From Gloeocapsopsis sp. IPPAS B-1203 (GTDB lineage: Bacteria > Cyanobacteriota > Cyanobacteriia > Cyanobacteriales > Chroococcidiopsidaceae), in the NCBI RefSeq assembly GCF_002749975.1, contig NZ_PEIG01000003.1, positions 372,001 to 436,000 on the forward strand: 64,000 nucleotides of DNA, read 5' to 3'. Shown here in pieces: positions 1 to 64,000 of this stretch. Every line of letters begins with the position of its first letter. Position 1 is the first letter of the stretch. Under the pieces are notes generated by a model. The model saw nothing but the letters and a program-made list of their open reading frames with translations. It did no database searches and was not told the DNA's origin. The position numbers and the translations under genes are program-made.

Positions 1-749
1 ACATCACCATAACGTTGGTCGATGCGTAAAGCGGCTTCTCCCATTGCGATTGCGCGTTGCTGATCGCCTCTAACATAAAGTGCAACTGCCATAGCAAGTT
101 GTGGTTCTGCAGCTTGTTTGTCAATACTTAATGCGGCTTGCCAATGCTTCACTGCTGCATTTATATCGCCTTGTTCGTATTTAATTAAACCAATATTATT
201 TGTTGCAGGCCAGAACTTTTTATCAGAGGCGATCGCTCTGTTGTACTGATTGATTGCTTGCGGAAACTGTCTAAGCTTATAGTAGGCATTACCTAAATCA
301 AACAGTCCCTCTGGATCGTTGGGTTTTAACTTCAACCCAGCTTGCAAAGTATCCACGGCTGCTTGGTATTTACCTTGTTGAAAATGAGCTGATCCCAAGG
401 CAAACATAATCGATGCATTTTTTGGATCTAACACCCTAGCTTGATCCAAGGCGGCGATCGCTTCATCGTATCTGTTCGTCTGCAAATACAAACCACCCAA
501 CAAAAACCATGACTGATAGCTTCTTGGAGCTAATTGAGTTGCTAGTCGCGCTCTTGGTAAAGCTTGTTCATACTGTTGAAATTGTGCCAGTTGCGCTGCT
601 TCCTGCGCCAAACTTAACCCTTGTTGCTCTAAAGCAGCTGAATTTAGTTGCGGTGTGCGGGGAATCAGTGCTTGTCCCAATGCTGGTTTTGTGACACCCA
701 GTAAGGCACAGACAATCAAGAATTTTATCCAGAATTTGTGATTCGGCAC
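1..749 (-). CDS. TPR-repeat protein, exported, 3' end outside window
   Basis: Reads leftward off the window edge; about 249 codons are visible. It opens with a GTG codon three codons after an in-frame stop, followed by a signal-peptide-like stretch (KFWIKFLIVCALLGVTKPA, then GQA). From about residue 60 it is a series of 34-residue TPR units with typical signatures such as NRYDEAIAALDQARVLDP, QGKYQAAVDTLQAGLKLKP and RQFPQAINQYNRAIA. TPR arrays mediate protein-protein contacts; nothing here names a partner. The export signal suggests a periplasmic or membrane-associated scaffold. The C-terminus is not seen, so an additional domain cannot be excluded. Confidence 0.8.
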   Translation of the reverse strand, partial: MPNHKFWIKFLIVCALLGVTKPALGQALIPRTPQLNSAALEQQGLSLAQEAAQLAQFQQYEQALPRARLATQLAPRSYQSWFLLGGLYLQTNRYDEAIAALDQARVLDPKNASIMFALGSAHFQQGKYQAAVDTLQAGLKLKPNDPEGLFDLGNAYYKLRQFPQAINQYNRAIASDKKFWPATNNIGLIKYEQGDINAAVKHWQAALSIDKQAAEPQLAMAVALYVRGDQQRAIAMGEAALRIDQRYGD

Positions 750-826
750 AGTACAGCCTCAAACAATAATCTACAGAACCTTCAGCTAGCTTAAACTATT
801 CCGGAGGGAATATGTAGGGGATAGTA

Positions 827-985
827 GGGTAGGCGGGTAGTTGGGGAGACTAAGAGAGTTATGAATGTTGAGTGTTGAGTTATGAGTTAAGAAAATTCTT
901 TTAATTCAAAATGTGCTAAGGCACCGCTACGCTAACAAAATTCAAAACTCAAAACTCTATTACCTACACTCCCACACTCCTACTC
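827..985. repeat. Dispersed intergenic repeat, copy 1
   Basis: The gap between the TPR gene and the LCP gene holds a repeat of the gagttatgagttaag / aattcaaaactcaaaactc type. Bases 827-912 are identical over 86 bases to 13709-13794. This copy then carries about 24 extra bases (gtgctaaggcaccgctacgc and following) before rejoining the other copy at ttcaaaactcaaaactctat. I see no gene in the 347-base gap. Confidence 0.8.
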
Positions 986-1096
986 TCTTACTAGTCATTC
1001 GCCCTTTGTTCATCTTTTGTGATAAAAATCTCTACTTGTCTTTCACAGCTTAGATTAACATAACGTGTAAAGTGCGGTAGTGAGAGGACAATTGTT

Positions 1097-2494
1097 GTGG
1101 CTAAGGGAGTAGAAACGCACATCAGGGCGAAAATTCAACCTGTGGCAGTACAAGCCAAAAGGCAAGCGAAAGAAGCTAAACAGCATTTACTGCTGATGCT
1201 ATGGTCAATGCGCAAGCGCAACCCTTTATTATTTTGGGGTGGCATCATTTCGATGTCTATGGCTTTTGGAGCAAGTGTGGCATTGTTTGCGCCAATATGG
1301 CCGAATAGCAATACTTTTAATCAAGAAAGACAATTCACTGGGCAAGGATTTATTAAAAGGCGATCGCCTGTAGACTTTTGGGCTGATGCTTCCCAATATC
1401 AAATATCACGTCCAGTTAACATTTTGGTAATGGGGATTGATCCTCCAAAAAATACAACCAACCATGCATCAGGAGTTTTTGCTGGTTCTAGCGATACAAT
1501 GCTGCTTGTGCGCTTAGACCCTACAAACCAATCTATGAAAGTGCTTTCTATCCCCAAAGATAGCCAAGTTGTCATTCCTGAAATGGGGTTAGAAAAAATA
1601 TCTCTAGCTAATGCTAACGGTGGTCCTGCTTTAGCTGCAAGAGTCGTTAGCCGTACTTTAAATAATGTTCCGATTGATCGCTACGTTCGGATTACCACAA
1701 ATGCTTTTCAAGAACTCATTAATGCGTTAGGTGGTGTTGAGGTTTTTGTCCCTCAACAAATGTCATATGTAGATGCGACTCAAAAGTTAGAAATTAACTT
1801 AGCCGCAGGATGGCAAACTTTAGATGGCGACCAAGCACAACAATTCGCGCGATTTCGTAATTCAAATGTTGGTGATTTAGAACGCTCGCAGCGACAGCAG
1901 ATGTTACTCAAGGCAATTCGCGATCGCCTGACTAGCCCTACTGTATTACCAATACTGCCTAGACTAGCTCGGTCAATGCAAAGTCATATAGATAGTAACT
2001 TGAGCTTAATTGAAATGCTCGCAATCGTAAACTTTGGCATTACAGTAGAACCACAAAATTTTCAAATGATACTAGTTCCAGGTAGTCTCAGTCCTCTTAG
2101 TTTAGATCCGAGTAGCTACTGGTTGGATGGTATTGGTATTAACCAAGTAATGAGCGAGTATTTTGATGTTAGACCTCTTGGGGGAATGCAAGCATCCCGC
2201 AGGCGATCGCTGACCTCTCTCAAAATTGCAGTGCAAAACGCTTCTGGCGACCCTAGTTTAAGCGATCGCGTCATCAAGTATTTACAAGAGCGTGGTTTTG
2301 AACGAGTCTACACTGTTTCTGATTGGCTTGACTCGCAGCGTCAAACAGAAATCGTTGCTCAACAAGGTAATTTAACAGCCGCAACCGATCTGCAACAGAT
2401 TTTGGGTTTAGGGATTGTAGAACCTACTGCAACTGGCGATCTCGATTCACATCTAACGATTCGTATTGGTCAAGATTGGACACAGCAACAGTAA
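1097..2494 (+). CDS. LCP (LytR-CpsA-Psr) family glycan transferase with C-terminal LytR_C domain
   Basis: 465 residues. GTG start, with a GAGAGGA ribosome site about nine bases upstream. A single membrane segment lies at about residues 43-68 (LLFWGGIISMSMAFGASVAL). The LCP catalytic domain spans about residues 108-280, with the hallmarks ILVMGID, SDTMLLVRLDP, LSIPKDS, YVRITTNAFQELINALGGVEV and an ARFRNSNVGDLERSQRQQ arginine-rich segment. A LytR_C domain follows at about residues 378-462 (LKIAVQNASGDPSLSDRV). Family members transfer lipid-linked glycans to cell-wall polymers on the outer face of the plasma membrane. In cyanobacteria the acceptor is unknown. It stands alone, flanked by repeats. 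Confidence 0.9.
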   Translation: MAKGVETHIRAKIQPVAVQAKRQAKEAKQHLLLMLWSMRKRNPLLFWGGIISMSMAFGASVALFAPIWPNSNTFNQERQFTGQGFIKRRSPVDFWADASQYQISRPVNILVMGIDPPKNTTNHASGVFAGSSDTMLLVRLDPTNQSMKVLSIPKDSQVVIPEMGLEKISLANANGGPALAARVVSRTLNNVPIDRYVRITTNAFQELINALGGVEVFVPQQMSYVDATQKLEINLAAGWQTLDGDQAQQFARFRNSNVGDLERSQRQQMLLKAIRDRLTSPTVLPILPRLARSMQSHIDSNLSLIEMLAIVNFGITVEPQNFQMILVPGSLSPLSLDPSSYWLDGIGINQVMSEYFDVRPLGGMQASRRRSLTSLKIAVQNASGDPSLSDRVIKYLQERGFERVYTVSDWLDSQRQTEIVAQQGNLTAATDLQQILGLGIVEPTATGDLDSHLTIRIGQDWTQQQ

Positions 2495-2675
2495 CTAAAA
2501 CGGGGCTAGTAGCTAGTTATGAGTGATAGCGATCCTACTTAAGTTGTAAGGTTTTTTTGGAAACGAACTATTAAGAACACATTGCCTGTAAGAGTTGCTG
2601 TTAGCCGCAGGCGTTAGGATAAGTCACAAACAGAAGAGAGGAGGAATTCTGATGAATTATCTAGGATTGCTGTAA

Positions 2676-2732
2676 GAAAATTCTTCAAAATTCAAAACTC
2701 ATATCACTCTCTCAAATTTCTCCGTTTTTACT
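2676..2732. repeat. Short fragment of the dispersed intergenic repeat
   Basis: The segment aagaaaattcttcaaaattc followed by aaaactcatatcactctctc is a truncated copy of the repeat at 827 and 13709. It sits directly at the 3' end of the phytyltransferase gene. Confidence 0.5.
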
Positions 2733-3659
2733 TTAGGCTAATAAACAGGCAGCAGGAAAAATCAGATATTCTAGAAAAAAGAGCTTCCAAATAAACTGAT
2801 AGAAGTTTGCGATCGCGCTTTTGTCTTGTAAATCGACCTGCCAACTGCGCCACCACATCAGCCCTAACAATAGCAAATGAATACTGATTAAAAATACAAC
2901 ATTAACTTGAGGCAGCCATGCAGCAAAAAGCATTCCTAAATAGCAAATTGTCAGTACCCAACGTGCAAGATCAAAGACAGTCTTCTGTCCTAACTTGATC
3001 GTCAATGTTGTAATTTGATATTGGCGATCGCCTTCGATATCTGGAATATCCTTAAAAATAGCGATCGCCAACGTAAACACCAAAATGAACGCTGTTAGTG
3101 TCCAGACAACGGCAGGAATCGAGCGTTCAATCTGCAATACCCAACTAAAGTGCAAAAATAGTCCCAAATTTACGATGGCACCGCGTACTGAGAAGATGCA
3201 CAGCGCTGCCCAGAAGGGAAACCGCTTCAACCGAATTGGTGGTAAAGAATAAACAGTACCAATTGCTAAGCTAATTGCCACCATTCCTAACAAATATGGT
3301 CCCAACATCCACGCTAAGAGTAACGCTAGCAAACCTGTCACTGCAACAATAGTTTGCCCCGTACGCTGCGAAAACTCACCAGATGCGAGCGGTAAATGGG
3401 GCTTGTTGATTTTGTCAATTGCGACATCTTCTAGTTGATTTAGCCCCACAATGTAGACATTGCCACACAAACAAGCAACCCAAGCACCCAAAGGAGAAAG
3501 TAAAGATATATTGCTTCGGGCGATCGCATAAGTCAGCACATACACTCCCCACACACTTAAACTTGTACCAATAATTGTGTGCGGACGCGCAAACTTCCAC
3601 AAAGCATGTAACCAGCCACGCCACCCCAACTGCTGCAATCGCTCAAAAACTTGACTCAT
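2733..3659 (-). CDS. hpt: Homogentisate phytyltransferase (UbiA family)
   Basis: About 308 residues from the ATG at 3659, which has a GAGGAG just upstream and gives the usual short leader before the WKFARPHTIIGTSLSV motif; a GTG at 3704 would extend it by 15 residues. UbiA prenyltransferase with two Asp-rich motifs: NQLEDVAIDKINKPHLPLAS at about residue 80 (N-Q-x-x-D-x-x-x-D) and KDIPDIEGDRQYQITTL at about residue 205. There are eight or nine hydrophobic helices. It condenses phytyl diphosphate with homogentisate to give 2-methyl-6-phytylbenzoquinol, the committed step of tocopherol synthesis, in the membrane. It lies directly downstream of the tocopherol methyltransferase gene in what looks like one transcript. 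Confidence 0.88.
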   Translation of the reverse strand: MSQVFERLQQLGWRGWLHALWKFARPHTIIGTSLSVWGVYVLTYAIARSNISLLSPLGAWVACLCGNVYIVGLNQLEDVAIDKINKPHLPLASGEFSQRTGQTIVAVTGLLALLLAWMLGPYLLGMVAISLAIGTVYSLPPIRLKRFPFWAALCIFSVRGAIVNLGLFLHFSWVLQIERSIPAVVWTLTAFILVFTLAIAIFKDIPDIEGDRQYQITTLTIKLGQKTVFDLARWVLTICYLGMLFAAWLPQVNVVFLISIHLLLLGLMWWRSWQVDLQDKSAIANFYQFIWKLFFLEYLIFPAACLLA

Positions 3660-3688
3660 CAACTCCTCTGCCCCTCTGATCCTCTGTC

Positions 3689-4537
3689 CTACTTCCTGCC
3701 ACACAATAAACCAAACCGAATTAACCCGCGTTCATAACCGCGACTCATCAACCCCAAAGACAAAGCTGCTTGAATCGTATCCCAACCCGAAAACAGCAAC
3801 CCCAAAAGCGCACCAGGATTAAGCGCTGAATCAATCACAACATTCCAAAATGGGGCAACAGCCGTTGACCAATCAGCAGTGCGCAGATCTTGTAAGCCAA
3901 GATTGCGGGCGATCGCTTCGTATTCTGGTAGCGAAATGACATAAGGTAAACAATAAACTCGGTAAATTTCCTCTAAGTGTTTGCGTTCATCAGCAGTCAG
4001 TTCTCCTGCACTACCACCAGTAGGACGATGACACCAAGTGACCATTAACAACGTGCCACCAGGTTTTAGCACTCGATAGCATTCCTGCATAAACTTTGCC
4101 TTATCAGGCATATGTTCGCCACTTTCGAGGGACCAGACAAAGTCAAAACTTGCGTCTGCAAAGGGCATATTTAAGGCATCTGCCACTTGAAACTGAGTTT
4201 GTTGACTTAATTGGGCAGCAGCCGCGCGATCGCTTGCTCTTGCCGCTTGCACAGGGCTAAGGGTAATACCTGTAACATGAGCTTGCAGTTTTTCTGCTAA
4301 ATATAAAGAACTGCCACCAATTCCACAGCCTACATCAAGAATGTTTTGTGCTTGTTCGACTTGGGACCACTGCAGTAATTCTTCAATCAAGTCAATTTGG
4401 GCTTGTCTGCGCTCTTTCTTATCCTTACCTGCTGCACCATAATACCCGTGGTGCATATGTTCGCCCCAAATTTGTTCCCACAGTCCAGAAGAAGCGTCAT
4501 AAAATTGTTGAATTCTTTGATTTAGTGTTGCACTCAT
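3689..4537 (-). CDS. Gamma-tocopherol methyltransferase
   Basis: 282 residues from the ATG at 4537 (MSATLNQRIQQFYDASSGLW); a start seven codons further upstream is possible but adds a tail unlike the family. SAM-dependent class I fold: motif I ILDVGCGIGGSSLYLA at about residue 67, DFVWSLESGEHMPDK at about 133, and VLKPGGTLLMVTW. The HMHHGYYG segment near residue 27 is typical of cyanobacterial tocopherol and MPBQ methyltransferases. It methylates gamma-tocopherol to alpha-tocopherol. It sits about 30 bases upstream of the phytyltransferase, giving a two-gene vitamin E unit. A paralogous role as MPBQ methyltransferase cannot be excluded without a tree. Confidence 0.82.
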   Translation of the reverse strand: MSATLNQRIQQFYDASSGLWEQIWGEHMHHGYYGAAGKDKKERRQAQIDLIEELLQWSQVEQAQNILDVGCGIGGSSLYLAEKLQAHVTGITLSPVQAARASDRAAAAQLSQQTQFQVADALNMPFADASFDFVWSLESGEHMPDKAKFMQECYRVLKPGGTLLMVTWCHRPTGGSAGELTADERKHLEEIYRVYCLPYVISLPEYEAIARNLGLQDLRTADWSTAVAPFWNVVIDSALNPGALLGLLFSGWDTIQAALSLGLMSRGYERGLIRFGLLCGRK

Positions 4538-4653
4538 GAACCTACCACAGTGAGCCAAAAACCAATTAGCCTAGCAATTGATACTCGTAGGCTACCATGT
4601 GTGGTTTAAATTAAGTTGAGCTTTTTCTCATTTCTTACTTGTCCTTTCCTCAT

Positions 4654-5988
4654 ATGACTGTTTCTCGCTCGATTTGCTTTGGGTTTCTTGCTGTCATTAC
4701 CGTAGGAACTATTTTACTGATGATGCCGTTTTCTACCAGCAGTGGGATGTGGAATAACCCAATTGTTGCTCTATTTACTGCGACTTCTGCAGTATGTGTT
4801 ACAGGATTAGCTGTGGAAGATACCGGAACCTATTTTTCTTTCTGGGGTCAACTTTTTTTACTAATATTGGTGCAGATCGGCGGACTTGGCTACATGACAG
4901 CCAACACCTTTCTTTTACTGCTACTAGGACGCAGATTTAGCCTCAAGGATAAAATTGCCATTCAGCAATCTTTAGATCGACCAGGAATTCACGGTAGTAC
5001 GCAAATCTTGCGTTCAATTATTGCTTTAACAGCAGTTATGGAAATTACAGGAATCTTAGTGCTACTACCAGTATTTAATGCTGATTATGGATTTACTCAA
5101 GGTTTATGGTTAGCAGTTTTTCATAGTATTAATTCTTGGAATAATGCAGGTTTTAGTTTGTTTCCTGATAGTTATATCAGATATCAGTTTTATTTACCTC
5201 TAGTCATTCCAGTTTCTGCCTTAATTATTCTTGGTGGTATTGGCTACCCAGTCATTTTTGAAATGTATTTATGGATGCGCGATCGCCTCTTAAGAAAACC
5301 ATATCGCACCGTTTTTTCATTAAACTTTAAAGTAGCCACAAGTACAACTTTAGCATTACTGGTTATTGGAACAATTGCTTTTTTATTTATTGAATTAAGA
5401 AATCCTGAAACTTTTGGCACGGTCAATTTTGGCAATCAACTAGTTTTAGCTTGGTTTCAATCAGTGACAACACGAACTGCAGGTTTTAATTCCATTGATA
5501 TCGGTCGAATGACAACAGCAGGACTCTTTTTAACAATTGCTTTGATGTTTATAGGTGCAAGTCCTGGTGGTACTGGCGGTGGAATTAAAACAACAACAGC
5601 TAGAGTACTCGCAAATTGCACTAAAGCAATTTTACAAGGTAAAGAAGATGTAGAAATGTATCAGCGACAAGTTCCTATATCGTTAATATTAAAAGCTATT
5701 GGTGTTGTCGTTGGTTCAACAGTAACAGTGATTTTGGCAACAATTTTAATGTCTATTACAGATCCAGCAGTCAACTTTATCAAAATCCTTTTTGAAGTTG
5801 TTTCTGCCTTTGCAACAGTTGGACTTTCAACAGGAATCACTGCTAGTGTTTCTGCATCTGGTAAGCTAATTTTGATCGTCACAATGTTTGTCGGACGAGT
5901 CGGAATTTTACTACTAATGGCTGCTTTACTCGGAGATCCCCGCCCTCGCGCCATCCGCTACCCCGAAGAAAACCTCTTGGTAGGATAG
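4654..5988 (+). CDS. ktrB: KtrB/TrkH-family potassium transporter subunit
   Basis: 444 residues from the ATG at 4654; an upstream TTG at 4639 is less likely. Polytopic membrane protein of the SKT superfamily with four membrane-pore-membrane repeats. The selectivity-filter glycines are visible as TATSAVCVTGLAVEDTG, HSINSWNNAGFSLFPDS, SVTTRTAGFNSIDIG and SAFATVGLSTGIT. The glycine-rich gate loop GASPGGTGGGIKTTT lies in the third repeat. It forms the Na+-dependent K+ channel of the Ktr system together with the KtrA ring encoded next, 117 bases downstream. In cyanobacteria Ktr serves osmotic and salt adaptation. Confidence 0.9.
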   Translation: MTVSRSICFGFLAVITVGTILLMMPFSTSSGMWNNPIVALFTATSAVCVTGLAVEDTGTYFSFWGQLFLLILVQIGGLGYMTANTFLLLLLGRRFSLKDKIAIQQSLDRPGIHGSTQILRSIIALTAVMEITGILVLLPVFNADYGFTQGLWLAVFHSINSWNNAGFSLFPDSYIRYQFYLPLVIPVSALIILGGIGYPVIFEMYLWMRDRLLRKPYRTVFSLNFKVATSTTLALLVIGTIAFLFIELRNPETFGTVNFGNQLVLAWFQSVTTRTAGFNSIDIGRMTTAGLFLTIALMFIGASPGGTGGGIKTTTARVLANCTKAILQGKEDVEMYQRQVPISLILKAIGVVVGSTVTVILATILMSITDPAVNFIKILFEVVSAFATVGLSTGITASVSASGKLILIVTMFVGRVGILLLMAALLGDPRPRAIRYPEENLLVG

Positions 5989-6104
5989 TTGTAGAGAAAA
6001 TGTCTGGTTAGTTACGAATATGAACCATACACTGCTAGGGTAGAAATCAAGCATTTCGTACAGAGTTTTAATCAAACAAGGTTTTCTCATTTAAGGGATC
6101 AAGC

Positions 6105-6800
6105 GTGAATCTATCTTCTTTAGGTTTTTTCCGCAGTCTACGCCAAGGTAATCATCAATTTGCAGTTATTGGGCTAGGACGATTTGGCAGAGCGGTATGT
6201 TCGACACTATATCATCTAGGTTACGATGTGTTGGCAACAGATATTGACGAAAAAAGAGTTTCCCAGGTTTTGACAGATCAAATTGCTGCTCATGCAGTTC
6301 AACTTGATTCAACTCAGCCTACAGCACTAAGAGAAGCGGGAGTTTTTGAGTTTGATACGGTGATTATTGCGATTGGTAACTATCTTGAGGAGAGCATAAT
6401 TACTACGTTAAACGTGAAAGAAGGCGGAGTTCCTCACGTCGTTGCTAAAGCTTCTTCCGAAGTTCATTATAAGTTATTACAAAAAGTAGGAGCAGATCAC
6501 GTTGTCTTTCCAGAATATGAAGCAGGATGTGCATTAGCGCGATCGCTAACGAAACCAGCAATTTTAGATCGCTTTGATCTTGACCCAGATAATAGCATTG
6601 TGGAAATTATCGTACCCGATGAATTTAACGGCAAAACAATTGCTGAATTGAAACTCCGCAGTCGCTTTGGTTTGAATTTGATTGCCGTCAGTCACAATGG
6701 TAAGTTTGTGATTAATCCTGAACCAAACGATCGCCTAGAAAAAGGATGCGCAATGGTTGTGATTGGCTCAAATCGAGATATCAATCGATTACCTATATAA
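6105..6800 (+). CDS. ktrA: KtrA/TrkA-type K+ uptake regulatory subunit (RCK domains)
   Basis: 231 residues with a GTG start preceded by AGGGATCA. The N-terminal RCK_N Rossmann fold (FAVIGLGRFGRAVCSTLYHL, residues about 19-38) binds ATP/ADP or NAD. The TrkA_C domain covers about residues 145-230 (NSIVEIIVPDEFNGKTIAEL). Cytosolic; KtrA octamers gate KtrB. Gene order ktrB-ktrA, on the same strand, supports a functional pair. Confidence 0.9.
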   Translation: MNLSSLGFFRSLRQGNHQFAVIGLGRFGRAVCSTLYHLGYDVLATDIDEKRVSQVLTDQIAAHAVQLDSTQPTALREAGVFEFDTVIIAIGNYLEESIITTLNVKEGGVPHVVAKASSEVHYKLLQKVGADHVVFPEYEAGCALARSLTKPAILDRFDLDPDNSIVEIIVPDEFNGKTIAELKLRSRFGLNLIAVSHNGKFVINPEPNDRLEKGCAMVVIGSNRDINRLPI

Positions 6801-6856
6801 TAGCGGCACGCAAGCACGAAGTGCGAAAATGACAAGCGCAGCTCCTAAAATTAAAG

Positions 6857-8206
6857 ATGGCAACTCAACTCAAAGTCATTGTTCTTGATGACGATCCTAC
6901 AGGTTCGCAAACTGTTCACAGTTGTTTACTTCTGACGCGCTGGGATGAAAAAACTTTACAACTAGGATTAAGTGATGACTCGCCAATTTTCTTTGTTTTA
7001 ACAAATACGCGATCGCTTCCGCCAGAACAAGCAGCATCAGTCACTCAAGAAGTATGCCACAATCTCAAAGCTGCGATCGCCGCCGCTGGAATTGACGATT
7101 TTCTCATTGTCAGTCGCTCAGATTCAACCTTACGCGGACATTACCCGATTGAAACTGATGTCATCGCTGCAGAACTTGGTTCCTTTGATGCTCATTTTTT
7201 AGTTCCAGCGTTTATTGAAGGCGGGCGGATTACTCGCGACAGCATTCATTATCTCATTGTTGATGGCATTCCAATTCCAGTACACGAAACTGAATTTGCT
7301 CGTGATTCAGTTTTTGGCTACACCTACAGTTACTTACCAGATTATGTTGCCGAAAAAACTCAAGGACGCATTAGCCCCGCTCAAGTTGAACGATTTTTAC
7401 TCAATGATATTCGTAGTGGTACAGACGTTGCCGGAAATGTCTCAACACTTGAAAGACTACAAAATCTCACAAATAATCAATGTGTTGTAGTTGATGCAGA
7501 AACACAAGACGATCTCAACCGCTTTGCGCAAGATGTTCTCGCCGCAGCAAAGCAAGGTAAACGCTATTTATTTCGCAGCGCAGCAAGTTTACTCACAGCA
7601 CTAGCACAATTACCACCACAGCCAGTACCACCAGAGGAAATGTCGCAATATGTCCGCGCAGGTAAACCAGGTGTCGTGCTTGTTGGTTCTCACGTCAAAA
7701 AGACAACAGAACAATTAGAAAAACTCTTGCAAGAATCTGACGTAGTAGGCATCGAAGTTGATGTCGCCCAGTTACTCACCGACTCATTAGAACAACCCCA
7801 TCAGTTATTAGACGCAACGCTAGAAAAAATCTATGCTACCCACGCGGCTGGTAAAACTCCTGTAGTATTTACTAGCCGTGAAGAACTAGTTTTTGCTGAT
7901 GTTCAGACACGTTTGCAGTTTGGTATATCTGTTTCAGCACTGCTGATGGATATTGTCCGCGGCTTACCCAGCGATATTGGGTTTTTGATTAGCAAAGGAG
8001 GCATCACGTCTAATGATGTCTTAAGTACAGGTTTAGCTTTAACAACAGCACGGCTTCTTGGGCAAGTTTTAGCTGGTTGTTCAATTGTCCGCACTCCATC
8101 AGATCATCCTCATCCTGACTTACCCGTAGTCTTATTTCCTGGTAATGTTGGCGATGCTAATGCTCTGACGACGGTTTACAGAAGACTACAAAGACCTCAC
8201 GAATAA
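6857..8206 (+). CDS. Four-carbon acid sugar kinase family protein (DUF1537)
   Basis: 449 residues. The N-terminal domain begins VIVLDDDPTGSQTVHSC, the Asp-rich signature of the OtnK/DtnK kinases, with SRSDSTLRGHYPIETD at about residue 97. The C-terminal nucleotide-binding domain has VVLVGSHVKKTTEQ, LISKGGITSNDVLS and VVLFPGNVGDANALT. Characterised members phosphorylate D-threonate, L-threonate, D-erythronate or 3-oxo-tetronate. The usual partners (aldolase, dehydrogenase, isomerase) are absent here, so the substrate is open. The start is ATG, 56 bases after ktrA. Confidence 0.85.
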   Translation: MATQLKVIVLDDDPTGSQTVHSCLLLTRWDEKTLQLGLSDDSPIFFVLTNTRSLPPEQAASVTQEVCHNLKAAIAAAGIDDFLIVSRSDSTLRGHYPIETDVIAAELGSFDAHFLVPAFIEGGRITRDSIHYLIVDGIPIPVHETEFARDSVFGYTYSYLPDYVAEKTQGRISPAQVERFLLNDIRSGTDVAGNVSTLERLQNLTNNQCVVVDAETQDDLNRFAQDVLAAAKQGKRYLFRSAASLLTALAQLPPQPVPPEEMSQYVRAGKPGVVLVGSHVKKTTEQLEKLLQESDVVGIEVDVAQLLTDSLEQPHQLLDATLEKIYATHAAGKTPVVFTSREELVFADVQTRLQFGISVSALLMDIVRGLPSDIGFLISKGGITSNDVLSTGLALTTARLLGQVLAGCSIVRTPSDHPHPDLPVVLFPGNVGDANALTTVYRRLQRPHE

Positions 8207-8215
8207 CTTACCAAT

Positions 8216-9292
8216 CTAAGAGTTGATTTTAGTTTTATCTACCGTAGATACAGTGCGATGGTCGCTTGCTGCATGCCATTTGTTGAGTACATCTTTAATC
8301 AATACTTCTTTAAGCCAAATCTGAACCACAATCAGTAGTGGAATGGCGAGAAACAAACCCAAAAACCCAAAAAAACTAGCAAACACTATCACTGCCAAGA
8401 TCGTAAATACTGGTAAGAGCGCAACTTCTTGTTGCATAATTAGCGGTACTAAAATCAAACTCTCAACTTGTTGAATGACAACATACAAACCAATGACAGC
8501 AGGAGCTTTCCAAGGTGCATCAAGTAGAGCAAGTAAAGCTGGAGGAAAAACACTCAAAGTTGGTCCAATATTAGGAACAAACTCCAGTAACCCTGCTAAG
8601 GCAGCATTGACTAGTGGCAGTGGTACGCGTAGCACGGATAAACCAGTAAAGCTCAACAAACCTACAAAAAGCATTGTGATTAAAGTCCCTTTGATCCAGC
8701 CAATCAGAGCAACTTCACACTCTCGCAGAATGAGATCAACTCGCCGTCGATAAAAAGCAGGAAAAATCCGCATCAAAAGCCGACGGTAGGGCGCAGGATT
8801 AGCTAGCAACATCAGAGTGATAACTAAAAACAACAGCAAGCTCAAAAATGCGGTCAGTGAAACATTAAGCAAGATTAAAAAATTGCCCAAAATTTGAGCA
8901 ATCAAAGATTGCAGCTGCCCTGCAAGACTGCTGAGAATAACATTAAAATTATTCAAAACTTCTACAGGAACGACTGTTTGCAGCCAGTTGTACCAAATTC
9001 TGAGTCGATTGGACACCACAGGTATGAGTAATACCAGTTCTTGTAATTGCTCAATAATTCGCGGCACAATAACTGCAAAAAAGCTGATAATTAAAGCTAG
9101 CAAGACAGTCATTGTCATAGCGATCGCAATACCTCGATTGATGCGATATCGCTCGATACTGCGCACAACCCGATTTAAAAGTGTTGCCAGAACAATAGAT
9201 GCAAATACTAAAAGAGCTATTTGCTGAACCTGCCACAAAATGTAGAGTGAGATTGCAAGAGCAAGCAAACCCAGCCATTGCCCAAATGTCAC
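8216..9292 (-). CDS. AI-2E family transporter (UPF0118) membrane protein
   Basis: 358 residues. Six to eight hydrophobic segments include the N-terminal pair at residues 5-37 (WLGLLALAISLYILWQVQQI) and the C-terminal pair LPVFTILAVIVFASFFGFLG, with the family motif EFVPNIGPTLSVFPPALLAL at about residue 240. Founding members were described as autoinducer-2 exporters, and others are Na+/H+ antiporters, so the name does not settle the substrate. Convergent with the sugar kinase gene, with only 9 bases between stops. Confidence 0.85.
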   Translation of the reverse strand: MTFGQWLGLLALAISLYILWQVQQIALLVFASIVLATLLNRVVRSIERYRINRGIAIAMTMTVLLALIISFFAVIVPRIIEQLQELVLLIPVVSNRLRIWYNWLQTVVPVEVLNNFNVILSSLAGQLQSLIAQILGNFLILLNVSLTAFLSLLLFLVITLMLLANPAPYRRLLMRIFPAFYRRRVDLILRECEVALIGWIKGTLITMLFVGLLSFTGLSVLRVPLPLVNAALAGLLEFVPNIGPTLSVFPPALLALLDAPWKAPAVIGLYVVIQQVESLILVPLIMQQEVALLPVFTILAVIVFASFFGFLGLFLAIPLLIVVQIWLKEVLIKDVLNKWHAASDHRTVSTVDKTKINS

Positions 9293-9485
9293 GGTTTTGC
9301 CTCCATCTTCAAGCTATTGCATGAGGTGTGCTGATACTGTAGTCTTTAGAAACTTAGGTGTCGTCCTCCTTAAGTCTTGGCAGTCAACTAATTGCTAACG
9401 GCTAATCTTTTGACTGAAAAAGATCCAGTTCTCCTTCAGAACTAATCTAAGATGATATTAAGTTGGTTTCCCAAACCAGTGTTAC

Positions 9486-10268
9486 ATGACTGATTCTGCC
9501 TTGCCAGAAATAGAAAACGCAGCAGTCCCTCCCTCAAATACGGTGAATGTTAACTTACAAGTTCGCCTCAAGGGTGAGGGAGAAAAGTTGTTATTGATTT
9601 TGCCGACAGAAACCGATGCGACGGCAACAAATTGGTCTGATCTTTGGCAACAATTAAAGCAGCGGCTAAATGGCGGCGATCGCTTTTGGCAACCCAGCAC
9701 AAATGTCCATCTCATAGCGACAGATCGGTTATTAGACGCTCAACAACTTCAAGCAATTGCCGATGCTTTATCAGAAGTTCAACTGCAGTTAACCCGCGTG
9801 TTTACTAGTCGCCGTCAAACAGCTGTTGCCGCAGCAACCGCAGGCTATAGTGTCGAACAAACATCTGTTACTAAAATTAATCAAACATTAAACGCCACCC
9901 CTGTACCCCTGGCAGAACCACTGTATCTCCAAATGACTGTGAGATCTGGTATGGAAATTCGTCATGCAGGTTCCGTAATTGTGTTAGGAGACCTTAACCC
10001 AGGTGGTACTGTAGTGGCAAATGGCGATATTCTAGTTTGGGGTCGTTTGCGCGGAGTTGCCCATGCAGGTGCTGCTGGTAATTCTAAGTGTCTAATTATG
10101 GCACTGCAAATGGAACCAACGCAGCTGCGGATTGCAGAATTTGTCGCGAGGGCACCGACGAATGTTCCATCTCAGTTTTATCCAGAGGTTGCTTACGTCA
10201 TGTCTGAAGGTATTCGGATCGCTAAAGCTGCTGATTTTTCTAAATCCCAATTTTCGTTACCATCATGA
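9486..10268 (+). CDS. minC: Septum site-determining protein MinC
   Basis: 260 residues. A variable N-terminal FtsZ-inhibiting domain lies at about residues 20-125. The conserved C-terminal beta-helix domain follows, with RSGMEIRHAGSVIVLGDLNP, GGTVVANGDILVWGRLRGVA and HAGAAGN, which binds MinD. It blocks FtsZ ring assembly away from midcell. The stop codon overlaps the minD start (ATGA), consistent with translational coupling in a minCDE operon. Confidence 0.95.
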   Translation: MTDSALPEIENAAVPPSNTVNVNLQVRLKGEGEKLLLILPTETDATATNWSDLWQQLKQRLNGGDRFWQPSTNVHLIATDRLLDAQQLQAIADALSEVQLQLTRVFTSRRQTAVAAATAGYSVEQTSVTKINQTLNATPVPLAEPLYLQMTVRSGMEIRHAGSVIVLGDLNPGGTVVANGDILVWGRLRGVAHAGAAGNSKCLIMALQMEPTQLRIAEFVARAPTNVPSQFYPEVAYVMSEGIRIAKAADFSKSQFSLPS

Positions 10269-11068
10269 AGCGCATTATCGTAACTACCTCTGGTAAAGGA
10301 GGGGTAGGTAAAACCACAGTCACCGCCAACCTGGGCATGGCATTAGCCCGACTAGGGCGTAAAATTGTTTTGGTGGATGCAGATTTTGGGTTAAGAAACT
10401 TAGATTTGCTTCTGGGATTAGAAAATCGGATTGTCTATACGGCAATGGAAGTCGTATCAGGTGAATGTCGTTTAGAGCAAGCCTTAGTAAGAGATAAACG
10501 CGAATCAGGGTTGGTCTTGCTTCCTGCGGCACAAAATCGCAACAAAGAGGCAATCACTGCTGAACAGATGAAACAGCTTGTAGATTCTTTGACAGAAATG
10601 TACGACTATGTTGTCATCGACTGTCCGGCTGGCATCGAAATGGGGTTTAAAAATGCGATCGCCGGTGCAAAAGAAGCATTAATCGTCACGACACCAGAAA
10701 TTGCGGCAGTACGAGATGCCGATCGCGTCATTGGTTTACTCGAAGCTCAAGGAATCAAAAATATTCATTTAATTGTCAACCGCCTGCGACCTGCAATGGT
10801 ACAGGTAAATGACATGATGTCTGTACAGGATGTTCAAGAAATTTTATCTATTCCTCTGATTGGTGTTGTTCCAGAAGATGAGCGTGTCATCGTTTCAACT
10901 AACCGAGGCGAACCTTTAGTGTTGTCTGAAACTGCCTCACTTGCAGGAACGGCATTCGATCATATTGCTCGACGATTAGAAGGGGAAAAAGTAGAGTTTC
11001 TCGATTTGGAACCTACCCAAGACAACTTCTTTGCTCGCCTGCGTAAGCTGTTGTTTTCTATCATCTAA
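10265..11068 (+). CDS. minD: Septum site-determining ATPase MinD
   Basis: 267 residues. The deviant Walker A motif KGGVGKTT is at residues about 11-18, switch I/II are VDADFGLRNLDLLLGLE and VVIDCPAGIEMGF, and the C-terminal amphipathic membrane-targeting helix is FFARLRKLLFSI. ATP-bound MinD dimers bind the inner membrane and recruit MinC. It overlaps minC by 4 bases. Confidence 0.97.
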   Translation: MKRIIVTTSGKGGVGKTTVTANLGMALARLGRKIVLVDADFGLRNLDLLLGLENRIVYTAMEVVSGECRLEQALVRDKRESGLVLLPAAQNRNKEAITAEQMKQLVDSLTEMYDYVVIDCPAGIEMGFKNAIAGAKEALIVTTPEIAAVRDADRVIGLLEAQGIKNIHLIVNRLRPAMVQVNDMMSVQDVQEILSIPLIGVVPEDERVIVSTNRGEPLVLSETASLAGTAFDHIARRLEGEKVEFLDLEPTQDNFFARLRKLLFSII

Positions 11069-11092
11069 GCTTCTACCCCTGCACCCACTGTC

Positions 11093-11374
11093 ATGATTAC
11101 CGAATTTCTCGATCGATTTTTTCCTGTACCGCGTAATGAGAATACCAGCCGCAGTGCAGTTAAGCAGCGACTGCAATTAGTACTTGCCCACGATCGCGCT
11201 GATCTGAGTCCGCAAGCACTGGAGAAAATGCAACAGGAAATTTTAGAAGTTGTCTCGCGTTATGTAGAACTCGAACCAGATGGATTAGAGTTTTGTCTAG
11301 AAAATAACCAACGATCAACAGCACTAATTGCTAACTTACCAATTCGGCGTGTGAAAGACGTTGACGTTTCATAA
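11093..11374 (+). CDS. minE: Cell division topological specificity factor MinE
   Basis: 93 residues. The N-terminal membrane-targeting and MinD-stimulating segment includes [17 protein letters not shown] (residues about 23-39), followed by a dimerisation domain with [16 protein letters not shown]. It stimulates MinD ATPase to drive Min oscillation. 24 bases downstream of minD, last gene of the operon. Confidence 0.94.
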
Positions 11375-11375
11375 C

Positions 11376-11564
11376 CTAGCGAGTGACTAAATGAGCGATT
11401 GATTGGCGATCGCCTGATGTTGGTTTCTCACCGCTAATCTTCGTATAAATTTTTATAAAAAAGCCTTGACTGCCAAACCATAGAACATGGGCAGGTAAGA
11501 TGCATAACCCATATTTCTTGTTAAATTCGGTTAACCCACTTACCAGTAGAAAGTAGATCAACAT
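11376..11564 (-). CDS. Possible small protein, unrecognised
   Basis: An open frame of 62 residues, convergent with minE (MLIYFLLVSGLTEFNKKYGL...). It is hydrophobic at the N-terminus with FGSQGFFIKIYTKI in the middle. There is no clear ribosome site. I do not recognise the family; it could be a remnant or chance. It is the only feature I see in the 328-base gap between minE and the M28 peptidase gene. Confidence 0.2.
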   Translation of the reverse strand: MLIYFLLVSGLTEFNKKYGLCILPAHVLWFGSQGFFIKIYTKISGEKPTSGDRQSIAHLVTR

Positions 11565-11702
11565 AAAAACTATTGACCACTCTATATTTTCTTTTGCTCT
11601 GACATACTCGCGTCATATCAGTGCCATATCTAGCACTCAAAATTGAAAATAGTGATATTTATAAGTATCTTATCTTCATTTACATAGCGCACACGGTACT
11701 TC

Positions 11703-13004
11703 GTGACTTATCAAAATTTGCACTTAAATAAACTATCTAACTCCCGACCTTCCCTACAGCAAATCGCTAAGTTGCTGGTTGCAGGCGTAAGTGTTCTGAG
11801 TATTGGCTTTACAGGGTGTACTACCGTTTTAGAAGAACGAGCGGAGCGTGGCACTTTACTTAGCCAAGCTGAGAGTACAGTTGCATCTGAAAGTGCAATT
11901 GCTGATGTCCAAGCTTTAGTCGAACTAGGTCCTAGGGTAACAGGCACACCTGTCATGGAAGAAGCTAGAGCTTATCTAATTGAGCAATACACCCGTGCTG
12001 GCTACGAAACAAGAACTCAAACCTTCACATATCCAAAATTTGAGGATCTTGGCTCAAATATTACAGTCAATGGTCGCACAATTAATGGACGCGCTCTAAA
12101 TGGCTCAATTGCTGGTAAACAAAGTGCGCGGCTTGTCGCTGTTCCGAATGTTGGACAAGCATCAGATTTTGCTGCGGTTGATGTCAAAGGCGCGATCGCA
12201 CTCATTCGGCGCGGTGAAATTCCGTTTCTCCAAAAAGCTCAAAACGCAGCAAAGGCAGGAGCAGTAGGGGTCGTTATTGTTAATAATGAGCCTGGCGATT
12301 TGTACGGTACGCTTGGTGGAGAAGTGCAAATTCCGGTATTAGCACTGTCTGGAAAAGTAGGTAATTCTCTATTCGAGTCGCAGCAGCCACAAGTGTCTCT
12401 TGCAATCAATACTCGCCAACGTACTGTCACTGGGACAAATGTCATTGCTCATCTTCCTGGTGTCACACAACCGCGTGTTGTTGTTGGCGCACATTATGAC
12501 TCTGTTCCAGAGTCTCCAGGAGCAAACGATAATGCCTCTGGAACTGCTGTTGTCTTAGACGTTGCCCGCAAAATGGCTCAAACACCTTTAGCACGTCAAG
12601 CTTGGTTTGTGGCATTTGATGGCGAGGAAGATGGTTTGCACGGTTCAAGAAGTTTTGTTAGTCAAGCGCAACCTAGTTTTCTGAAAAGACTGGATGCTAT
12701 GCTGAATTTTGATATGGTCGGTGTTAATGACCAGTTGCTTGTTGGTGGAACACAATCACTCACAAAACTTACGCAAGCAACGCAATCTGATATTTCTGTC
12801 TTTGGTGGTCGAGGAGGTAGCGATCATGCTCCCTTTGCAAGAGCAGGTGTGCCAGTCCTCTTCTTTTATCGAGGTCAGGAACCAAATTACCACACTCCTA
12901 ACGATAAATCTGTCGAACCAAGGTTACTAGATGAAACGTCTCAGGTTGGACTTAATGTTCTCAAGCAGATACTTAATTCTGATACCGTTTCAGTTGCAAT
13001 GTAA
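11703..13004 (+). CDS. M28-family zinc aminopeptidase lipoprotein with PA domain
   Basis: 433 residues with a GTG start. The N-terminus has a hydrophobic stretch ending in a lipobox (SIGFTGC, Cys at about residue 39), so it is probably a lipoprotein facing the periplasm. A PA-like insert (VDVKGAIALIRRGEIPFLQK, residues about 158-225) precedes the peptidase core. The core shows the M28 zinc ligands: GAHYDSV, SPGANDNASGTA, the catalytic FDGEEDGLHGS, NFDMVGVND and YHTPNDK. It likely removes N-terminal amino acids from peptides. No obvious operon partner. Confidence 0.88.
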   Translation: MTYQNLHLNKLSNSRPSLQQIAKLLVAGVSVLSIGFTGCTTVLEERAERGTLLSQAESTVASESAIADVQALVELGPRVTGTPVMEEARAYLIEQYTRAGYETRTQTFTYPKFEDLGSNITVNGRTINGRALNGSIAGKQSARLVAVPNVGQASDFAAVDVKGAIALIRRGEIPFLQKAQNAAKAGAVGVVIVNNEPGDLYGTLGGEVQIPVLALSGKVGNSLFESQQPQVSLAINTRQRTVTGTNVIAHLPGVTQPRVVVGAHYDSVPESPGANDNASGTAVVLDVARKMAQTPLARQAWFVAFDGEEDGLHGSRSFVSQAQPSFLKRLDAMLNFDMVGVNDQLLVGGTQSLTKLTQATQSDISVFGGRGGSDHAPFARAGVPVLFFYRGQEPNYHTPNDKSVEPRLLDETSQVGLNVLKQILNSDTVSVAM

Positions 13005-13203
13005 AGTCATTTTTTATTGTTTGTAATTAGTAGAACTCTGCTGTTATGACCATGACTGATGCGGCGATCCGTACTCTCATCTTATATAAATGCGAAGTCA
13101 TAACGAGTACGATTATATTAGCAATAGTCAAATATTTCTTTGAAATGTGAGGGGCAGTTAAAACGTTTATCAATTCATTAAGTTGTACATATCCTAAAAA
13201 GCC

Positions 13204-13692
13204 ATGCTGAAATTGTTACCTATAGGCGCTGCCTTAGCTACTATCATAAGTGCTCAAGTTCCTGAAATTTTACCATTTGCAGTCAAAACTACGGAACACA
13301 GAGCAAGTACTGCGGCAATGTTTGCAACTCAGCCAACCCATGCTACAAACTTACCCCACACGATCGCCCAAACTCGTTATCGTACACCACAACAAAGCGA
13401 TGACTCTGGTCAAGTTGGCACATTAGTTGTTTTAGGAGCAATTGGCGCTACAGCAGCAGTAGCAGTTGCCAGTAGTACAAATAAATTCTCGCTTGGTAAT
13501 ACAACCAATCAAGGTAGTTTTAATCAAGCTAGCCCTAGATTGCAAAAACGATTAATGACGCTACTACACAATGACCAAGCAGCTGCTAACCGTCTCATAA
13601 ATAACATCAAACTCAATCATCCGCACCAATCGACAAACTGGGCGATTGAAAAAGCAATTTATGACCTAGAACGCGATCGCGGTGGGAGATAA
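13204..13692 (+). CDS. Hypothetical secreted or membrane-anchored protein
   Basis: 162 residues, not recognised. The N-terminus is signal-like (LLPIGAALATIISAQVPEIL). A second hydrophobic stretch GTLVVLGAIGATAAVAVASS lies at about residues 77-96. The C-terminal 55 residues are charged and predicted helical (RLQKRLMTLLHNDQAAANRL... WAIEKAIYDLERDRGGR). The ATG start is good but the ribosome site is weak. The gene is isolated between the M28 peptidase and the ATP synthase genes. Confidence 0.65.
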   Translation: MLKLLPIGAALATIISAQVPEILPFAVKTTEHRASTAAMFATQPTHATNLPHTIAQTRYRTPQQSDDSGQVGTLVVLGAIGATAAVAVASSTNKFSLGNTTNQGSFNQASPRLQKRLMTLLHNDQAAANRLINNIKLNHPHQSTNWAIEKAIYDLERDRGGR

Positions 13693-13705
13693 TAAGCAGA
13701 GGGTA

Positions 13706-13862
13706 GTTGGGTAGGCGGGTAGTTGGGGAGACTAAGAGAGTTATGAATGTTGAGTGTTGAGTTATGAGTTAAGAAAATTCTTTTAATTCAAAATTCAAAA
13801 TTCAAAACTCAAAACTCTATTACCTACACTCCTACACTCACCCCTCACCCCTCACTCCTTCT
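13706..13862. repeat. Dispersed intergenic repeat, copy 2
   Basis: Bases 13709-13794 match 827-912 base for base. The copy continues with aattcaaaactcaaaactct, attacctacactcctacact and a run of ctcacccctcaccc. It fills the gap to the end of the ATP synthase epsilon gene. Confidence 0.8.
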
Positions 13863-14276
13863 TTACAACATTCCACCAGCAGCTTGGAAACGAGCGCGTG
13901 CTCTTTTTAAGGCTTGATTAGCTTGAATTTGCTCTTGACGTGAAGCATTTTGAATTTGATTTATTTTTGCTTCTGCTTGATTGTAAGCAGTACGAGCAGA
14001 TTCTAAATCAATTTTGTCGCCACGTTCTGCGGCATTAACGAGAATAGTGACTTCATCACTTTCAACTTCAGCAAATCCACCCATTAGCGCGATCGCAACC
14101 CAATCTTCGTTAGGATTAGGGCGAACTCGCATAACGCCTGTATCCAATGCTGTTAGTAGGGGTGCGTGACCGCTGAGAATACCTAGCTGACCAGTAGTAC
14201 TTGGTAGAATCACTTCTTGTGCTGTTGCATCCCAAACGGTTTTATCCGGTGAAACAACACGAACAGTTAAAGCCAT
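13863..14276 (-). CDS. atpC: ATP synthase F1 epsilon subunit
   Basis: 137 residues from the ATG at 14276 ([20 protein letters not shown]); an upstream in-frame ATG adds ten non-family residues. N-terminal beta-sandwich with [19 protein letters not shown] and [20 protein letters not shown], then a C-terminal helical hairpin rich in Ala/Gln/Arg. A rotor subunit and regulator of F1 on the thylakoid membrane. In cyanobacterial naming this is atpE, downstream of the beta gene. Confidence 0.94.
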
Positions 14277-14339
14277 ATTTCTTAAAAAAATCAGGGAAGT
14301 TATCAAGTAGCGGGAACTGAAGGTTTTTAAGCAATAAAA

Positions 14340-14462
14340 GCTGGGGAGACTAGGAGACTAGGAGTTACTCATTAAGAGTGTTGAGTTATGAGTTAAGAAA
14401 CGTCTTCAATTCAAAATTCAAAACTAATCACTCGCCCCTAATCCCTCGCTCCTCACCCCTCT
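14340..14462. repeat. Dispersed intergenic repeat, copy 3
   Basis: A divergent copy (ggagactaggagactaggag, gtgttgagttatgagttaag, tcaattcaaaattcaaaact, then cctcgctcctcacccctc) between the epsilon and beta genes. The repeat therefore interrupts an operon spacing that is usually compact. Confidence 0.7.
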
Positions 14463-14463
14463 T

Positions 14464-15933
<1,470 letters not shown>

Positions 15934-16071
15934 TCAGCTATCTGGGAGATACAGTTTTTAATAGACTGTTTTTAAGATTATCACTGAATAGGTAGCGAAC
16001 TGCACTTTCAGTGGTATTCCTGCAAAATCTATTATGGTGCATTATTGGCAGGAATTACCGCCTTTCGAGCG

Positions 16072-16106
16072 GAGTTATGAATGTGTTGAGTTTTGAGTTA
16101 ATGACG
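16072..16106. repeat. Short dispersed-repeat fragment upstream of the beta-subunit gene
   Basis: gagttatgaatgtgttgagt followed by tttgagttaatg resembles the core of the 827/13709 repeats. The rest of the 343-base divergent gap between the ATP synthase beta gene and the pentapeptide gene shows no gene; promoters for both must lie here, but I cannot assign them. Confidence 0.45.
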
Positions 16107-16255
16107 AATTATTCAATCCTCAGTAGCGATGGGATTATCTCATGATTCATTGTCAAATAGGTATTCACCTGAAACAATATAAATAAACATCGATTCCGGA
16201 AACGTCTTCGTTGGCTCTGTAGGACATAAGAAATTCCCTCCTCCACAATGTGTTT

Positions 16256-18175
16256 ATGCCCCAGAACTTCTCTGGTCAAAACCTCCGAGGATACTCTTTT
16301 AAAGGACAAGACTTAACAGGTGCTAATTTCAGCCGTGCAGATATTCGGGGAACAAACTTCACAAATGCCATTCTCAAAGATGCTAACTTTAGCCATGCTT
16401 TAGCAGGATTACAGAACTACCGGATTGCAGGTTTACTCGTTATTTCTTTAGTGTTCGCAGTTGTTCTAATTGTTAACATTAAAGCAGGGCTACAACTGCG
16501 GTTATGGCCTTTAATTGGTGCAGTGAATGGAGCTGTTGCTGTCTCTGCAGCGATCGCTACTTCGGTAATTGTTGCTGGAGAAGCCGCTGCAATTCTACAT
16601 ATCGTTGTTGCTGTTCTGGTTGGCACGTTCATAATAGTGACAAACCAAGAGCCTTGGTGGACTGTTTGGACAGCATGGACTGTGATATTTTTCAGCGCTT
16701 ACGTTAGTTGGGGGGCTTTGGGCGATGCTCAGCATTATGGCTTAGTCCGCAAAGTTGCTATTACTGTTGCTGCTATAGGTGGTACTCGTTTTTGCGGTGC
16801 TGATTTAACCGGTGCTAACTTTACTAAAGCCACATTGAAAGCTGTACAGTTTAGTCGTGCAAAATTAATTCGTACGAATTGGTTTCAAGCAAGACTTGAC
16901 TTTGCTGATGTCGCACTAACGTATCTTGAAGTATCAAAAGTACGACAGTTAGTCGTCTCTAAAGATGGCAGAAATAAAAACTACGATCGCCTCACAATAT
17001 CAGGTATCAATTTACAAGATGCTGATTTAGAAGATGCTAGCTTTATCGCTGCAGATCTCAGTGAAGCGACTTTACAAAATGCAAATCTATGCCGAGCCAA
17101 GCTGGTACGGACACAACTGTATCACGCTAACTTGACATCAGCTTGTTTAACTGGAGCTTACATTCAAGATTGGGCGATCGCTACTAATACCAAACTAGAG
17201 CAAGTTGAATGCGAATATATTTATACACACTTGCCAACAAAGGACGATCCCGACCCTTGTCGTAAACCAGATAATAAATCGGAAAACTTTCAACCTGGAG
17301 ATTTTTCTGACTTTATTGCACCAATAATTAAGACGCTCGATCTGTATCGTCAACAAAATGTCGATCCGCGTGCCGTTGCGCTTAAGACACTTGATCTTTA
17401 CCATCATCAAGGCATCGATCCTGGTGCAGCTGCAATTGCGCTGCAGCAGTTAGCCGCAAACCACCCCAATGCTGAGTTAAAAATTATCGCCTTAGAAGGA
17501 CGAGGGCAAGACAAAATTCGCTTACAAGCCAAAGTTGCAGGTCATAGCGATCGCTCGCAACTGAGTGCTGAATATTTTGCTACCTACAGCGAAATTAAAG
17601 CTTTACCCTACAAGGATATGCAAGCATTACTTGCAGGAATTGCAGAGAAAGATCAACGCATTCGCAGCTTAGAAAACATGGTTGTTACTGCGATTCAAAG
17701 CAATAAATTTTACGCAGAAACTTACTATAACTTTGGAGATACCATGTCTGACAATCAAGGAAGTATCAATATCAGTGGCGTTCAAGGTAGCGTTAGCGGT
17801 GTTGCAGCGGCGGGACAAAATCAAAATATGACAGGAGTCGCGATCGGTCAAATTAGTGGTGCTGTCACAAACACAATCAGTCAACTGCAACAAGCTGAGT
17901 CTCCAGAAGCGCTGCAACTTGCCAAATTACTTGAGCATTTAAAGGCAGCGATTGAGGATGAAGCAGACTTGAACTCAGAGGATAAAGCAGAAGCACTAGA
18001 GCAAGTAAAAGTTTTAGCAGAAGCAGGACAAACTCAAGCAGGAATGCAAAATGCGGCAAAAACCGCAATTAAGATCCTCAAAGGTACTGCCGCTAGTTTA
18101 CCAAGTGCTACTGCCTTTGTCGAAGCGTGTAATAAGCTGTTACCGTTAGTTGCCAAACTGTTGGTTTTGTGTTAA
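16256..18175 (+). CDS. Modular pentapeptide-repeat membrane protein with conserved C-terminal module
   Basis: 639 residues from the ATG at 16256 (a GTG two codons earlier is possible). Order of parts: pentapeptide block at residues about 4-52 (FKGQDLTGANFSRADIRGTN); four or five membrane segments at about 58-165; second pentapeptide block about 178-310; a helical segment containing a twice-repeated KTLDLYxxQxxDPxA; a GxGQDKIRLQAKVA beta segment; a Gly/Ser-rich NFGDTMSDNQGSINISGVQG stretch; and a final helical domain (ESPEALQLAKLLEHLKAAIE... KAAKTAIKILKG-like). I recognise this C-terminal combination as recurring on cyanobacterial pentapeptide and signalling proteins, but its function is not established. 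Confidence 0.85.
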   Translation: MPQNFSGQNLRGYSFKGQDLTGANFSRADIRGTNFTNAILKDANFSHALAGLQNYRIAGLLVISLVFAVVLIVNIKAGLQLRLWPLIGAVNGAVAVSAAIATSVIVAGEAAAILHIVVAVLVGTFIIVTNQEPWWTVWTAWTVIFFSAYVSWGALGDAQHYGLVRKVAITVAAIGGTRFCGADLTGANFTKATLKAVQFSRAKLIRTNWFQARLDFADVALTYLEVSKVRQLVVSKDGRNKNYDRLTISGINLQDADLEDASFIAADLSEATLQNANLCRAKLVRTQLYHANLTSACLTGAYIQDWAIATNTKLEQVECEYIYTHLPTKDDPDPCRKPDNKSENFQPGDFSDFIAPIIKTLDLYRQQNVDPRAVALKTLDLYHHQGIDPGAAAIALQQLAANHPNAELKIIALEGRGQDKIRLQAKVAGHSDRSQLSAEYFATYSEIKALPYKDMQALLAGIAEKDQRIRSLENMVVTAIQSNKFYAETYYNFGDTMSDNQGSINISGVQGSVSGVAAAGQNQNMTGVAIGQISGAVTNTISQLQQAESPEALQLAKLLEHLKAAIEDEADLNSEDKAEALEQVKVLAEAGQTQAGMQNAAKTAIKILKGTAASLPSATAFVEACNKLLPLVAKLLVLC

Positions 18176-18243
18176 GCTCAAATCTTCAAAAAGAAGCATA
18201 AATCACTGATGCCCTACGACTTCCTTCGGGGCTATCCAGGCAA

Positions 18244-18301
18244 AGTGTACCTTCGTACACTAAAACAAGATTTTTATGAGTAAGTCCACGGAGGTGGACT
18301 T
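18244..18301. repeat. Two tandem hairpins between pentapeptide genes
   Basis: AGTGTAC-cttc-GTACACT (18244-18261) is followed by AAGTCCAC-ggag-GTGGACTT (18282-18301). The second has the same stem as hairpins at 26171 and 40249. There is no long T run, so termination is possible but not certain. Nothing else is seen in the 304-base gap. Confidence 0.55.
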
Positions 18302-18479
18302 AGTTTATTAAGCGGCGGATTCATTCGCACTCGCATTCTACATTTTGTGCGCTCTTGTCTGTACCTATAATTAGAACATCTCTATCAACCAGTTTTGACT
18401 ACACCCCTTCTTTCTGTAGTCAGAATCAACTATGCGATCGCATCTTGACGCTTAGCACTTCTCCTCCCTCGCACGGAAG

Positions 18480-19289
18480 ATGGCATCAACTTTAAGTATC
18501 CTTGAAACTGACAAAAAGTTAACTTACAGAGCAGCCTTTATGGATATTGATGAACTTCTTAATAAGTATGCGGCAGGAGAGAGAAACTTTGGTAGTGCCA
18601 ACTTGCGCTCTGCAGATTTGACACGAGCAACGCTGAATACAGTTGACTTGAGTGAAGCAATTTTAAGCGAAGCTATTTTGACTCAAGCTGAGTTAAGTGA
18701 AGCAAATCTTAGTCGAACAATTCTCACAAAAGTAGACTTGACAGAAGCAGTTTTGGCAGGAGCAAAGCTAACTGGTGCAGTTTTAACAGAAGCAGAACTC
18801 AGTCGAGTTAATTTATACGATGCTTTTTTACTTGGTGCAAATTTAGCAGGAGCTAATCTTACTGAAGGTAATTTAGGAGGCGCTAACCTTAGTCAAGGAA
18901 ACCTCAGTGGAACTAACTTAAGTGGAGCAAACTTGGCTCAGGCAAACTTGCAAGGAACTAACTTAACTGAAGCAAACTTAAGTAGAGCAGATTTGACCGA
19001 AGCAAATCTGAGTGGGGCAGATCTCAGTGGCGCAATTTTGAGCGGAGCAATTTTAAGTGATGCTAACCTAAGTGATGCCATCCTCAGTCGAGCAGTTCTT
19101 ACCGAAGCTGTTTTACAAGGCGCGAACTTGAGTGGAGCTGTCTTGAGCGGTGTTAACCTTACTAAAGTAAACTTAGAAAAAGCAAACTTGAGTAACGCAG
19201 TATTAACTAGTGTAAACCTCACAGAGCTAGACCTGAGTCAAACAAACTTAAGTGGAGCAACCATGCCTGATGGTAGCACCCACGACTAA
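18480..19289 (+). CDS. Pentapeptide-repeat protein
   Basis: 269 residues. From about residue 35 to the end it is almost uninterrupted pentapeptides, about 45 units of the A(N/D/V/I)LSxA form (for example LTEANLSRADLTEANLSGAD), which would fold as a right-handed quadrilateral beta-helix of about 11 coils. The first 33 residues are a short non-repeat cap. No signal peptide or membrane segment, so probably cytosolic. Pentapeptide proteins include DNA-mimic gyrase protectors, but that role needs specific surface features that cannot be judged here. Function unknown. It ends 26 bases before a dehydrogenase gene. Confidence 0.85.
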   Translation: MASTLSILETDKKLTYRAAFMDIDELLNKYAAGERNFGSANLRSADLTRATLNTVDLSEAILSEAILTQAELSEANLSRTILTKVDLTEAVLAGAKLTGAVLTEAELSRVNLYDAFLLGANLAGANLTEGNLGGANLSQGNLSGTNLSGANLAQANLQGTNLTEANLSRADLTEANLSGADLSGAILSGAILSDANLSDAILSRAVLTEAVLQGANLSGAVLSGVNLTKVNLEKANLSNAVLTSVNLTELDLSQTNLSGATMPDGSTHD

Positions 19290-19315
19290 ACTTAGAGCCT
19301 ATCAAAGGAGCATCT

Positions 19316-20320
19316 GTGAAAATTACCGTCTTTGAAATTGAAGACTGGGAGCGCGAACTTTTTGATAAGTTGAGTGGCGAACATATTATTGAATACTGTG
19401 ATGAGCCGCTAACGAGTGAAAATGCCAGTCAATTTACTGATGCTAACGTCATTTGTGCATTTATCTACTCGAATCTCAGTCAAAATATTCTACAGCAGTT
19501 CAATCAATTGCAACTCATCGCTACGCGATCAACTGGGTTTGACCAAATTGACACGACTTACTGTCAGCAAGAGAATATCAAAGTTTGTAATGTGCCTAAC
19601 TACGGAGAACATACAGTTGCTGAACACGTATTTGCCTTGTTATTGGCGTTAAGCCATAGAGTTGTTGATGCTGTTGATCGCACTCGTAAAGGTGACTTTT
19701 CTTTTCAAGGATTACAAGGCTTTGATTTATTAGGTAAAACTTTGGGTGTGATTGGTACTGGTGCAATTGGACGTTGTGTGATCTCAATTGCTAAAGGTCT
19801 TCGGATGAATGTTGTTGCATACGAACAAAATCCCCGTGAAGAGTTAGCATCGCAATTGGGATTTTATTATGCTCAAATGTCAGAAGTATTAGCAAGTGCA
19901 GACATCATTACATTGCACGTTCCTGCAAATAAAAAAACGTATCATCTGCTTTCTGACGAGCAATTTTCTCAAATGAAAGATGGTGTAGTGTTGATTAACA
20001 CAACCCGTGGAAGTGTAGTGGATATCAAAGCATTGTTACAAGCTTTAGCAACCGGAAAAGTTGCTGCTGCTGGCTTAGATGTCTTACCAGAAGAATTTGT
20101 GATGCATCACGAAAGAGAATTACTAAAGTCTTTAGTGCAGAAGCAAGGTAACTTAGAAGAACTACTTGCGAATCAAATATTGCTGCGTCTATCAAATGTT
20201 ATTGTGACTCCCCATAGTGCCTTTAATACTTATGAGGCTAGAACGCGAATTTTAGATACAACGATTGATAATATTATGAGTTTCTGTCAAGGCAAACCGC
20301 AAAATGTCGTTGTTGATTAA
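19316..20320 (+). CDS. D-isomer-specific 2-hydroxyacid dehydrogenase (D-lactate dehydrogenase-like)
   Basis: 334 residues with a GTG start preceded by AAAGGAG. The Rossmann motif LGVIGTGAIGRCVISIAKGL is at about residues 143-162. Catalytic residues: Arg in NTTRGSVVDIKAL, Glu in GLDVLPEEF and His in VTPHSAFNTYEA. It reduces a 2-oxoacid with NAD(P)H in the cytosol. The substrate is not set by sequence, since D-lactate dehydrogenases and VanH look alike. It may be co-transcribed with the preceding pentapeptide gene. Confidence 0.88.
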   Translation: MKITVFEIEDWERELFDKLSGEHIIEYCDEPLTSENASQFTDANVICAFIYSNLSQNILQQFNQLQLIATRSTGFDQIDTTYCQQENIKVCNVPNYGEHTVAEHVFALLLALSHRVVDAVDRTRKGDFSFQGLQGFDLLGKTLGVIGTGAIGRCVISIAKGLRMNVVAYEQNPREELASQLGFYYAQMSEVLASADIITLHVPANKKTYHLLSDEQFSQMKDGVVLINTTRGSVVDIKALLQALATGKVAAAGLDVLPEEFVMHHERELLKSLVQKQGNLEELLANQILLRLSNVIVTPHSAFNTYEARTRILDTTIDNIMSFCQGKPQNVVVD

Positions 20321-20326
20321 TAGGTA

Positions 20327-20513
20327 TTAAGCAGGTTCGCGGCTTTCTATGGCAGAGATAATGTTTGATGTTCTTTTTAGATTATCCTCGTTGGTGCAGA
20401 TGATAAAGCCAAGTTTTGTCCTCTACTGTTTCTGTTAGTTGAATAACAGACTCAGATTTTGAGTACGCAGGTTTAAACTTGACTTTATCCGTTGCTAGAG
20501 CTAAATAGCGCAT
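20327..20513 (-). pseudogene. Decayed HAD-superfamily hydrolase gene (start and end fused)
   Basis: Reading leftward from the ATG at 20513 gives MRYLALATD, the usual opening of cyanobacterial HAD-IIB hydrolases. It runs straight into KVKFKPAYSKSESVIQLTE and TVEDKTWLYHLHQRG, which look like the far C-terminal part, and stops at 20382. In another frame just beyond comes EDNLKRTSNIISAIESREPA and a stop at 20327. The catalytic DYDGTLA and most of the body are missing. I infer a large internal deletion plus a frameshift. The family assignment is from memory of the termini only. Confidence 0.5.
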
Positions 20514-20530
20514 TTTTAACGCAGTGTAAC

Positions 20531-20548
20531 ATCTGGTGCAAACCAGAT
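20531..20548. repeat. Hairpin ATCTGGT-gcaa-ACCAGAT
   Basis: A perfect 7-bp stem with a 4-base loop just upstream of the HAD remnant. Role unknown. Confidence 0.4.
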
Positions 20549-20611
20549 ATTTTCTAATAAGCTAGCGTATTTCTGATTCAAGAATGCCTAGATCAAAAAT
20601 AGAAATTATCA

Positions 20612-20665
20612 GGAGTAATTATGATAGGTCGCCTTTACTTCACTAAGATCTATCAATTACTCCTA
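20612..20665 (-). terminator. Long imperfect inverted repeat downstream of psb29
   Basis: AGGAGTAATT (20612-20621) and GATAG (20624-20628) pair with CTATC (20651-20655) and AATTACTCCT (20656-20665): 15 pairs with a 2-base bulge. It lies 33 bases beyond the psb29 stop on that strand. There is no strong T run, so it may be a terminator or RNA-stabilising structure. Confidence 0.4.
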
Positions 20666-20697
20666 ACTTTGAATCAAGAACCAAAAGGAGTTTTGTC

Positions 20698-21429
20698 TTA
20701 CGGTGAACCAGGGGCTTGTGAAGGATCTTCGGAATCAGGAGTTGTTACGGCAATACCTTTATCTGGGGTGAGTTGCTGACGCTTCTTACGGTCAGCAGAA
20801 AGAATATCTGCAATTGTTGCTAATGCTTGCTCCATTTTGTCTACATTAGCGCGGTACAGTTCTAAATCCTTGTTGAGTTTATCTTCTGAGATGTTCAAAG
20901 TAGCAGCAATATTTTTCAAAGCTTCGACTCGCTGCTTTTCGTCTTTGACTAATGCAGGGTCTGATAGTTCTAATAAGCTAAACACTCCGATCGCAAACAA
21001 GCGGCTGTATTTAAAGTTGGGATTATGGGCGATCGCTCCAATTTGTTGTTGGAGATCGCCTACTTCTTCTTTGTGAGATTCCCCACGTACCCATGCCATT
21101 AACTCAGTATTTGACACATTCTTCGCAAATAAACCAAGACGTTCGGCATCCTGGCGATATTGTTGCGGATCGCTTTCTACAGCTTGACACAAGGCATTAA
21201 AAATTGATTCTTTATCTTTTTCAGGTTGATAACCTTGCATAAACCGCTCGAAAGCAGTGACTACGCCCAAAGCATAAATTGGGTTGTAGCTAAAATCGAC
21301 ATTCACTGACAGCAAGTGCATTTCTACCATCAGTTCTTCCACCACTCGACGATAAATTGTGTTGATCGGACGAGTGTGAGATGTGTAGAAAGCTCGCTTG
21401 GTATCGGAAACAGTACGGACGTTATTCAC
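20698..21429 (-). CDS. psb29: Psb29/THF1 thylakoid formation protein
   Basis: 243 residues with a GTG start (VNNVRTVSDTKRAFYTSHTR). The family signature RPINTIYRRVVEELMVEMHL and the YNPIYALGVVTAFERFMQGY segment are present. All-helical, followed by a Lys/Gln-rich and Pro-rich tail. Psb29 associates with photosystem II assembly and with FtsH proteases during repair, and responds to high light. Stands alone, between the HAD remnant and the Cys-rich membrane protein. Confidence 0.92.
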   Translation of the reverse strand: MNNVRTVSDTKRAFYTSHTRPINTIYRRVVEELMVEMHLLSVNVDFSYNPIYALGVVTAFERFMQGYQPEKDKESIFNALCQAVESDPQQYRQDAERLGLFAKNVSNTELMAWVRGESHKEEVGDLQQQIGAIAHNPNFKYSRLFAIGVFSLLELSDPALVKDEKQRVEALKNIAATLNISEDKLNKDLELYRANVDKMEQALATIADILSADRKKRQQLTPDKGIAVTTPDSEDPSQAPGSP

Positions 21430-21623
21430 TGGACGATTTCAAGGGCGACGTAAACTTATTGTCGCGCTTAATAGCCACTTTGCCAAGTTGAGCTTTGATC
21501 CCCAGCTAGAGGAATATATTCTGAGGTGATACATCTTACGATTTAGTAATCAAAAGGGCTAATCAGCTAAACACAAGCTGATGGCTACTAAATGACGCGT
21601 TATCAACTTTTAACTTCATTTTC

Positions 21624-21923
21624 CTATTTGCACGTTTTTGTACAGCGAGGTGGATGTGTTGTAGGTTCGTAATCTAAACAATTAATTGCATCCTCCGTAA
21701 GTGCTTTGCAAGGATGTACAGTACATTTAAGTCGATAATCTCCAGTGAAGTAGGCGCAGCGGCTACAAGGAACTTGGTGCAGTTGCTTCAGTCGAGTGAT
21801 ACCATCTCGCGTTGCTATCAAGACACTCCACAAAAAAACTGCTAGCAAAGATGAAACCGAAAGCAAACACAGGGGGGTTGTAATCGGTTGGACAACTTGA
21901 AGCAATAAATTAAACATATGCAT
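21624..21923 (-). CDS. Small membrane-anchored Cys-rich protein, conserved-looking, unknown
   Basis: About 99 residues from the ATG at 21923 (another ATG two codons later; the frame stays open to 21986 upstream). One membrane segment LLSVSSLLAVFLWSVLIATR is followed by a soluble tail with six or more cysteines: PCSRCAYFTGDYRLKCTVHP, CKALTEDAINCLDYEP and CTKTCK. The spacing C-x2-C ... C-x4-C suggests a metal or disulfide site. I recognise the pattern from cyanobacterial hypothetical proteins but know no function. It reads away from the isi operon. Confidence 0.65.
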   Translation of the reverse strand: MHMFNLLLQVVQPITTPLCLLSVSSLLAVFLWSVLIATRDGITRLKQLHQVPCSRCAYFTGDYRLKCTVHPCKALTEDAINCLDYEPTTHPPRCTKTCK

Positions 21924-22020
21924 TATGCCGAGTGAGTGTAAGTTGCAGTGTTTCTGCATCCTTGATGCCGGTTCAACAGGGTGCACTAATTGCTAAAAAT
22001 CAAGAATTACAGAAATTTAA

Positions 22021-22035
22021 TGAAAAGGATTGTCA
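22021..22035 (+). promoter_or_regulatory. Fur-box-like site 1 upstream of isiA
   Basis: TGAAAAGGATTGTCA matches the 7-1-7 Fur consensus TGATAAT-N-ATTATCA at 11 of 14 defined positions. isiA operons are Fur-repressed in studied cyanobacteria, so location and family knowledge agree. Confidence 0.5.
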
Positions 22036-22073
22036 ATAACTAACGGTATAGTGTAAGCTATCTTGCAAGTTTT

Positions 22074-22088
22074 TGAAAAAGATTTTCA
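22074..22088 (+). promoter_or_regulatory. Fur-box-like site 2 upstream of isiA
   Basis: TGAAAAAGATTTTCA, again 11 of 14 matches, lies 53 bases after site 1 and just before the AGGAG ribosome site (about 22094-22100) of isiA. Confidence 0.45.
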
Positions 22089-22110
22089 ATAATTAGGAGG
22101 TTAGATTACA

Positions 22111-23169
22111 GTGACAACTGTTGCTAAGAGTCCACTTTCAGTAGAGCAAGATCTATCAGAGTCTCCTTGGTGGGCGGGTAACGCCCGTCTCACAAATCTA
22201 TCGGGTAAGTTACTCGGTGCTCATGTTGCCCATTCCGGCTTAATTGTGTTGTGGGCTGGGGCAATGACATTATTTGAACTGGGTCATTTTAATCCGGCAA
22301 AACCAATGTACGAGCAGGGCTTAATTTTGCTACCGCATCTAGCAGCCCAAGGTTGGGGAGTTGGTGCTAACGGTGCTGTAGTCAATACGCACCCATACTT
22401 TGCGATCGCTGTTATTCATTTGATCTCGTCAGCATTTCTAGGGTTTGGTGGTATCTTTCATTCACTACGTGGTCCAGAAAGATTAGAAGGCAGATTTTCC
22501 TTTTTTGGCTATGACTGGGCAGATACCAACAAAATGACAACAATTTTGGGCATTCACCTTGTTTTACTCGGAATAGGTGCATTTCTCTTAGTTGCCAAGG
22601 CAATGTACTTTGGTGGTTTATATGACCCAAATGTTGAAAATGTCCGGCTTGTAACTAACCCGACGCTCGATCCTACAGTCATTTACGGCTATCTCTTTGG
22701 TGCTGTTGGTAGGTTCTGGATTGCTGGCGTTGACAACCTTGAAGATGTTGTTGGCGGTCATATCTGGGTTGGCGGAATGTTGATTTTTGGTGGGTTGTTC
22801 CACATTGTGACTAAGCCTTTTCGCTGGACATACCCGTTCTTTGTTTGGTCAGGAGAAGCTTATCTTTCCTATAGTTTGGGCGCTTTGGCATTGATGGGAT
22901 TTATTGCAACGCTGTTTGTCTCAGTCAATACGACTGTTTATCCTGAAGTTTTCTATGGTCCAGCATTGGTAGTACGGCAAAATATTGTGCCTTACTTTTC
23001 ATCGCCCGATCCTAATTTAGTTACCTCTCGGACGTGGCTTGCTAATGCTCATTTTTGGTTAGCGTTTTTCTTTTTGCAAGGACATATTTGGCACGCTTTG
23101 CGATCGCGTGGTTTAGATTTTCGCAAAGGTCGCATTAGTGAAGATGCTGTGATTCCTCAACCTAGTTAA
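22111..23169 (+). CDS. isiA: Iron-stress chlorophyll-binding protein IsiA (CP43')
   Basis: 352 residues, GTG start after AATTAGGAGG. Six-helix CP43-type antenna lacking the large lumenal loop of CP43. Chlorophyll-ligand histidines are in [73 protein letters not shown] and [15 protein letters not shown]. IsiA forms rings around photosystem I and protects against light when iron is short. It is the first gene of an isi operon followed by a PsaL-fused paralogue, flavodoxin and a hydrolase. Confidence 0.92.
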
Positions 23170-23239
23170 TGCAAGTGATTAGTGTTTGTTCTAAAAAATT
23201 TAGTGTTGCAATAACGCAAGTAATTCTCAAGGAGTTGCC

Positions 23240-24742
23240 ATGACTGCGGTAATTTCAGATAGCCCTTACAAGAATCAAATTCCTGATGTAGGCTGGTGGG
23301 CTGGTAATTTTCGTCTGACAAACTTATCAGGTAAGTTATTAGGTGCACACGTTGCACATTCAGGGTTAATCTTGCTGTGGGCTGGAGGAATGACACTGTT
23401 TGAGTTGTCACGCTTTCATCCTGATCAACCGATGTACGAGCAAGGGTTGATTTTGCTACCGCATCTAGCCACATTAGGCTTTGGTGTCGGGGCTGGCGGA
23501 CAAGTTGTTAGTACCTATCCCTACTTTGTCATTGCTGTTTTGCATCTCATACCCTCAGTTATCCTGGCAGCAGGGGGGCTTTATCACGCTCTATTAGGGC
23601 CCGAAGTTTTAGAAGATAATCCTACTTTAGCTGGGTTTTTTGGCTACGACTGGAAAGATAAAGACAAGGTCACGTCTATTTTAGGCATTCACCTGATACT
23701 TTTAGGCTTAGGTGCTTTACTACTCGTTGCCAAAGCGATGTTCTGGGGCGGATTGTTTGACCCTTGGGCAAGTGGCGGCGGTGACGTGCGTGTCATCAGT
23801 CATCCCACACTCAACCCTGTCCGCATTTTTGGCTATTTATTCGGGGCTTGGGGTTCAGAAGGAATGGCGGCGGTAGATAACTTAGAAGACGTTGTCGGCG
23901 GTCACATTTGGGTTGGATTAATGCTCATTGGTGGTGGACTGTTCCACATCTTGACGCAACCGTTTGCATGGGCGCGACGCATTTTAATTTATTCAGGCGA
24001 AGCTTATCTTTCTTACAGTATTGGTGCTGTTGCCTACATGGGCTTCTTTGCTGCCTACTTTGCGTGGGTCAACAATACTGTATACCCAGAAGTTTTTTAT
24101 GGTCCGGTACATGCTTTAGAATCTGCGCCTGGATTGGTTTCTGTTCGTGGTTGGCTAGTGACATTTCATGTTGTTTTAGCCTTAATCTTTCTCATCGGTC
24201 ATATTTGGCACGCCCTCCGCGCCCGCGCTGTTGCTGCTGGATTTGATTTCAAAAAAGGCGACATGGTTCAGCCACCACAAAATCCTCAAACAGCAACCGC
24301 AATCAGTTCTCAAGATGTGACATTGAACTTTCTCAAATACCTACCAATTTATCGCCCAGGAATTAACCCTTTGGCGCGAGGATTAGAAATTGGGATGGCA
24401 CATGGTTATTGGCTAGTTGGACCTTTTGCTGTATTAGGCTCTATCGGTACATTACGCAATGCTAATGTTGGCGATCTTGTTGGTTTACTCGCTGCTGGAG
24501 GTTTAATTCTCCTCCTCACAATCGGTTTTTCAATTTATGGCAGTACCAAATTAGAAAAACGCCTAGAAACTTTACCAAGACCAGCTTTTGCAGCGACAGT
24601 TCCCAACGTTCCTGAAGCTTTACAAAATGTAGATGAGTGGAGTCAGTTTACAACAGGCTTTTTCATTGGTGGCATTGGTGGCGCAATTTTTGCGTACTTG
24701 CTTTTAAATAGCTGGAGTGCATTTGTGGCGATCGCCAATTAG
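23240..24742 (+). CDS. CP43-like chlorophyll-binding protein fused to a PsaL-like domain
   Basis: 500 residues, ATG start with AAGGAG upstream. Residues about 1-345 are an IsiA paralogue ([54 protein letters not shown]). After a linker, residues about 362-500 resemble photosystem I subunit Psa[35 protein letters not shown], and [20 protein letters not shown]. Such fusions are known from some cyanobacterial isi loci. PsaL sits at the PSI trimer interface, so the domain could dock the antenna into PSI in place of PsaL; that is inference. Confidence 0.9.
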
Positions 24743-24819
24743 TAAAACAGGGGCAAAAAAGTATTTGAAACGTGCTTAATGCCCCTACAAATTTTGACTC
24801 AAATATTGTAGGTAAAAAG

Positions 24820-25329
24820 ATGTCAGGTATTGGTTTATTTTACGGTTCGACAACTGGAAAAACCGAAATTATTGCCGAGATGATTCAACAAGAATTAGGC
24901 GAAGAAGTTGTAGGACTGCATAATATGGCAGATGTAGAGGGTAGTGAATTTAATGATTACGAAAACCTCATTATTGCTTGTCCTACTTGGAATATTGGTG
25001 AATTGCAAAGTGATTGGGATGGTTTTTTCCCTGAACTTGATGACATAGATTTTAGTGGGAAAAAAGTGGCTTACTTTGGAACAGGCGATCAAGTTGGCTA
25101 TGCTGATAATTTTATGGATGCTCTAGGAATTCTAGAAGAAAAAATTTCTGAATTAGGCGGAAAAACAGTCGGTTATTGGTCAACTGATGGATACGAATTT
25201 AACGAATCGAAAGCAGTTAGAGATGGCAAGTTTGTCGGTTTAGCGCTTGATGAAGATAATCAATCTGAGATGACTGAGCAGCGCGTTAAAACTTGGATAT
25301 CTCAACTGAAGCAAGAATTCGGAGTGTAG
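24820..25329 (+). CDS. isiB: Flavodoxin
   Basis: 169 residues from the ATG at 24820 (MSGIGLFYGSTTGKTEIIAE), the family's normal start, with TAGGT just upstream. The FMN phosphate-binding loop YGSTTGKTE is at residues about 8-16. Isoalloxazine-flanking loops are CPTWNIGELQSDW and FGTGDQVGYADNF, and the long-chain insertion DGYEFNESKAVRDGKFVGLA is present. It replaces ferredoxin as electron carrier from photosystem I in iron limitation. Third gene of the isi operon. Confidence 0.95.
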   Translation: MSGIGLFYGSTTGKTEIIAEMIQQELGEEVVGLHNMADVEGSEFNDYENLIIACPTWNIGELQSDWDGFFPELDDIDFSGKKVAYFGTGDQVGYADNFMDALGILEEKISELGGKTVGYWSTDGYEFNESKAVRDGKFVGLALDEDNQSEMTEQRVKTWISQLKQEFGV

Positions 25330-25404
25330 TTAATGACATTGTGGCATAGGCATCTTGCCTGTGCTTTTATCTATATTTCTAGGGATGTTTATTAGAGACT
25401 TTAT

Positions 25405-26136
25405 ATGTCGATAGTTCCAGATGTTTTGTGGATAAACACTAGTCCTAGTCTGCAATGCTTTCATCGTCCATTGTTGTGCTATTTATCCCATCATTTAACA
25501 GTAGCGCAGTGGGAATATTGCCAAACTCAAGATGAACCAAGTTCGCTTGATATTGCTTTAGAATTACTACATGATTACTTACAATCGTGCGATCGCCCTG
25601 TTCACTTAATCGGTCACAGTACAAGTGGTTTACTAGGATTACTGTATGCACGCCGGTATCCAGATAAAGTTAAATCACTCACTTTACTAGCTGTAGGTGC
25701 AGATCCTACTATTGATTGGCAACTTCATTATTATAATCATCGCAAAATTATGAGTCGTCAAAAAGTGTTAACTTCGATGGCTTATAATTTATTTGGCTCG
25801 CATGATAAATGTACAATTAATAGTTTTATCAAACGCTTATATAAAGACTTATATTGTTCGCTCTCACCACACTCATTGTTACAACGAGCCAGTTTACCTA
25901 CAAGTGGTGTACCAGTGCCATTAATGGTTTGTGGCGGTAGTGACGATATAATTATCGAGCCAGCAGATTTGCAAGGTTGGAAAGAGTATTTTAAAGCAAG
26001 CGATCGCCTATGGCTATGTCCTCAAGGTAAACACTTTTTTCATTACTGTCAACCTCAACTTGTAGGGGAACAAATACTTAATTTTTGGCAATTTACTCAT
26101 CAATCAGCTTTACTTCACGCTAGCTTGTTGCTTTAA
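25405..26136 (+). CDS. isiC: Alpha/beta hydrolase, IsiC-type
   Basis: 243 residues. Nucleophile elbow LIGHSTSGLLGLLYARRYPD at about residues 68-87, acid candidate CGGSDDIIIEP at about 172 and histidine candidate PQGKHFFHYCQPQ near 212-220. An esterase/lipase-like fold; the substrate is unknown. A hydrolase gene of this type (isiC) follows isiB in other cyanobacterial isi operons, and position supports the same name. A GTCCAC hairpin follows the gene. Confidence 0.78.
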   Translation: MSIVPDVLWINTSPSLQCFHRPLLCYLSHHLTVAQWEYCQTQDEPSSLDIALELLHDYLQSCDRPVHLIGHSTSGLLGLLYARRYPDKVKSLTLLAVGADPTIDWQLHYYNHRKIMSRQKVLTSMAYNLFGSHDKCTINSFIKRLYKDLYCSLSPHSLLQRASLPTSGVPVPLMVCGGSDDIIIEPADLQGWKEYFKASDRLWLCPQGKHFFHYCQPQLVGEQILNFWQFTHQSALLHASLLL

Positions 26137-26170
26137 GCTTGGTGACTAAAGTTCACAGCTTGACAAACAA

Positions 26171-26188
26171 AGTCCACCTCCGTGGACT
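26171..26188 (+). terminator. Hairpin AGTCCAC-ctcc-GTGGACT after isiC
   Basis: A 7-bp perfect stem 35 bases after the isiC stop, followed by AT-rich sequence but no T run. Related to the hairpins at 18282 and 40249; may end the isi transcript. Confidence 0.45.
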
Positions 26189-26305
26189 AATTAAATAAGT
26201 AATGTGCGATCGCTTCACTTTTGACCTGTAGCGATTGCTACGCATATTTCTTTTAGTTAAGCTAATATAAATGTTCGTAAAGAAATTAGCTAAAAGTCAC
26301 TTTAT

Positions 26306-27667
26306 ATGGTTAATGCTGTCGAAAAGCAATCTCCGCATCGTGTAGTGATAGTCGGTGGTGGATTTGGCGGGTTATATGCAGCGAAATCCCTCGGCAGTGT
26401 TCCTGTAGAGGTAACATTAATAGATAAACGCAACTTTCATTTATTTCAACCTTTACTCTATCAAGTTGCAACAGGGACGTTATCGCCAGCGGATATCTCT
26501 TCTCCCTTACGTGCTGTCCTCAGCCGCAACAAAAATACGACAGTACTCATGGGAGAAGTTGTTGACATTGATCCAGAACAGCGCAAGGTGACACTGCAAA
26601 ATCAAGAACTACAATACGATAGTTTAATTGTCGCTACAGGGGTAAAACATTCGTATTTTGGTAAAGATGAGTGGTCAGAATTTGCTCCAGGCTTGAAAAC
26701 CGTTGAAGATGCACTAGAAATGCGGCGACGGATTTTTGTTGCGTTTGAAGCTGCTGAGAAAGAAACTGATCCAGAAAAACGCCGCGCTTGGTTAACGTTT
26801 GTGATTGTTGGTGGTGGACCTACTGGGGTTGAGTTAGCAGGAGCGATCGCAGAACTTGCTTACAGTACATTAAAGAAAGATTTTCGTAACATCGATACAG
26901 CTGAAGCCAAAATCTTATTACTTGAAGGGATGGATCGCTTACTTCCACCCTATGCAACAGAATTATCGACAAAAGCAACAACATCTCTCCAGCAATTGGG
27001 CGTAACAGTGCAAACAAAAACACTAGTTACCGATATTACAGATGACATTGTGACAATGAAGCAAGGAGATGAAGTCACGCACATTGCTGCTAAAACAATT
27101 CTTTGGGCTGCGGGCGTCAAAGCTTCTGCTATGGGAGAAATTTTAGCTAAGCGTACTGGCGCACAACTTGATCGTGCCGGACGAGTTATCGTTGAACCAG
27201 ACCTCAGTATTCCAGATCATCCCAATGTTTTTGTTGTTGGTGACTTAGCAAATTTCTCTCACCAAAACAGTAAACCCCTACCTGGTGTTGCACCTGTTGC
27301 TATGCAACAAGGACAATATGTTGCAGCACTACTTAAACAACGGTTACAAGCAAAGACACTACCACCGTTTAATTACTTTGATCGCGGCAGTTTAGCCGTT
27401 ATTGGACGCAATGCAGCAGTTGTAGACTTTGGTTTTGTTAAATTCTCTGGTTTCTTAGCATGGCTGACATGGGTATTTGTCCACATTTATTTCTTAATCG
27501 AATTTGATAACAAACTTGTGGTTCTCTTGCAATGGGGTTGGAACTACTGGACGCGCAAGCGTGGTGCAAGATTAATCACAGGCGAAGAATCTTTATTGAC
27601 AGTAGGAGTTGATAATCAAGGAGATTTCTACACACCAACTAATAGCAATTCAGCCGTTAAAGTGTAA
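26306..27667 (+). CDS. Type II NAD(P)H dehydrogenase (NDH-2 family FAD oxidoreductase)
   Basis: 453 residues. FAD-binding GGGFGGLYAAKSL at residues about 17-29, NFHLFQPLLYQVATGTLSPA quinone-site signature, a second nucleotide motif VGGGPTGVELAGAIAELAYS at about 167-186, and VFVVGDLANF near 310. The C-terminal FAWLTWVFVHIYFL-like stretch gives membrane attachment (LAWLTWVFVHIYFLIEF). It oxidises NADH to reduce plastoquinone without proton pumping. Cyanobacteria have NdbA, NdbB and NdbC paralogues; which one this is cannot be settled by eye. Confidence 0.88.
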   Translation: MVNAVEKQSPHRVVIVGGGFGGLYAAKSLGSVPVEVTLIDKRNFHLFQPLLYQVATGTLSPADISSPLRAVLSRNKNTTVLMGEVVDIDPEQRKVTLQNQELQYDSLIVATGVKHSYFGKDEWSEFAPGLKTVEDALEMRRRIFVAFEAAEKETDPEKRRAWLTFVIVGGGPTGVELAGAIAELAYSTLKKDFRNIDTAEAKILLLEGMDRLLPPYATELSTKATTSLQQLGVTVQTKTLVTDITDDIVTMKQGDEVTHIAAKTILWAAGVKASAMGEILAKRTGAQLDRAGRVIVEPDLSIPDHPNVFVVGDLANFSHQNSKPLPGVAPVAMQQGQYVAALLKQRLQAKTLPPFNYFDRGSLAVIGRNAAVVDFGFVKFSGFLAWLTWVFVHIYFLIEFDNKLVVLLQWGWNYWTRKRGARLITGEESLLTVGVDNQGDFYTPTNSNSAVKV

Positions 27668-27749
27668 TTTTATTAATAGATATTAATATAAATCTGGTTG
27701 GTTAGCGGCGATCAAAAGTGACTATTGGCTAGTGAATAATAACTAGTCC

Positions 27750-30233
27750 TTACCACTGGGGATTGCTTTTTAGTAAAGCTTTTACTTGCTCAGCGTTGAG
27801 AGATTGAGATATAAAGAACCCTTGCGCATATTCACATTCTAATGTTCTCAGGTAGGCAAGTTGTGCTGATGTTTCTACACCTTCTGCTGTGACGTCAATA
27901 TTTAGTTTATGGGCAAGAGTAATAATTGTTTCAACAATTTCAGCGCTAGCTTGCTCAACACCAATACGTGAAACGAAAGAGCGATCAATTTTTAATCCGT
28001 TGATGGGAAAATGATATAAACGTGCTAGAGATGAGTATCCTATTCCAAAATCATCAATTGATAACTGAACGCCCAAATCTCTTAACTGTAAAAGCTTAGT
28101 TGAAATAGAATCATTTTCTTCCATAATGACGCCTTCAACAATTTCTAGTCTTAAGTGTGAGGCGATTAAGTTAGTCTGCTGTAAAACTTGCTGAATTTGC
28201 TCGACAATATTAGGTTGAGAAAACTGCTTGCCAGAAAGATTAATACTTATAATTAAGTCTTTTGCTTCTGTAAGTTGTCGTTGCCATTGACACAATTGAT
28301 AGCAAGCCGTGTAAAAAATCCATTGACATAAGCGAGTGATCATCCCAGTTTCTTCTGCTGTTGCAATAAATCTATCTGGGTTTTGCAAACCATATTGGGG
28401 ATGCTGCCAGCGTATCAGGGCTTCAAAACCAGTAATTTTGCCTGTCTGCAAAGAAATAATTGGTTGATATTGCAAAATAAATTCTTGTCTTTCAATTGCA
28501 TTACGCAGATCTGTTTCTAATTGTAGGCGTGCAACAGCTTTGGTATACATTGCAGGATTAAAGATTTCGTAGCGCCCCGCACCTTGGTTTTTAGCACGAT
28601 ACATAGCAATGTCAGCGTTGCGTAGAAGTGCTTCTGGCTGATCGTAATGAGTGGCACTTAGTGCAATACCAATACTTGCAGAGGTAAATATTTGTTGTTC
28701 TTCAATTTCAAAAGGTAACGAAAGTACTTGTTCAATTCTTTCAGCTACACGAATGGTATCGCTGGCATCTTGAATACCGTCAAGTAAAATTGTAAACTCA
28801 TCTCCGCCCAAGCGGGCAACAGTATCAGTTGGTCGCAAGCATTCTTGTAACCGAGATGCGATCGCTACAAGTAACTTGTCTCCAAGAAGATGCCCTAAAC
28901 TGTCATTAATGACTTTAAAGCGATCTAAATCAAGAAAAAGAACTGCAAATAGATAATTTTGATATCTCTTAGCGTGTTGAATTGCCTGTTCTAGACGATC
29001 TAAAAACAGTGCACGATTGGGTAAACCTGTCAAGGCATCGTGAAAGGCATTTTGAAGCAATTCCTCTTCTGCTTGCTTGCGTTCAGTAATGTCTCGACAA
29101 ATTGCGTGTAATTCTATTGGTTCGCCCTCGTTGTCAATCACTAGTTGATTGCGTTCGCGTACCCAAAGCACTGAACCATCTTTACAAACTTTGCGCAGTT
29201 CTACTTCACTACTAGTAATCTTTTCGCGAAAGATACTTTCCATCCAATCTTGCATCCAGTCGCGATCAGCTTCATAAATTGTCATCAATGCAGGTTGACC
29301 GATCAACTCTTGTTTGTCGTAACCTAAATACTCAGCAGCATAGTTATTGACCGATTTGAGAGTCCCATCAGCGGCGATCGCAAAATAAGCATCAGGCGCA
29401 AAATCAAACAACTTTTGATAGCGCTCCTCGCTTTCTTTTAAAGCTTCAGCATTGGCAATTTTAGCACTGAGACGCTGACCAAAATAGGAACCTACTGATG
29501 CCAACAGCAAAATACTTAAACTAGCAGTACCAGTAGCAATTGCTAAAACAAATCTATCGATTCCGGTAGAACCTTGGGCAAGAAGTTTAATTGAAGGGTA
29601 ATAGTCAACTGCCATCATGCCTAGATAATGCAAGGCATCAATGGCGACACCAGCAAAAAGTGCACTAACAACTTTACCCAGACTTTCAGATCTGACAATT
29701 TTTTCAGCACTAGCATGAAATGCTAACCACAACGCACTAGTTGACATAAAAATTGTGAAAGCCCCTGCAAAAATAAGAAATTGTGGACTATAAACTGGCA
29801 TTGCACCGAGTCGCATTCCCCACATTGCAGTAAAGTGCATCGTAATAATGCCCAACCCTACAAAAATGCCTCCTGTCAATAAAGGCAACCACCTCAACGG
29901 TCTTTGGCTAGCAGTTGATAATCCGATTCCACAAAAGGCGATCGCGACTAGTAATGAGAGTAAGGTTGTTGGAATATCGTAAGTAATTGGTATAGGTAGC
30001 TCGTAGGCAAGCATGGCAATAAAGTGCATGACCCAGATACTAATCCCTAAAGCGATCGCACTACCGCTTAACCACAACTTTCTTGCTGTTCCTTGTGTGA
30101 CAGGAACTTGCCCAGCCATATCAAGTGCTGTATATGAACTGATAATTGCTACCACAAGGGAAAGTACAACCAAACGCAGATCGTAAGTAGCGCTTAAGGC
30201 TGTACTGATGGAAGTTATATCTTTGACAACCAT
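27750..30233 (-). CDS. MHYT-PAS-GGDEF-EAL cyclic di-GMP signalling protein
   Basis: 827 residues. N-terminal seven-helix MHYT sensor (residues about 15-245) with MHFIAM, MHFTAM and LHYLGM motifs, proposed to bind copper and sense O2, CO or NO. PAS/PAC follows at about 270-385 (FAPDAYFAIAADGTLKSVNN). GGDEF at about 395-555 with intact RLGGDEFTILLDG and an RPTD product-inhibition site five residues upstream. EAL at about 575-820 with EALIRWQHPQYG, ISINLSGKQFS, SIDDFGIGYSSL, LKIDRSFV and TAEGVET, all expected metal and substrate residues. It could both make and break c-di-GMP at the membrane. Confidence 0.93.
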   Translation of the reverse strand: MVVKDITSISTALSATYDLRLVVLSLVVAIISSYTALDMAGQVPVTQGTARKLWLSGSAIALGISIWVMHFIAMLAYELPIPITYDIPTTLLSLLVAIAFCGIGLSTASQRPLRWLPLLTGGIFVGLGIITMHFTAMWGMRLGAMPVYSPQFLIFAGAFTIFMSTSALWLAFHASAEKIVRSESLGKVVSALFAGVAIDALHYLGMMAVDYYPSIKLLAQGSTGIDRFVLAIATGTASLSILLLASVGSYFGQRLSAKIANAEALKESEERYQKLFDFAPDAYFAIAADGTLKSVNNYAAEYLGYDKQELIGQPALMTIYEADRDWMQDWMESIFREKITSSEVELRKVCKDGSVLWVRERNQLVIDNEGEPIELHAICRDITERKQAEEELLQNAFHDALTGLPNRALFLDRLEQAIQHAKRYQNYLFAVLFLDLDRFKVINDSLGHLLGDKLLVAIASRLQECLRPTDTVARLGGDEFTILLDGIQDASDTIRVAERIEQVLSLPFEIEEQQIFTSASIGIALSATHYDQPEALLRNADIAMYRAKNQGAGRYEIFNPAMYTKAVARLQLETDLRNAIERQEFILQYQPIISLQTGKITGFEALIRWQHPQYGLQNPDRFIATAEETGMITRLCQWIFYTACYQLCQWQRQLTEAKDLIISINLSGKQFSQPNIVEQIQQVLQQTNLIASHLRLEIVEGVIMEENDSISTKLLQLRDLGVQLSIDDFGIGYSSLARLYHFPINGLKIDRSFVSRIGVEQASAEIVETIITLAHKLNIDVTAEGVETSAQLAYLRTLECEYAQGFFISQSLNAEQVKALLKSNPQW

Positions 30234-30455
30234 AAAGTATGATATTAGTTACCTTATGCATAATTGAGTAAATTTTTTATCTTATACTCGAAATAACACT
30301 TACAGAGTTTGCGTAACTACTGGCATTTCAAAAATATTTATTTATTTTCAACTAAAAATCGTAAAAAATATACACTTTAAGTAGCTTTTAAGCGTTTGAT
30401 AGTGCCAAAACTCCTAAAAAATAATAATTTTAATACGCAATGTCATTCGTATTCA

Positions 30456-32024
30456 TTATGAAAATCTGCTGACAACAAACATTAAATATTTTGCCAAAGT
30501 GAATGCATCGACTCCCATTTCTGTACGTTCACGTGCTGCCAAAATACCAGCTTGAGAATGCCACCACGCAGCACTTGCAACAATTTCTAGTATGGGTATA
30601 TCTTTGGAAGTCGCCTGTGCAATCAATCCTCCCAACAAACCTGTGAGCACATCACCACTACCACCACGCGCTAAAGCTGGGGTACTTTCAGGATTAATCC
30701 AGACACAATCAGCTTGGGCAATCGCAGTCCTTGCACCTTTCAACAACACAACTGCACCACTTTGTTCAGTGGCTGCACGTACAGCGGCAATGCGGTCTTT
30801 AGTAGGGTCAACAATATCAGGAAACAATCGCTTAAATTCGCCTGCGTGGGGTGTTAAGACGGTGGATGCTTGTCTATGTTGCAATGTCTGAGTTGTTCCC
30901 ATTTGGGCAAGAATATTTAAACCGTCAGCATCTAAAACCAAAGGGCGATCGCTATCAATCACTTCTTGTAAAATTGGCTTGGCATCTACTGTTAAACCAG
31001 GACCACAAGCGATCGCATCAAACGAACTCAAATCGATCTCTGGTAACTGCAGTTGTGCGATCGCACCGCTTTCGGTTTCAGGACAGCCGATAATTAAAGC
31101 TTCAGGTAATTGTGCAGACAACAGTGGTTTAATCGATTCTGGAACAGCAATTGAGAGCATGCCAACACCACTTGCTCTTGCGCCCAAGCCTGTCAAAATT
31201 GCCCCGCCTGTATAACGCCGCGAACCGCAGATGAGTAAAAGATGTCCCTGTTTATATTTATGCGTAACAGGAGAACGCTTGAGAGGGAGAGTTGCGATCG
31301 CACTTTGTGAAGTGATGCGTTGGATTTTTGGTGTTTCTAATATTGCTTGGATATCTGTCAGCGGAATATCAAAATCAATTAACTCTGCTGCACCAACATA
31401 ATCTAAAGCTTGGTCTTGCAACAATCCTAGTTTCCACAAACCTAAACAAAAGGTATGTGTTGCTTGTACGGCTGTTCCTAGCACTTCCCCAGTATCAGTG
31501 TGTAAGCCAGATGGTAAATCAATACTGACAACTGGCTGTGACCATTCATTCAACTGATTGACAATTTGGTCTACAGGAGAAGACAGCGATCGCTCTAACC
31601 CAAATCCAAATAAACCATCAATAAATAAATCGCATTCTGCTAGAGGTTCTAAAGATTCATGAATTAGAATCTCTAAACTCTTGACATATTGTGCGTGTTG
31701 TGAAGTCAAATCTTTTAACTTAGAAAAAGGGCTGCAAACTGCAACCTGATATCCTTGAAAATGCAATTCTCGTGCTACAACTAGCGCATCACCCCCATTA
31801 TGCCCAGGTCCTCCTAAAATACCGATACGCGATACTTGTGACAGAGGATAAAGCTCTATAATACGACGTGTAACGAGTCCGGCTACCTTCTCCATCAACG
31901 CAGCCACTGGCATTCCTCTAGTAAAGATCCGCTCTTCAATATTCCGCATCTGCTGCGCAGTAACGACTATACGAGAAATTGGTTCGCGTTGTACCGCAAG
32001 ATGGGAATGATTTTGATTGAACAT
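30456..32024 (-). CDS. nnr: Bifunctional NAD(P)HX repair enzyme (epimerase / ADP-dependent dehydratase)
   Basis: 522 residues. The N-terminal YjeF_N epimerase domain (about 15-235) has ILGGPGHNGGDALVVARELH and DLFIDGLFGFGL. The C-terminal ribokinase-like dehydratase domain (about 250-520) has LLICGSRRYTGGAILTGLGA, CGPGLTV, LDADGLNIL, LTPHAGEFKRLF and ARGGSGDVLTGLLGG. It repairs hydrated NADH/NADPH in the cytosol. Both halves complete. Confidence 0.94.
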   Translation of the reverse strand: MFNQNHSHLAVQREPISRIVVTAQQMRNIEERIFTRGMPVAALMEKVAGLVTRRIIELYPLSQVSRIGILGGPGHNGGDALVVARELHFQGYQVAVCSPFSKLKDLTSQHAQYVKSLEILIHESLEPLAECDLFIDGLFGFGLERSLSSPVDQIVNQLNEWSQPVVSIDLPSGLHTDTGEVLGTAVQATHTFCLGLWKLGLLQDQALDYVGAAELIDFDIPLTDIQAILETPKIQRITSQSAIATLPLKRSPVTHKYKQGHLLLICGSRRYTGGAILTGLGARASGVGMLSIAVPESIKPLLSAQLPEALIIGCPETESGAIAQLQLPEIDLSSFDAIACGPGLTVDAKPILQEVIDSDRPLVLDADGLNILAQMGTTQTLQHRQASTVLTPHAGEFKRLFPDIVDPTKDRIAAVRAATEQSGAVVLLKGARTAIAQADCVWINPESTPALARGGSGDVLTGLLGGLIAQATSKDIPILEIVASAAWWHSQAGILAARERTEMGVDAFTLAKYLMFVVSRFS

Positions 32025-32273
32025 AGTTTTATTAGGGCTACACTGAGTTACTTACTCTCATTTTCCTAAATTCATCAGAACGCCACCTGTAGTAAGAGAG
32101 AAATTTTATAGGGACAGAGGGGCTTTAGATGCAGGGAAGCACAGGAGTAGAAAATTATGTTTTGTTATAACCATTTTTTATTTAGTTGAATGAACGAGTC
32201 TTGTGTAAAAGATGCAGCATTGAGAGAATTATCCGTATTTAACTCATCGCTGAAAAACACGAGCTAAAAAATT

Positions 32274-33104
32274 ATGAAAAACTTCTTTCTCAGCACGGCT
32301 GTGTTTTTACTCGCCTTTTCTCCAGTTTCTCTAGCAAGCGATCGCCAACTGATAGACACAGTTTGTCAGACAGGAAAGCCAAAATGCGTGGAACTTGTTA
32401 TTCGGGCAATGAAGCAACGCTACCAACCACTTGCAAAGCAGTGCGATCATGATGCTTTGTTTGCACTTGCTTACTTGCGAACGACACAAACCTTTCTCAA
32501 AACAATTGATGAGATTAACTACAACAATCCTGCATCTGTGATTCGAGAAGATGCCTTGTTTGCCGATTATTATTTTCGAGCTTATGATGCTTACCATACA
32601 GGTAAAGGTTATGTTCCCCCAGTTTGGCAAATCGCGTTTGATGCAGCACAGCGTCGCTCAGTGTCAGGCTCTGGCAATCTCATTTTAGGCTTTAATGCAC
32701 ACATTCAGCGCGATTTGCCGTTTGTACTTTATGAGCTTTATTTAAAAGGTCATCCAGTAAGCTATGAAGACCACACTCGTGTCAATGAATTTCTTCAACA
32801 GGTAAATATATTATCGGAAATAGCGCGCAAGTTTGATCCGACAGTTGATGATGAAGATATACCAGGTGATACAGATGACTTACAACGGTTTCAACTCATT
32901 GCTCAGTGGCGTGAGGGTGCATACCGTAATTTTGAGCGCCTCCGCGATGCAAATACAAATACTCAACGCATCCAAATAGCAGCAGAAATTGAAGCACAGA
33001 CTGCAGCTACTGCTTTTCTATTACAACAAAATTCCAGCTATCCGCCTGGGATAAATAGTTCTGAACGGGATACTTATTGCCAAGCGCAGCGGAAACAAAG
33101 ATAA
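32274..33104 (+). CDS. DUF5995-family protein, exported
   Basis: 276 residues with a signal peptide (MKNFFLSTAVFLLAFSPVSL, cleavage near ASD). The body matches what I recall as DUF5995: LAYLRTTQTFLKTIDEINYN, EDALFADYYFRAYDAYHTGK and LGFNAHIQRDLPFVLYELYL. Mostly helical; His and Asp residues in these motifs could bind a metal. No function is known to me. Convergent with the DevA-like gene, 3 bases apart. Confidence 0.75.
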   Translation: MKNFFLSTAVFLLAFSPVSLASDRQLIDTVCQTGKPKCVELVIRAMKQRYQPLAKQCDHDALFALAYLRTTQTFLKTIDEINYNNPASVIREDALFADYYFRAYDAYHTGKGYVPPVWQIAFDAAQRRSVSGSGNLILGFNAHIQRDLPFVLYELYLKGHPVSYEDHTRVNEFLQQVNILSEIARKFDPTVDDEDIPGDTDDLQRFQLIAQWREGAYRNFERLRDANTNTQRIQIAAEIEAQTAATAFLLQQNSSYPPGINSSERDTYCQAQRKQR

Positions 33105-33107
33105 AGT

Positions 33108-33845
33108 CTACTCTTGCCGCAACATTCCATCTTCCATGTACGCTACACGGTCAGCTACATCAATAATACGTGAGTCATGAGTTACCATTAACACTGTACA
33201 GCCTTCTTCTTTGGCTAATAACCGTAGTAACTCAATAACATTGTGTCCGCTACGCGAGTCTAAAGCAGCAGTAGGTTCGTCTGCCATGATTAACCGAGGA
33301 TTACCTGCTAACGCCCGTGCGATCGCAACTCGCTGTTTTTGTCCGCCAGATAAATCTCCTGGTTTATAGTTCGTATGACTTGCTAAACCTACTTGTTCGA
33401 GTAGGTATTTCGCTTGGTTTCTTGCTAACCGTCCTTTAATGCCTTTAATATTCAGCACTAATTCTACATTCTCGGCTGCTGTCAGCGCTGGAAATAAGTT
33501 AAACCCTTGAAAAATAAACCCAATATTTTGCAGACGAAAGTTTGCTAACTTATCGCGAGGCATTTTTGTAATCTCTTCGCCGAGTAAGTATACGCTTCCT
33601 GCAGTTGGCGTCAGCAAGCCTGCCAAAATTGACAGTAAAGTTGTCTTTCCTGATCCGGATGGTCCCATTAATAGTTGAATATCACCAGGAGAGACTTCTA
33701 AATCAATTCCTTTAAGGACTTGAAAGCAATCGCGTCCCGATTTGAAAGCCATCTCAACACCTTTTGTCAAGATTGCTTTTGTTTTACGTTGGTTCGTTGG
33801 TTTTATTGATGTGGGATCAACCAGGGTACGGCTTGTTATAGACAC
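33108..33845 (-). CDS. DevA-type ABC transporter ATP-binding protein
   Basis: 245 residues, GTG start. Walker A MGPSGSGKTTLLSILAG (about 60-76), Q-loop FIFQGFNLFPALTA, signature LSGGQKQRVAIARALAGNPR, Walker B LIMADEPTAALDS and switch MVTHDSRIIDVADR. It resembles DevA of the DevBCA glycolipid or efflux exporters and MacB-type ATPases. The expected DevB membrane-fusion and DevC permease genes are not next to it, so it must serve subunits encoded elsewhere. Confidence 0.88.
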   Translation of the reverse strand: MSITSRTLVDPTSIKPTNQRKTKAILTKGVEMAFKSGRDCFQVLKGIDLEVSPGDIQLLMGPSGSGKTTLLSILAGLLTPTAGSVYLLGEEITKMPRDKLANFRLQNIGFIFQGFNLFPALTAAENVELVLNIKGIKGRLARNQAKYLLEQVGLASHTNYKPGDLSGGQKQRVAIARALAGNPRLIMADEPTAALDSRSGHNVIELLRLLAKEEGCTVLMVTHDSRIIDVADRVAYMEDGMLRQE

Positions 33846-33967
33846 AATAGGCTTACTTCAAGAATTGTTCAGAACTGAGACTACTTCAATGTATTCAGTT
33901 TTAAGGATCTTAATAGTATTAGACGCTGCTCGCCACAAAAAAGATTCTACTAATAGGAACAAATTTA

Positions 33968-34125
33968 GGAGTGAGCAGCGAGGGTGAGGAGTGAGTGTTG
34001 AGTTTTGTTCGCGAAGAAAGTGCCGGAGGCATTTATTAAAAGAATTTTGCATTTTGAGTGCTGAGTTACGAAAATTCTTCAATTCAAAACTCAAAATTCA
34101 AAACCAATCACTCACCCCTCTCAAC
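33968..34125. repeat. Dispersed intergenic repeat, copy 4, with internal insert
   Basis: A copy of the 827-type repeat (gaggagtgagtgttgagttt, then ...gagtgctgagttacgaaaat, tcttcaattcaaaactcaaa and caatcactcacccctctc). It is interrupted around 34009-34055 by unrelated sequence (ttcgcgaagaaagtgccgga...). Confidence 0.65.
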
Positions 34126-34179
34126 AATAACGTTTACGTCAAAGATAGACGGGTAATACTCCTTCATGATTACGGCTGT

Positions 34180-34192
34180 TCCCACTGTGGGA
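34180..34192. promoter_or_regulatory. Inverted repeat upstream of clpC
   Basis: TCCCAC-T-GTGGGA, a perfect 6-bp inverted repeat, lies 94 bases before the clpC start. It could be an operator in the clpC promoter region; no known cyanobacterial heat-shock element (CIRCE) is visible. Confidence 0.3.
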
Positions 34193-34285
34193 GTTGTTTG
34201 TCCAAAGTTACATTAAACATAACTACATAAAAGTTTATGTAAGGGTAAATGACCCTACTTAAACAGCTCGGTAAAGGAAACCACG

Positions 34286-36754
34286 ATGTTTGAATACTTT
34301 ACAGATAAAGCCATCAAGGTAATCATGCTATCCCAGGAAGAAACACGTCGCCTGGGACACAACTTGGTAGGAACCGAGCAGATTCTTTTAGGCTTGATTG
34401 GAGAAGGTACGGGAGTAGCAGCAAAAGTGCTGACCGAGCTGGGAGTATCCCTCCAAGATGCACGCACAGAAGTAGAAAAAATTATCGGTAGGGGAGATCG
34501 ATTTGTCCCTACTGAACTTCCTTTCACTCCCAAAGTCAAGCGTGTTTTTGAGCAAGCCCTAGCTGAAGCTCGGCAACTCGGAAACAACTATATTGATACA
34601 GAACACATTTTGTTAGGATTACTCCGCGAAGGCGACGGAGTAGCAGCGAAAGTCCTCAGTAATTTGGGTATTCACCCAGAGCAAATTCGCACCGCAGTTA
34701 TCAAAAAACATGGAGAGGTAGCGGCAGTTTCTGTCGGTAGTACTGAACGTCGCAGCGGTCGGACTGCAAGTAAAACAGCAATTTTAGACGAATTTAGCAC
34801 TAACTTAACAAAGCTTGCTGCAGAAGGTAAGCTTGATCCTGTTGTTGGACGCGAGAAAGAAATTGAACGCGCGATTCAGATTCTTGGACGTCGCACGAAG
34901 AATAACCCCGTGTTAATCGGTGAACCTGGTGTTGGGAAAACTGCGATCGCCGAAGGACTCGCCCAACGGATTGTTGCCCAAAACGTTCCTGATATCTTAG
35001 AAGATCGCCAAGTCGTCAGCTTAGATATGGGCTTACTAATTGCTGGTACGCGCTTTAGAGGTGACTTTGAGGAACGCATCAAAGCCATCATGGATGAAAT
35101 TCGCGCTGCGGGTAATATTATCTTAGTGATTGACGAAATTCACACTTTGATTGGTACTGGTGGTGTTGAAGGTGGTATGGATGCAGCAAACATCCTCAAG
35201 CCAGCACTAGCCCGTGGTGAACTGCAGTGTCTTGGTGCAACTACTTTAGACGAATACCGCAAGCACATCGAACGCGATGCAGCACTTGAGCGTCGTTTCC
35301 AGCCGATTATGGTTGGCGAACCTTCGGTAGATGAAACGATTGAGATTCTGCACGGTTTACGTGGTACTTACGAACAATATCACCGCGTTAAGATTACTGA
35401 TGTTGCGCTACAAGCCGCTGCGAAGCTATCAGATCGTTATATTAGCGATCGCTTCTTACCTGATAAAGCCATCGACTTGATTGATGAAGCTGGTTCGCGT
35501 GTCCGCTTAAGACACTCCCAAGTATCTGCAACTAGTGAACTCAAGCGCGAATTAGTACAAGTATCGCGCGATAAAGAAGCCGCCGTTAGAGCACAAGACT
35601 TTGATAAAGCCGGACAACTACGCGATCGCGAGTTAGAACTCGAAACCCAAATCAAAGCGATTTCTGAAAATCATAACAAAGACGTCAACACTCCTGCTGT
35701 TGATGAAGAGGACATCGCACAAATCGTTGCTTCGTGGACTGGTGTACCTGTCAATAAGCTGACCGAAACCGAATCTGAGTTGCTGTTGCACTTAGAAGAC
35801 ACCCTACATCAGCGGATTATCGGTCAACAAGAAGCTGTCACCGCAGTTTCAAGAGCAATTCGCCGTGCGAGAGTTGGCTTGAAGAATCCCGATCGCCCGA
35901 TTGCTAGCTTTATCTTCTCAGGTCCTACCGGAGTTGGTAAAACCGAATTAACCAAGGCGCTTGCTTCCTATTTCTTTGGTTCAGAAGAAGCGATGATTCG
36001 CCTCGATATGTCCGAGTTTATGGAACGCCACACAGTTTCCAAACTGATTGGTTCACCTCCAGGATACGTTGGCTACGACGAAGGCGGACAACTCACAGAA
36101 GCAGTACGTCGCAGACCTTACACCGTAGTGCTATTCGACGAAATCGAGAAAGCACACCCTGATGTCTTCAACATGATGTTGCAAATCATGGACGATGGTC
36201 GCTTGACTGATGCCAAAGGTCGTACAGTAGACTTCAAAAACACGCTACTGATCATGACTTCCAACATTGGTTCGCGAGTGATCGAAAAAGGTGGTGGTGG
36301 TATCGGTTTCGAGATTGCTAACAGTCAAAGTGAGTCTAGCTACAATCGCATTCGCAATCTTGTGAATGAAGACCTCAAACAACACTTCCGTCCTGAGTTC
36401 CTCAACCGCGTAGATGACATTATTGTCTTCCGTCAGTTGACTAAACCAGAAATTACACAAATCGCTGACATCCTATTAGGTGAAGTTTCCACCCGCTTGG
36501 TAGAACAAGGAATTGAACTCAATGTAACCGCTAAGTTCAAAGATCGCGTAGTTCAAGAAGGTTACAACCCCAGCTACGGTGCAAGACCATTACGTCGCGC
36601 AATTATGCGACTGCTTGAAGATAGCCTAGCTGAAGCAATGCTAGCAGGTTCAATCAAAATCGGAGACACAGCCATTGTTGATGTTGACGATCGCGGTGAA
36701 GTGAAGATAGAAAAAGCAGCCAACAAAGAGTTACTACTATCTTCCGTCAGCTAA
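34286..36754 (+). CDS. clpC: ATP-dependent Clp protease ATP-binding subunit ClpC
   Basis: 822 residues, full length. Two N-terminal Clp repeats (residues about 2-145), AAA1 with [16 protein letters not shown] at about 212, Walker [10 protein letters not shown]-like [15 protein letters not shown], a UVR motif ([20 protein letters not shown]) at about 430, AAA2 with [15 protein letters not shown] at about 546 and [16 protein letters not shown], and the C-terminal D2-small domain. It unfolds substrates for ClpP in the cytosol; essential in cyanobacteria. A strong hairpin terminator follows. Confidence 0.97.
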
Positions 36755-36773
36755 TCACCTAGCTTATCCCAAA

Positions 36774-36804
36774 CCCCTAGCAATCACGCTGGGGGATTTT
36801 TTTT
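36774..36804 (+). terminator. Rho-independent terminator after clpC
   Basis: Stem CCCCTAGC / GCTGGGGG (one T-G wobble), loop AATCAC, then A and eight T residues. It begins 20 bases after the clpC stop. Confidence 0.85.
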
Positions 36805-36841
36805 ATCTGACAGTTGCGATCCCCGCCAACTTTCCCAATCA

Positions 36842-36873
36842 CCTTTGTGCTCTTTGTGCCTTTGTGGTTCGTT
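36842..36873 (-). repeat. aacgaaccacaaaggcacaaag-type repeat
   Basis: On the minus strand it reads AACGAACCACAAAGGCACAA followed by AGAGCACAAAGG, a dispersed cyanobacterial repeat. A related copy split by an insert occurs at 46094-46240. Confidence 0.55.
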
Positions 36874-36917
36874 AAAGTAAAGAATATTCCGGTTACGTTA
36901 ATCATGACCCTGCTACT

Positions 36918-37100
36918 ATGAGCAAACGAGATCTCAAGTCTGGGAAATTTGTGACTGATTCTGAGCCAGTGATCAGTAAGCCAATCAGCATTCGTCTTCC
37001 ACCAAGTTTAGAAGCCGAACTACGAGCCGTTGCGGGCGATGCGGTTGCGCCTTGGATTCGAGAAGCGATCGCGGAAAAATTGGCAAGAGACAAACATTAG
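36918..37100 (+). CDS. Small ribbon-helix-helix-like protein
   Basis: 60 residues. A basic N-terminal strand KPISIRLPPSLEAELRAVAG followed by WIREAIAEKLARDKH fits an RHH/CopG DNA-binding fold (beta strand, two helices). Such proteins act as dimeric repressors or antitoxins. There is no toxin gene adjacent. It lies between clpC and the psbA convergent region. Confidence 0.55.
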   Translation: MSKRDLKSGKFVTDSEPVISKPISIRLPPSLEAELRAVAGDAVAPWIREAIAEKLARDKH

Positions 37101-37201
37101 CGGACTAGTGCACCCACGTCTACGTGGTAAAATTATGATCGCAAACGCCCAGCAATTTTCTAGAATCATTTAGTGCAGATTTGAAGCGTTATACCGATGC
37201 A

Positions 37202-37333
37202 ATGAACAGTATAACGACTCGAATTAATGGTGTCATTGCGACAAGTAATCAAGACAGCCAAGAAACAAATTCTCGACTTGCTGCGATTCAAAGACAAGTG
37301 AGTGCGATCGCGCAACACTTAGGTGTTAACTAA
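37202..37333 (+). CDS. Short coiled-coil-like ORF, gene or remnant
   Basis: From an ATG at 37202: MNSITTRINGVIATSNQDSQ, then ETNSRLAAIQRQVSAIAQHL and GVN, 43 residues. The same frame is open upstream to about 37137 (NFLESFSADLKRYTDA) but without an ATG, so it may be the tail of a lost gene. No ribosome site is visible. It ends just before the psbA terminator. Confidence 0.3.
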   Translation: MNSITTRINGVIATSNQDSQETNSRLAAIQRQVSAIAQHLGVN

Positions 37334-37344
37334 TTTGCTTGACA

Positions 37345-37372
37345 AGAAAAAGCGCCCCCGTGAAAGAGCGCT
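37345..37372 (-). terminator. Terminator of the psbA gene
   Basis: On the minus strand: AGCGC, a loop region able to extend the stem by G-T pairs, GCGCT, then TTTTC. It lies about 38 bases beyond the psbA stop. Confidence 0.65.
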
Positions 37373-37409
37373 CATTAAGCAATCATAGAAGACAAACTTT
37401 TAAGACAAT

Positions 37410-38504
37410 TTAGCTGTTAATTGCAGGTGCAGTCATTGCAACTGGTACTGCTTCTCCTGTAGCTAAATCAAGTGGGAAATTATGTGCATTGCGTTCGTGC
37501 ATCACTTCCATACCCAAGTTGGCGCGATTCAACACATCAGCCCAAGTACTAATCACACGTCCTTGCGAGTCCAGAACCGACTGATTGAAGTTGAAACCGT
37601 TCAAGTTAAACGCCATAGTACTGATACCCAGAGCAGTAAACCAGATACCAACTACGGGCCAAGCTGCAAGGAAAAAGTGAAGCGTACGACTGTTTGCTGT
37701 GGTTCCTAAGATAACCTCGTTTGTGCGTCCAACTAGGCGACCAAAGTAGCCGTGAGCAGCAACGATATTGTAAGTCTCTTCTTCTTGCCCAAACTTGTAG
37801 CCGTAACTTTGAGACTCAATTTCAGTCGTTTCGCGTACCAGAGTTGAGGTGACGAGTGAGCCGTGCATTGCACTAAACAGCGCACCACCGAATACACCTG
37901 CTACTCCCAGTTGATGGAAAGGGTGCATCAAGATGTTGTGTTCTGCTTGAAACACCAACATGAAATTGAAAGTACCACTGATCCCTAAAGGCATTCCATC
38001 CGAGAAACTTCCTTGACCGATAGGGTAAATCAAGAATACTGCGGTAGCAGCGGCGACAGGTGCAGAGTAAGCAACAGCAATCCACGGACGCATCCCTAGA
38101 CGGTAGCTGAGTTCCCACTCGCGTCCCATGTAGCAGAATACGCCAATGAGAAAGTGGAAAATCACCAGTTGGTAAGGACCACCGTTATACAGCCACTCAT
38201 CTAAACTTGCAGCTTCCCAAATTGGATAAAAATGCAAGCCGATCGCATTCGAGGACGGTACAACTGCACCAGAAATAATATTGTTGCCATACAACAGCGA
38301 ACCTGCAACAGGCTCTCGAATTCCGTCAATATCAACGGGTGGCGCAGCAATAAAAGCAATGATGAAACAGGTGGTTGCAGCAAGTAATGTTGGAATCATG
38401 AGAACACCAAACCAGCCTACATAAAGGCGATTATCGGTGCTAGTGACCCAATTGCAGAACTGCTCCCACAGATTCGCGTCGCGTCTCTGTAGAGTTGTGG
38501 TCAT
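37410..38504 (-). CDS. psbA: Photosystem II D1 protein with altered QB-pocket loop
   Basis: 364 residues. Length minus the extra residues agrees with a standard D1. Numbering in this protein is one below standard up to the loop and four above after it. Kept: Glu at standard 130 (high-light type), Tyr161 (FLIYPIGQG), Asp170 (SFSDGMPLG), Glu189 and His190 (FQAEHNIL), His215 (SAMHGSL), His252 (AAHGYFGRL), His272, His332/Glu333 (VMHERNAHN), Asp342 and Ala344 with a cleavable tail. So the Mn cluster, tyrosine Z and non-haem iron ligands are all present. Changed: standard 259-266 (IFQYASFN, including Ser264 and Phe265) is replaced by [13 protein letters not shown] at residues 258-270 (bases 37695-37733). 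It is controlled from a promoter with a palindromic operator shared with the divergent TetR gene. Confidence 0.93.
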
Positions 38505-38554
38505 GATGTTGGATGATGACGTTAAAGTGGAGAGTCAGTTCTCTATTTTAATTA

Positions 38555-38576
38555 ATTAACTGACCTGTTAGTTAAT
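38555..38576. promoter_or_regulatory. TetR-type palindromic operator at the psbA promoter
   Basis: Left half ATTAACTGACC and right half TGTTAGTTAAT form a 22-bp palindrome with 9 of 11 half-site positions matching (ATTAACTxACx). The ACTGACC...AGT layout is typical of TetR-family operators. It overlaps the last three bases of the psbA -10 box. Confidence 0.7.
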
Positions 38577-38602
38577 ATGCCGCAATAAACTTTTTTTGTC
38601 AA
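38574..38602 (-). promoter_or_regulatory. psbA promoter (-35 TTGACA, -10 CATATT)
   Basis: On the minus strand TTGACA (38602-38597), a 17-base spacer, then CATATT (38579-38574). Good sigma-70 spacing; transcription would start about 60 bases upstream of the psbA ATG. Confidence 0.65.
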
Positions 38603-38641
38603 CACCTAAGTGTGTTTTAGCGATCAAAAAGTCTCAAAGCT

Positions 38642-38671
38642 TTGACGGAAAAGCATTTCAGCACCTATGAT
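38642..38671 (+). promoter_or_regulatory. Candidate promoter of the TetR gene
   Basis: TTGACG (38642-38647), 18-base spacer, TATGAT (38666-38671), 38 bases before the GTG start. It does not overlap the palindrome. Confidence 0.5.
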
Positions 38672-38709
38672 CGAACAGGATGATACGTTAATGGTGTAAA
38701 AAAGTCGTA

Positions 38710-39369
38710 GTGGTCACTAAAGCAGGAAAAGCAGCCAAACAGGTTCGAGATGCAGAGGCGACGAGAACAGCAATCCTCGATGCAGCTGAAGCAGAATTTG
38801 CACAGTACGGTTTAAATGCGGCGAAGACGGAAGAGATTGCTGCGAAGACAGGCGTTACTAAGGCGATGATTTACTACTACTTCAAAAGTAAAGAAGATCT
38901 CTATGTCGCTGTGTTGGAGCGGATATTTTTTGGTAGGTACATGGATTCGATTCAACCAGAGGAACTCGAACAGTTATCGCCTGAAGAAGCACTAGAAAAG
39001 CTCATCCGGCGACAAATCGCTACTGACTTTCATCATCCGCATCTCAACCCGATTCAGATTCATGAAGCGTTGCAAAATCAAGGCAAGTATTACAAACACG
39101 TTCTCAGTAGCGATCGCGCACAGCAAGTCTTTGGTATTGTTACAAAAATTCTAGAACGCGGAATGGCAGAAGGATGTTTCCGCAAACTTCATCCACAGCA
39201 TACTGTGATGAATATCTTGGGAGCTTGTAATTTCTACTTTACTGCCTACGAGAACTTTAAGTATCTTTGGCAAGAAGCACCCTTACTAAGTCCAGAAATG
39301 GTAGAAGAACACTCTCAAGAAGTTGTGAATCTAATTCTTGCTGGTGTCAGAAATACAAAAGATAAATAG
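38710..39369 (+). CDS. TetR/AcrR-family transcriptional regulator
   Basis: 219 residues, GTG start. N-terminal helix-turn-helix: TRTAILDAAEAEFAQYGLNA, then TEEIAAKTGVTKAMIYYYFK, then SKEDLYVAVL (residues about 18-70). The C-terminal domain (RRQIATDFHHPHLNPIQIHE, ILERGMAEGCFRKLHPQHTV) holds the ligand pocket and dimer surface. The cluster of His residues (FHHPHLNPIQIH) may matter for ligand or metal binding. It is transcribed divergently from psbA, and the palindrome at 38555 is its likely target. Confidence 0.9.
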   Translation: MVTKAGKAAKQVRDAEATRTAILDAAEAEFAQYGLNAAKTEEIAAKTGVTKAMIYYYFKSKEDLYVAVLERIFFGRYMDSIQPEELEQLSPEEALEKLIRRQIATDFHHPHLNPIQIHEALQNQGKYYKHVLSSDRAQQVFGIVTKILERGMAEGCFRKLHPQHTVMNILGACNFYFTAYENFKYLWQEAPLLSPEMVEEHSQEVVNLILAGVRNTKDK

Positions 39370-39598
39370 CTATAAGTATGATATTTTTTTTAGCTGCTTA
39401 TCAACTTTATAAATAAACTTATCATCATTTTTAATACGTAGCGCTCGCTTTCTGTAAGGATACTCAATTCTTGAATTTATTAATAAACTCTAATTACGAA
39501 AATTACTACTGACAATTGCTGTTTTGAAGATGCGATCGCCTCTAACAAAGTTAAAACGAAAAATTCGGGTATCTCCCCTGAAACTTCTCCGGTTTACC

Positions 39599-39619
39599 CT
39601 ACCTCTAAAAGCATGGTAG
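39599..39619. other. Gap upstream of hsp20, short inverted repeat only
   Basis: The 318 bases between the TetR and Hsp20 genes are AT-rich with no gene. CTACC (39599-39603) and GGTAG (39615-39619) form a small inverted repeat about 70 bases before the hsp20 start. No CIRCE element is seen. Confidence 0.25.
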
Positions 39620-39687
39620 CTCGGCATTATAGAGATGTGCAGCAAATATGATTAAACAAAGCTAAGAGTAAAAGAGAGAGTTTAAAT

Positions 39688-40215
39688 ATGACACTGATTC
39701 GTTGGCAACCTTTCCAAGAAATTGAAACACTACGTCGTCAAATGGATCAAGTTTTTGAAGAATTAGCAGGCAATAACCAACAGCCAGAAACATTTTGGAA
39801 GCCTGCAGTAGAGTTAAAAGATACTGAAGATAGCTTAATACTTCGGGCTGAAATTCCTGGAGTAGAAGGTAAAGATTTAGACGTTCAGGTAACAAGAGAA
39901 GCAGTAGCAATTCGCGGTGAATATCGTCGCGAACAGCAAGCTCAAGAACGCGGACTTTTCCGCAGTGAATTCCGTTATGGTAAGTTCCAGCGTGTTGTTG
40001 GTTTACCTGTTGCTGTTCAGAACGACCAAGTACAAGCTGACTTCAAGAACGGTATTTTGACCTTAACACTACCTAAAGTAACAGAAGCTCGTCGTAAAGT
40101 TGTTAAAGTCAACATTGCAGATACTTCCGCTGCTACTCCTGCAATTGCTAGCGAGCAATCTGATAATAACAATCATGTAGACACAACTGAGGCTGAACCT
40201 GCATCAGTTTGGTAG
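39688..40215 (+). CDS. Small heat shock protein, Hsp20/alpha-crystallin family
   Basis: 175 residues. N-terminal arm MTLIRWQPFQEIETLRRQMD, alpha-crystallin domain at about residues 42-145 (FWKPAVELKDTEDSLILRAE, IPGVEGKDLDVQVT, FRSEFRYGKFQRVVGLP, FKNGILTLTLPKV), and a C-terminal tail ending with Ser/Thr/Glu-rich sequence. A chaperone holding unfolded proteins; cyanobacterial HspA also protects thylakoid membranes. A clear terminator follows. Confidence 0.93.
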   Translation: MTLIRWQPFQEIETLRRQMDQVFEELAGNNQQPETFWKPAVELKDTEDSLILRAEIPGVEGKDLDVQVTREAVAIRGEYRREQQAQERGLFRSEFRYGKFQRVVGLPVAVQNDQVQADFKNGILTLTLPKVTEARRKVVKVNIADTSAATPAIASEQSDNNNHVDTTEAEPASVW

Positions 40216-40248
40216 TAGCTTAGCGAATGAATTCGCTGCTAGACAAAC

Positions 40249-40275
40249 AAAGTCCACCTTTGTGGACTTTTATTT
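40249..40275 (+). terminator. Terminator after hsp20
   Basis: Perfect 9-bp stem AAAGTCCAC-cttt-GTGGACTTT followed by TATTTT. It shares its stem core with the hairpins at 18282 and 26171. Confidence 0.8.
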
Positions 40276-40425
40276 TAGTGTGCGAAGCCACACTTCTTTT
40301 GGGTAGCCCTCCGACTGAAGTCGAGGGCTTTGGTTATTTGGGGTTTGTCTGCGATCTGTATGCTAGAGAGCGATAATTTGCTAAAGCGTGCTTTTACAAT
40401 AGAGCTTTGACATCTACCCCATGGT

Positions 40426-41331
40426 ATGAAAGTAAACCATCATAACCAAATGAAATTGTCTCAGTTGCGGATCTTAGTTGCTGTTGCAGAATGCGAGAAT
40501 TTTAGTGAAGCAGCTTTGCAGTTGGAGATGTCACAATCAGCCGTTAGCCATGCGATCGCGACTTTAGAAGATCATTTAGGTGTCATCTTATTTTCGCGAG
40601 GTCGTCATGGTGCGCGTTTGACCCCAGTAGGTAAAAGAATTGTTGAACACGCCCGCGTTATTGTCAATTGTGCCGAGGAAATCACTAAAGAAGCCGAGTC
40701 AGCGAAGGGATTAAAAGGCGGACAAGTACGCATTGCTTCATTTCGCAGTGTTGCTACGCATATTTTGCCACAAGCGATCGCCGAGTTTCATCGCCATTTT
40801 CCATCGATTGCAGTTCATCTTAACGAACACGATAGCTGTGATGATGTAGAACATGCACTACGCGAAGGACGATCTGATATAGGGTTTACGCTACTACCTG
40901 CGGGTGAAAGCTTGGAAACATGGGAGCTATTGAATGATGAGTACATAGCTTTATTACCACCAAATTTCAAGTCTCAATCAAAATTAACTTGGGAGGAGTT
41001 GATTAATTATCCCTTGATAATGCATCCACTCGAAGACACCATGATGCAGCCAGTTGATGCTCATGTTCGAGCTTGCGGTTATAAATTGCAACCAGCTTAC
41101 GAAGTCGAAACCGATGCTGCTATTGTAAGTTTAGTTGCGCAAGGTCTAGGTGCGACAATATTACCACGTCTAGCTGCGCAACCTATTCCAGCAAATGTGC
41201 AAATATTTAGTTTGCCAGTTCCCCTCAAACGAGTTATTGGTATTGCTGTTTTAGCAGATGCACTGCAAACACCTGCGGTTTATGCTTTTTTGGATACGAT
41301 TAAACATAAATCCTTAATGGAGAATTTGTGA
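40426..41331 (+). CDS. LysR-family transcriptional regulator
   Basis: 301 residues from 40426; an ATG at 40450 (MKLSQLRILVAVAECENFSE) is equally good and gives a more usual N-terminus. HTH: FSEAALQLEMSQSAVSHAIA, TLEDHLGVILFSR. A periplasmic-binding-like effector domain follows (GGQVRIASFRSVATHILPQA, EGRSDIGFTLLP, LVAQGLGATILPRLAA). The regulon is not evident; no divergent metabolic gene is adjacent. Confidence 0.9.
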   Translation: MKVNHHNQMKLSQLRILVAVAECENFSEAALQLEMSQSAVSHAIATLEDHLGVILFSRGRHGARLTPVGKRIVEHARVIVNCAEEITKEAESAKGLKGGQVRIASFRSVATHILPQAIAEFHRHFPSIAVHLNEHDSCDDVEHALREGRSDIGFTLLPAGESLETWELLNDEYIALLPPNFKSQSKLTWEELINYPLIMHPLEDTMMQPVDAHVRACGYKLQPAYEVETDAAIVSLVAQGLGATILPRLAAQPIPANVQIFSLPVPLKRVIGIAVLADALQTPAVYAFLDTIKHKSLMENL

Positions 41332-41341
41332 CAAGAATTTT

Positions 41342-41398
41342 AACTTCACGCGCAAAGCCTACTTCATGAGTCGTGCATACCATAGTCATTTCATGAGC
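41342..41398 (-). pseudogene. Remnant of an amino-acid ABC transporter ATPase
   Basis: Reading leftward gives HEMTMVCTTHEVGFAREV, closely like the MTMVxVTHEMGFAREV switch region of polar amino acid ABC ATPases. Nothing of Walker A, signature or Walker B remains nearby. This is the only recognisable piece in the 369-base gap; a second frame at 41574-41700 reading FLYFIGHLTKQAWFLQLLPW is hydrophobic but unrecognised. Confidence 0.45.
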
Positions 41399-41700
41399 GG
41401 GCGATCGCGTCACTGATAGAACTTCCTAAACCACTTTGAGATTGTGTACTGATTTTGGTTCTTCAATGAGCATAACGTTGAGTTGCATTGCCAAAGCAAG
41501 AAAGAATGGGCAACGTATAAGTAGATACTTTTTTTAAATCTAGAATGATTAGCAGCGACAAACATTAAACGAATTAAAAACTCGATTGTGCAATTGCCCA
41601 AGGGAGTAGTTGCAAGAACCAAGCTTGTTTAGTCAAATGCCCAATGAAGTACAGAAACGAGATCGTTAAAGTTAAACGAGTCGTTGCAGAAACATGATGA

Positions 41701-42807
41701 GTGGTTAAGCAAAACCGCTGGGAACTACAACCTCGAATTGCGATTGTGCGTGCTTTACCAGGATTGGGCGATCTTTTGTGTGCCATTCCAGCATGGCGAT
41801 CGCTCCGTGCAGCACTACCGCAAGCAAAAATTACTTTAATTGGTCTACCGTGGGCAAAAACTTTTGTTTCGCGTTTTAGCCAATATATTGATGAATTGTG
41901 GGAGTTTCCTGGTTATCCTGGAATTCCTGAAGTGTCACCGCAAATTACAGATTTACCAAAGTTCTTTACTCGCGTACAGCAACAAGGCTTTGATCTGGCG
42001 TTGCAGATGCACGGAAACGGTAACATTATCAACTCGTTCACTGTTTTATTAGGTGCGCAGGCGAATGCTGGATTTTACCTACCAGGACAGTATTGTCCCG
42101 ATCCCGAACGCTTTTTACCTTATCCTGCTAGTGAACCGGAAGTGTGGCGACACCTACGCCTGATGGAGTTTTTAGGAATTCCCTTGCAAGGAACTGATTT
42201 GGAGTTTCCTTTAACTGAAGAGGATTTTGTTGCATTCAAGGCAATTCCTGAAGTTAAACATCTGACACGCAAAGAATATGTATGCATTCATCCTGGTGCG
42301 AGTGTAGCAGAACGACGCTGGTCAACAAAGAAGTTTGCTATCGTTGCTGATTTTCTTGTCAGACGCGGCTTGCAAGTTGTTTTAACAGGGACTACAGCCG
42401 AAATTGAAGTCACCCAAGCAGTGCGATCGCAAATGCAATATGGCGATTGTGTGATTGATTTGGCAGGACATACTAGTTTAGGTGCGATCGCCGCACTATT
42501 GAGTCAAGCAAAATTATTAGTCTGCAACGATACAGGAGTATCGCATCTCGCCGCCGCACTCAAAGTAAAAAGTGTGGTGATTTTTAGTGCTTCTGATCCT
42601 CATCGTTGGGCACCTTTAGATCGCGATCGCCACCGAATTCTGAGTACTTACTCGCATGTTTCTTGTGAAGAAGCCAGTCATCAAAAATGTTTGCGGGAAG
42701 ATTGCACAATTGCGACTATCACTAAAAATTCAAATCAACGTTTGATTCCTCCAGAAGCAGTCATTACTGAAGTAGAAAATTTGTTGTCAGAGGTAACTTA
42801 TGTCTGA
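41701..42807 (+). CDS. GT9 glycosyltransferase (heptosyltransferase-like)
   Basis: 368 residues, GTG start. Two Rossmann halves: RIAIVRALPGLGDLLCAIPA at the N-terminus, and C-terminal VCIHPGASVAERRWSTKKFA, LVVL-type TGTTAEIE, DLAGHTSLGAIAALLSQAKL and CNDTGVSHLAAALKVKSVVI. GT9 enzymes transfer heptose or related sugars from ADP- or UDP-sugars to lipid A core. First gene of the glycan cluster; overlaps the next gene by 8 bases. Confidence 0.9.
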   Translation: MVKQNRWELQPRIAIVRALPGLGDLLCAIPAWRSLRAALPQAKITLIGLPWAKTFVSRFSQYIDELWEFPGYPGIPEVSPQITDLPKFFTRVQQQGFDLALQMHGNGNIINSFTVLLGAQANAGFYLPGQYCPDPERFLPYPASEPEVWRHLRLMEFLGIPLQGTDLEFPLTEEDFVAFKAIPEVKHLTRKEYVCIHPGASVAERRWSTKKFAIVADFLVRRGLQVVLTGTTAEIEVTQAVRSQMQYGDCVIDLAGHTSLGAIAALLSQAKLLVCNDTGVSHLAAALKVKSVVIFSASDPHRWAPLDRDRHRILSTYSHVSCEEASHQKCLREDCTIATITKNSNQRLIPPEAVITEVENLLSEVTYV

Positions 42808-43240
42808 TAACTGGCAATTACAACGAGTTTTAGTCATTCAACTAGACTCAGTATCGATTGAGTTAGCATTACAAAAATTGCGTCAGTTACTTCCTGCTGC
42901 ATCAATCACTTTAATGACAACTGCAAGTCAACCACCAGAATTATTTTGGATTGACGATGTTCTGATTTACAAGGAGCCAGTATTTGATAATCCTGAGCAA
43001 GAACTTAAGTTAATTGAACAACTAACGCAACGTCACTTTGACGCAGCAATTATTTTTACCACTACTCAATCACCTTATCCAATAGCTTATATGTGCTATT
43101 TGGCAGGCATTCCAATCCGTGTAGGGCGATCGCCAGAATTTGGTGGTAGCGTGCTTTCACATTGGGTGAAGTCACATTCAGATACGGATTTAGCAGATCA
43201 ACAATCTTTCCTGCATCTAATATCAAGTCCGGCTAATTAA
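42800..43240 (+). CDS. Truncated GT9-like protein (N-terminal half only)
   Basis: 146 residues. VLVIQLDSVSIELALQKLRQ aligns in outline with the GT9 N-terminus, and FDAAIIFTTTQSPYPIAYMC plus YLAGIPIRVGRS match the same region of the GT9s at 48282 and 52100 (DAAVIFT..SQ.P.P.AF.CYLA.IPLRL). The second Rossmann domain with the nucleotide-sugar site is absent, and the expected glycine-rich DNIGD motif is DSVSI here. Either a decayed gene or an accessory subunit; ATG start is intact and coupled to the gene before. Confidence 0.75.
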   Translation: MSDNWQLQRVLVIQLDSVSIELALQKLRQLLPAASITLMTTASQPPELFWIDDVLIYKEPVFDNPEQELKLIEQLTQRHFDAAIIFTTTQSPYPIAYMCYLAGIPIRVGRSPEFGGSVLSHWVKSHSDTDLADQQSFLHLISSPAN

Positions 43241-43271
43241 TTCTAAATTAGTTTTTTTTAATCTTATACCT

Positions 43272-44252
43272 ATGCAACCGTTACGTATTTTAACTTGGCA
43301 CGTCCACGGTAACTATCTCTACTATTTGACACAAAAAAGTTGCCATCAGTTTTATCTCCCAATTAAACCTGATCGACCTGAAGGTTATGGCGGACGTCTC
43401 CCTGGATTTGCTTGGTCTGATAATGTCTGTGATGTTCCTGCACAAGAAGTTAGGAATCTCCAATTTGACTGTATTTTGTTTCAGTCACAAAAGAATTATC
43501 TAGAAGATCAATACGAGATTTTATCACCAACCCAGCGCCAACTGCCTCGGCTTTATCTCGAACACGATCCGCCGCAAGATCACCCGACAGATACCCGCCA
43601 TATCGTAGACGATCCTGAAGTACTACTAATTCATGTAACTGCGTTTAATCAGTTGATGTGGGATAGTAGGCGTACTCCGACTTGTGTCATCGAGCACGGC
43701 GTTATTGTGCCGGATGACGTGCAATATAGTGGCGAACTCGAACGCGGGTTAGTGATTGTTAATAATCTGGCATCGCGAGGACGTCGCCTGGGTGCAGATA
43801 TTTTTGAGCGTGTCCGCGCTGTAGTTCCTTTAGATTTAATCGGGATGAATTCTGAAGACATAGGCGGTTTAGGTGAAATAGGACACGAAGAATTACCTCA
43901 ATTTGCGGCACGTTATCGTTTTTTATTTAATCCAATTCGCTATACCAGCTTAGGGCTTGCGGTGTGTGAAGCAATGAGTATTGGTTTACCCATTATTGGA
44001 TTAGCAACCACAGAAATGGTCACAGTTGTAGAAAACGGATCTGGCTATGTCAACACTGATGTCACCAAGTTAATAGAAACCATGCACGAACTACTGCAAC
44101 ATCTTAGTAAGGCGCAATCGCTCAGTCACGGTGCCAGAATAGCAGCGCGATCGCGATTTAATATCACCCGTTTTACTCAAGATTGGAACGCAGCTTTTGC
44201 CACCTCGCAGCAACTAGCGTTTAACAAACTCGATTTAGCCCCTCATCCTTAA
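43272..44252 (+). CDS. Glycosyltransferase, GT4-like
   Basis: 326 residues. LRILTWHVHGNYLYYLTQKS at the start and GLAVCEAMSIGLPIIGLATT near residue 235 (the E-x-x-S/A donor-site loop of GT-B enzymes). The middle has VIEHGVIVPDDVQYSGELER and VIVNNLASRGRRLGADIFER. Sugar donor and acceptor unknown. Five bases before the GT4-GmhA fusion. Confidence 0.8.
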   Translation: MQPLRILTWHVHGNYLYYLTQKSCHQFYLPIKPDRPEGYGGRLPGFAWSDNVCDVPAQEVRNLQFDCILFQSQKNYLEDQYEILSPTQRQLPRLYLEHDPPQDHPTDTRHIVDDPEVLLIHVTAFNQLMWDSRRTPTCVIEHGVIVPDDVQYSGELERGLVIVNNLASRGRRLGADIFERVRAVVPLDLIGMNSEDIGGLGEIGHEELPQFAARYRFLFNPIRYTSLGLAVCEAMSIGLPIIGLATTEMVTVVENGSGYVNTDVTKLIETMHELLQHLSKAQSLSHGARIAARSRFNITRFTQDWNAAFATSQQLAFNKLDLAPHP

Positions 44253-44257
44253 CCTCT

Positions 44258-46198
44258 ATGAAACGTATTGCCCTTATTAGCGAACACGCCTCACCACTGG
44301 GTACGTTTGGTGGTGCAGATAGTGGTGGTCAAAATGTTTACGTCGGTCAAGTCGCGAAGCATTTAGCTGCATTAGGGTACGAAGTTGATATCTTTACCCG
44401 CAGAGATTGCCCAAAGTTACCCGAAATTATTTCTTGGAATGGCGTACGTATTATCCACGTTCCTGCAGGTACGCCAAAATACATCTGTAAAGAAGAACTT
44501 CTTCCTTGTATGGAAGAATTTACAGCGTATGTACTGAACTTTTTTCAATCCACGCACTATGACTTGATTCATGCTAATTTTTGGATGTCAGCAATGGTTG
44601 CTACTGAGGTGAAGCGATCGCTTGGTATTCCCTTTGTCGTCACGTTTCATGCACTTGGGCGTGTCCGCCGCTTTTACCAAGGCAAAGCTGACGGTTTTCC
44701 TGATGCGCGGTTTGCGATTGAAGACCGCATTGTTGCTGAGGCAGACTTTATCATTGCAGAATGTCCTCAAGATCGAGAAGACTTGCTGTGTCTTTATCAT
44801 GCCGATCCTGAAAAGATGACAACTATTCCCTGCGGCTTTGATCCCTCAGAGATTTACCCAATCGAGAAAACTGAGGCGCGGGCATTCTTAAGGCTTAATC
44901 CTACTGAACCACTGATTTTACAACTAGGAAGACTTGTACCGCGTAAAGGTGTTGATACGGCAATTTGTGGTTTTGCCAAATGGCTTCAGCAAGATCGCGT
45001 TTCAGCGCAACTCTTAATTGTGGGGGGTGAATCAGAAACACCTGATCCTAGCTTGACGCCTGAAATTGGTAGATTGAGAGCGATCGCTCGCAGACACAGT
45101 ATTGAGGATCAGGTGAAATTTGTTGGTCGCAAGTGTCGCGACTTACTTAAGTATTATTACAGCGCAGCAGATGTCTTTATTACTACTCCTATTTATGAAC
45201 CTTTTGGCATTACTCCTATAGAAGCAATGGCGTGTGGTACACCTGTGATTGGTTCGCGTGTTGGAGGTGTCAAGTTTACAGTTAAAGACGAGGAAACAGG
45301 GTATTTAGTACCTGCAAAAAATCCACAAGCGATCGCCGAAAAGCTCACAACTCTCTACACAAATCCACATCGCGATCGCATGAGTCAGCACGCTATACAC
45401 CGCGCTCAAGAACACTTTACCTGGCAACAAGTAACGCGTGAGATTGCTGCACTTTATACAAAGATTATTCAGAAAGATAAGTTAGTAGCAAATATTACAA
45501 CCTTTGCTGAAATTGACCAAAGCTTTATAGCAGCGATTGATGCATTCACGCGATCGCGTCAGCAATTAATTCCGGCAATTAGTCAAGCAGCACAGGCAAT
45601 TTTTGATTGCGTCAATGCAGGTGGTAAGGTGCTTGTTTGCGGTAATGGTGGAAGCGCAGCAGATGCACAACATTTTGCTGCTGAATTAGTCGGGCGGTTT
45701 CGCACTCCTAATCGCGCTGGAGTACCGATATTAGCACTGACGGCAGATACAGCGTTTTTAACAGCATGGGCGAATGATGTTGGTTTTGAGTATGTGTTTT
45801 CACGACAGGTAGAAACTTTTGCTCAACCTGGAGATTTGTTATTGGGAATTAGTACGAGTGGGCGATCGCCAAATATGATTGCAGCTTTTGAAACTGCGCG
45901 ATCGCAGCAACTACAGTGTGTTGCTTTGTTGGGTGGTAATGGAGGTGAGTTAATTAATCTAGCTGATATTGCGGTTGTTGTTCCTGCGTTTGACACACAA
46001 CGCGTTCAAGAAGTGCAGATTTTTGTTTTGCATCTTTTGTGTGAGTTGGTGGAACACTATTTAGGATTGTCTGGTGGGAAGAAGATGGGGATGAACGAAC
46101 CACAGAGGAGCCAGGCGAAAGGTGCGGAGGTGTCTTGCGTTGAGGAGCCACTCTCGTGCGGGGGTGGCGCTATCGTGGACTTCGTCGCCCCCCGTTGA
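44258..46198 (+). CDS. Fusion: GT4 glycosyltransferase + sedoheptulose-7-phosphate isomerase (GmhA)
   Basis: 646 residues. Residues about 1-410 are a GT4 glycosyltransferase (GGADSGGQNVYVGQVAKHLA, LQLGRLVPRKGVDTAI, EPFGITPIEAMACGTPVIGS). Residues about 420-605 are a SIS-domain GmhA: GGKVLVCGNGGSAADAQHFA, AELVGRFRTPNRAGVP, LLGISTSGRSPNMIAAFETA and VQEVQIFVLHLLCELVEHYL. GmhA makes D-glycero-D-manno-heptose 7-phosphate, the first step to ADP-heptose; gmhB and hldE follow. The final ~40 residues (from GKKMGMNEPQ) are encoded by repeat DNA and are probably not functional. Confidence 0.9.
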   Translation: MKRIALISEHASPLGTFGGADSGGQNVYVGQVAKHLAALGYEVDIFTRRDCPKLPEIISWNGVRIIHVPAGTPKYICKEELLPCMEEFTAYVLNFFQSTHYDLIHANFWMSAMVATEVKRSLGIPFVVTFHALGRVRRFYQGKADGFPDARFAIEDRIVAEADFIIAECPQDREDLLCLYHADPEKMTTIPCGFDPSEIYPIEKTEARAFLRLNPTEPLILQLGRLVPRKGVDTAICGFAKWLQQDRVSAQLLIVGGESETPDPSLTPEIGRLRAIARRHSIEDQVKFVGRKCRDLLKYYYSAADVFITTPIYEPFGITPIEAMACGTPVIGSRVGGVKFTVKDEETGYLVPAKNPQAIAEKLTTLYTNPHRDRMSQHAIHRAQEHFTWQQVTREIAALYTKIIQKDKLVANITTFAEIDQSFIAAIDAFTRSRQQLIPAISQAAQAIFDCVNAGGKVLVCGNGGSAADAQHFAAELVGRFRTPNRAGVPILALTADTAFLTAWANDVGFEYVFSRQVETFAQPGDLLLGISTSGRSPNMIAAFETARSQQLQCVALLGGNGGELINLADIAVVVPAFDTQRVQEVQIFVLHLLCELVEHYLGLSGGKKMGMNEPQRSQAKGAEVSCVEEPLSCGGGAIVDFVAPR

Positions 46199-46240
46199 GG
46201 GAAGTGGCGTACAACTGGCGTGCACAAAGAGTACAGAGAG
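46094..46240 (+). repeat. Split dispersed repeat forming the 3' end of the fusion gene
   Basis: aacgaaccacagagg (46094-46108) and cacaaagagtacagagag (46223-46240) are the two ends of the repeat seen intact at 36842-36873. About 114 bases of GC-rich sequence (cggaggtgtcttgcgttgag... gtcgccccccgttgaggga) lie between them, similar in style to 50455-50605. Confidence 0.55.
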
Positions 46241-46247
46241 AATAGAG

Positions 46248-46820
46248 ATGCGAGCAGTGTTTCTTGATAAGGATGGTACGCTGATTGAGGATGTCCCTTA
46301 CAATGTCGATCCGAAGAGGATTAAGTTTACAAAAGGGGCGGTGACTGGTTTGCAGCAACTCTCTGGGGCTGGATATGTGTTGATTGCGATTACGAATCAG
46401 TCGGGTGTTGCGCGGGGGTATTTTCAGGAATCGGCTTTGCAAGGAGTTGAGGAAAGATTACAGCAGTTGCTGGAGTCAGCAGGTGTTGCTTTGTCGGGAT
46501 TTTATTATTGTCCTCATCATCCTCAGGGTGTGGTTAAGGAATATACAATGCAATGCGCTTGTCGTAAGCCTGAACCTGGTTTATTGTTGCAAGCAGCAGC
46601 AAATCACCAGCTTGATTTATCGCAATCTTGGTTTGTTGGTGACATTCTTAATGATATTGAAGCAGGGCGTCGTGCTGGCTGTAAGACTATTTTGATTGAT
46701 AACGGCAATGAAACTGAGTGGCAGTTATCTCCTTTACGAATACCACATCATACTGTTGCTGACTTAGCTGAAGCAGCCCAGGTGATTATTAAGGAGTCAG
46801 GGCTGGTGTATGGTAAATGA
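46248..46820 (+). CDS. gmhB: D-glycero-D-manno-heptose 1,7-bisphosphate 7-phosphatase
   Basis: 190 residues from the ATG at 46248 (MRAVFLDKDGTLIEDVPYNV), with AGAGAGAAT upstream. HAD motifs: DKDGT, ITNQSGVARGYF, and CACRKPEPGLLLQAA with VGDILNDIEAGRRAGC. The Cys/His set YYCPHHPQG...CACRKP is the zinc site of GmhB. It removes the 7-phosphate to give heptose 1-phosphate. The frame is open further upstream through repeat DNA, which I exclude. Overlaps hldE by 11 bases. Confidence 0.93.
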   Translation: MRAVFLDKDGTLIEDVPYNVDPKRIKFTKGAVTGLQQLSGAGYVLIAITNQSGVARGYFQESALQGVEERLQQLLESAGVALSGFYYCPHHPQGVVKEYTMQCACRKPEPGLLLQAAANHQLDLSQSWFVGDILNDIEAGRRAGCKTILIDNGNETEWQLSPLRIPHHTVADLAEAAQVIIKESGLVYGK

Positions 46821-48285
46821 TTTGCTCGATGCGATCGCTGGTTTGAGAGTGCTTGTGATTGGCGAGGCGATGCTCGATTGTTATCTTCATGGTGCAAGCG
46901 ATCGCTTGTGCCCAGAAGCACCTGTTCCGGTTGTGAATGTTACGCATATTGATCGCGCTCCTGGGGGTGCAGCAAATACTGCTGTTAATGCTCGTTGTCT
47001 TGGTGCTGATGTCATGCTGCTTTCGGTTGTTGGTGATGATTGGGAGGGGACACTGCTACAGCAAGCACTTGCAGAACGTGGCGTGTCTTCAGATAACATC
47101 TATACGCAACTCGATAGGCGATCGCTTAGTAAGCAAAGAGTTGTTGCCTCTTCGCAAATTTTAGTCCGCTTCGATCAAGGTAGTACTACACCCATTTCAA
47201 CAGAGATTGAGCAAAAGCTAATCGTTCAAATCCATCAATTATTTCCTCAATGCGATGCGGTGATTGTTTCCGACTACGGTTATGGAATTTTGACACCAAG
47301 AGTGATTGAGGCGATCGCTAAACTTCAGCAAGTCACACCGCGAATTTTGGTTGTTGATTCTAAGCATCTAGCGACATACAAAAATATTGGGGTGACTGCG
47401 GTAAAACCTAATTACGCTGAAGCGTTGAAACTACTCGATTTGGAGACAACAGCTAACGATACTAGAGTTAACCAAATTCTCCCACACGGGCAAAGGCTTC
47501 TCGACATCACAGGTGCAGAAATTGTGGCTGTTACTTTGGATGCTGAGGGGGCGATCGTGTTTGAGCGTTCTACTGCAAATGGCATTAAGCTACATCGTAC
47601 TTGTACCAAAAAAGCAACAAATCATGCGACAGGTGCTGGTGACACTTTCGTCAGTGCACTCGCACTTGCCCTGGCAGCAAAAGTTTCAACAAAGGATGCG
47701 GCAGAATTTGCTGCGGCTGCAGCTGCAGTTGTTGTGCAAAAAGACGGTACAACAGCTTGTACTGCTCAAGACTTAAGGGAAGCACAAGTAGCACCAACGG
47801 AAAAATATATCAGCGATCGCACTCAACTTATGAAAGTATTAGCTGCACACCGTGCTGCTGGGCGTCGGATTGTTTTTACTAATGGCTGTTTTGACATTCT
47901 TCATGCCGGACACGTTTCTTATCTTAATCAAGCGCGTACCCTAGGAGACATTCTTGTTATCGGCGTCAATTCAGATGCAAGTGTCAGCCGCATTAAAGGA
48001 TCGACACGTCCAATTAATTCACTCTTTGATCGCATTCAGGTACTTGCTGGGCTTGGTTGTGTTGATTATCTTGTCTCCTTTGATGAAGATACTCCACTTC
48101 ATCTTTTACCATCGGTGCGCCCTAATATCTATGTCAAAGGTGGCGACTATACCAAAGCTACACTACCAGAAACACCTTTAGTAGAACAATTGGGAGGTGA
48201 GGTACACCTTTTGCCATTTGTAGAAAATTGCTCGACAACAAGCATCATTCAGCGCTGTCAATCATTACACAAGGAAGCATCATGA
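46810..48285 (+). CDS. hldE: Bifunctional heptose-7-phosphate kinase / heptose-1-phosphate adenylyltransferase
   Basis: 491 residues. N-terminal PfkB kinase (about 1-320): VLVIGEAMLDCYLHGASDRL, CPEAPVPVVNV, APGGAANTAVNARCLGADVM, and NHATGAGDTFVSALALALA. C-terminal nucleotidyltransferase (about 345-485): VFTNGCFDILHAGHVSYLNQ, VIGVNSDASVSRIKGSTRPI and YVKGGDYTKATLPE. It produces ADP-D-glycero-beta-D-manno-heptose with GmhA and GmhB. Its stop overlaps the next GT9 start (ATGA). Confidence 0.95.
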   Translation: MVNDLLDAIAGLRVLVIGEAMLDCYLHGASDRLCPEAPVPVVNVTHIDRAPGGAANTAVNARCLGADVMLLSVVGDDWEGTLLQQALAERGVSSDNIYTQLDRRSLSKQRVVASSQILVRFDQGSTTPISTEIEQKLIVQIHQLFPQCDAVIVSDYGYGILTPRVIEAIAKLQQVTPRILVVDSKHLATYKNIGVTAVKPNYAEALKLLDLETTANDTRVNQILPHGQRLLDITGAEIVAVTLDAEGAIVFERSTANGIKLHRTCTKKATNHATGAGDTFVSALALALAAKVSTKDAAEFAAAAAAVVVQKDGTTACTAQDLREAQVAPTEKYISDRTQLMKVLAAHRAAGRRIVFTNGCFDILHAGHVSYLNQARTLGDILVIGVNSDASVSRIKGSTRPINSLFDRIQVLAGLGCVDYLVSFDEDTPLHLLPSVRPNIYVKGGDYTKATLPETPLVEQLGGEVHLLPFVENCSTTSIIQRCQSLHKEAS

Positions 48286-49373
48286 GCGCGATCGCAACTT
48301 GGGATTGTGTTGAAAATGTTTTGTGTATTCGACTCGATACGATGGGTGATGTATTGATGACAACACCCGCAATTCGTGCTTTAAAAGTATCGCATCCTCA
48401 ACGACGGATTACGCTTCTAACATCTTCAGCAGGAGCAACAACGGCATCACTGATTCCAGAAATTGATACAGTTGTGGTTTACGATGCCCCGTGGTTAAAA
48501 GCAACTGCCCCCCGCAAAAACAGCCTTCCTGAATACGAAATGGCAGAACACTTGCGGAATTTACAATTTGATGCTGCAGTAATTTTTACAGTGTATAGTC
48601 AAAATCCTTTACCATCAGCATTTCTTTGTTACTTAGCAGATATTCCTCTGCGATTGGCACACTGTCATGAAAACCCTTATCAGCTACTCACTGATTGGGT
48701 TAAAGATCCCGAACCAGAACAATTTGTGCGTCATGAAGTGCGTCGCCAGTTAGATTTAGTGGCAACTGTCGGGTGTCAAACAAATAATGACAAAATGTCT
48801 TTGCGTGTTTCAGAAAAAGCACTGAATCGCGTGCAAATGATGTTAGAACAACTGAGAATTAAACACCAACCTTGGGTTGTGGTTCACCCTGGTGCAACTG
48901 CACCATCGCGGCGTTATCCACCAGCAGGCTTTGCCGAAGTTGCTCGTCGTTTGGTGACAATGGGTATTTCAGTTGTTTTTACTGGTACTGAACCCGAAAG
49001 ACAGTTAGTTGAAGAAATTCAAACACGCGCTGATGTGACGACGCGATCGCTTGTTGGGTGTCTTGACTTAGAGGAAATGGCTGCCTTAGTTGCGATCGCC
49101 CCATTGCTAATTGCTAATAATACAGGTCCTGTGCATATCGCGGCGGCGGTTGGGACTCCTGTCGTTGATTTATATGCACTCACAAATCCTCAGCACACCC
49201 CTTGGGGCGTTCCTCATCGCGTTCTATTCCATGATGTTTCTTGCAAGTACTGTTACAAAAGTGTTTGTCCTGAAAGTCATCACCACTGTCTAGAATTGGT
49301 GACACCAAATTCTGTTGTTACAGCTGTTTGCGAACTTTTGCAAGAAACCCAGGCTCATCCTATTCTGCTTTGA
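48282..49373 (+). CDS. GT9 glycosyltransferase (heptosyltransferase-like)
   Basis: 363 residues from the ATG at 48282, coupled to hldE. CIRLDTMGDVLMTTPAIRAL at the start, VVVHPGATAPSRRYPPAGFA, VVFTGTEPER, GCLDLEEMAALVAIAPLLIA and NNTGPVHIAAAVGTPVVDLY in the donor domain, and a C-terminal Cys cluster CKYCYKSVCPESHHHC. A close relative of the protein at 52100. Likely transfers heptose to a glycolipid core. Confidence 0.92.
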   Translation: MSAIATWDCVENVLCIRLDTMGDVLMTTPAIRALKVSHPQRRITLLTSSAGATTASLIPEIDTVVVYDAPWLKATAPRKNSLPEYEMAEHLRNLQFDAAVIFTVYSQNPLPSAFLCYLADIPLRLAHCHENPYQLLTDWVKDPEPEQFVRHEVRRQLDLVATVGCQTNNDKMSLRVSEKALNRVQMMLEQLRIKHQPWVVVHPGATAPSRRYPPAGFAEVARRLVTMGISVVFTGTEPERQLVEEIQTRADVTTRSLVGCLDLEEMAALVAIAPLLIANNTGPVHIAAAVGTPVVDLYALTNPQHTPWGVPHRVLFHDVSCKYCYKSVCPESHHHCLELVTPNSVVTAVCELLQETQAHPILL

Positions 49374-49486
49374 TACTACTCCACCAAGCACAGTGGCTCT
49401 TAAGTGGAAAGAACTCACACAGCAAAGGTTTCACCTACATCTTTCTAACCCCTGACCCCCGACCTCTGACCCCCGATCCCTACTCT

Positions 49487-50308
49487 ATGAGTACTATTGA
49501 TATCCTTCTTCCTACTTATCGCCGTCCTGCTGCCTTAGCTGTCACGCTTACAAGTCTTATTGCCCAAACCTACCGCGACTTTCGGATTGTCATTTCTGAC
49601 CAAACTGAGGATAGCAACCCAACAGCAACGGGTGAAGTGCAAGCTGTATTGCGAGTACTTCGTGCCCACGGTCATACTGTTGAAATTCATAAGCACTTAC
49701 CGCGTCGTGGCATTGCAGAACAACGGCAATTTTTATTAGAACAAGCTAACGCACCTTATTCGTTATTTATTGATGATGACTTGATTCTTGAACCTGATGT
49801 CGTTGAAAAAATGCTGGTTGCAATTCAGGAGGAAAGATGTGGTTTCGTTGGATGTGCGTTTATTGGCTTGAGCCACATTGATCGCGTTCATCCTGACAAA
49901 CATAATATTGAATTTTGGGATTCTCCCGTTCAACCAGAAGTTGTGAGACATCATACTCCTCAATGGGAGCGCTGGCGGTTGCATAATGGTGCAAATATCT
50001 ACCACATTCAACAGAAATTAGGCATTACATCAGCGAACCCCCGTAAATATCGCGTTACTTGGGTTCCGGCTTGTGTTATGTATGATACTGCTAAGCTTCG
50101 CGAGCTTGGTGGATTTAATTTTTGGCGCGAACTTCCTCCAGAACATTGTGGCGAAGATGTTTTAGCTCAACTGCGTGTTATGGCAGTATATGGAGGTTGT
50201 GGTATTCTTCCTTCTGGTGTTTATCACCAAGAACTACCAACAACAATTAGCGATCGCCTAATCGCTGCAGATAATGTATTGAACTGGGGTGATATTGTGT
50301 TTAGTTAA
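49487..50308 (+). CDS. GT2-family glycosyltransferase
   Basis: 273 residues from the ATG at 49487 (MSTIDILLPTYRRPAALAVT). GT-A signature DILLPTYRRPAALAVTLTSL, the metal-binding LFIDDDLILEPDVVEKML at about residue 87, and GVYHQELPTT near the end. The frame is open upstream to 49328 but the extra part is low-complexity repeat (ccctgacccccgacctctga), so I use the later start. Same direction as the cluster. Confidence 0.88.
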   Translation: MSTIDILLPTYRRPAALAVTLTSLIAQTYRDFRIVISDQTEDSNPTATGEVQAVLRVLRAHGHTVEIHKHLPRRGIAEQRQFLLEQANAPYSLFIDDDLILEPDVVEKMLVAIQEERCGFVGCAFIGLSHIDRVHPDKHNIEFWDSPVQPEVVRHHTPQWERWRLHNGANIYHIQQKLGITSANPRKYRVTWVPACVMYDTAKLRELGGFNFWRELPPEHCGEDVLAQLRVMAVYGGCGILPSGVYHQELPTTISDRLIAADNVLNWGDIVFS

Positions 50309-50326
50309 AAGCTTTTGGTGAAGGTA

Positions 50327-50612
50327 GCAGAGGAGTAGGGGGTATTAGGGTAGTAGGGTAGAGGGTAGGCGGGTAGTTAGGGAAAAACAACAATTAAATC
50401 TCTCAATCTCTCCCACACTCCCACACTCCTACTCTTTCACTAACCACTAATCACTCACCCCTCAACGCCAGTTTGACACCACTTGCTACAACGGGGGACA
50501 CCCCCAAAGGCGCAGTGGCTCACGCGGAGTTCTACAGGGCGCGGGAACCTCCGCAACGAATCCACTCCTCAACGGAGGACACCTCCGCACACGACTGGCT
50601 TCTCCTCACCCC
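50327..50612. repeat. Compound intergenic repeat
   Basis: The gap after the GT2 gene is filled with gggtagagggtaggcgggta-type sequence, acactcccacactcctactc, then GC-rich blocks such as caacggaggacacctccgca and cacgactggcttctcctcac. No gene is seen. Confidence 0.6.
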
Positions 50613-50615
50613 TCT

Positions 50616-50888
50616 TTAGTATCTAGGTGTAGTGGTGCTTCCTGTCTCGGCAGGATCTCTGTAAGCAACAGTACGTTTCTGCTGGCGAAATAGACCAGCT
50701 AAGCCTATGAGTCCGAGAAGACCTAGCCATCCCCAGTTATTGTCATCTTCTCTTGTTTCTTGGACTGTTGTTGTAGTTGTTGTATCTGGAGTAGTAGTTG
50801 TTGCAGCAGCAGGTAGCGATAACGGTAGCACAGCTACACTCATTGCGATGAGGCTTGCCCCGATTGTTTTAGACAAAGAAGGTTTCAT
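50616..50888 (-). CDS. WGxxGxxG-type small envelope protein
   Basis: 90 residues. Signal peptide MKPSLSKTIGASLIAMSVAV...AAA, a Thr-rich linker (TTTTPDTTTTTTVQE), then WGWLGLLGLIGLAGLFRQQK, the W-G-x-x-G-x-x-G transmembrane signature followed by basic residues. This is a known small cyanobacterial sorting-type protein family without assigned function. Opposite in strand to the surrounding glycan genes. Confidence 0.82.
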   Translation of the reverse strand: MKPSLSKTIGASLIAMSVAVLPLSLPAAATTTTPDTTTTTTVQETREDDNNWGWLGLLGLIGLAGLFRQQKRTVAYRDPAETGSTTTPRY

Positions 50889-51093
50889 ATTCGAGTCAAC
50901 TTTTGGGTGGAGGTACTTTTGGCGGTTTGAGATAATAATTTTGGCTGGTGTAGCTAAGTGAAATTAGCTATAAATTGAAGTTATCAATTTTTACAAAAGC
51001 CTAAATCAATCTTCAGTAATAATTCTAGGTTTTTCTTGGATCTAACTGTAGAAGTAAAACAATATTTATAACTGTGGTAGATAAGATTTTGTG

Positions 51094-52107
51094 ATGACAA
51101 GCAGTACATTTTGTAACATTCTCTTTGTTGAGTTGCTAGGAGGAATCGGCGATATTTTAATTGCATTGAGTGCAATTCAGGCATTAGCGCGATCGCACTC
51201 TCAAGCTCAAATGACAGTTTTGACATTATCTCCTGGAGGGAAGCTATTAGAAAGCGATCCTCTGATTACTCACGTTATTTATGCAGATCGCAATAATCCA
51301 CGAAAATCTGTAGAAACACTACTAGCAAGTCAAAATTTTGACTTGATTGTATCAGATACCAATTACGATGGCATTGAGCAAGTTATTCAACAAAGCGGTG
51401 TATTGCATTGTGTAACTAACTTGTGGCGAGAACCACCCACAAATCAACTTGTCAGCGATCGCTTTATTGGGATTTTGTTAGCAGAAAAAGTTATTCACAA
51501 GCAGGCGATTGCTAACGTACGTCTCCAGCTACCTTCATTAAATCAACAACGCGCTCAAGCAGTTTTACATCATTATCCTCGTCCATTAGTGTTTTTGATC
51601 CCTGATGCTGGAATGTCAATTAAGCGATGGAATCCCATTAACTTTATTACTTTAGGTAAAGCATTAAGACACGCTTACGGTGCAACTTTGCTTATACCTG
51701 TTGGTGCTGATATCGAGCAAGCCGCAGAAATTGTTGATGGAATTGGCAACAACGCCTATATCTTTCCTCGTGGCGAACTTGTTGATTTAGCTGCGGTGCT
51801 GTCTTGTGCTTCTTTGGTTATTGCTGCTGATACAGGTTCTGCACGAATTGCAGCTGCTTTGAACATACCAACAATTACACTTTTTGGTCCTTCCTGGTAC
51901 GGACGTTATGGACAACCACAGCCACACATTGACCTACAGGGCTACCCTCAATGTCCTGAACGAAATCTGAGCAACTTTACTGAGCAATCTTGCTGGTACA
52001 GTGGCGTTTGTTCACTACAGCAACCTTGGAGGAATTGCGTTGATGACATTTCGCCACTTGATGTTTTTGCTGCTGCTGAGTCCTTGTTGGGGGTGTGGGG
52101 TGAGTAA
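51094..52107 (+). CDS. GT9 glycosyltransferase
   Basis: 337 residues from the ATG at 51094 (a GTG is three bases earlier). NILFVELLGGIGDILIALSA, the more diverged C-terminal VFLIPDAGMSIKRWNPINFI, ELVDLAAVLSCASLVIAADT and GSARIAAALNIPTITLFGPS, then a Cys cluster (YPQCPERNLSNFTEQSCW, CSLQQPWRNC). Overlaps the next gene by 8 bases. Confidence 0.9.
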   Translation: MTSSTFCNILFVELLGGIGDILIALSAIQALARSHSQAQMTVLTLSPGGKLLESDPLITHVIYADRNNPRKSVETLLASQNFDLIVSDTNYDGIEQVIQQSGVLHCVTNLWREPPTNQLVSDRFIGILLAEKVIHKQAIANVRLQLPSLNQQRAQAVLHHYPRPLVFLIPDAGMSIKRWNPINFITLGKALRHAYGATLLIPVGADIEQAAEIVDGIGNNAYIFPRGELVDLAAVLSCASLVIAADTGSARIAAALNIPTITLFGPSWYGRYGQPQPHIDLQGYPQCPERNLSNFTEQSCWYSGVCSLQQPWRNCVDDISPLDVFAAAESLLGVWGE

Positions 52108-53182
52108 TTCTCTAAAATTACTGAGCGAGTGGAGTAATGTGCGCAATATTCTTGTCATGCGGCTAGATAATATTGGCGATGTGATTATGACGAGTCCAGC
52201 ATTACGGGTAATGAAGGAAAATTTACCCGCGTGTCATTTAACGCTGATGGCAAGTCCGAGTGGGGCGCAAGCTGCATCATTGTTACCTTGGGTTGATGAG
52301 GTATTTCCGTGGCAAGCACTATGGCAAGATTTGGGGAGTCTTGATTTTGCTCCTAAACGTGAGTGGCAGTTAATTCAAAAACTCCGCGATCGCCGCTTTG
52401 ATGCTGCAGTCATTTTCACAAGTTTTAGCCAAAGTCCTCATCCTCCTGCTTTTGTGTGTTACTTGGCGGGTATTCCTTTACGCTTAGGTGAATCAAAGCA
52501 ACAAGGAAATGGCGTATTAACTACAGAAGTACCAGCCGCACCCGATGAAATTCACCAAGTAGAACGTAATTTACGCTTAGTTGAAGCAATTGGGTTTCAA
52601 GTACGCGATCGCAGTTTGTCGATTCAGTTTGATTTGGACGCAAAACAAGCCGCATTACAATTACTTGCTCAACACGGTATAGCTGATCGCCCGTATATCC
52701 TGCTTAATCCCTGGACAAGTTGTCAATCTCGTAACTACGATTCCTTACGCTTCGCCATTGCTGCAAAACAACTTACGCAACAAACAGGTATGCCAATTGT
52801 GGTGACAGGCGTTCCCAAAGACCGCGATCGCGCTCAACCTTTACTGACTACACTTGCGTCTCATGCCATCGACTTGGTTGGTAGTACTACCCTACCTCAG
52901 CTAGCAGCTTTGATTGCAAGCGCTCAATTAGTTTTAACCAACAATACATCAACAATGCATATTGCCGACGCTACACGCACTCCCAGCGTTGTTATGTTTG
53001 CCGGAACAGAGTATGAATCGCAATGGCGACCTCGCTATAACTTATCACATCTTCTGCGCCGTCCTACTGCTTGTAGTCCTTGTTATGCCTTTAGCTGTCC
53101 CTACCAACTAGAATGCCTTGATATTTCTCCAGAGGATGTCGTAATGGCAGGATTAGATTTGTTAGCGTCGGCTAGATTATAG
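52100..53182 (+). CDS. GT9 glycosyltransferase
   Basis: 360 residues from the GTG at 52100, which overlaps the stop of the preceding gene; the frame is open upstream to 52001 but that part lies inside the other gene. NILVMRLDNIGDVIMTSPAL, AAVIFTSFSQSPHPPAFVCY, ILLNPWTSCQSRNYDSLRFA, VVTGVPKDRDRAQ, LVLTNNTSTMHIADATRTPS and the Cys cluster CSPCYAFSCPYQLEC. Last gene of the cluster. Confidence 0.92.
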   Translation: MSNSLKLLSEWSNVRNILVMRLDNIGDVIMTSPALRVMKENLPACHLTLMASPSGAQAASLLPWVDEVFPWQALWQDLGSLDFAPKREWQLIQKLRDRRFDAAVIFTSFSQSPHPPAFVCYLAGIPLRLGESKQQGNGVLTTEVPAAPDEIHQVERNLRLVEAIGFQVRDRSLSIQFDLDAKQAALQLLAQHGIADRPYILLNPWTSCQSRNYDSLRFAIAAKQLTQQTGMPIVVTGVPKDRDRAQPLLTTLASHAIDLVGSTTLPQLAALIASAQLVLTNNTSTMHIADATRTPSVVMFAGTEYESQWRPRYNLSHLLRRPTACSPCYAFSCPYQLECLDISPEDVVMAGLDLLASARL

Positions 53183-53283
53183 ATATCCTGCAACTGAAGT
53201 CAGAGCTAGCAGCAAGAGTTTTGAATTTTGAGTTAACCTCATTCATAATTCACTCCTGCACCCTCTGCACCCTTTACTTCTAA

Positions 53284-55989
53284 TTACTTAGCCTTGGAAC
53301 TAGATGCTGTGCTCGTCCTGCTACCAGATTGACTGCGAGTTGTCTTTTTCTTAGCAGTAGTTGATGACTTTGATGCCGATTTACCATTACTGCTTGTTGA
53401 ACTACGACGAGTTGATTTTTTACTAGTCGCTTTTGTTGCTAGTAGTTCGAGTGCGATCGCGAGCGTGATATCTTCTACCGATTTACCTTCGGGTAAGCCA
53501 ACGTTTGTTTTACCATGCTTGACATAAGGACCGTAAGGACCATCGTAGATATTCACTGCTTCTCCATCATCAGGATGCGAACCTAGCTCTTTTAAAGGTG
53601 GCTTAGTCTTACTCCGACCGCCACCGCGTCCTTTTTTAGGTTCTGATAATAATTCTAAAGCTCTTTCCAAAGTCACCGTAAAAACATCATCCCCAGCTTT
53701 GAGCGATCGGTAGTCTTTTCCTTCTTTTCCTTGGTCATGTGCTACATATGGACCAAAAGGACCAATAGATGCTTGGATTTTGCCACCTGTTGCGGGGTGA
53801 GTGCCTAACAACCGAGGCAAAGACAAAAGCCCAACCGCTTTATCGAGTGTCAGGTTTTCAATTGTCATTCCTTTAGGAAATGATGCTGTTTTAGGTTTAG
53901 GATTCTCTTCAGTAGCGTCTCCCAGTTGAATATAAGGACCGCGACTACCAATCAGTACATAAATCGGTTCTCCTGTTTCCGGATGGCGACCTAGTTGATC
54001 GGGACCTTCAGTTTTTTGCCGCAGCAATACTTCGACTTGCGCCGGATCTAAATCTGCTGGATTAACATCTTTGGGAATTGACGCCGTGACAACACCATCA
54101 CCATTTTCCACTTCAATATAAGGACCAAATTTCCCAATGCGGACTTTCGCAGCTAAGTCTTCAAGTTCTACAGTGCGGGCTGTATTCGGATCGATTTGGT
54201 TTTCGCGTTCTTTTACGAGAGTTTCTAACCCAGAATCGCCCAAATAAAATTCTTGTAAGTAAGGTAGCCAGTTCACTTCACCTGTAGCAATATCGTCTAG
54301 CGTTTGCTCCATTTTGGAAGTAAAGCTGGTGTTGACCAAATCAGGAAAATGTTTTTCTAGTAATCCTGTGACGGCAAAAGCAGTAAACGTGGGAACTAGT
54401 GCATTACTAACAAGTTGAGCATAACCACGGTCAATGATTGTGCCAATAATACTTGCGTAAGTACTCGGACGACCAATTCCTTCACTTTCTAGAGTTTTGA
54501 CTAATGAAGCTTCAGTATAACGGGCTGGCGGCTGTGTTTCGTGTTTAATTGCTTCGAGTTTCTTACAATTCGGGCGATCGCCAACTTTAAGATTTGGCAA
54601 AATCACCTCTTGATCTTCCAATGCTGCTTCAGGATCGTCAGAACCTTCGACATAGGCGCGTAAATATCCTGGAAAATCAATGCGCTTACCACTTGAACGA
54701 AATCCCGCATCTTCGACTTGCAAATGCATCACAATTTGAGTTTGCTTCGCATCTGCCATTTGACTAGCAACAGTACGTTTCCAAATCAAGTCATATAGCG
54801 CGAGTTCCCGCCCACTTAAACCAGTTTCTTGTGGTGTTCTAAACGTACTTCCCGCTGGACGAATTGCTTCGTGGGCTTCTTGCGCGCCTTTACTTTTAGT
54901 TGTGTATTGTCGGGGTGAAGGGTTGAGGTATTGTTTACCGTAGAGTTGTTCAACACAAGTTCGCGCGGCGGCGATCGCCTGATCTGATAAATGCACCGAA
55001 TCAGTTCGCATATAGGTAATATACCCTTGCTCGTACAAACTTTGCGCTGTCCGCATTGTATCCCGTGCTGATAGCCTTAATTTTCGGTTAGATTCCTGTT
55101 GCAGCGTTGAAGTTGTGAATGGTGGTGCAGGCTTGCGCGTGACTGGACGTTCTTCTAAGTCTGTAACTTTCCATTGTTTTCCTTTGAGGCGGTCTTTTAA
55201 AGCTTTCGCTTCCGCTTCATTGAGTAAAACAACCTTCCGCCCAGCAATTAATTTTCCAGTTGCTTCATCAAAATCACTACCATTCGCTATCTTGGTTCCA
55301 CCCAGCGTCACTAGTCGTGATTCAAAAGCGTTGTTTGACGCACTACCAGCGCTTTCCGCCTCCAATTCTGCCTTCAAATCCCAATAAGTCGCTTGACGAA
55401 AAGCACGACGCTGGCGTTCTTTTTCTACCAACAGCCGCACTGCTACTGACTGTACTCGTCCTGCTGATAAACCCCAAGCGATCTTCTTCCACAGCAGGGG
55501 CGACAGAGTATAACCAACAAGTCGATCTAAAATTCTTCTTGTTTCTTGAGCGCGTACCAGCTGCTCATCAACATCACGGCAATTTTTCAATGCCTTACGG
55601 ATTGCATCTTGCGTAATCTCATGAAATACCATTCGCTTGATTGGAACTTTCGGCTTGAGTAGCTGCAATAAATGCCAACTGATACTTTCACCTTCGCGGT
55701 CTTCATCTGTCGCAAGTACCAGTTCATCTGCATTTTTCAGCGCTTCTTTCAGTTGGGTAACAACCTTTTTTTTATCTTTGGGGACGATATACAACGGTTC
55801 AAAGTCAGCGTCCACATTAACACCCAGCTGCGCCCATTTTTCTCCCTTCACTGCTGGGGGGATATCGCTAGCCGACTGCGGAAGGTCGCGGATATGACCC
55901 ATAGACGCTTCCACGCGATAACCATTTGGCAAGTAGTTACGAATGGTACGGGCTTTAGTGGGAGATTCGACAATGACCAGAGTTGACAT
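53284..55989 (-). CDS. topA: DNA topoisomerase I (type IA)
   Basis: 901 residues from the ATG at 55989 ([20 protein letters not shown]). Toprim domain (1-150) with [15 protein letters not shown], catalytic tyrosine in [20 protein letters not shown] at about 326, and [17 protein letters not shown]. The C-terminal third holds about four topo_C repeats (LGxHPxTGxxIxxxxGPxGPYV) in place of zinc fingers, then a Lys/Ser/Thr-rich tail from about 850 that probably binds DNA. It relaxes negative supercoils. No terminator is obvious. Confidence 0.97.
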
Positions 55990-56099
55990 GGGTTCTTGCA
56001 AATAAAAATAGCAGCTAGGCTAAACAGACAACTTTAAAGAAATTGCCTCAATTGTCAAGAGGCACTGTTAGAGGACAAGGGTAAGAGGGAAGCAACTCC

Positions 56100-56123
56100 C
56101 AATTCAGATTTAAATCTAAATTG
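56100..56123. promoter_or_regulatory. Palindrome upstream of topA
   Basis: CAATTCAGATTT / AAATCTAAATTG is a 24-bp palindrome with one mismatched pair of positions (11 of 12 half-site positions pair). It is about 110 bases upstream of topA in a 557-base divergent gap that otherwise shows only AT-rich sequence. Confidence 0.35.
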
Positions 56124-56546
56124 TTCTCTTTTAATAGTGGTACCCCTAGATCTCTACGTTATAACTAACAAATTTACCTTCGACAAAAGTTTCTCAAGCT
56201 ACATTTCAGCTTAATGAGAATTTGTCAGCTCCACAAGTACCCTCATAAATGTAAAAAAAATTACCTAAAAATTAGGGAAAAATCCTTAGAAGTTAAATTG
56301 TGGCTTTGCTAGAAGTGATGCGATGGAATTGAGTGTATTGTTCCAGTTTTAAACCGTCATCATAAAAGAGCTACACCATGATTAAGACCTCTTACAAAGA
56401 TGTTTGGTGGTTTTATGTAGTCTAATACATTACCCTCTAGGGATTTTTGCGATCGCAGACAAAAACAAACTGCATAAATAGCGCACAATTTCTCAGAGTT
56501 GTCTATCTTATCTAAAATAAAAACAAATCCATACTAGGCAGTGTTT

Positions 56547-57296
56547 ATGGCAACCCAACTTGAGCAAACCAAAGCGCTACAACCAGTGGTATCTTGGGAA
56601 GCGTTGCCCGACGACTTTCAATTAGAGGATGAACCTGTGGAATATACAGGTCAACCAATTATCGCAGGTGCATTGCGTGAAAGCTTAGAAATTAGTGGTT
56701 TTATTCAACCACAAATGTTAATCGCATCGAATTTTGGTTTGTGTGCGACTATCAGCGGGCAATTTGTCGTTAAAGCACCCGATTGGGTTTATGTTGCTCA
56801 TGTTAACCAAGCATTGAGCGATCGCAAAAGCTACACCCCCAATCTCGAAGGCGATGTTCCCCAAGTCGTGATGGAATTTTTATCCGACGCCGATGGGCAA
56901 GAATATTCGGTAAAACGCACCTATCCACCAGGGAAGTGGTTTTTTTACGAGCAAATTTTACAAGTTCCGATTTATGTCATCTTTGACCCCAGTGATGGAT
57001 TATTGGAATCCTATCAACTCGAAAACGGACGCTACGAGCTTCAGCAACCGGATGAAAATGGTCGCCATTGGCTTGAGTCAATGAAGTTGTTTTTAGGAAC
57101 TTGGCAAGGAACGAAAGAAGCACGAACGAGCTATTGGTTGCGGTGGTGGGATCAATCGGGTAATTTGTTACCCTGTGCGGTGGAATTGATTGAAATTGAA
57201 CGCCAACGCGCTGAACAAGAACGTCAGCAAAAAGAACGACTGATCGCCTTTTTGCGATCGCAGGGCATTGATCCGAATAATTTGCCAACAGCATAG
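56547..57296 (+). CDS. Uma2-family (DUF820) endonuclease-like protein
   Basis: 249 residues from the ATG at 56547. PD-(D/E)XK-like core: VVKAPDWVYVA at about 75 (Asp), VVMEFLSDADGQEYSVKRTY at about 108 (Glu with downstream Lys), FFYEQILQVPIYVIFDPSDG. C-terminal coiled-coil IEIERQRAEQERQQKERLIA and FLRSQGIDPNNL. These are amplified in cyanobacterial genomes; DNA cleavage is inferred from the fold, biological role unknown. Confidence 0.85.
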   Translation: MATQLEQTKALQPVVSWEALPDDFQLEDEPVEYTGQPIIAGALRESLEISGFIQPQMLIASNFGLCATISGQFVVKAPDWVYVAHVNQALSDRKSYTPNLEGDVPQVVMEFLSDADGQEYSVKRTYPPGKWFFYEQILQVPIYVIFDPSDGLLESYQLENGRYELQQPDENGRHWLESMKLFLGTWQGTKEARTSYWLRWWDQSGNLLPCAVELIEIERQRAEQERQQKERLIAFLRSQGIDPNNLPTA

Positions 57297-57384
57297 ATAT
57301 TACAGAAAAAATGTTGGGGTGCGATCGCCTTTTACATCCGTGTCGTACGTAAATATCTTTTCACATCTTCAGCTAGAAAAGATA

Positions 57385-57411
57385 TGAGATAATTTCTCAA
57401 TAAATTTGAGA
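57385..57411. promoter_or_regulatory. TGAGA inverted and direct repeats upstream of the AraC gene
   Basis: TGAGA-taatt-TCTCA (57385-57399) followed by another TGAGA at 57407-57411, 17-43 bases before the ATG. The first is loosely Fur-box-like and could equally be an autoregulatory AraC site. Confidence 0.4.
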
Positions 57412-57427
57412 ATAATACTTGGCTAAA

Positions 57428-58456
57428 ATGACAAAAATTTATACAAGCAAGGAGTGGCCAGAAATCGAGGAAGAGGGTTATCGAAATGGCAAGGTTTCTT
57501 ACCATGATGATGGTATTGAAAGTGTTGAAATCTGGCAACATCCACTTCAAAAAGGTTTAGTAAGTGCGACTCCACTTTGCTTGGGACTTCAAACCGATGT
57601 TGTTAACGTTGAGTATCCAGAGACTTATGCGAATGATTGTCTAGAGACAGATGCTACCGGATACCCTACAATAACTCTGGTTTTTCGGAGTGCTGGGGTG
57701 CAATTAGAGCAAATTTTTGGTGTGAATGAAGATGCTTGCGAACAGTCTGGAGAAAGCTATTTATTTTACTATCCCGTAGAAACGCGAGAGGTTGAGACAC
57801 ACATTGCGGGACAAGATATAAATGTCAGAATTCGCCTACAACCGCATTTGCTGCGATTACTGAGTAAAGGTCAGGAAGCAAATTTACCTTGCTTGCTTAA
57901 ACCATTTTTGGAAACGGACACCCCATCTTCATTTTATCAATCATTGGGCAAGATGACTCCGGCGATGCAAGTAGCGTTGCAGCAACTGCTACATTGTCCA
58001 TTTCAAGGAATCATGCGACGTACTTATTTAGAAGCAAAAACACTCGAACTGATTACTCTACAATTGGCTCAATTGTTTAACGATGGTACACCTTCGTACC
58101 AGCAAGTTAGCTTAAAAAGCAGTGATATTGAGCGCATCTATCAAGCGAGAGATATTCTGATTCAAAATTCTACTAATCCACCGTCATTAGTTGAATTAGC
58201 ACGACGAGTGCAGTTAAACGATCGCAAACTCAAGCAAGGATTTCGCCAAATCTTCGATAATACAGTATTTGGCTACTTGCACGATTATCGTTTAGAGAAA
58301 GCTTGTCAACTCCTCATCGAAGACCGAATGAATATAGCAGAGGTGTCTTATGCGGTAGGGTTTGCCAATAGAGGTTACTTTGCGGCTGCATTTCGCAAGA
58401 AGTTTGGCATAAATCCCAGTGATTATCAAGCACAATGGCGTAAAAAGTCCGCCTAG
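57428..58456 (+). CDS. AraC-family transcriptional regulator (PchR-like)
   Basis: 342 residues from the ATG at 57428. N-terminal effector domain, then two helix-turn-helices at the C-terminus: PPSLVELARRVQLNDRKLKQ, GFRQIFDNTVFGYLHDYRLE, and MNIAEVSYAVGFANRGYFAA, AFRKKFGINPSDYQAQWRKK. PchR-type regulators activate siderophore receptor genes when the siderophore is present; the receptor gene is next. Confidence 0.88.
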   Translation: MTKIYTSKEWPEIEEEGYRNGKVSYHDDGIESVEIWQHPLQKGLVSATPLCLGLQTDVVNVEYPETYANDCLETDATGYPTITLVFRSAGVQLEQIFGVNEDACEQSGESYLFYYPVETREVETHIAGQDINVRIRLQPHLLRLLSKGQEANLPCLLKPFLETDTPSSFYQSLGKMTPAMQVALQQLLHCPFQGIMRRTYLEAKTLELITLQLAQLFNDGTPSYQQVSLKSSDIERIYQARDILIQNSTNPPSLVELARRVQLNDRKLKQGFRQIFDNTVFGYLHDYRLEKACQLLIEDRMNIAEVSYAVGFANRGYFAAAFRKKFGINPSDYQAQWRKKSA

Positions 58457-58532
58457 CGATCGCATTTGACCCTGTAGAGATCACCTAAAGTCACAAAATA
58501 CCCTATGGTAACTACGAGTTATTGAAATCTAG

Positions 58533-61073
58533 TTGCAAGTGTTTAGCGCGGTCGTGGTGTGTAAAGCTATAGGTCAAAAATATCAAATTCTTGTCGCCAT
58601 AGGTGCGATTTCAATTCTGACAGTAAAACCTGCTCAAGCAAATTCAACGCGGATTCAGGATATTATTCATCATCAAAGTGCGGCACTACTAGCGCAAGAA
58701 TCTAGTGTAACAGTAGTGCCAGTAACGGGAGTGCAAGTCAATCCTACAGCGAAGGGCGTAGAGGTGATTTTACAAACTCTTCAAGGAGAACAGTTACAAG
58801 TTACAAACCGCAATGCTGGTAATAACTTTATTGCTGATATTCCCAATGCCCAATTGCGTCTGCCTAGCGGTGAGGCTTTTACATTTCGCTCAGAAAAACC
58901 AGTTACGGGAATTACTGAAATAACGGTTGCTAACTTTGATGCTAATACTATCCGCGTGACAGTGACGGGTGCAGCAGGAATACCAGTTGTAGAATTGTTT
59001 GACAGCGACGAGGGTTTAGTTTTTGGCTTCACACCAGTTGTCTCCTCTGCCCAAACTCCACCAAGCGATCAGCCATCAAATCAAGGCGATGAACTGATTG
59101 AATTAATCGTCACAGGACAGCAAGATGGTTATCGCATACCTGAAGCCTCAACTGCAACGAGAACCGATACGCCTTTGCGAGATATCCCTGGTTCAATACA
59201 AGTGATTCCCCGACAGCTACTAGAAGACCAGAATACGATACGAATACAGGATGCACTACAGAACGTCAGCGGCGTAAACAGGCAAGGAAATTACGGAGGA
59301 ACAGATGCGGGTGGATATACCATTCGTGGTTTTGCACAAGAGGGAAACTTTCGCAATGGTCTTGCTGATAATGACTTCTATTCCTCGGTAGATACCGCCA
59401 ATATTGAACGCATTGAGGTTCTCAAAGGACCTGCTTCTGTTTTATTTGGTCAGGTTGAACCAGGAGGGATTGTTAATGTTGTTACGAAACAACCCCTCAG
59501 TACTCCCTATTATTCGGCTGACTTTAGTGTCGGCAATTACGCATTTTATCGTCCCAGTTTTGATTTATCAGGACCCCTCACCGATGACGGTTCGCTGCTA
59601 TACCGACTCAACGTTGCTTATCAAAATGCTGGGAGTTTTCGCGATTTTAACTTTACAGAACGTCTGTTTGTTGCGCCTGTCATTACTTGGAATATTAGCG
59701 ATCGCACTTCATTAACTTTTGACTTAGAATACCAGAACAATAATTATCTGTTTGATCGCGGACTTCCTGCTATCGGAGATAGACCCGCGCCCGTCCCTAT
59801 TAGTCGTTTGGTTGGTCTTCCTGAAAGTATTTATGATGATAGTACCTTTCGGGCTGGCTACAGGTTTCAGCATCAATTTAGCGACGATTGGGAGTTACGC
59901 AATGCCTTTTCTTTTGTGTCTGGCAGATCGGGAGGCACTTATGCTATTGGTGGTAGTGAGCTTATTGATGAGCAATTCAGCCCAATAAGTGTGGGGCGCG
60001 ATGACTTCTTGCGAGAAATTTATACACTACAAACAGAATTAGTCGGACGGTTCAATACGGGTTCGATTCTCCACCAACCTTTATTGGGGGTGGAGTTAAG
60101 ACGCAATGTGTGGAATTATACTTCATTCGATGTGACAGAACCCCTACTTCTCGACATTTTTAATCCTAATTATGATGTTGCGTTTCCTGATATACCTGAT
60201 GAAGAAACTTTCTCGTATACAACTCGCCGAGATACTTTAGGAATTTACCTCCAAGATCAAATTACCTTTGCCGATAATTTAAAGCTCTTGATTGGCGGAC
60301 GTTTTGATGCTTTTCACCGCAGAGATGACTTCGGAACACCAGAAGAGGAATCGCTGACGAGCTTTAGTCCCCGTGTTGGTATTGTCTATCAGCCCATTGA
60401 GCCGATTTCGCTCTACGCCAGCTACACGCGATCATTTCAACCCGATCGATTTCTCGGTCGTTCTGTAACCAATACCCCCTTTGAGCCAACTATCGGTAGG
60501 CAGTATGAAATTGGTATCAAGGCAGATATCAGCGAACAACTTTCAGCAACACTAGCAGCCTTCGAGATTACTAAAACCAATGTTCTAACAACCGATCCCA
60601 TTAATCCAGATTTTTCTATTCAAGTGGGCGCACAAAGAAGCCGAGGTATCGAATTAGACATTAGTGGTGAAATTCTTCCAGGTTGGAATATTATCACATC
60701 TTACGCCTACATCAACGCGATTACCTCAGAAGACAACACCATTCCCGTTGGCAATCGGCTGATTAACGTTCCCGAACACGCGGCTAGTCTCTGGACAACT
60801 TATGAAATTCAAAGCGGTGATTTGCAAGGTTTGGGTTTTGGTTTAGGACTCTACTACGTAGGAGATAGAAATGCTGATCTTGAAAACACAGCCATTTTGC
60901 CCAGCTATTTTAGAACTGATTCAGCAATCTATTACAAACGGGAGAACTGGAAATTAGCATTTAATTTCCAAAATATTTTCAATGAAACCTACTACGAGAC
61001 TTCTCAAACCAGAAATATTATCTATCCTGGCGCACCTTTCACTGTGATTGGCTCATTTTCTATCGAGTTCTAA
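58533..61073 (+). CDS. TonB-dependent siderophore receptor with N-terminal AMIN domain
   Basis: 846 residues from a TTG at 58533; GTG codons at 58539-58557 are alternatives. Signal peptide YQILVAIGAISILTVKPAQA. AMIN domain at about residues 60-170 (PVTGVQVNPTAKGVEVILQT), TonB box-like ELIELIVTGQQD, plug at about 205-320 (DIPGSIQVIPRQLLEDQNTI, IERIEVLKGPASVLFGQVEP, GGIVNVVTKQPL), then a 22-strand barrel ending in aromatic F (IGSFSIEF). Outer membrane; imports ferric siderophores. The AMIN fusion is common in cyanobacterial receptors and may bind peptidoglycan. Confidence 0.92.
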   Translation: MQVFSAVVVCKAIGQKYQILVAIGAISILTVKPAQANSTRIQDIIHHQSAALLAQESSVTVVPVTGVQVNPTAKGVEVILQTLQGEQLQVTNRNAGNNFIADIPNAQLRLPSGEAFTFRSEKPVTGITEITVANFDANTIRVTVTGAAGIPVVELFDSDEGLVFGFTPVVSSAQTPPSDQPSNQGDELIELIVTGQQDGYRIPEASTATRTDTPLRDIPGSIQVIPRQLLEDQNTIRIQDALQNVSGVNRQGNYGGTDAGGYTIRGFAQEGNFRNGLADNDFYSSVDTANIERIEVLKGPASVLFGQVEPGGIVNVVTKQPLSTPYYSADFSVGNYAFYRPSFDLSGPLTDDGSLLYRLNVAYQNAGSFRDFNFTERLFVAPVITWNISDRTSLTFDLEYQNNNYLFDRGLPAIGDRPAPVPISRLVGLPESIYDDSTFRAGYRFQHQFSDDWELRNAFSFVSGRSGGTYAIGGSELIDEQFSPISVGRDDFLREIYTLQTELVGRFNTGSILHQPLLGVELRRNVWNYTSFDVTEPLLLDIFNPNYDVAFPDIPDEETFSYTTRRDTLGIYLQDQITFADNLKLLIGGRFDAFHRRDDFGTPEEESLTSFSPRVGIVYQPIEPISLYASYTRSFQPDRFLGRSVTNTPFEPTIGRQYEIGIKADISEQLSATLAAFEITKTNVLTTDPINPDFSIQVGAQRSRGIELDISGEILPGWNIITSYAYINAITSEDNTIPVGNRLINVPEHAASLWTTYEIQSGDLQGLGFGLGLYYVGDRNADLENTAILPSYFRTDSAIYYKRENWKLAFNFQNIFNETYYETSQTRNIIYPGAPFTVIGSFSIEF

Positions 61074-61092
61074 TGTTTTTGTTTAGCTCACA

Positions 61093-62142
61093 ATGTTCCT
61101 AGATTGCCACAACCTGAATCGATACGTTAGTCTTGTCTTTCTCACCGTCATTTTGATCGCAGCTTGCCAAGGTGGTATTACTAACAGTCCTAGTTTAGAT
61201 GAGCCGCCATCCACTGATTGTCGAATGATTAACCATGCTGGAGGTAAAACCACGATTTGTGGCAAACCTCAAAAAGTAGCGGCTTTGGAACCAAAAATAC
61301 TAAGTATGATGCTTGCGCTTGATGTGCAACCTGCTGCTTACGCTGATGCTTATTTGGTACAGTCACCCCAATTTGACAACCCTAGCACACAGATTCCTTA
61401 CTTGGGCAATTTTATCACGAGTCAGCCGGTGAATTTAGGCGAGCGATCGCAGCCCTCTTTGGAAACTTTAACTCTAGTCAAACCAAATTTAATCTTAGGC
61501 GTAAGCTCTCAGGAAAATAAACTGCTGTCTTCAATTGCTCCTACAGTGCTAATAAACATTGATACACAGGGATGGCAAGATAATATTCAAATTGTCGCTA
61601 AAGCACTCAATCGAGAAGATAATGTACAACAGGTGATTGATTCGTATCAGCAACAGCTTGCCGAAGTTCGCACTAAACTAGCCCCTTTCGTAAACACTCA
61701 TCCGCGAGTGTTGAATGTCATTTGCAGTCAATCGATGGACTACATTGAGATTGCATACGCTGGGGATGCAGTTCGGATCTTGGAAGCCGTTGGATTTCAA
61801 CCTGTATTACTTAACAATGTGGAGCAAAAACCAGGAGTCCGACCCATAGTTACTATTGAAACATTATCTCAACTCGATGCAGATATTATTATTGTTCATA
61901 CTTGGCTTGAGCAATGGGAAGGCAATTCTACTTATAACGTCCCGCTAGCAGAACTCAAGCAAAAATGGGTTAAAAATCCCCTGCTGCATAATTCACGAGC
62001 ATGGAAAGAAGGTCGAGTTTACTTCGTTGACTATCAAATGTGGGGTAGTGTTATTGGTGGACCTATTGCTGATTCTCTGATATTAGAACAGTTGCCAACA
62101 CTTCTACTTTCACCTTCCCAAGGTAATTTAAATCCGACATGA
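61093..62142 (+). CDS. Iron-siderophore ABC transporter substrate-binding lipoprotein
   Basis: 349 residues. Lipobox LIAAC with Cys at about residue 25, then the FecB/FhuD fold: KVAALEPKILSMMLALDVQP, YLGNFITSQPVNLGERSQPS, LETLTLVKPNLILGVSSQ and QLDADIIIVHTWLEQWEG. It carries siderophore across the periplasm from the receptor encoded 19 bases upstream. The FecCDE-type permease and ATPase are not in the window. Confidence 0.9.
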   Translation: MFLDCHNLNRYVSLVFLTVILIAACQGGITNSPSLDEPPSTDCRMINHAGGKTTICGKPQKVAALEPKILSMMLALDVQPAAYADAYLVQSPQFDNPSTQIPYLGNFITSQPVNLGERSQPSLETLTLVKPNLILGVSSQENKLLSSIAPTVLINIDTQGWQDNIQIVAKALNREDNVQQVIDSYQQQLAEVRTKLAPFVNTHPRVLNVICSQSMDYIEIAYAGDAVRILEAVGFQPVLLNNVEQKPGVRPIVTIETLSQLDADIIIVHTWLEQWEGNSTYNVPLAELKQKWVKNPLLHNSRAWKEGRVYFVDYQMWGSVIGGPIADSLILEQLPTLLLSPSQGNLNPT

Positions 62143-62228
62143 AATAGGTAGAAATGGGAATTTTTGCAGCCTGTGCAGTGCTAGATAATTCAAGTATCTA
62201 ACTAACAAACCCTAGATGATGAGGGTTT

Positions 62229-63026
62229 TTATTGTTCATGCGATCGCCCTGCTTCTCTCACTGCTGCAACATCTAATTCTAGTGCTTCTGCAACTTGTTC
62301 CAAAGTTAATCCTAACTTCAATAACCGAGGCACTGCTTCCAATTTACCCTCAACACGTCCCTTACGTTCTCCGTCTTCCAAGCCTTCTTGGTAAACCCTT
62401 GTTTGTTTCAAATCGCCTAATCCTAACATTGCTCGAATCTCCGCTTGACTCTTGTGAGGAAACTTATAAACAACGATCGTTTCTATTAATTCTACTAATT
62501 TTCTACTTACCTGTTCATCAGTAATTTGTCTACTTTGCTCAATTAGACTCCTGGCTTTTACACTTGCTACTTCTGGTGGTTCAACCAATAGTATAAGAGT
62601 TCCTAAACCGATTGATTGATGAGCAAAATCTTTCAACTCATCTAAGTAGATTACTTGCACCCGTTGACTTTCAAAAAACTCCCAGTAGCGCGTAGGTACT
62701 CCCAGATCGAGGCGACGACTCATCCAAATCACTGTTCCCCGCCAATCGTTGAGCATTTCCGTCTTATCCAGATAGATAAAAATCTCGGTGAGGAGGCGAG
62801 AGTATAACCCAGGATCAGATTGAAACTGAAATTCGGTGAAATGAATTGGTTGGTTTAACTGTGGTTGTTTGGGCAAAAACACCCCATCAATGCGAAAGGC
62901 TGTTTGCTTGACTTCCACTGATAAAAATTCATACGCCTCTGCTTCAACTGAAGATTGACCCAGCAATTCAAAAAAAACACTCGGAAATGTCTTAAACAGT
63001 CGATAGAGAATTGAATCAGTTTTCAC
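62229..63026 (-). CDS. DUF2887/Rpn-like PD-(D/E)XK protein
   Basis: 265 residues, GTG start. FYRLF-type N-terminus MKTDSILYRLFKTFPSVFFE, core AFRIDGVFLPKQPQ (Asp) with HFTEFQFQSDPGLYSRLLTE (Glu-x-Gln), GTVIWMSRR, and a C-terminal coiled region QEGLEDGERKGRVEGKLEAV ending in LTLEQVAEALELDVAAVREA. Related to Rpn recombination-promoting nucleases; widely multiplied in cyanobacteria. Confidence 0.85.
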   Translation of the reverse strand: MKTDSILYRLFKTFPSVFFELLGQSSVEAEAYEFLSVEVKQTAFRIDGVFLPKQPQLNQPIHFTEFQFQSDPGLYSRLLTEIFIYLDKTEMLNDWRGTVIWMSRRLDLGVPTRYWEFFESQRVQVIYLDELKDFAHQSIGLGTLILLVEPPEVASVKARSLIEQSRQITDEQVSRKLVELIETIVVYKFPHKSQAEIRAMLGLGDLKQTRVYQEGLEDGERKGRVEGKLEAVPRLLKLGLTLEQVAEALELDVAAVREAGRSHEQ

Positions 63027-63136
63027 ACAATAAAAAGACTATCTCAGAATAAATATAATGGGTAGAAATAAACGTAACTAAAAGGTTGGTAATTGGTAAC
63101 TGGTAATTGGTCAAGCTAAAGAATTTCTATGACCTG

Positions 63137-63697
63137 TTACCCGATAAAAGATTTCACGGTTAAAGTAAATCCAGGAACAACATCCTCCCCACTCAAAACT
63201 GCTGTTGCTGGATACTGTGTAATTGATTGATCTGCCCTGTATACCCAAGCTTGTTGATTTTGACGGTCAAATAACCATCCCAACCGTACGCCATTTTCGA
63301 TATACTCGCGCATTTTTGCTTGTAGCGTTTCCAAACTATCAGTTTTAGAGCGAATTTCTATCACAAAATCAGGAGCTAAATTCAAAAAAGAATCTTCCTG
63401 CTCGTCCCAATTTTCTGGTAATCTGCCTTTAGCAACAAAAGCCGCATCAGGAGATCTTACAGCAGTATTTGCTAAGCGAAAACCACAACTTGAGCTAAAG
63501 ACTTCACCAAGATCGTTACTTTCCACCCAGTTTAGTAGGTAAGCTCCTGCTTTAATTTCGCGATTACTAGAAATCCCTCCTGTAGGTGGCATAATGACTA
63601 ACGTCCCGTCAGCATTCCGCTCAAATTGTAAATCTGGATTTTTGGAACTGATTTGCATTAACTCTTCATCAGTTACAGTAGCCCAAGATGAAATCAT
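63137..63697 (-). CDS. Uma2-family (DUF820) endonuclease-like protein
   Basis: 186 residues from the ATG at 63697. Core: VRSPDAAFVAKGRLPENW (Asp), APDFVIEIRSKTDSLETLQA (Glu-x-Arg/Ser-Lys), MREYIENGVRLGWLFDRQNQ and VVPGFTLTVKSF. It is the compact form of the family. Only distantly like the larger member at 56547. Possible selfish or regulatory nuclease; function unknown. Confidence 0.88.
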   Translation of the reverse strand: MISSWATVTDEELMQISSKNPDLQFERNADGTLVIMPPTGGISSNREIKAGAYLLNWVESNDLGEVFSSSCGFRLANTAVRSPDAAFVAKGRLPENWDEQEDSFLNLAPDFVIEIRSKTDSLETLQAKMREYIENGVRLGWLFDRQNQQAWVYRADQSITQYPATAVLSGEDVVPGFTLTVKSFIG

Positions 63698-63956
63698 CAC
63701 TTTTTACCTTGAATTCAAAATCTAGTGATAATTTGGCATTTAACTATAAATTGATTGTAACCATAGCTATATGGAATAGTTCTTCTGTGCAAGTAACTTA
63801 TTATACCTGTAATAGTTACTTGCAATCTCTCATCAGCGCTGGTAATGAGTTGTGTCGCAGTCATTACCGAAAAGATGAAACACACATAAAAGGAACCATA
63901 TGATAGACAATAAAGTTAACACAGCGATTGTCTCATAGCCAAAACCTATATCACTC

Positions 63957-64000
63957 ATGGATTTTGCTAATCTTGTAGACCAGTTAAATGCTGGAACAAT
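63957..64000 (+). CDS. ndhB: NAD(P)H-quinone oxidoreductase subunit 2 (NdhB), first 14 codons
   Basis: Reads MDFANLVDQLNAGT and runs off the window. This matches the N-terminus I recall for cyanobacterial NdhB (MDFAxLxxQLNAGTILPEG). The rest of the 256-base gap upstream shows no gene. Confidence 0.55.
   Translation, partial: MDFANLVDQLNAGT

Follow-up and report, generated by a model that had tools for sequence, protein, structure and literature searches.

Can the D1 protein of photosystem II (PSII) part with the two residues that hydrogen-bond QB and still belong to a water-oxidising reaction centre, and, if so, for what is such a protein kept? The question is raised by a psbA paralogue in the window, the whole stretch of 64,000 nucleotides that was analysed (G000:C3:372001-436000), which is part of a draft genome, G000, of 5.9 Mb in 57 contigs. 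The gene, its loop, and the features around its promoter are listed in Table 1.

Table 1. Location of the loop-bearing psbA gene and of associated features, in positions of the window
Feature	Position	Strand	Evidence
psbA paralogue encoding loop-swapped D1, 364 aa	37410-38504	-	ORF; TIGR01151; donor-side and iron ligands kept
13-codon replacement loop, stands for IFQYASFN (residues 259-266)	37695-37733	-	ORF translation; similar loop in 30 copies
Palindrome TTAACTGACCTGTTAGTTAA, candidate TetR operator	38556-38575		window and genome search; similar site in 23/23 TetR-linked loci
Promoter-like TTGACA-17-CATATT for psbA	38574-38602	-	10/12 matches; second hexamer overlaps palindrome end
TetR-family regulator, divergent from psbA, 205 bp gap	38710-39369	+	Pfam TetR_N, TetR_C_29; homologue in 23/30 loci

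The replaced loop of the window D1

The psbA frame contains no internal stops, and its product scores 763.5 bits against the psbA model TIGR01151 (cut-off 596.05), which places it among the PsbA proteins. A preliminary description had claimed that IFQYASFN is replaced by 13 residues with the loss of Ser264 and Phe265 and the retention of the donor-side ligands, and the open reading frame confirms this. The loop is bounded by AHGYFGRL before it and NSRTLHFF after it and is five residues longer than the segment for which it stands; Ser264 and Phe265 are both missing, and Y161, D170, E189, H190, H198, H215, H252, H272, H332, E333, H337, D342, and A344 are all retained. Structure prediction of the loop D1 gave a pLDDT of 39.2 from 52 similar sequences, in a part of the protein where, according to a survey of D1, AlphaFold deviates even for ordinary D1 (PMC12096807).

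Other psbA sequences in the genome include a copy encoding IWQYASFN (C5), a partial copy encoding IFQYASFN (C1), and further fragments located mostly at contig ends. The ordinary psbA is broken at contig ends (C1, C11, C14, and C16), as expected for repeats in a draft assembly. The IWQYASFN copy (G000:C5:399161-400677), together with L107 and L111, represents a further D1 type with W260 and relaxed codons, and in G002 and G014 an IWQYASFN copy occurs in tandem with ordinary psbA.

Distribution and conservation of the loop class

A first search, using a 41-residue query around the loop against 388 genomes of the window's order, recovered nine genomes at 62-83 bits, followed by a gap down to ordinary loops at 43 bits. 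Seven of the nine belong to the window family, where the loop is present in 7/19 genomes (some incomplete), and the others to the family codes f15 and f19 (1/20 and 1/27 genomes, respectively). A sample of the phylum (386 genomes), searched at a strict cut-off, returned only G000 and G001, which share a genus code. The idea that the class is limited to the window family and two outliers was overturned by a profile search over 388 genomes of the taxonomic class, in which 22 genomes carried the loop, 20 of them new (families f34, f38, and f42), with loop copies scoring 68-108 bits versus 57 or less for other D1s among the matches listed. In total, the loop class comprises 30 psbA copies in 29 genomes from six family codes, G800 holding two, and includes assemblies of 2-5 contigs (G002, G006, and G014). 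What had been described as an isolated oddity is thus a recurring class, and the same loop with its conserved residues in so many copies rules out a chimera as well as a sequencing frameshift, the latter as already argued in the preliminary description.

A viral origin was also considered and is unsupported, as five pattern matches among viral_contigs were not D1. The loop is absent from the viral D1s that were fetched (the best 80 of 598), 80/80 of which carry IFQYASFN. The best phage D1 among the matches listed has a whole-protein identity of 86.7% to the window D1 (loops unread), and a plasmid search with the loop query yielded zero matches above 80% (loops unread).

All 30 loops share G260, R261, an inserted N-E, G263, A266, N267, S268, and R269, which form the invariant motifs G-R-x-N-E and G-x-x-A-N-S-R (30/30), and two loops (G244 and G747) are one residue shorter. 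In the alignment, S264 is replaced by V (15), T (11), or A (3), and F265 mostly by N, T, or D. Both residues are lost in 30/30 loop copies and kept in 61/61 aligned ordinary D1s, which sets the class apart from ordinary D1 (group 4), and the insert occurs in 0/61 of the same ordinary D1s. Positions diagnostic of the class, defined as those with a residue in at least 80% of the loop class and in less than 25% of the 61 ordinary D1s, all fall within the loop, except for position 16.

Residue counts over the remainder of the protein leave out two incomplete proteins (L097 and L048) and two ChlF-like copies, and G704, a gene cut at a contig end with 12 bp upstream, is left out of the full-length and operator counts. 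All full-length copies (29/29) keep D61, Y161, D170, E189, H190, H198, H332, E333, H337, D342, and A344, and all likewise keep the iron ligands H215 and H272 along with E244, Y246, A251, H252, R257, and S268. By the residue test for water-oxidising D1 (groups 3-4), 29/29 full-length copies belong there. Among other positions, F255 is L in two copies, L271 is N in one, and L275 varies. The acceptor-side swap with an intact donor side first described for the window protein thus holds across the class.

For the first nine genomes, dS in the rest of the gene takes values of 0.09-0.96 within the window genus together with G010 and G014 and of 1.0 to saturated between more distant lineages. The loop is itself under constraint, with a dN of 0-0.22 over all pairs of these genomes (about 0.05-0.22 between distant lineages) and a dS of 0.4-1.0 in most distant pairs, higher versus G244, as measured over only ~15 synonymous sites. 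The loop psbA of G006, compared with the ordinary psbA of the same genome, is 88-100% identical per comparison window before the loop (the first two thirds), 52% at the loop, and 78-88% after it. It appears that sequence from the ordinary copy has replaced the 5' part of this gene, with the loop retained. Conversion between loop psbA and ordinary psbA in this genome (L072 and L012) seems to end at the loop.

The preliminary description had named placement in a D1 tree as a check. D1 trees from which the loop was left out have poor resolution, in part because of gene conversion, and need three label changes in the first set and six in the larger set. The six changes count against a distinct class, though a single clade of the loop class is not rejected (p-AU 0.227, larger set).

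Regulator genes, candidate operators, and codon use

Flanks are present for 29 of the copies, the remaining locus (G704) being cut by a contig end. A TetR gene homologous to that of the window (36-100% identity) lies upstream on the opposite strand in 23/30 loop loci, at a distance of 156-653 bp from psbA, with the exception of G774, where the gap is 1420 bp and holds small ORFs. Six further loci (6/30) have as a neighbour a WD40/NB-ARC (STAND) protein of ~1200 residues, divergent in five and convergent in one. WD40 domains were detected in the two that were scanned of the six large proteins, and a separate scan of one N-terminal half detected NB-ARC. With PADLOC, the STAND protein had a single match, of repeat type, and the TetR had no match. 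The comparison set of 27 ordinary psbA loci, each with 1 kb or more of upstream sequence, was drawn entirely from the window's order, with none from f34, f38, or f42; a TetR or STAND gene adjoins one of them (1/27; a TetR, at L094 in G008). As two regulator families adjoin one rare D1, a functional link is hard to dismiss.

At L094 (G008:C237), psbA (about 1500-2575, minus strand) is divergent from a TetR gene that belongs to the same subfamily (2728-3423, plus strand). Its D1 is unusual, with E170 and the loop LWQYASFH, and a weak operator-like site lies upstream; a switch of this kind may also control a second type of D1.

For the STAND genes, the neighbour of psbA is the best match in the genome to the G266 protein in G006, G008, G266, and G244 (1443-2304 bits; G266 self-score, 2791), and other STAND genes reach no more than 884 bits (11 genomes). 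This orthology covers four of the six loci, the proteins of G759 and G808 standing at 47-49% identity, and the numerous STAND genes in these genomes count against the claim of a pairing. The f15 member of the class (L076, G266) comes from an assembly that is 67% complete in ~1070 contigs, and its STAND gene is nearer to that of G006, from another family, than the gene of G006 is to that of G008. Because this closeness crosses families and the assembly is incomplete, transfer or mis-binning of the G266 copy is possible.

The remaining neighbours of loop psbA, among those listed, vary between lineages. Clp-type, Hsp20, and LysR genes were set aside as partners, since they are confined to the closest genomes, the Clp-type and Hsp20 genes being restricted to five. 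In G828, G890, G898, and G800, one TetR-psbA pair is located near rbcL (named by sequence). The same place in G859 (L270, G859:C24 4575-5108) holds a TetR remnant that is 93% identical to that of G890 and has no N-terminal part, and psbA is missing there, a deletion that occurred in nature; an intact pair occurs elsewhere in G859.

The TTGACA hexamer and the palindrome of the window lie in stretches that are conserved across five genomes. With up to three mismatches allowed, TTAACTGACCTGTTAGTTAA has its sole window match at this site (chance mean, 0.06), and the whole genome has one exact place and one with three mismatches. The related pattern TAACTAACWWGTTAGTTA (three or fewer mismatches, 300 bp upstream) is found at 23/23 TetR-linked copies, a partly circular count since these promoters were also the source of the pattern, and 12/23 have two such sites 50-51 bp apart. 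The controls, which are non-circular and leave out ordinary psbA with less than 300 bp upstream, gave 3/45 ordinary psbA (one being the TetR-linked L094) and 4/4600 base shuffles. Upstream of the STAND-linked copies the pattern occurs in 0/6. A divergent TetR and a palindrome over the promoter together point to a putative TetR-regulated pair. Upstream of psbA, four STAND-linked copies (L072, L073, L076, and L077) have in common a TAACTGACA element close to TAACTTT-like repeats; this element is possibly a binding site of the N-terminus of the STAND protein, a region with zero Pfam matches that we take to be HTH-like.

The best match to a TetR profile is the psbA-linked gene in 22/22 TetR-linked genomes (340-397 bits; paralogues, present in some of these genomes, 317 or less), while 16/20 loop-free genomes have no match to the profile and G003, G009, G013, and G676 have one each. 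The flanks of 19 places with TetR paralogues were inspected, and ten genes, nine of them near paralogues, were scanned for domains. Close to paralogues in several genomes, these include FAD_binding_3 monooxygenases (L269, L272, L277, L280, and L283), Rieske oxygenases (L268 and L276), an ABM monooxygenase (L269), and an arylamine N-acetyltransferase two ORFs from the paralogue (L271); the tenth gene, a Rieske, lies near the loop psbA of G771 (L232). The other places have unrelated neighbours or contig ends. FAD monooxygenases, Rieske oxygenases, and similar enzymes typically act on aromatic compounds, and from this company the psbA-linked TetR is predicted to sense an aromatic or quinone-like compound. 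The TetR tree places the window-family TetRs beside the FAD-monooxygenase-linked paralogues and away from the remaining psbA-linked TetRs. It requires linkage to have changed twice, so that TetR and psbA may have been paired on two occasions or the pairing may have been lost.

Preferred codons account for a fraction of 0.49-0.64 in five TetR-linked copies of the window family (0.58 in the loop copy of G000) versus 0.89-0.93 in IFQYASFN copies of the same genomes. IWQYASFN copies have relaxed codons as well, so this trait is not peculiar to the loop class. Three of the four STAND-linked copies examined (G006, G008, and G266) reach 0.86-0.93, and this use of preferred codons suggests that they are strongly expressed, though in G006 it may stem from gene conversion. 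The relaxed codons of the window copy and the incomplete assembly of G266 could be taken as signs of a decaying or non-functional duplicate or of an assembly artefact. This explanation is already contradicted, and its probability is close to nil, given the open frame and the checked catalytic residues in 29 full-length copies, the low dN of a loop that was retained through gene conversion, and a promoter conserved in five genomes.

The QB pocket and known D1 types

From the sequence evidence, the loop D1 is probably a distinct, conserved class that serves a water-oxidising PSII with a remodelled QB pocket and is expressed on demand via its own regulator. In the window lineage, psbA would be kept off by the divergent TetR, acting as a repressor at the palindrome over the promoter, until released by a small, probably aromatic or quinone-like ligand; in other lineages, a STAND protein would hold the neighbouring place. 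Once made, the loop D1 would replace ordinary D1 in PSII during turnover, where the segment G-R-x-N-E-x-x-L-G-x-x-A would re-form the distal QB wall without Ser264 and Phe265 and alter the chemistry of QB. With H215, H252, H272, and Y246 unchanged, electrons would still exit through a differently shaped site, in which the new loop would have to give other contacts or QB would sit differently. If so, this suggests that cyanobacteria are able to swap in a different PSII on a chemical signal.

The loop could equally cripple QB. By closing or disabling the site it would produce a charge-separating but idle, safe, or cycling PSII under stress (drying, high light, or low oxygen), a reading to which the loss of both QB hydrogen-bonding residues, the five residues added in most copies, and the Clp-type, Hsp20, and TetR genes adjoining psbA in the window lineage lend some weight. 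It is nevertheless improbable, since 29/29 full-length copies retain the ligands of the Mn cluster, Y161/H190, and the processing site at A344, whereas atypical D1 groups that left water oxidation are described as having lost several ligands (PMC12096807), and since the Clp-type and Hsp20 neighbours are found only in five close genomes. Of the altered or absent QB reduction put forward in the preliminary description, alteration is judged the likelier and absence the less likely, and a working electron exit is preferred to a closed one because the whole water-oxidising side is kept.

A QB site tuned for a condition of normal growth (light, redox, or a different quinone), with the TetR sensing a normal metabolite, has also to be weighed. 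Other D1 variants tune other cofactors, and the intact donor side and iron site would suit such a role, as would the preferred codons of the STAND-linked copies in G006, G008, and G266. Against it, a local TetR is in our judgement unusual as the regulator of a light- or redox-tuned D1, and the patchy spread (22/388 genomes of the taxonomic class) suggests that the loop D1 is needed only occasionally; this tuning is doubtful.

The most likely use of the remodelled pocket, and its most attractive purpose, can be put forward tentatively: the loop D1 may keep PSII running while an inhibitor blocks the ordinary QB site. S264 and F265 contact inhibitors, and their replacement alters the target at these contact residues; insensitivity to a herbicide or other inhibitor becomes more plausible given the dedicated TetR genes. 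A natural inhibitor would be plausible because cyanobacteria reportedly produce inhibitors of PSII, cyanobacterin and fischerellin A among them (PMC2525484). The Chlamydomonas mutants F265T and F265S, for which autotrophic growth, slow transfer from QA to QB, and greater sensitivity to atrazine are reported (PMC11645544), indicate that a changed pocket can work and need not be resistant. As a whole, the system is conceivably a defence against PSII poisons that consists of two genes, a TetR or STAND switch and a spare D1 whose QB pocket would exclude natural QB-site inhibitors, and that is either mobile or has been recruited repeatedly. If true, a central target of oxygenic photosynthesis would be replaced inducibly, and the loop D1 would be the first class of D1 to be defined by the acceptor side.

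The S264/F265 stretch, structurally conserved across D1 groups as described in the 2025 survey, would be expected to be fixed by QB binding (PMC12096807) and is here replaced, in 29 genomes, in a D1 that otherwise looks water-splitting. The class is a natural experiment on the requirements of the QB site and a possible natural route to inhibitor-proof photosynthesis. It would also link chemical sensing to the choice of reaction centre, and such a link was not found in the literature searched. That search, which had preprints and most subscription journals outside its scope, showed, among the papers listed, no recognisable description of the loop D1 class, of a TetR-linked psbA, or of an acceptor-side swap with an intact donor side. 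We know of no earlier D1 class defined by its acceptor side and a dedicated regulator.

Among known systems, ordinary D1 (group 4) resembles the window protein over its whole length apart from the loop, the best solved relative being PDB 6wj6 chain A, 'Photosystem II protein D1 2' (738.8 bits), and all of the checked donor-side and iron ligands are common to both. The loop D1 differs in having 13 residues for 259-266, in having neither Ser264 nor Phe265, and in the dedicated regulator gene that adjoins it. ChlF, the super-rogue D1 (group 1), is likewise a D1 paralogue with a changed QB region. L095 (G244) and L124 (G003), which from their sequences are presumably ChlF, differ from the loop class in an eight-residue loop (IPWFASRN and VPWFASRN, respectively), in changes around His252, and in the absence of several Mn ligands; G244 carries the ChlF-like D1 and a loop D1 together. 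ChlF is reported to carry H252Q (PMC10535343), whereas the loop class keeps His252 and the Mn ligands and so lacks the ligand loss that marks group 1.

Rogue or sentinel D1 (group 2) and the microaerobic D1' (group 3) are described as conditionally used D1 paralogues (PMC5061849), as is proposed for the loop D1. Groups 0-2 have, by the survey's account, lost several Mn-cluster ligands (PMC12096807). The donor-side ligands are kept in the loop class, which in this differs from rogue and sentinel D1 and shows none of the ligand loss of group 2. A parallel is offered by antibiotic resistance, in which regulated resistant-target replacement consists of a spare target with a changed inhibitor site beside a ligand-sensing repressor. 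The loop locus would have the same parts, with a spare D1 altered at its inhibitor-binding site beside a putative ligand-sensing repressor.
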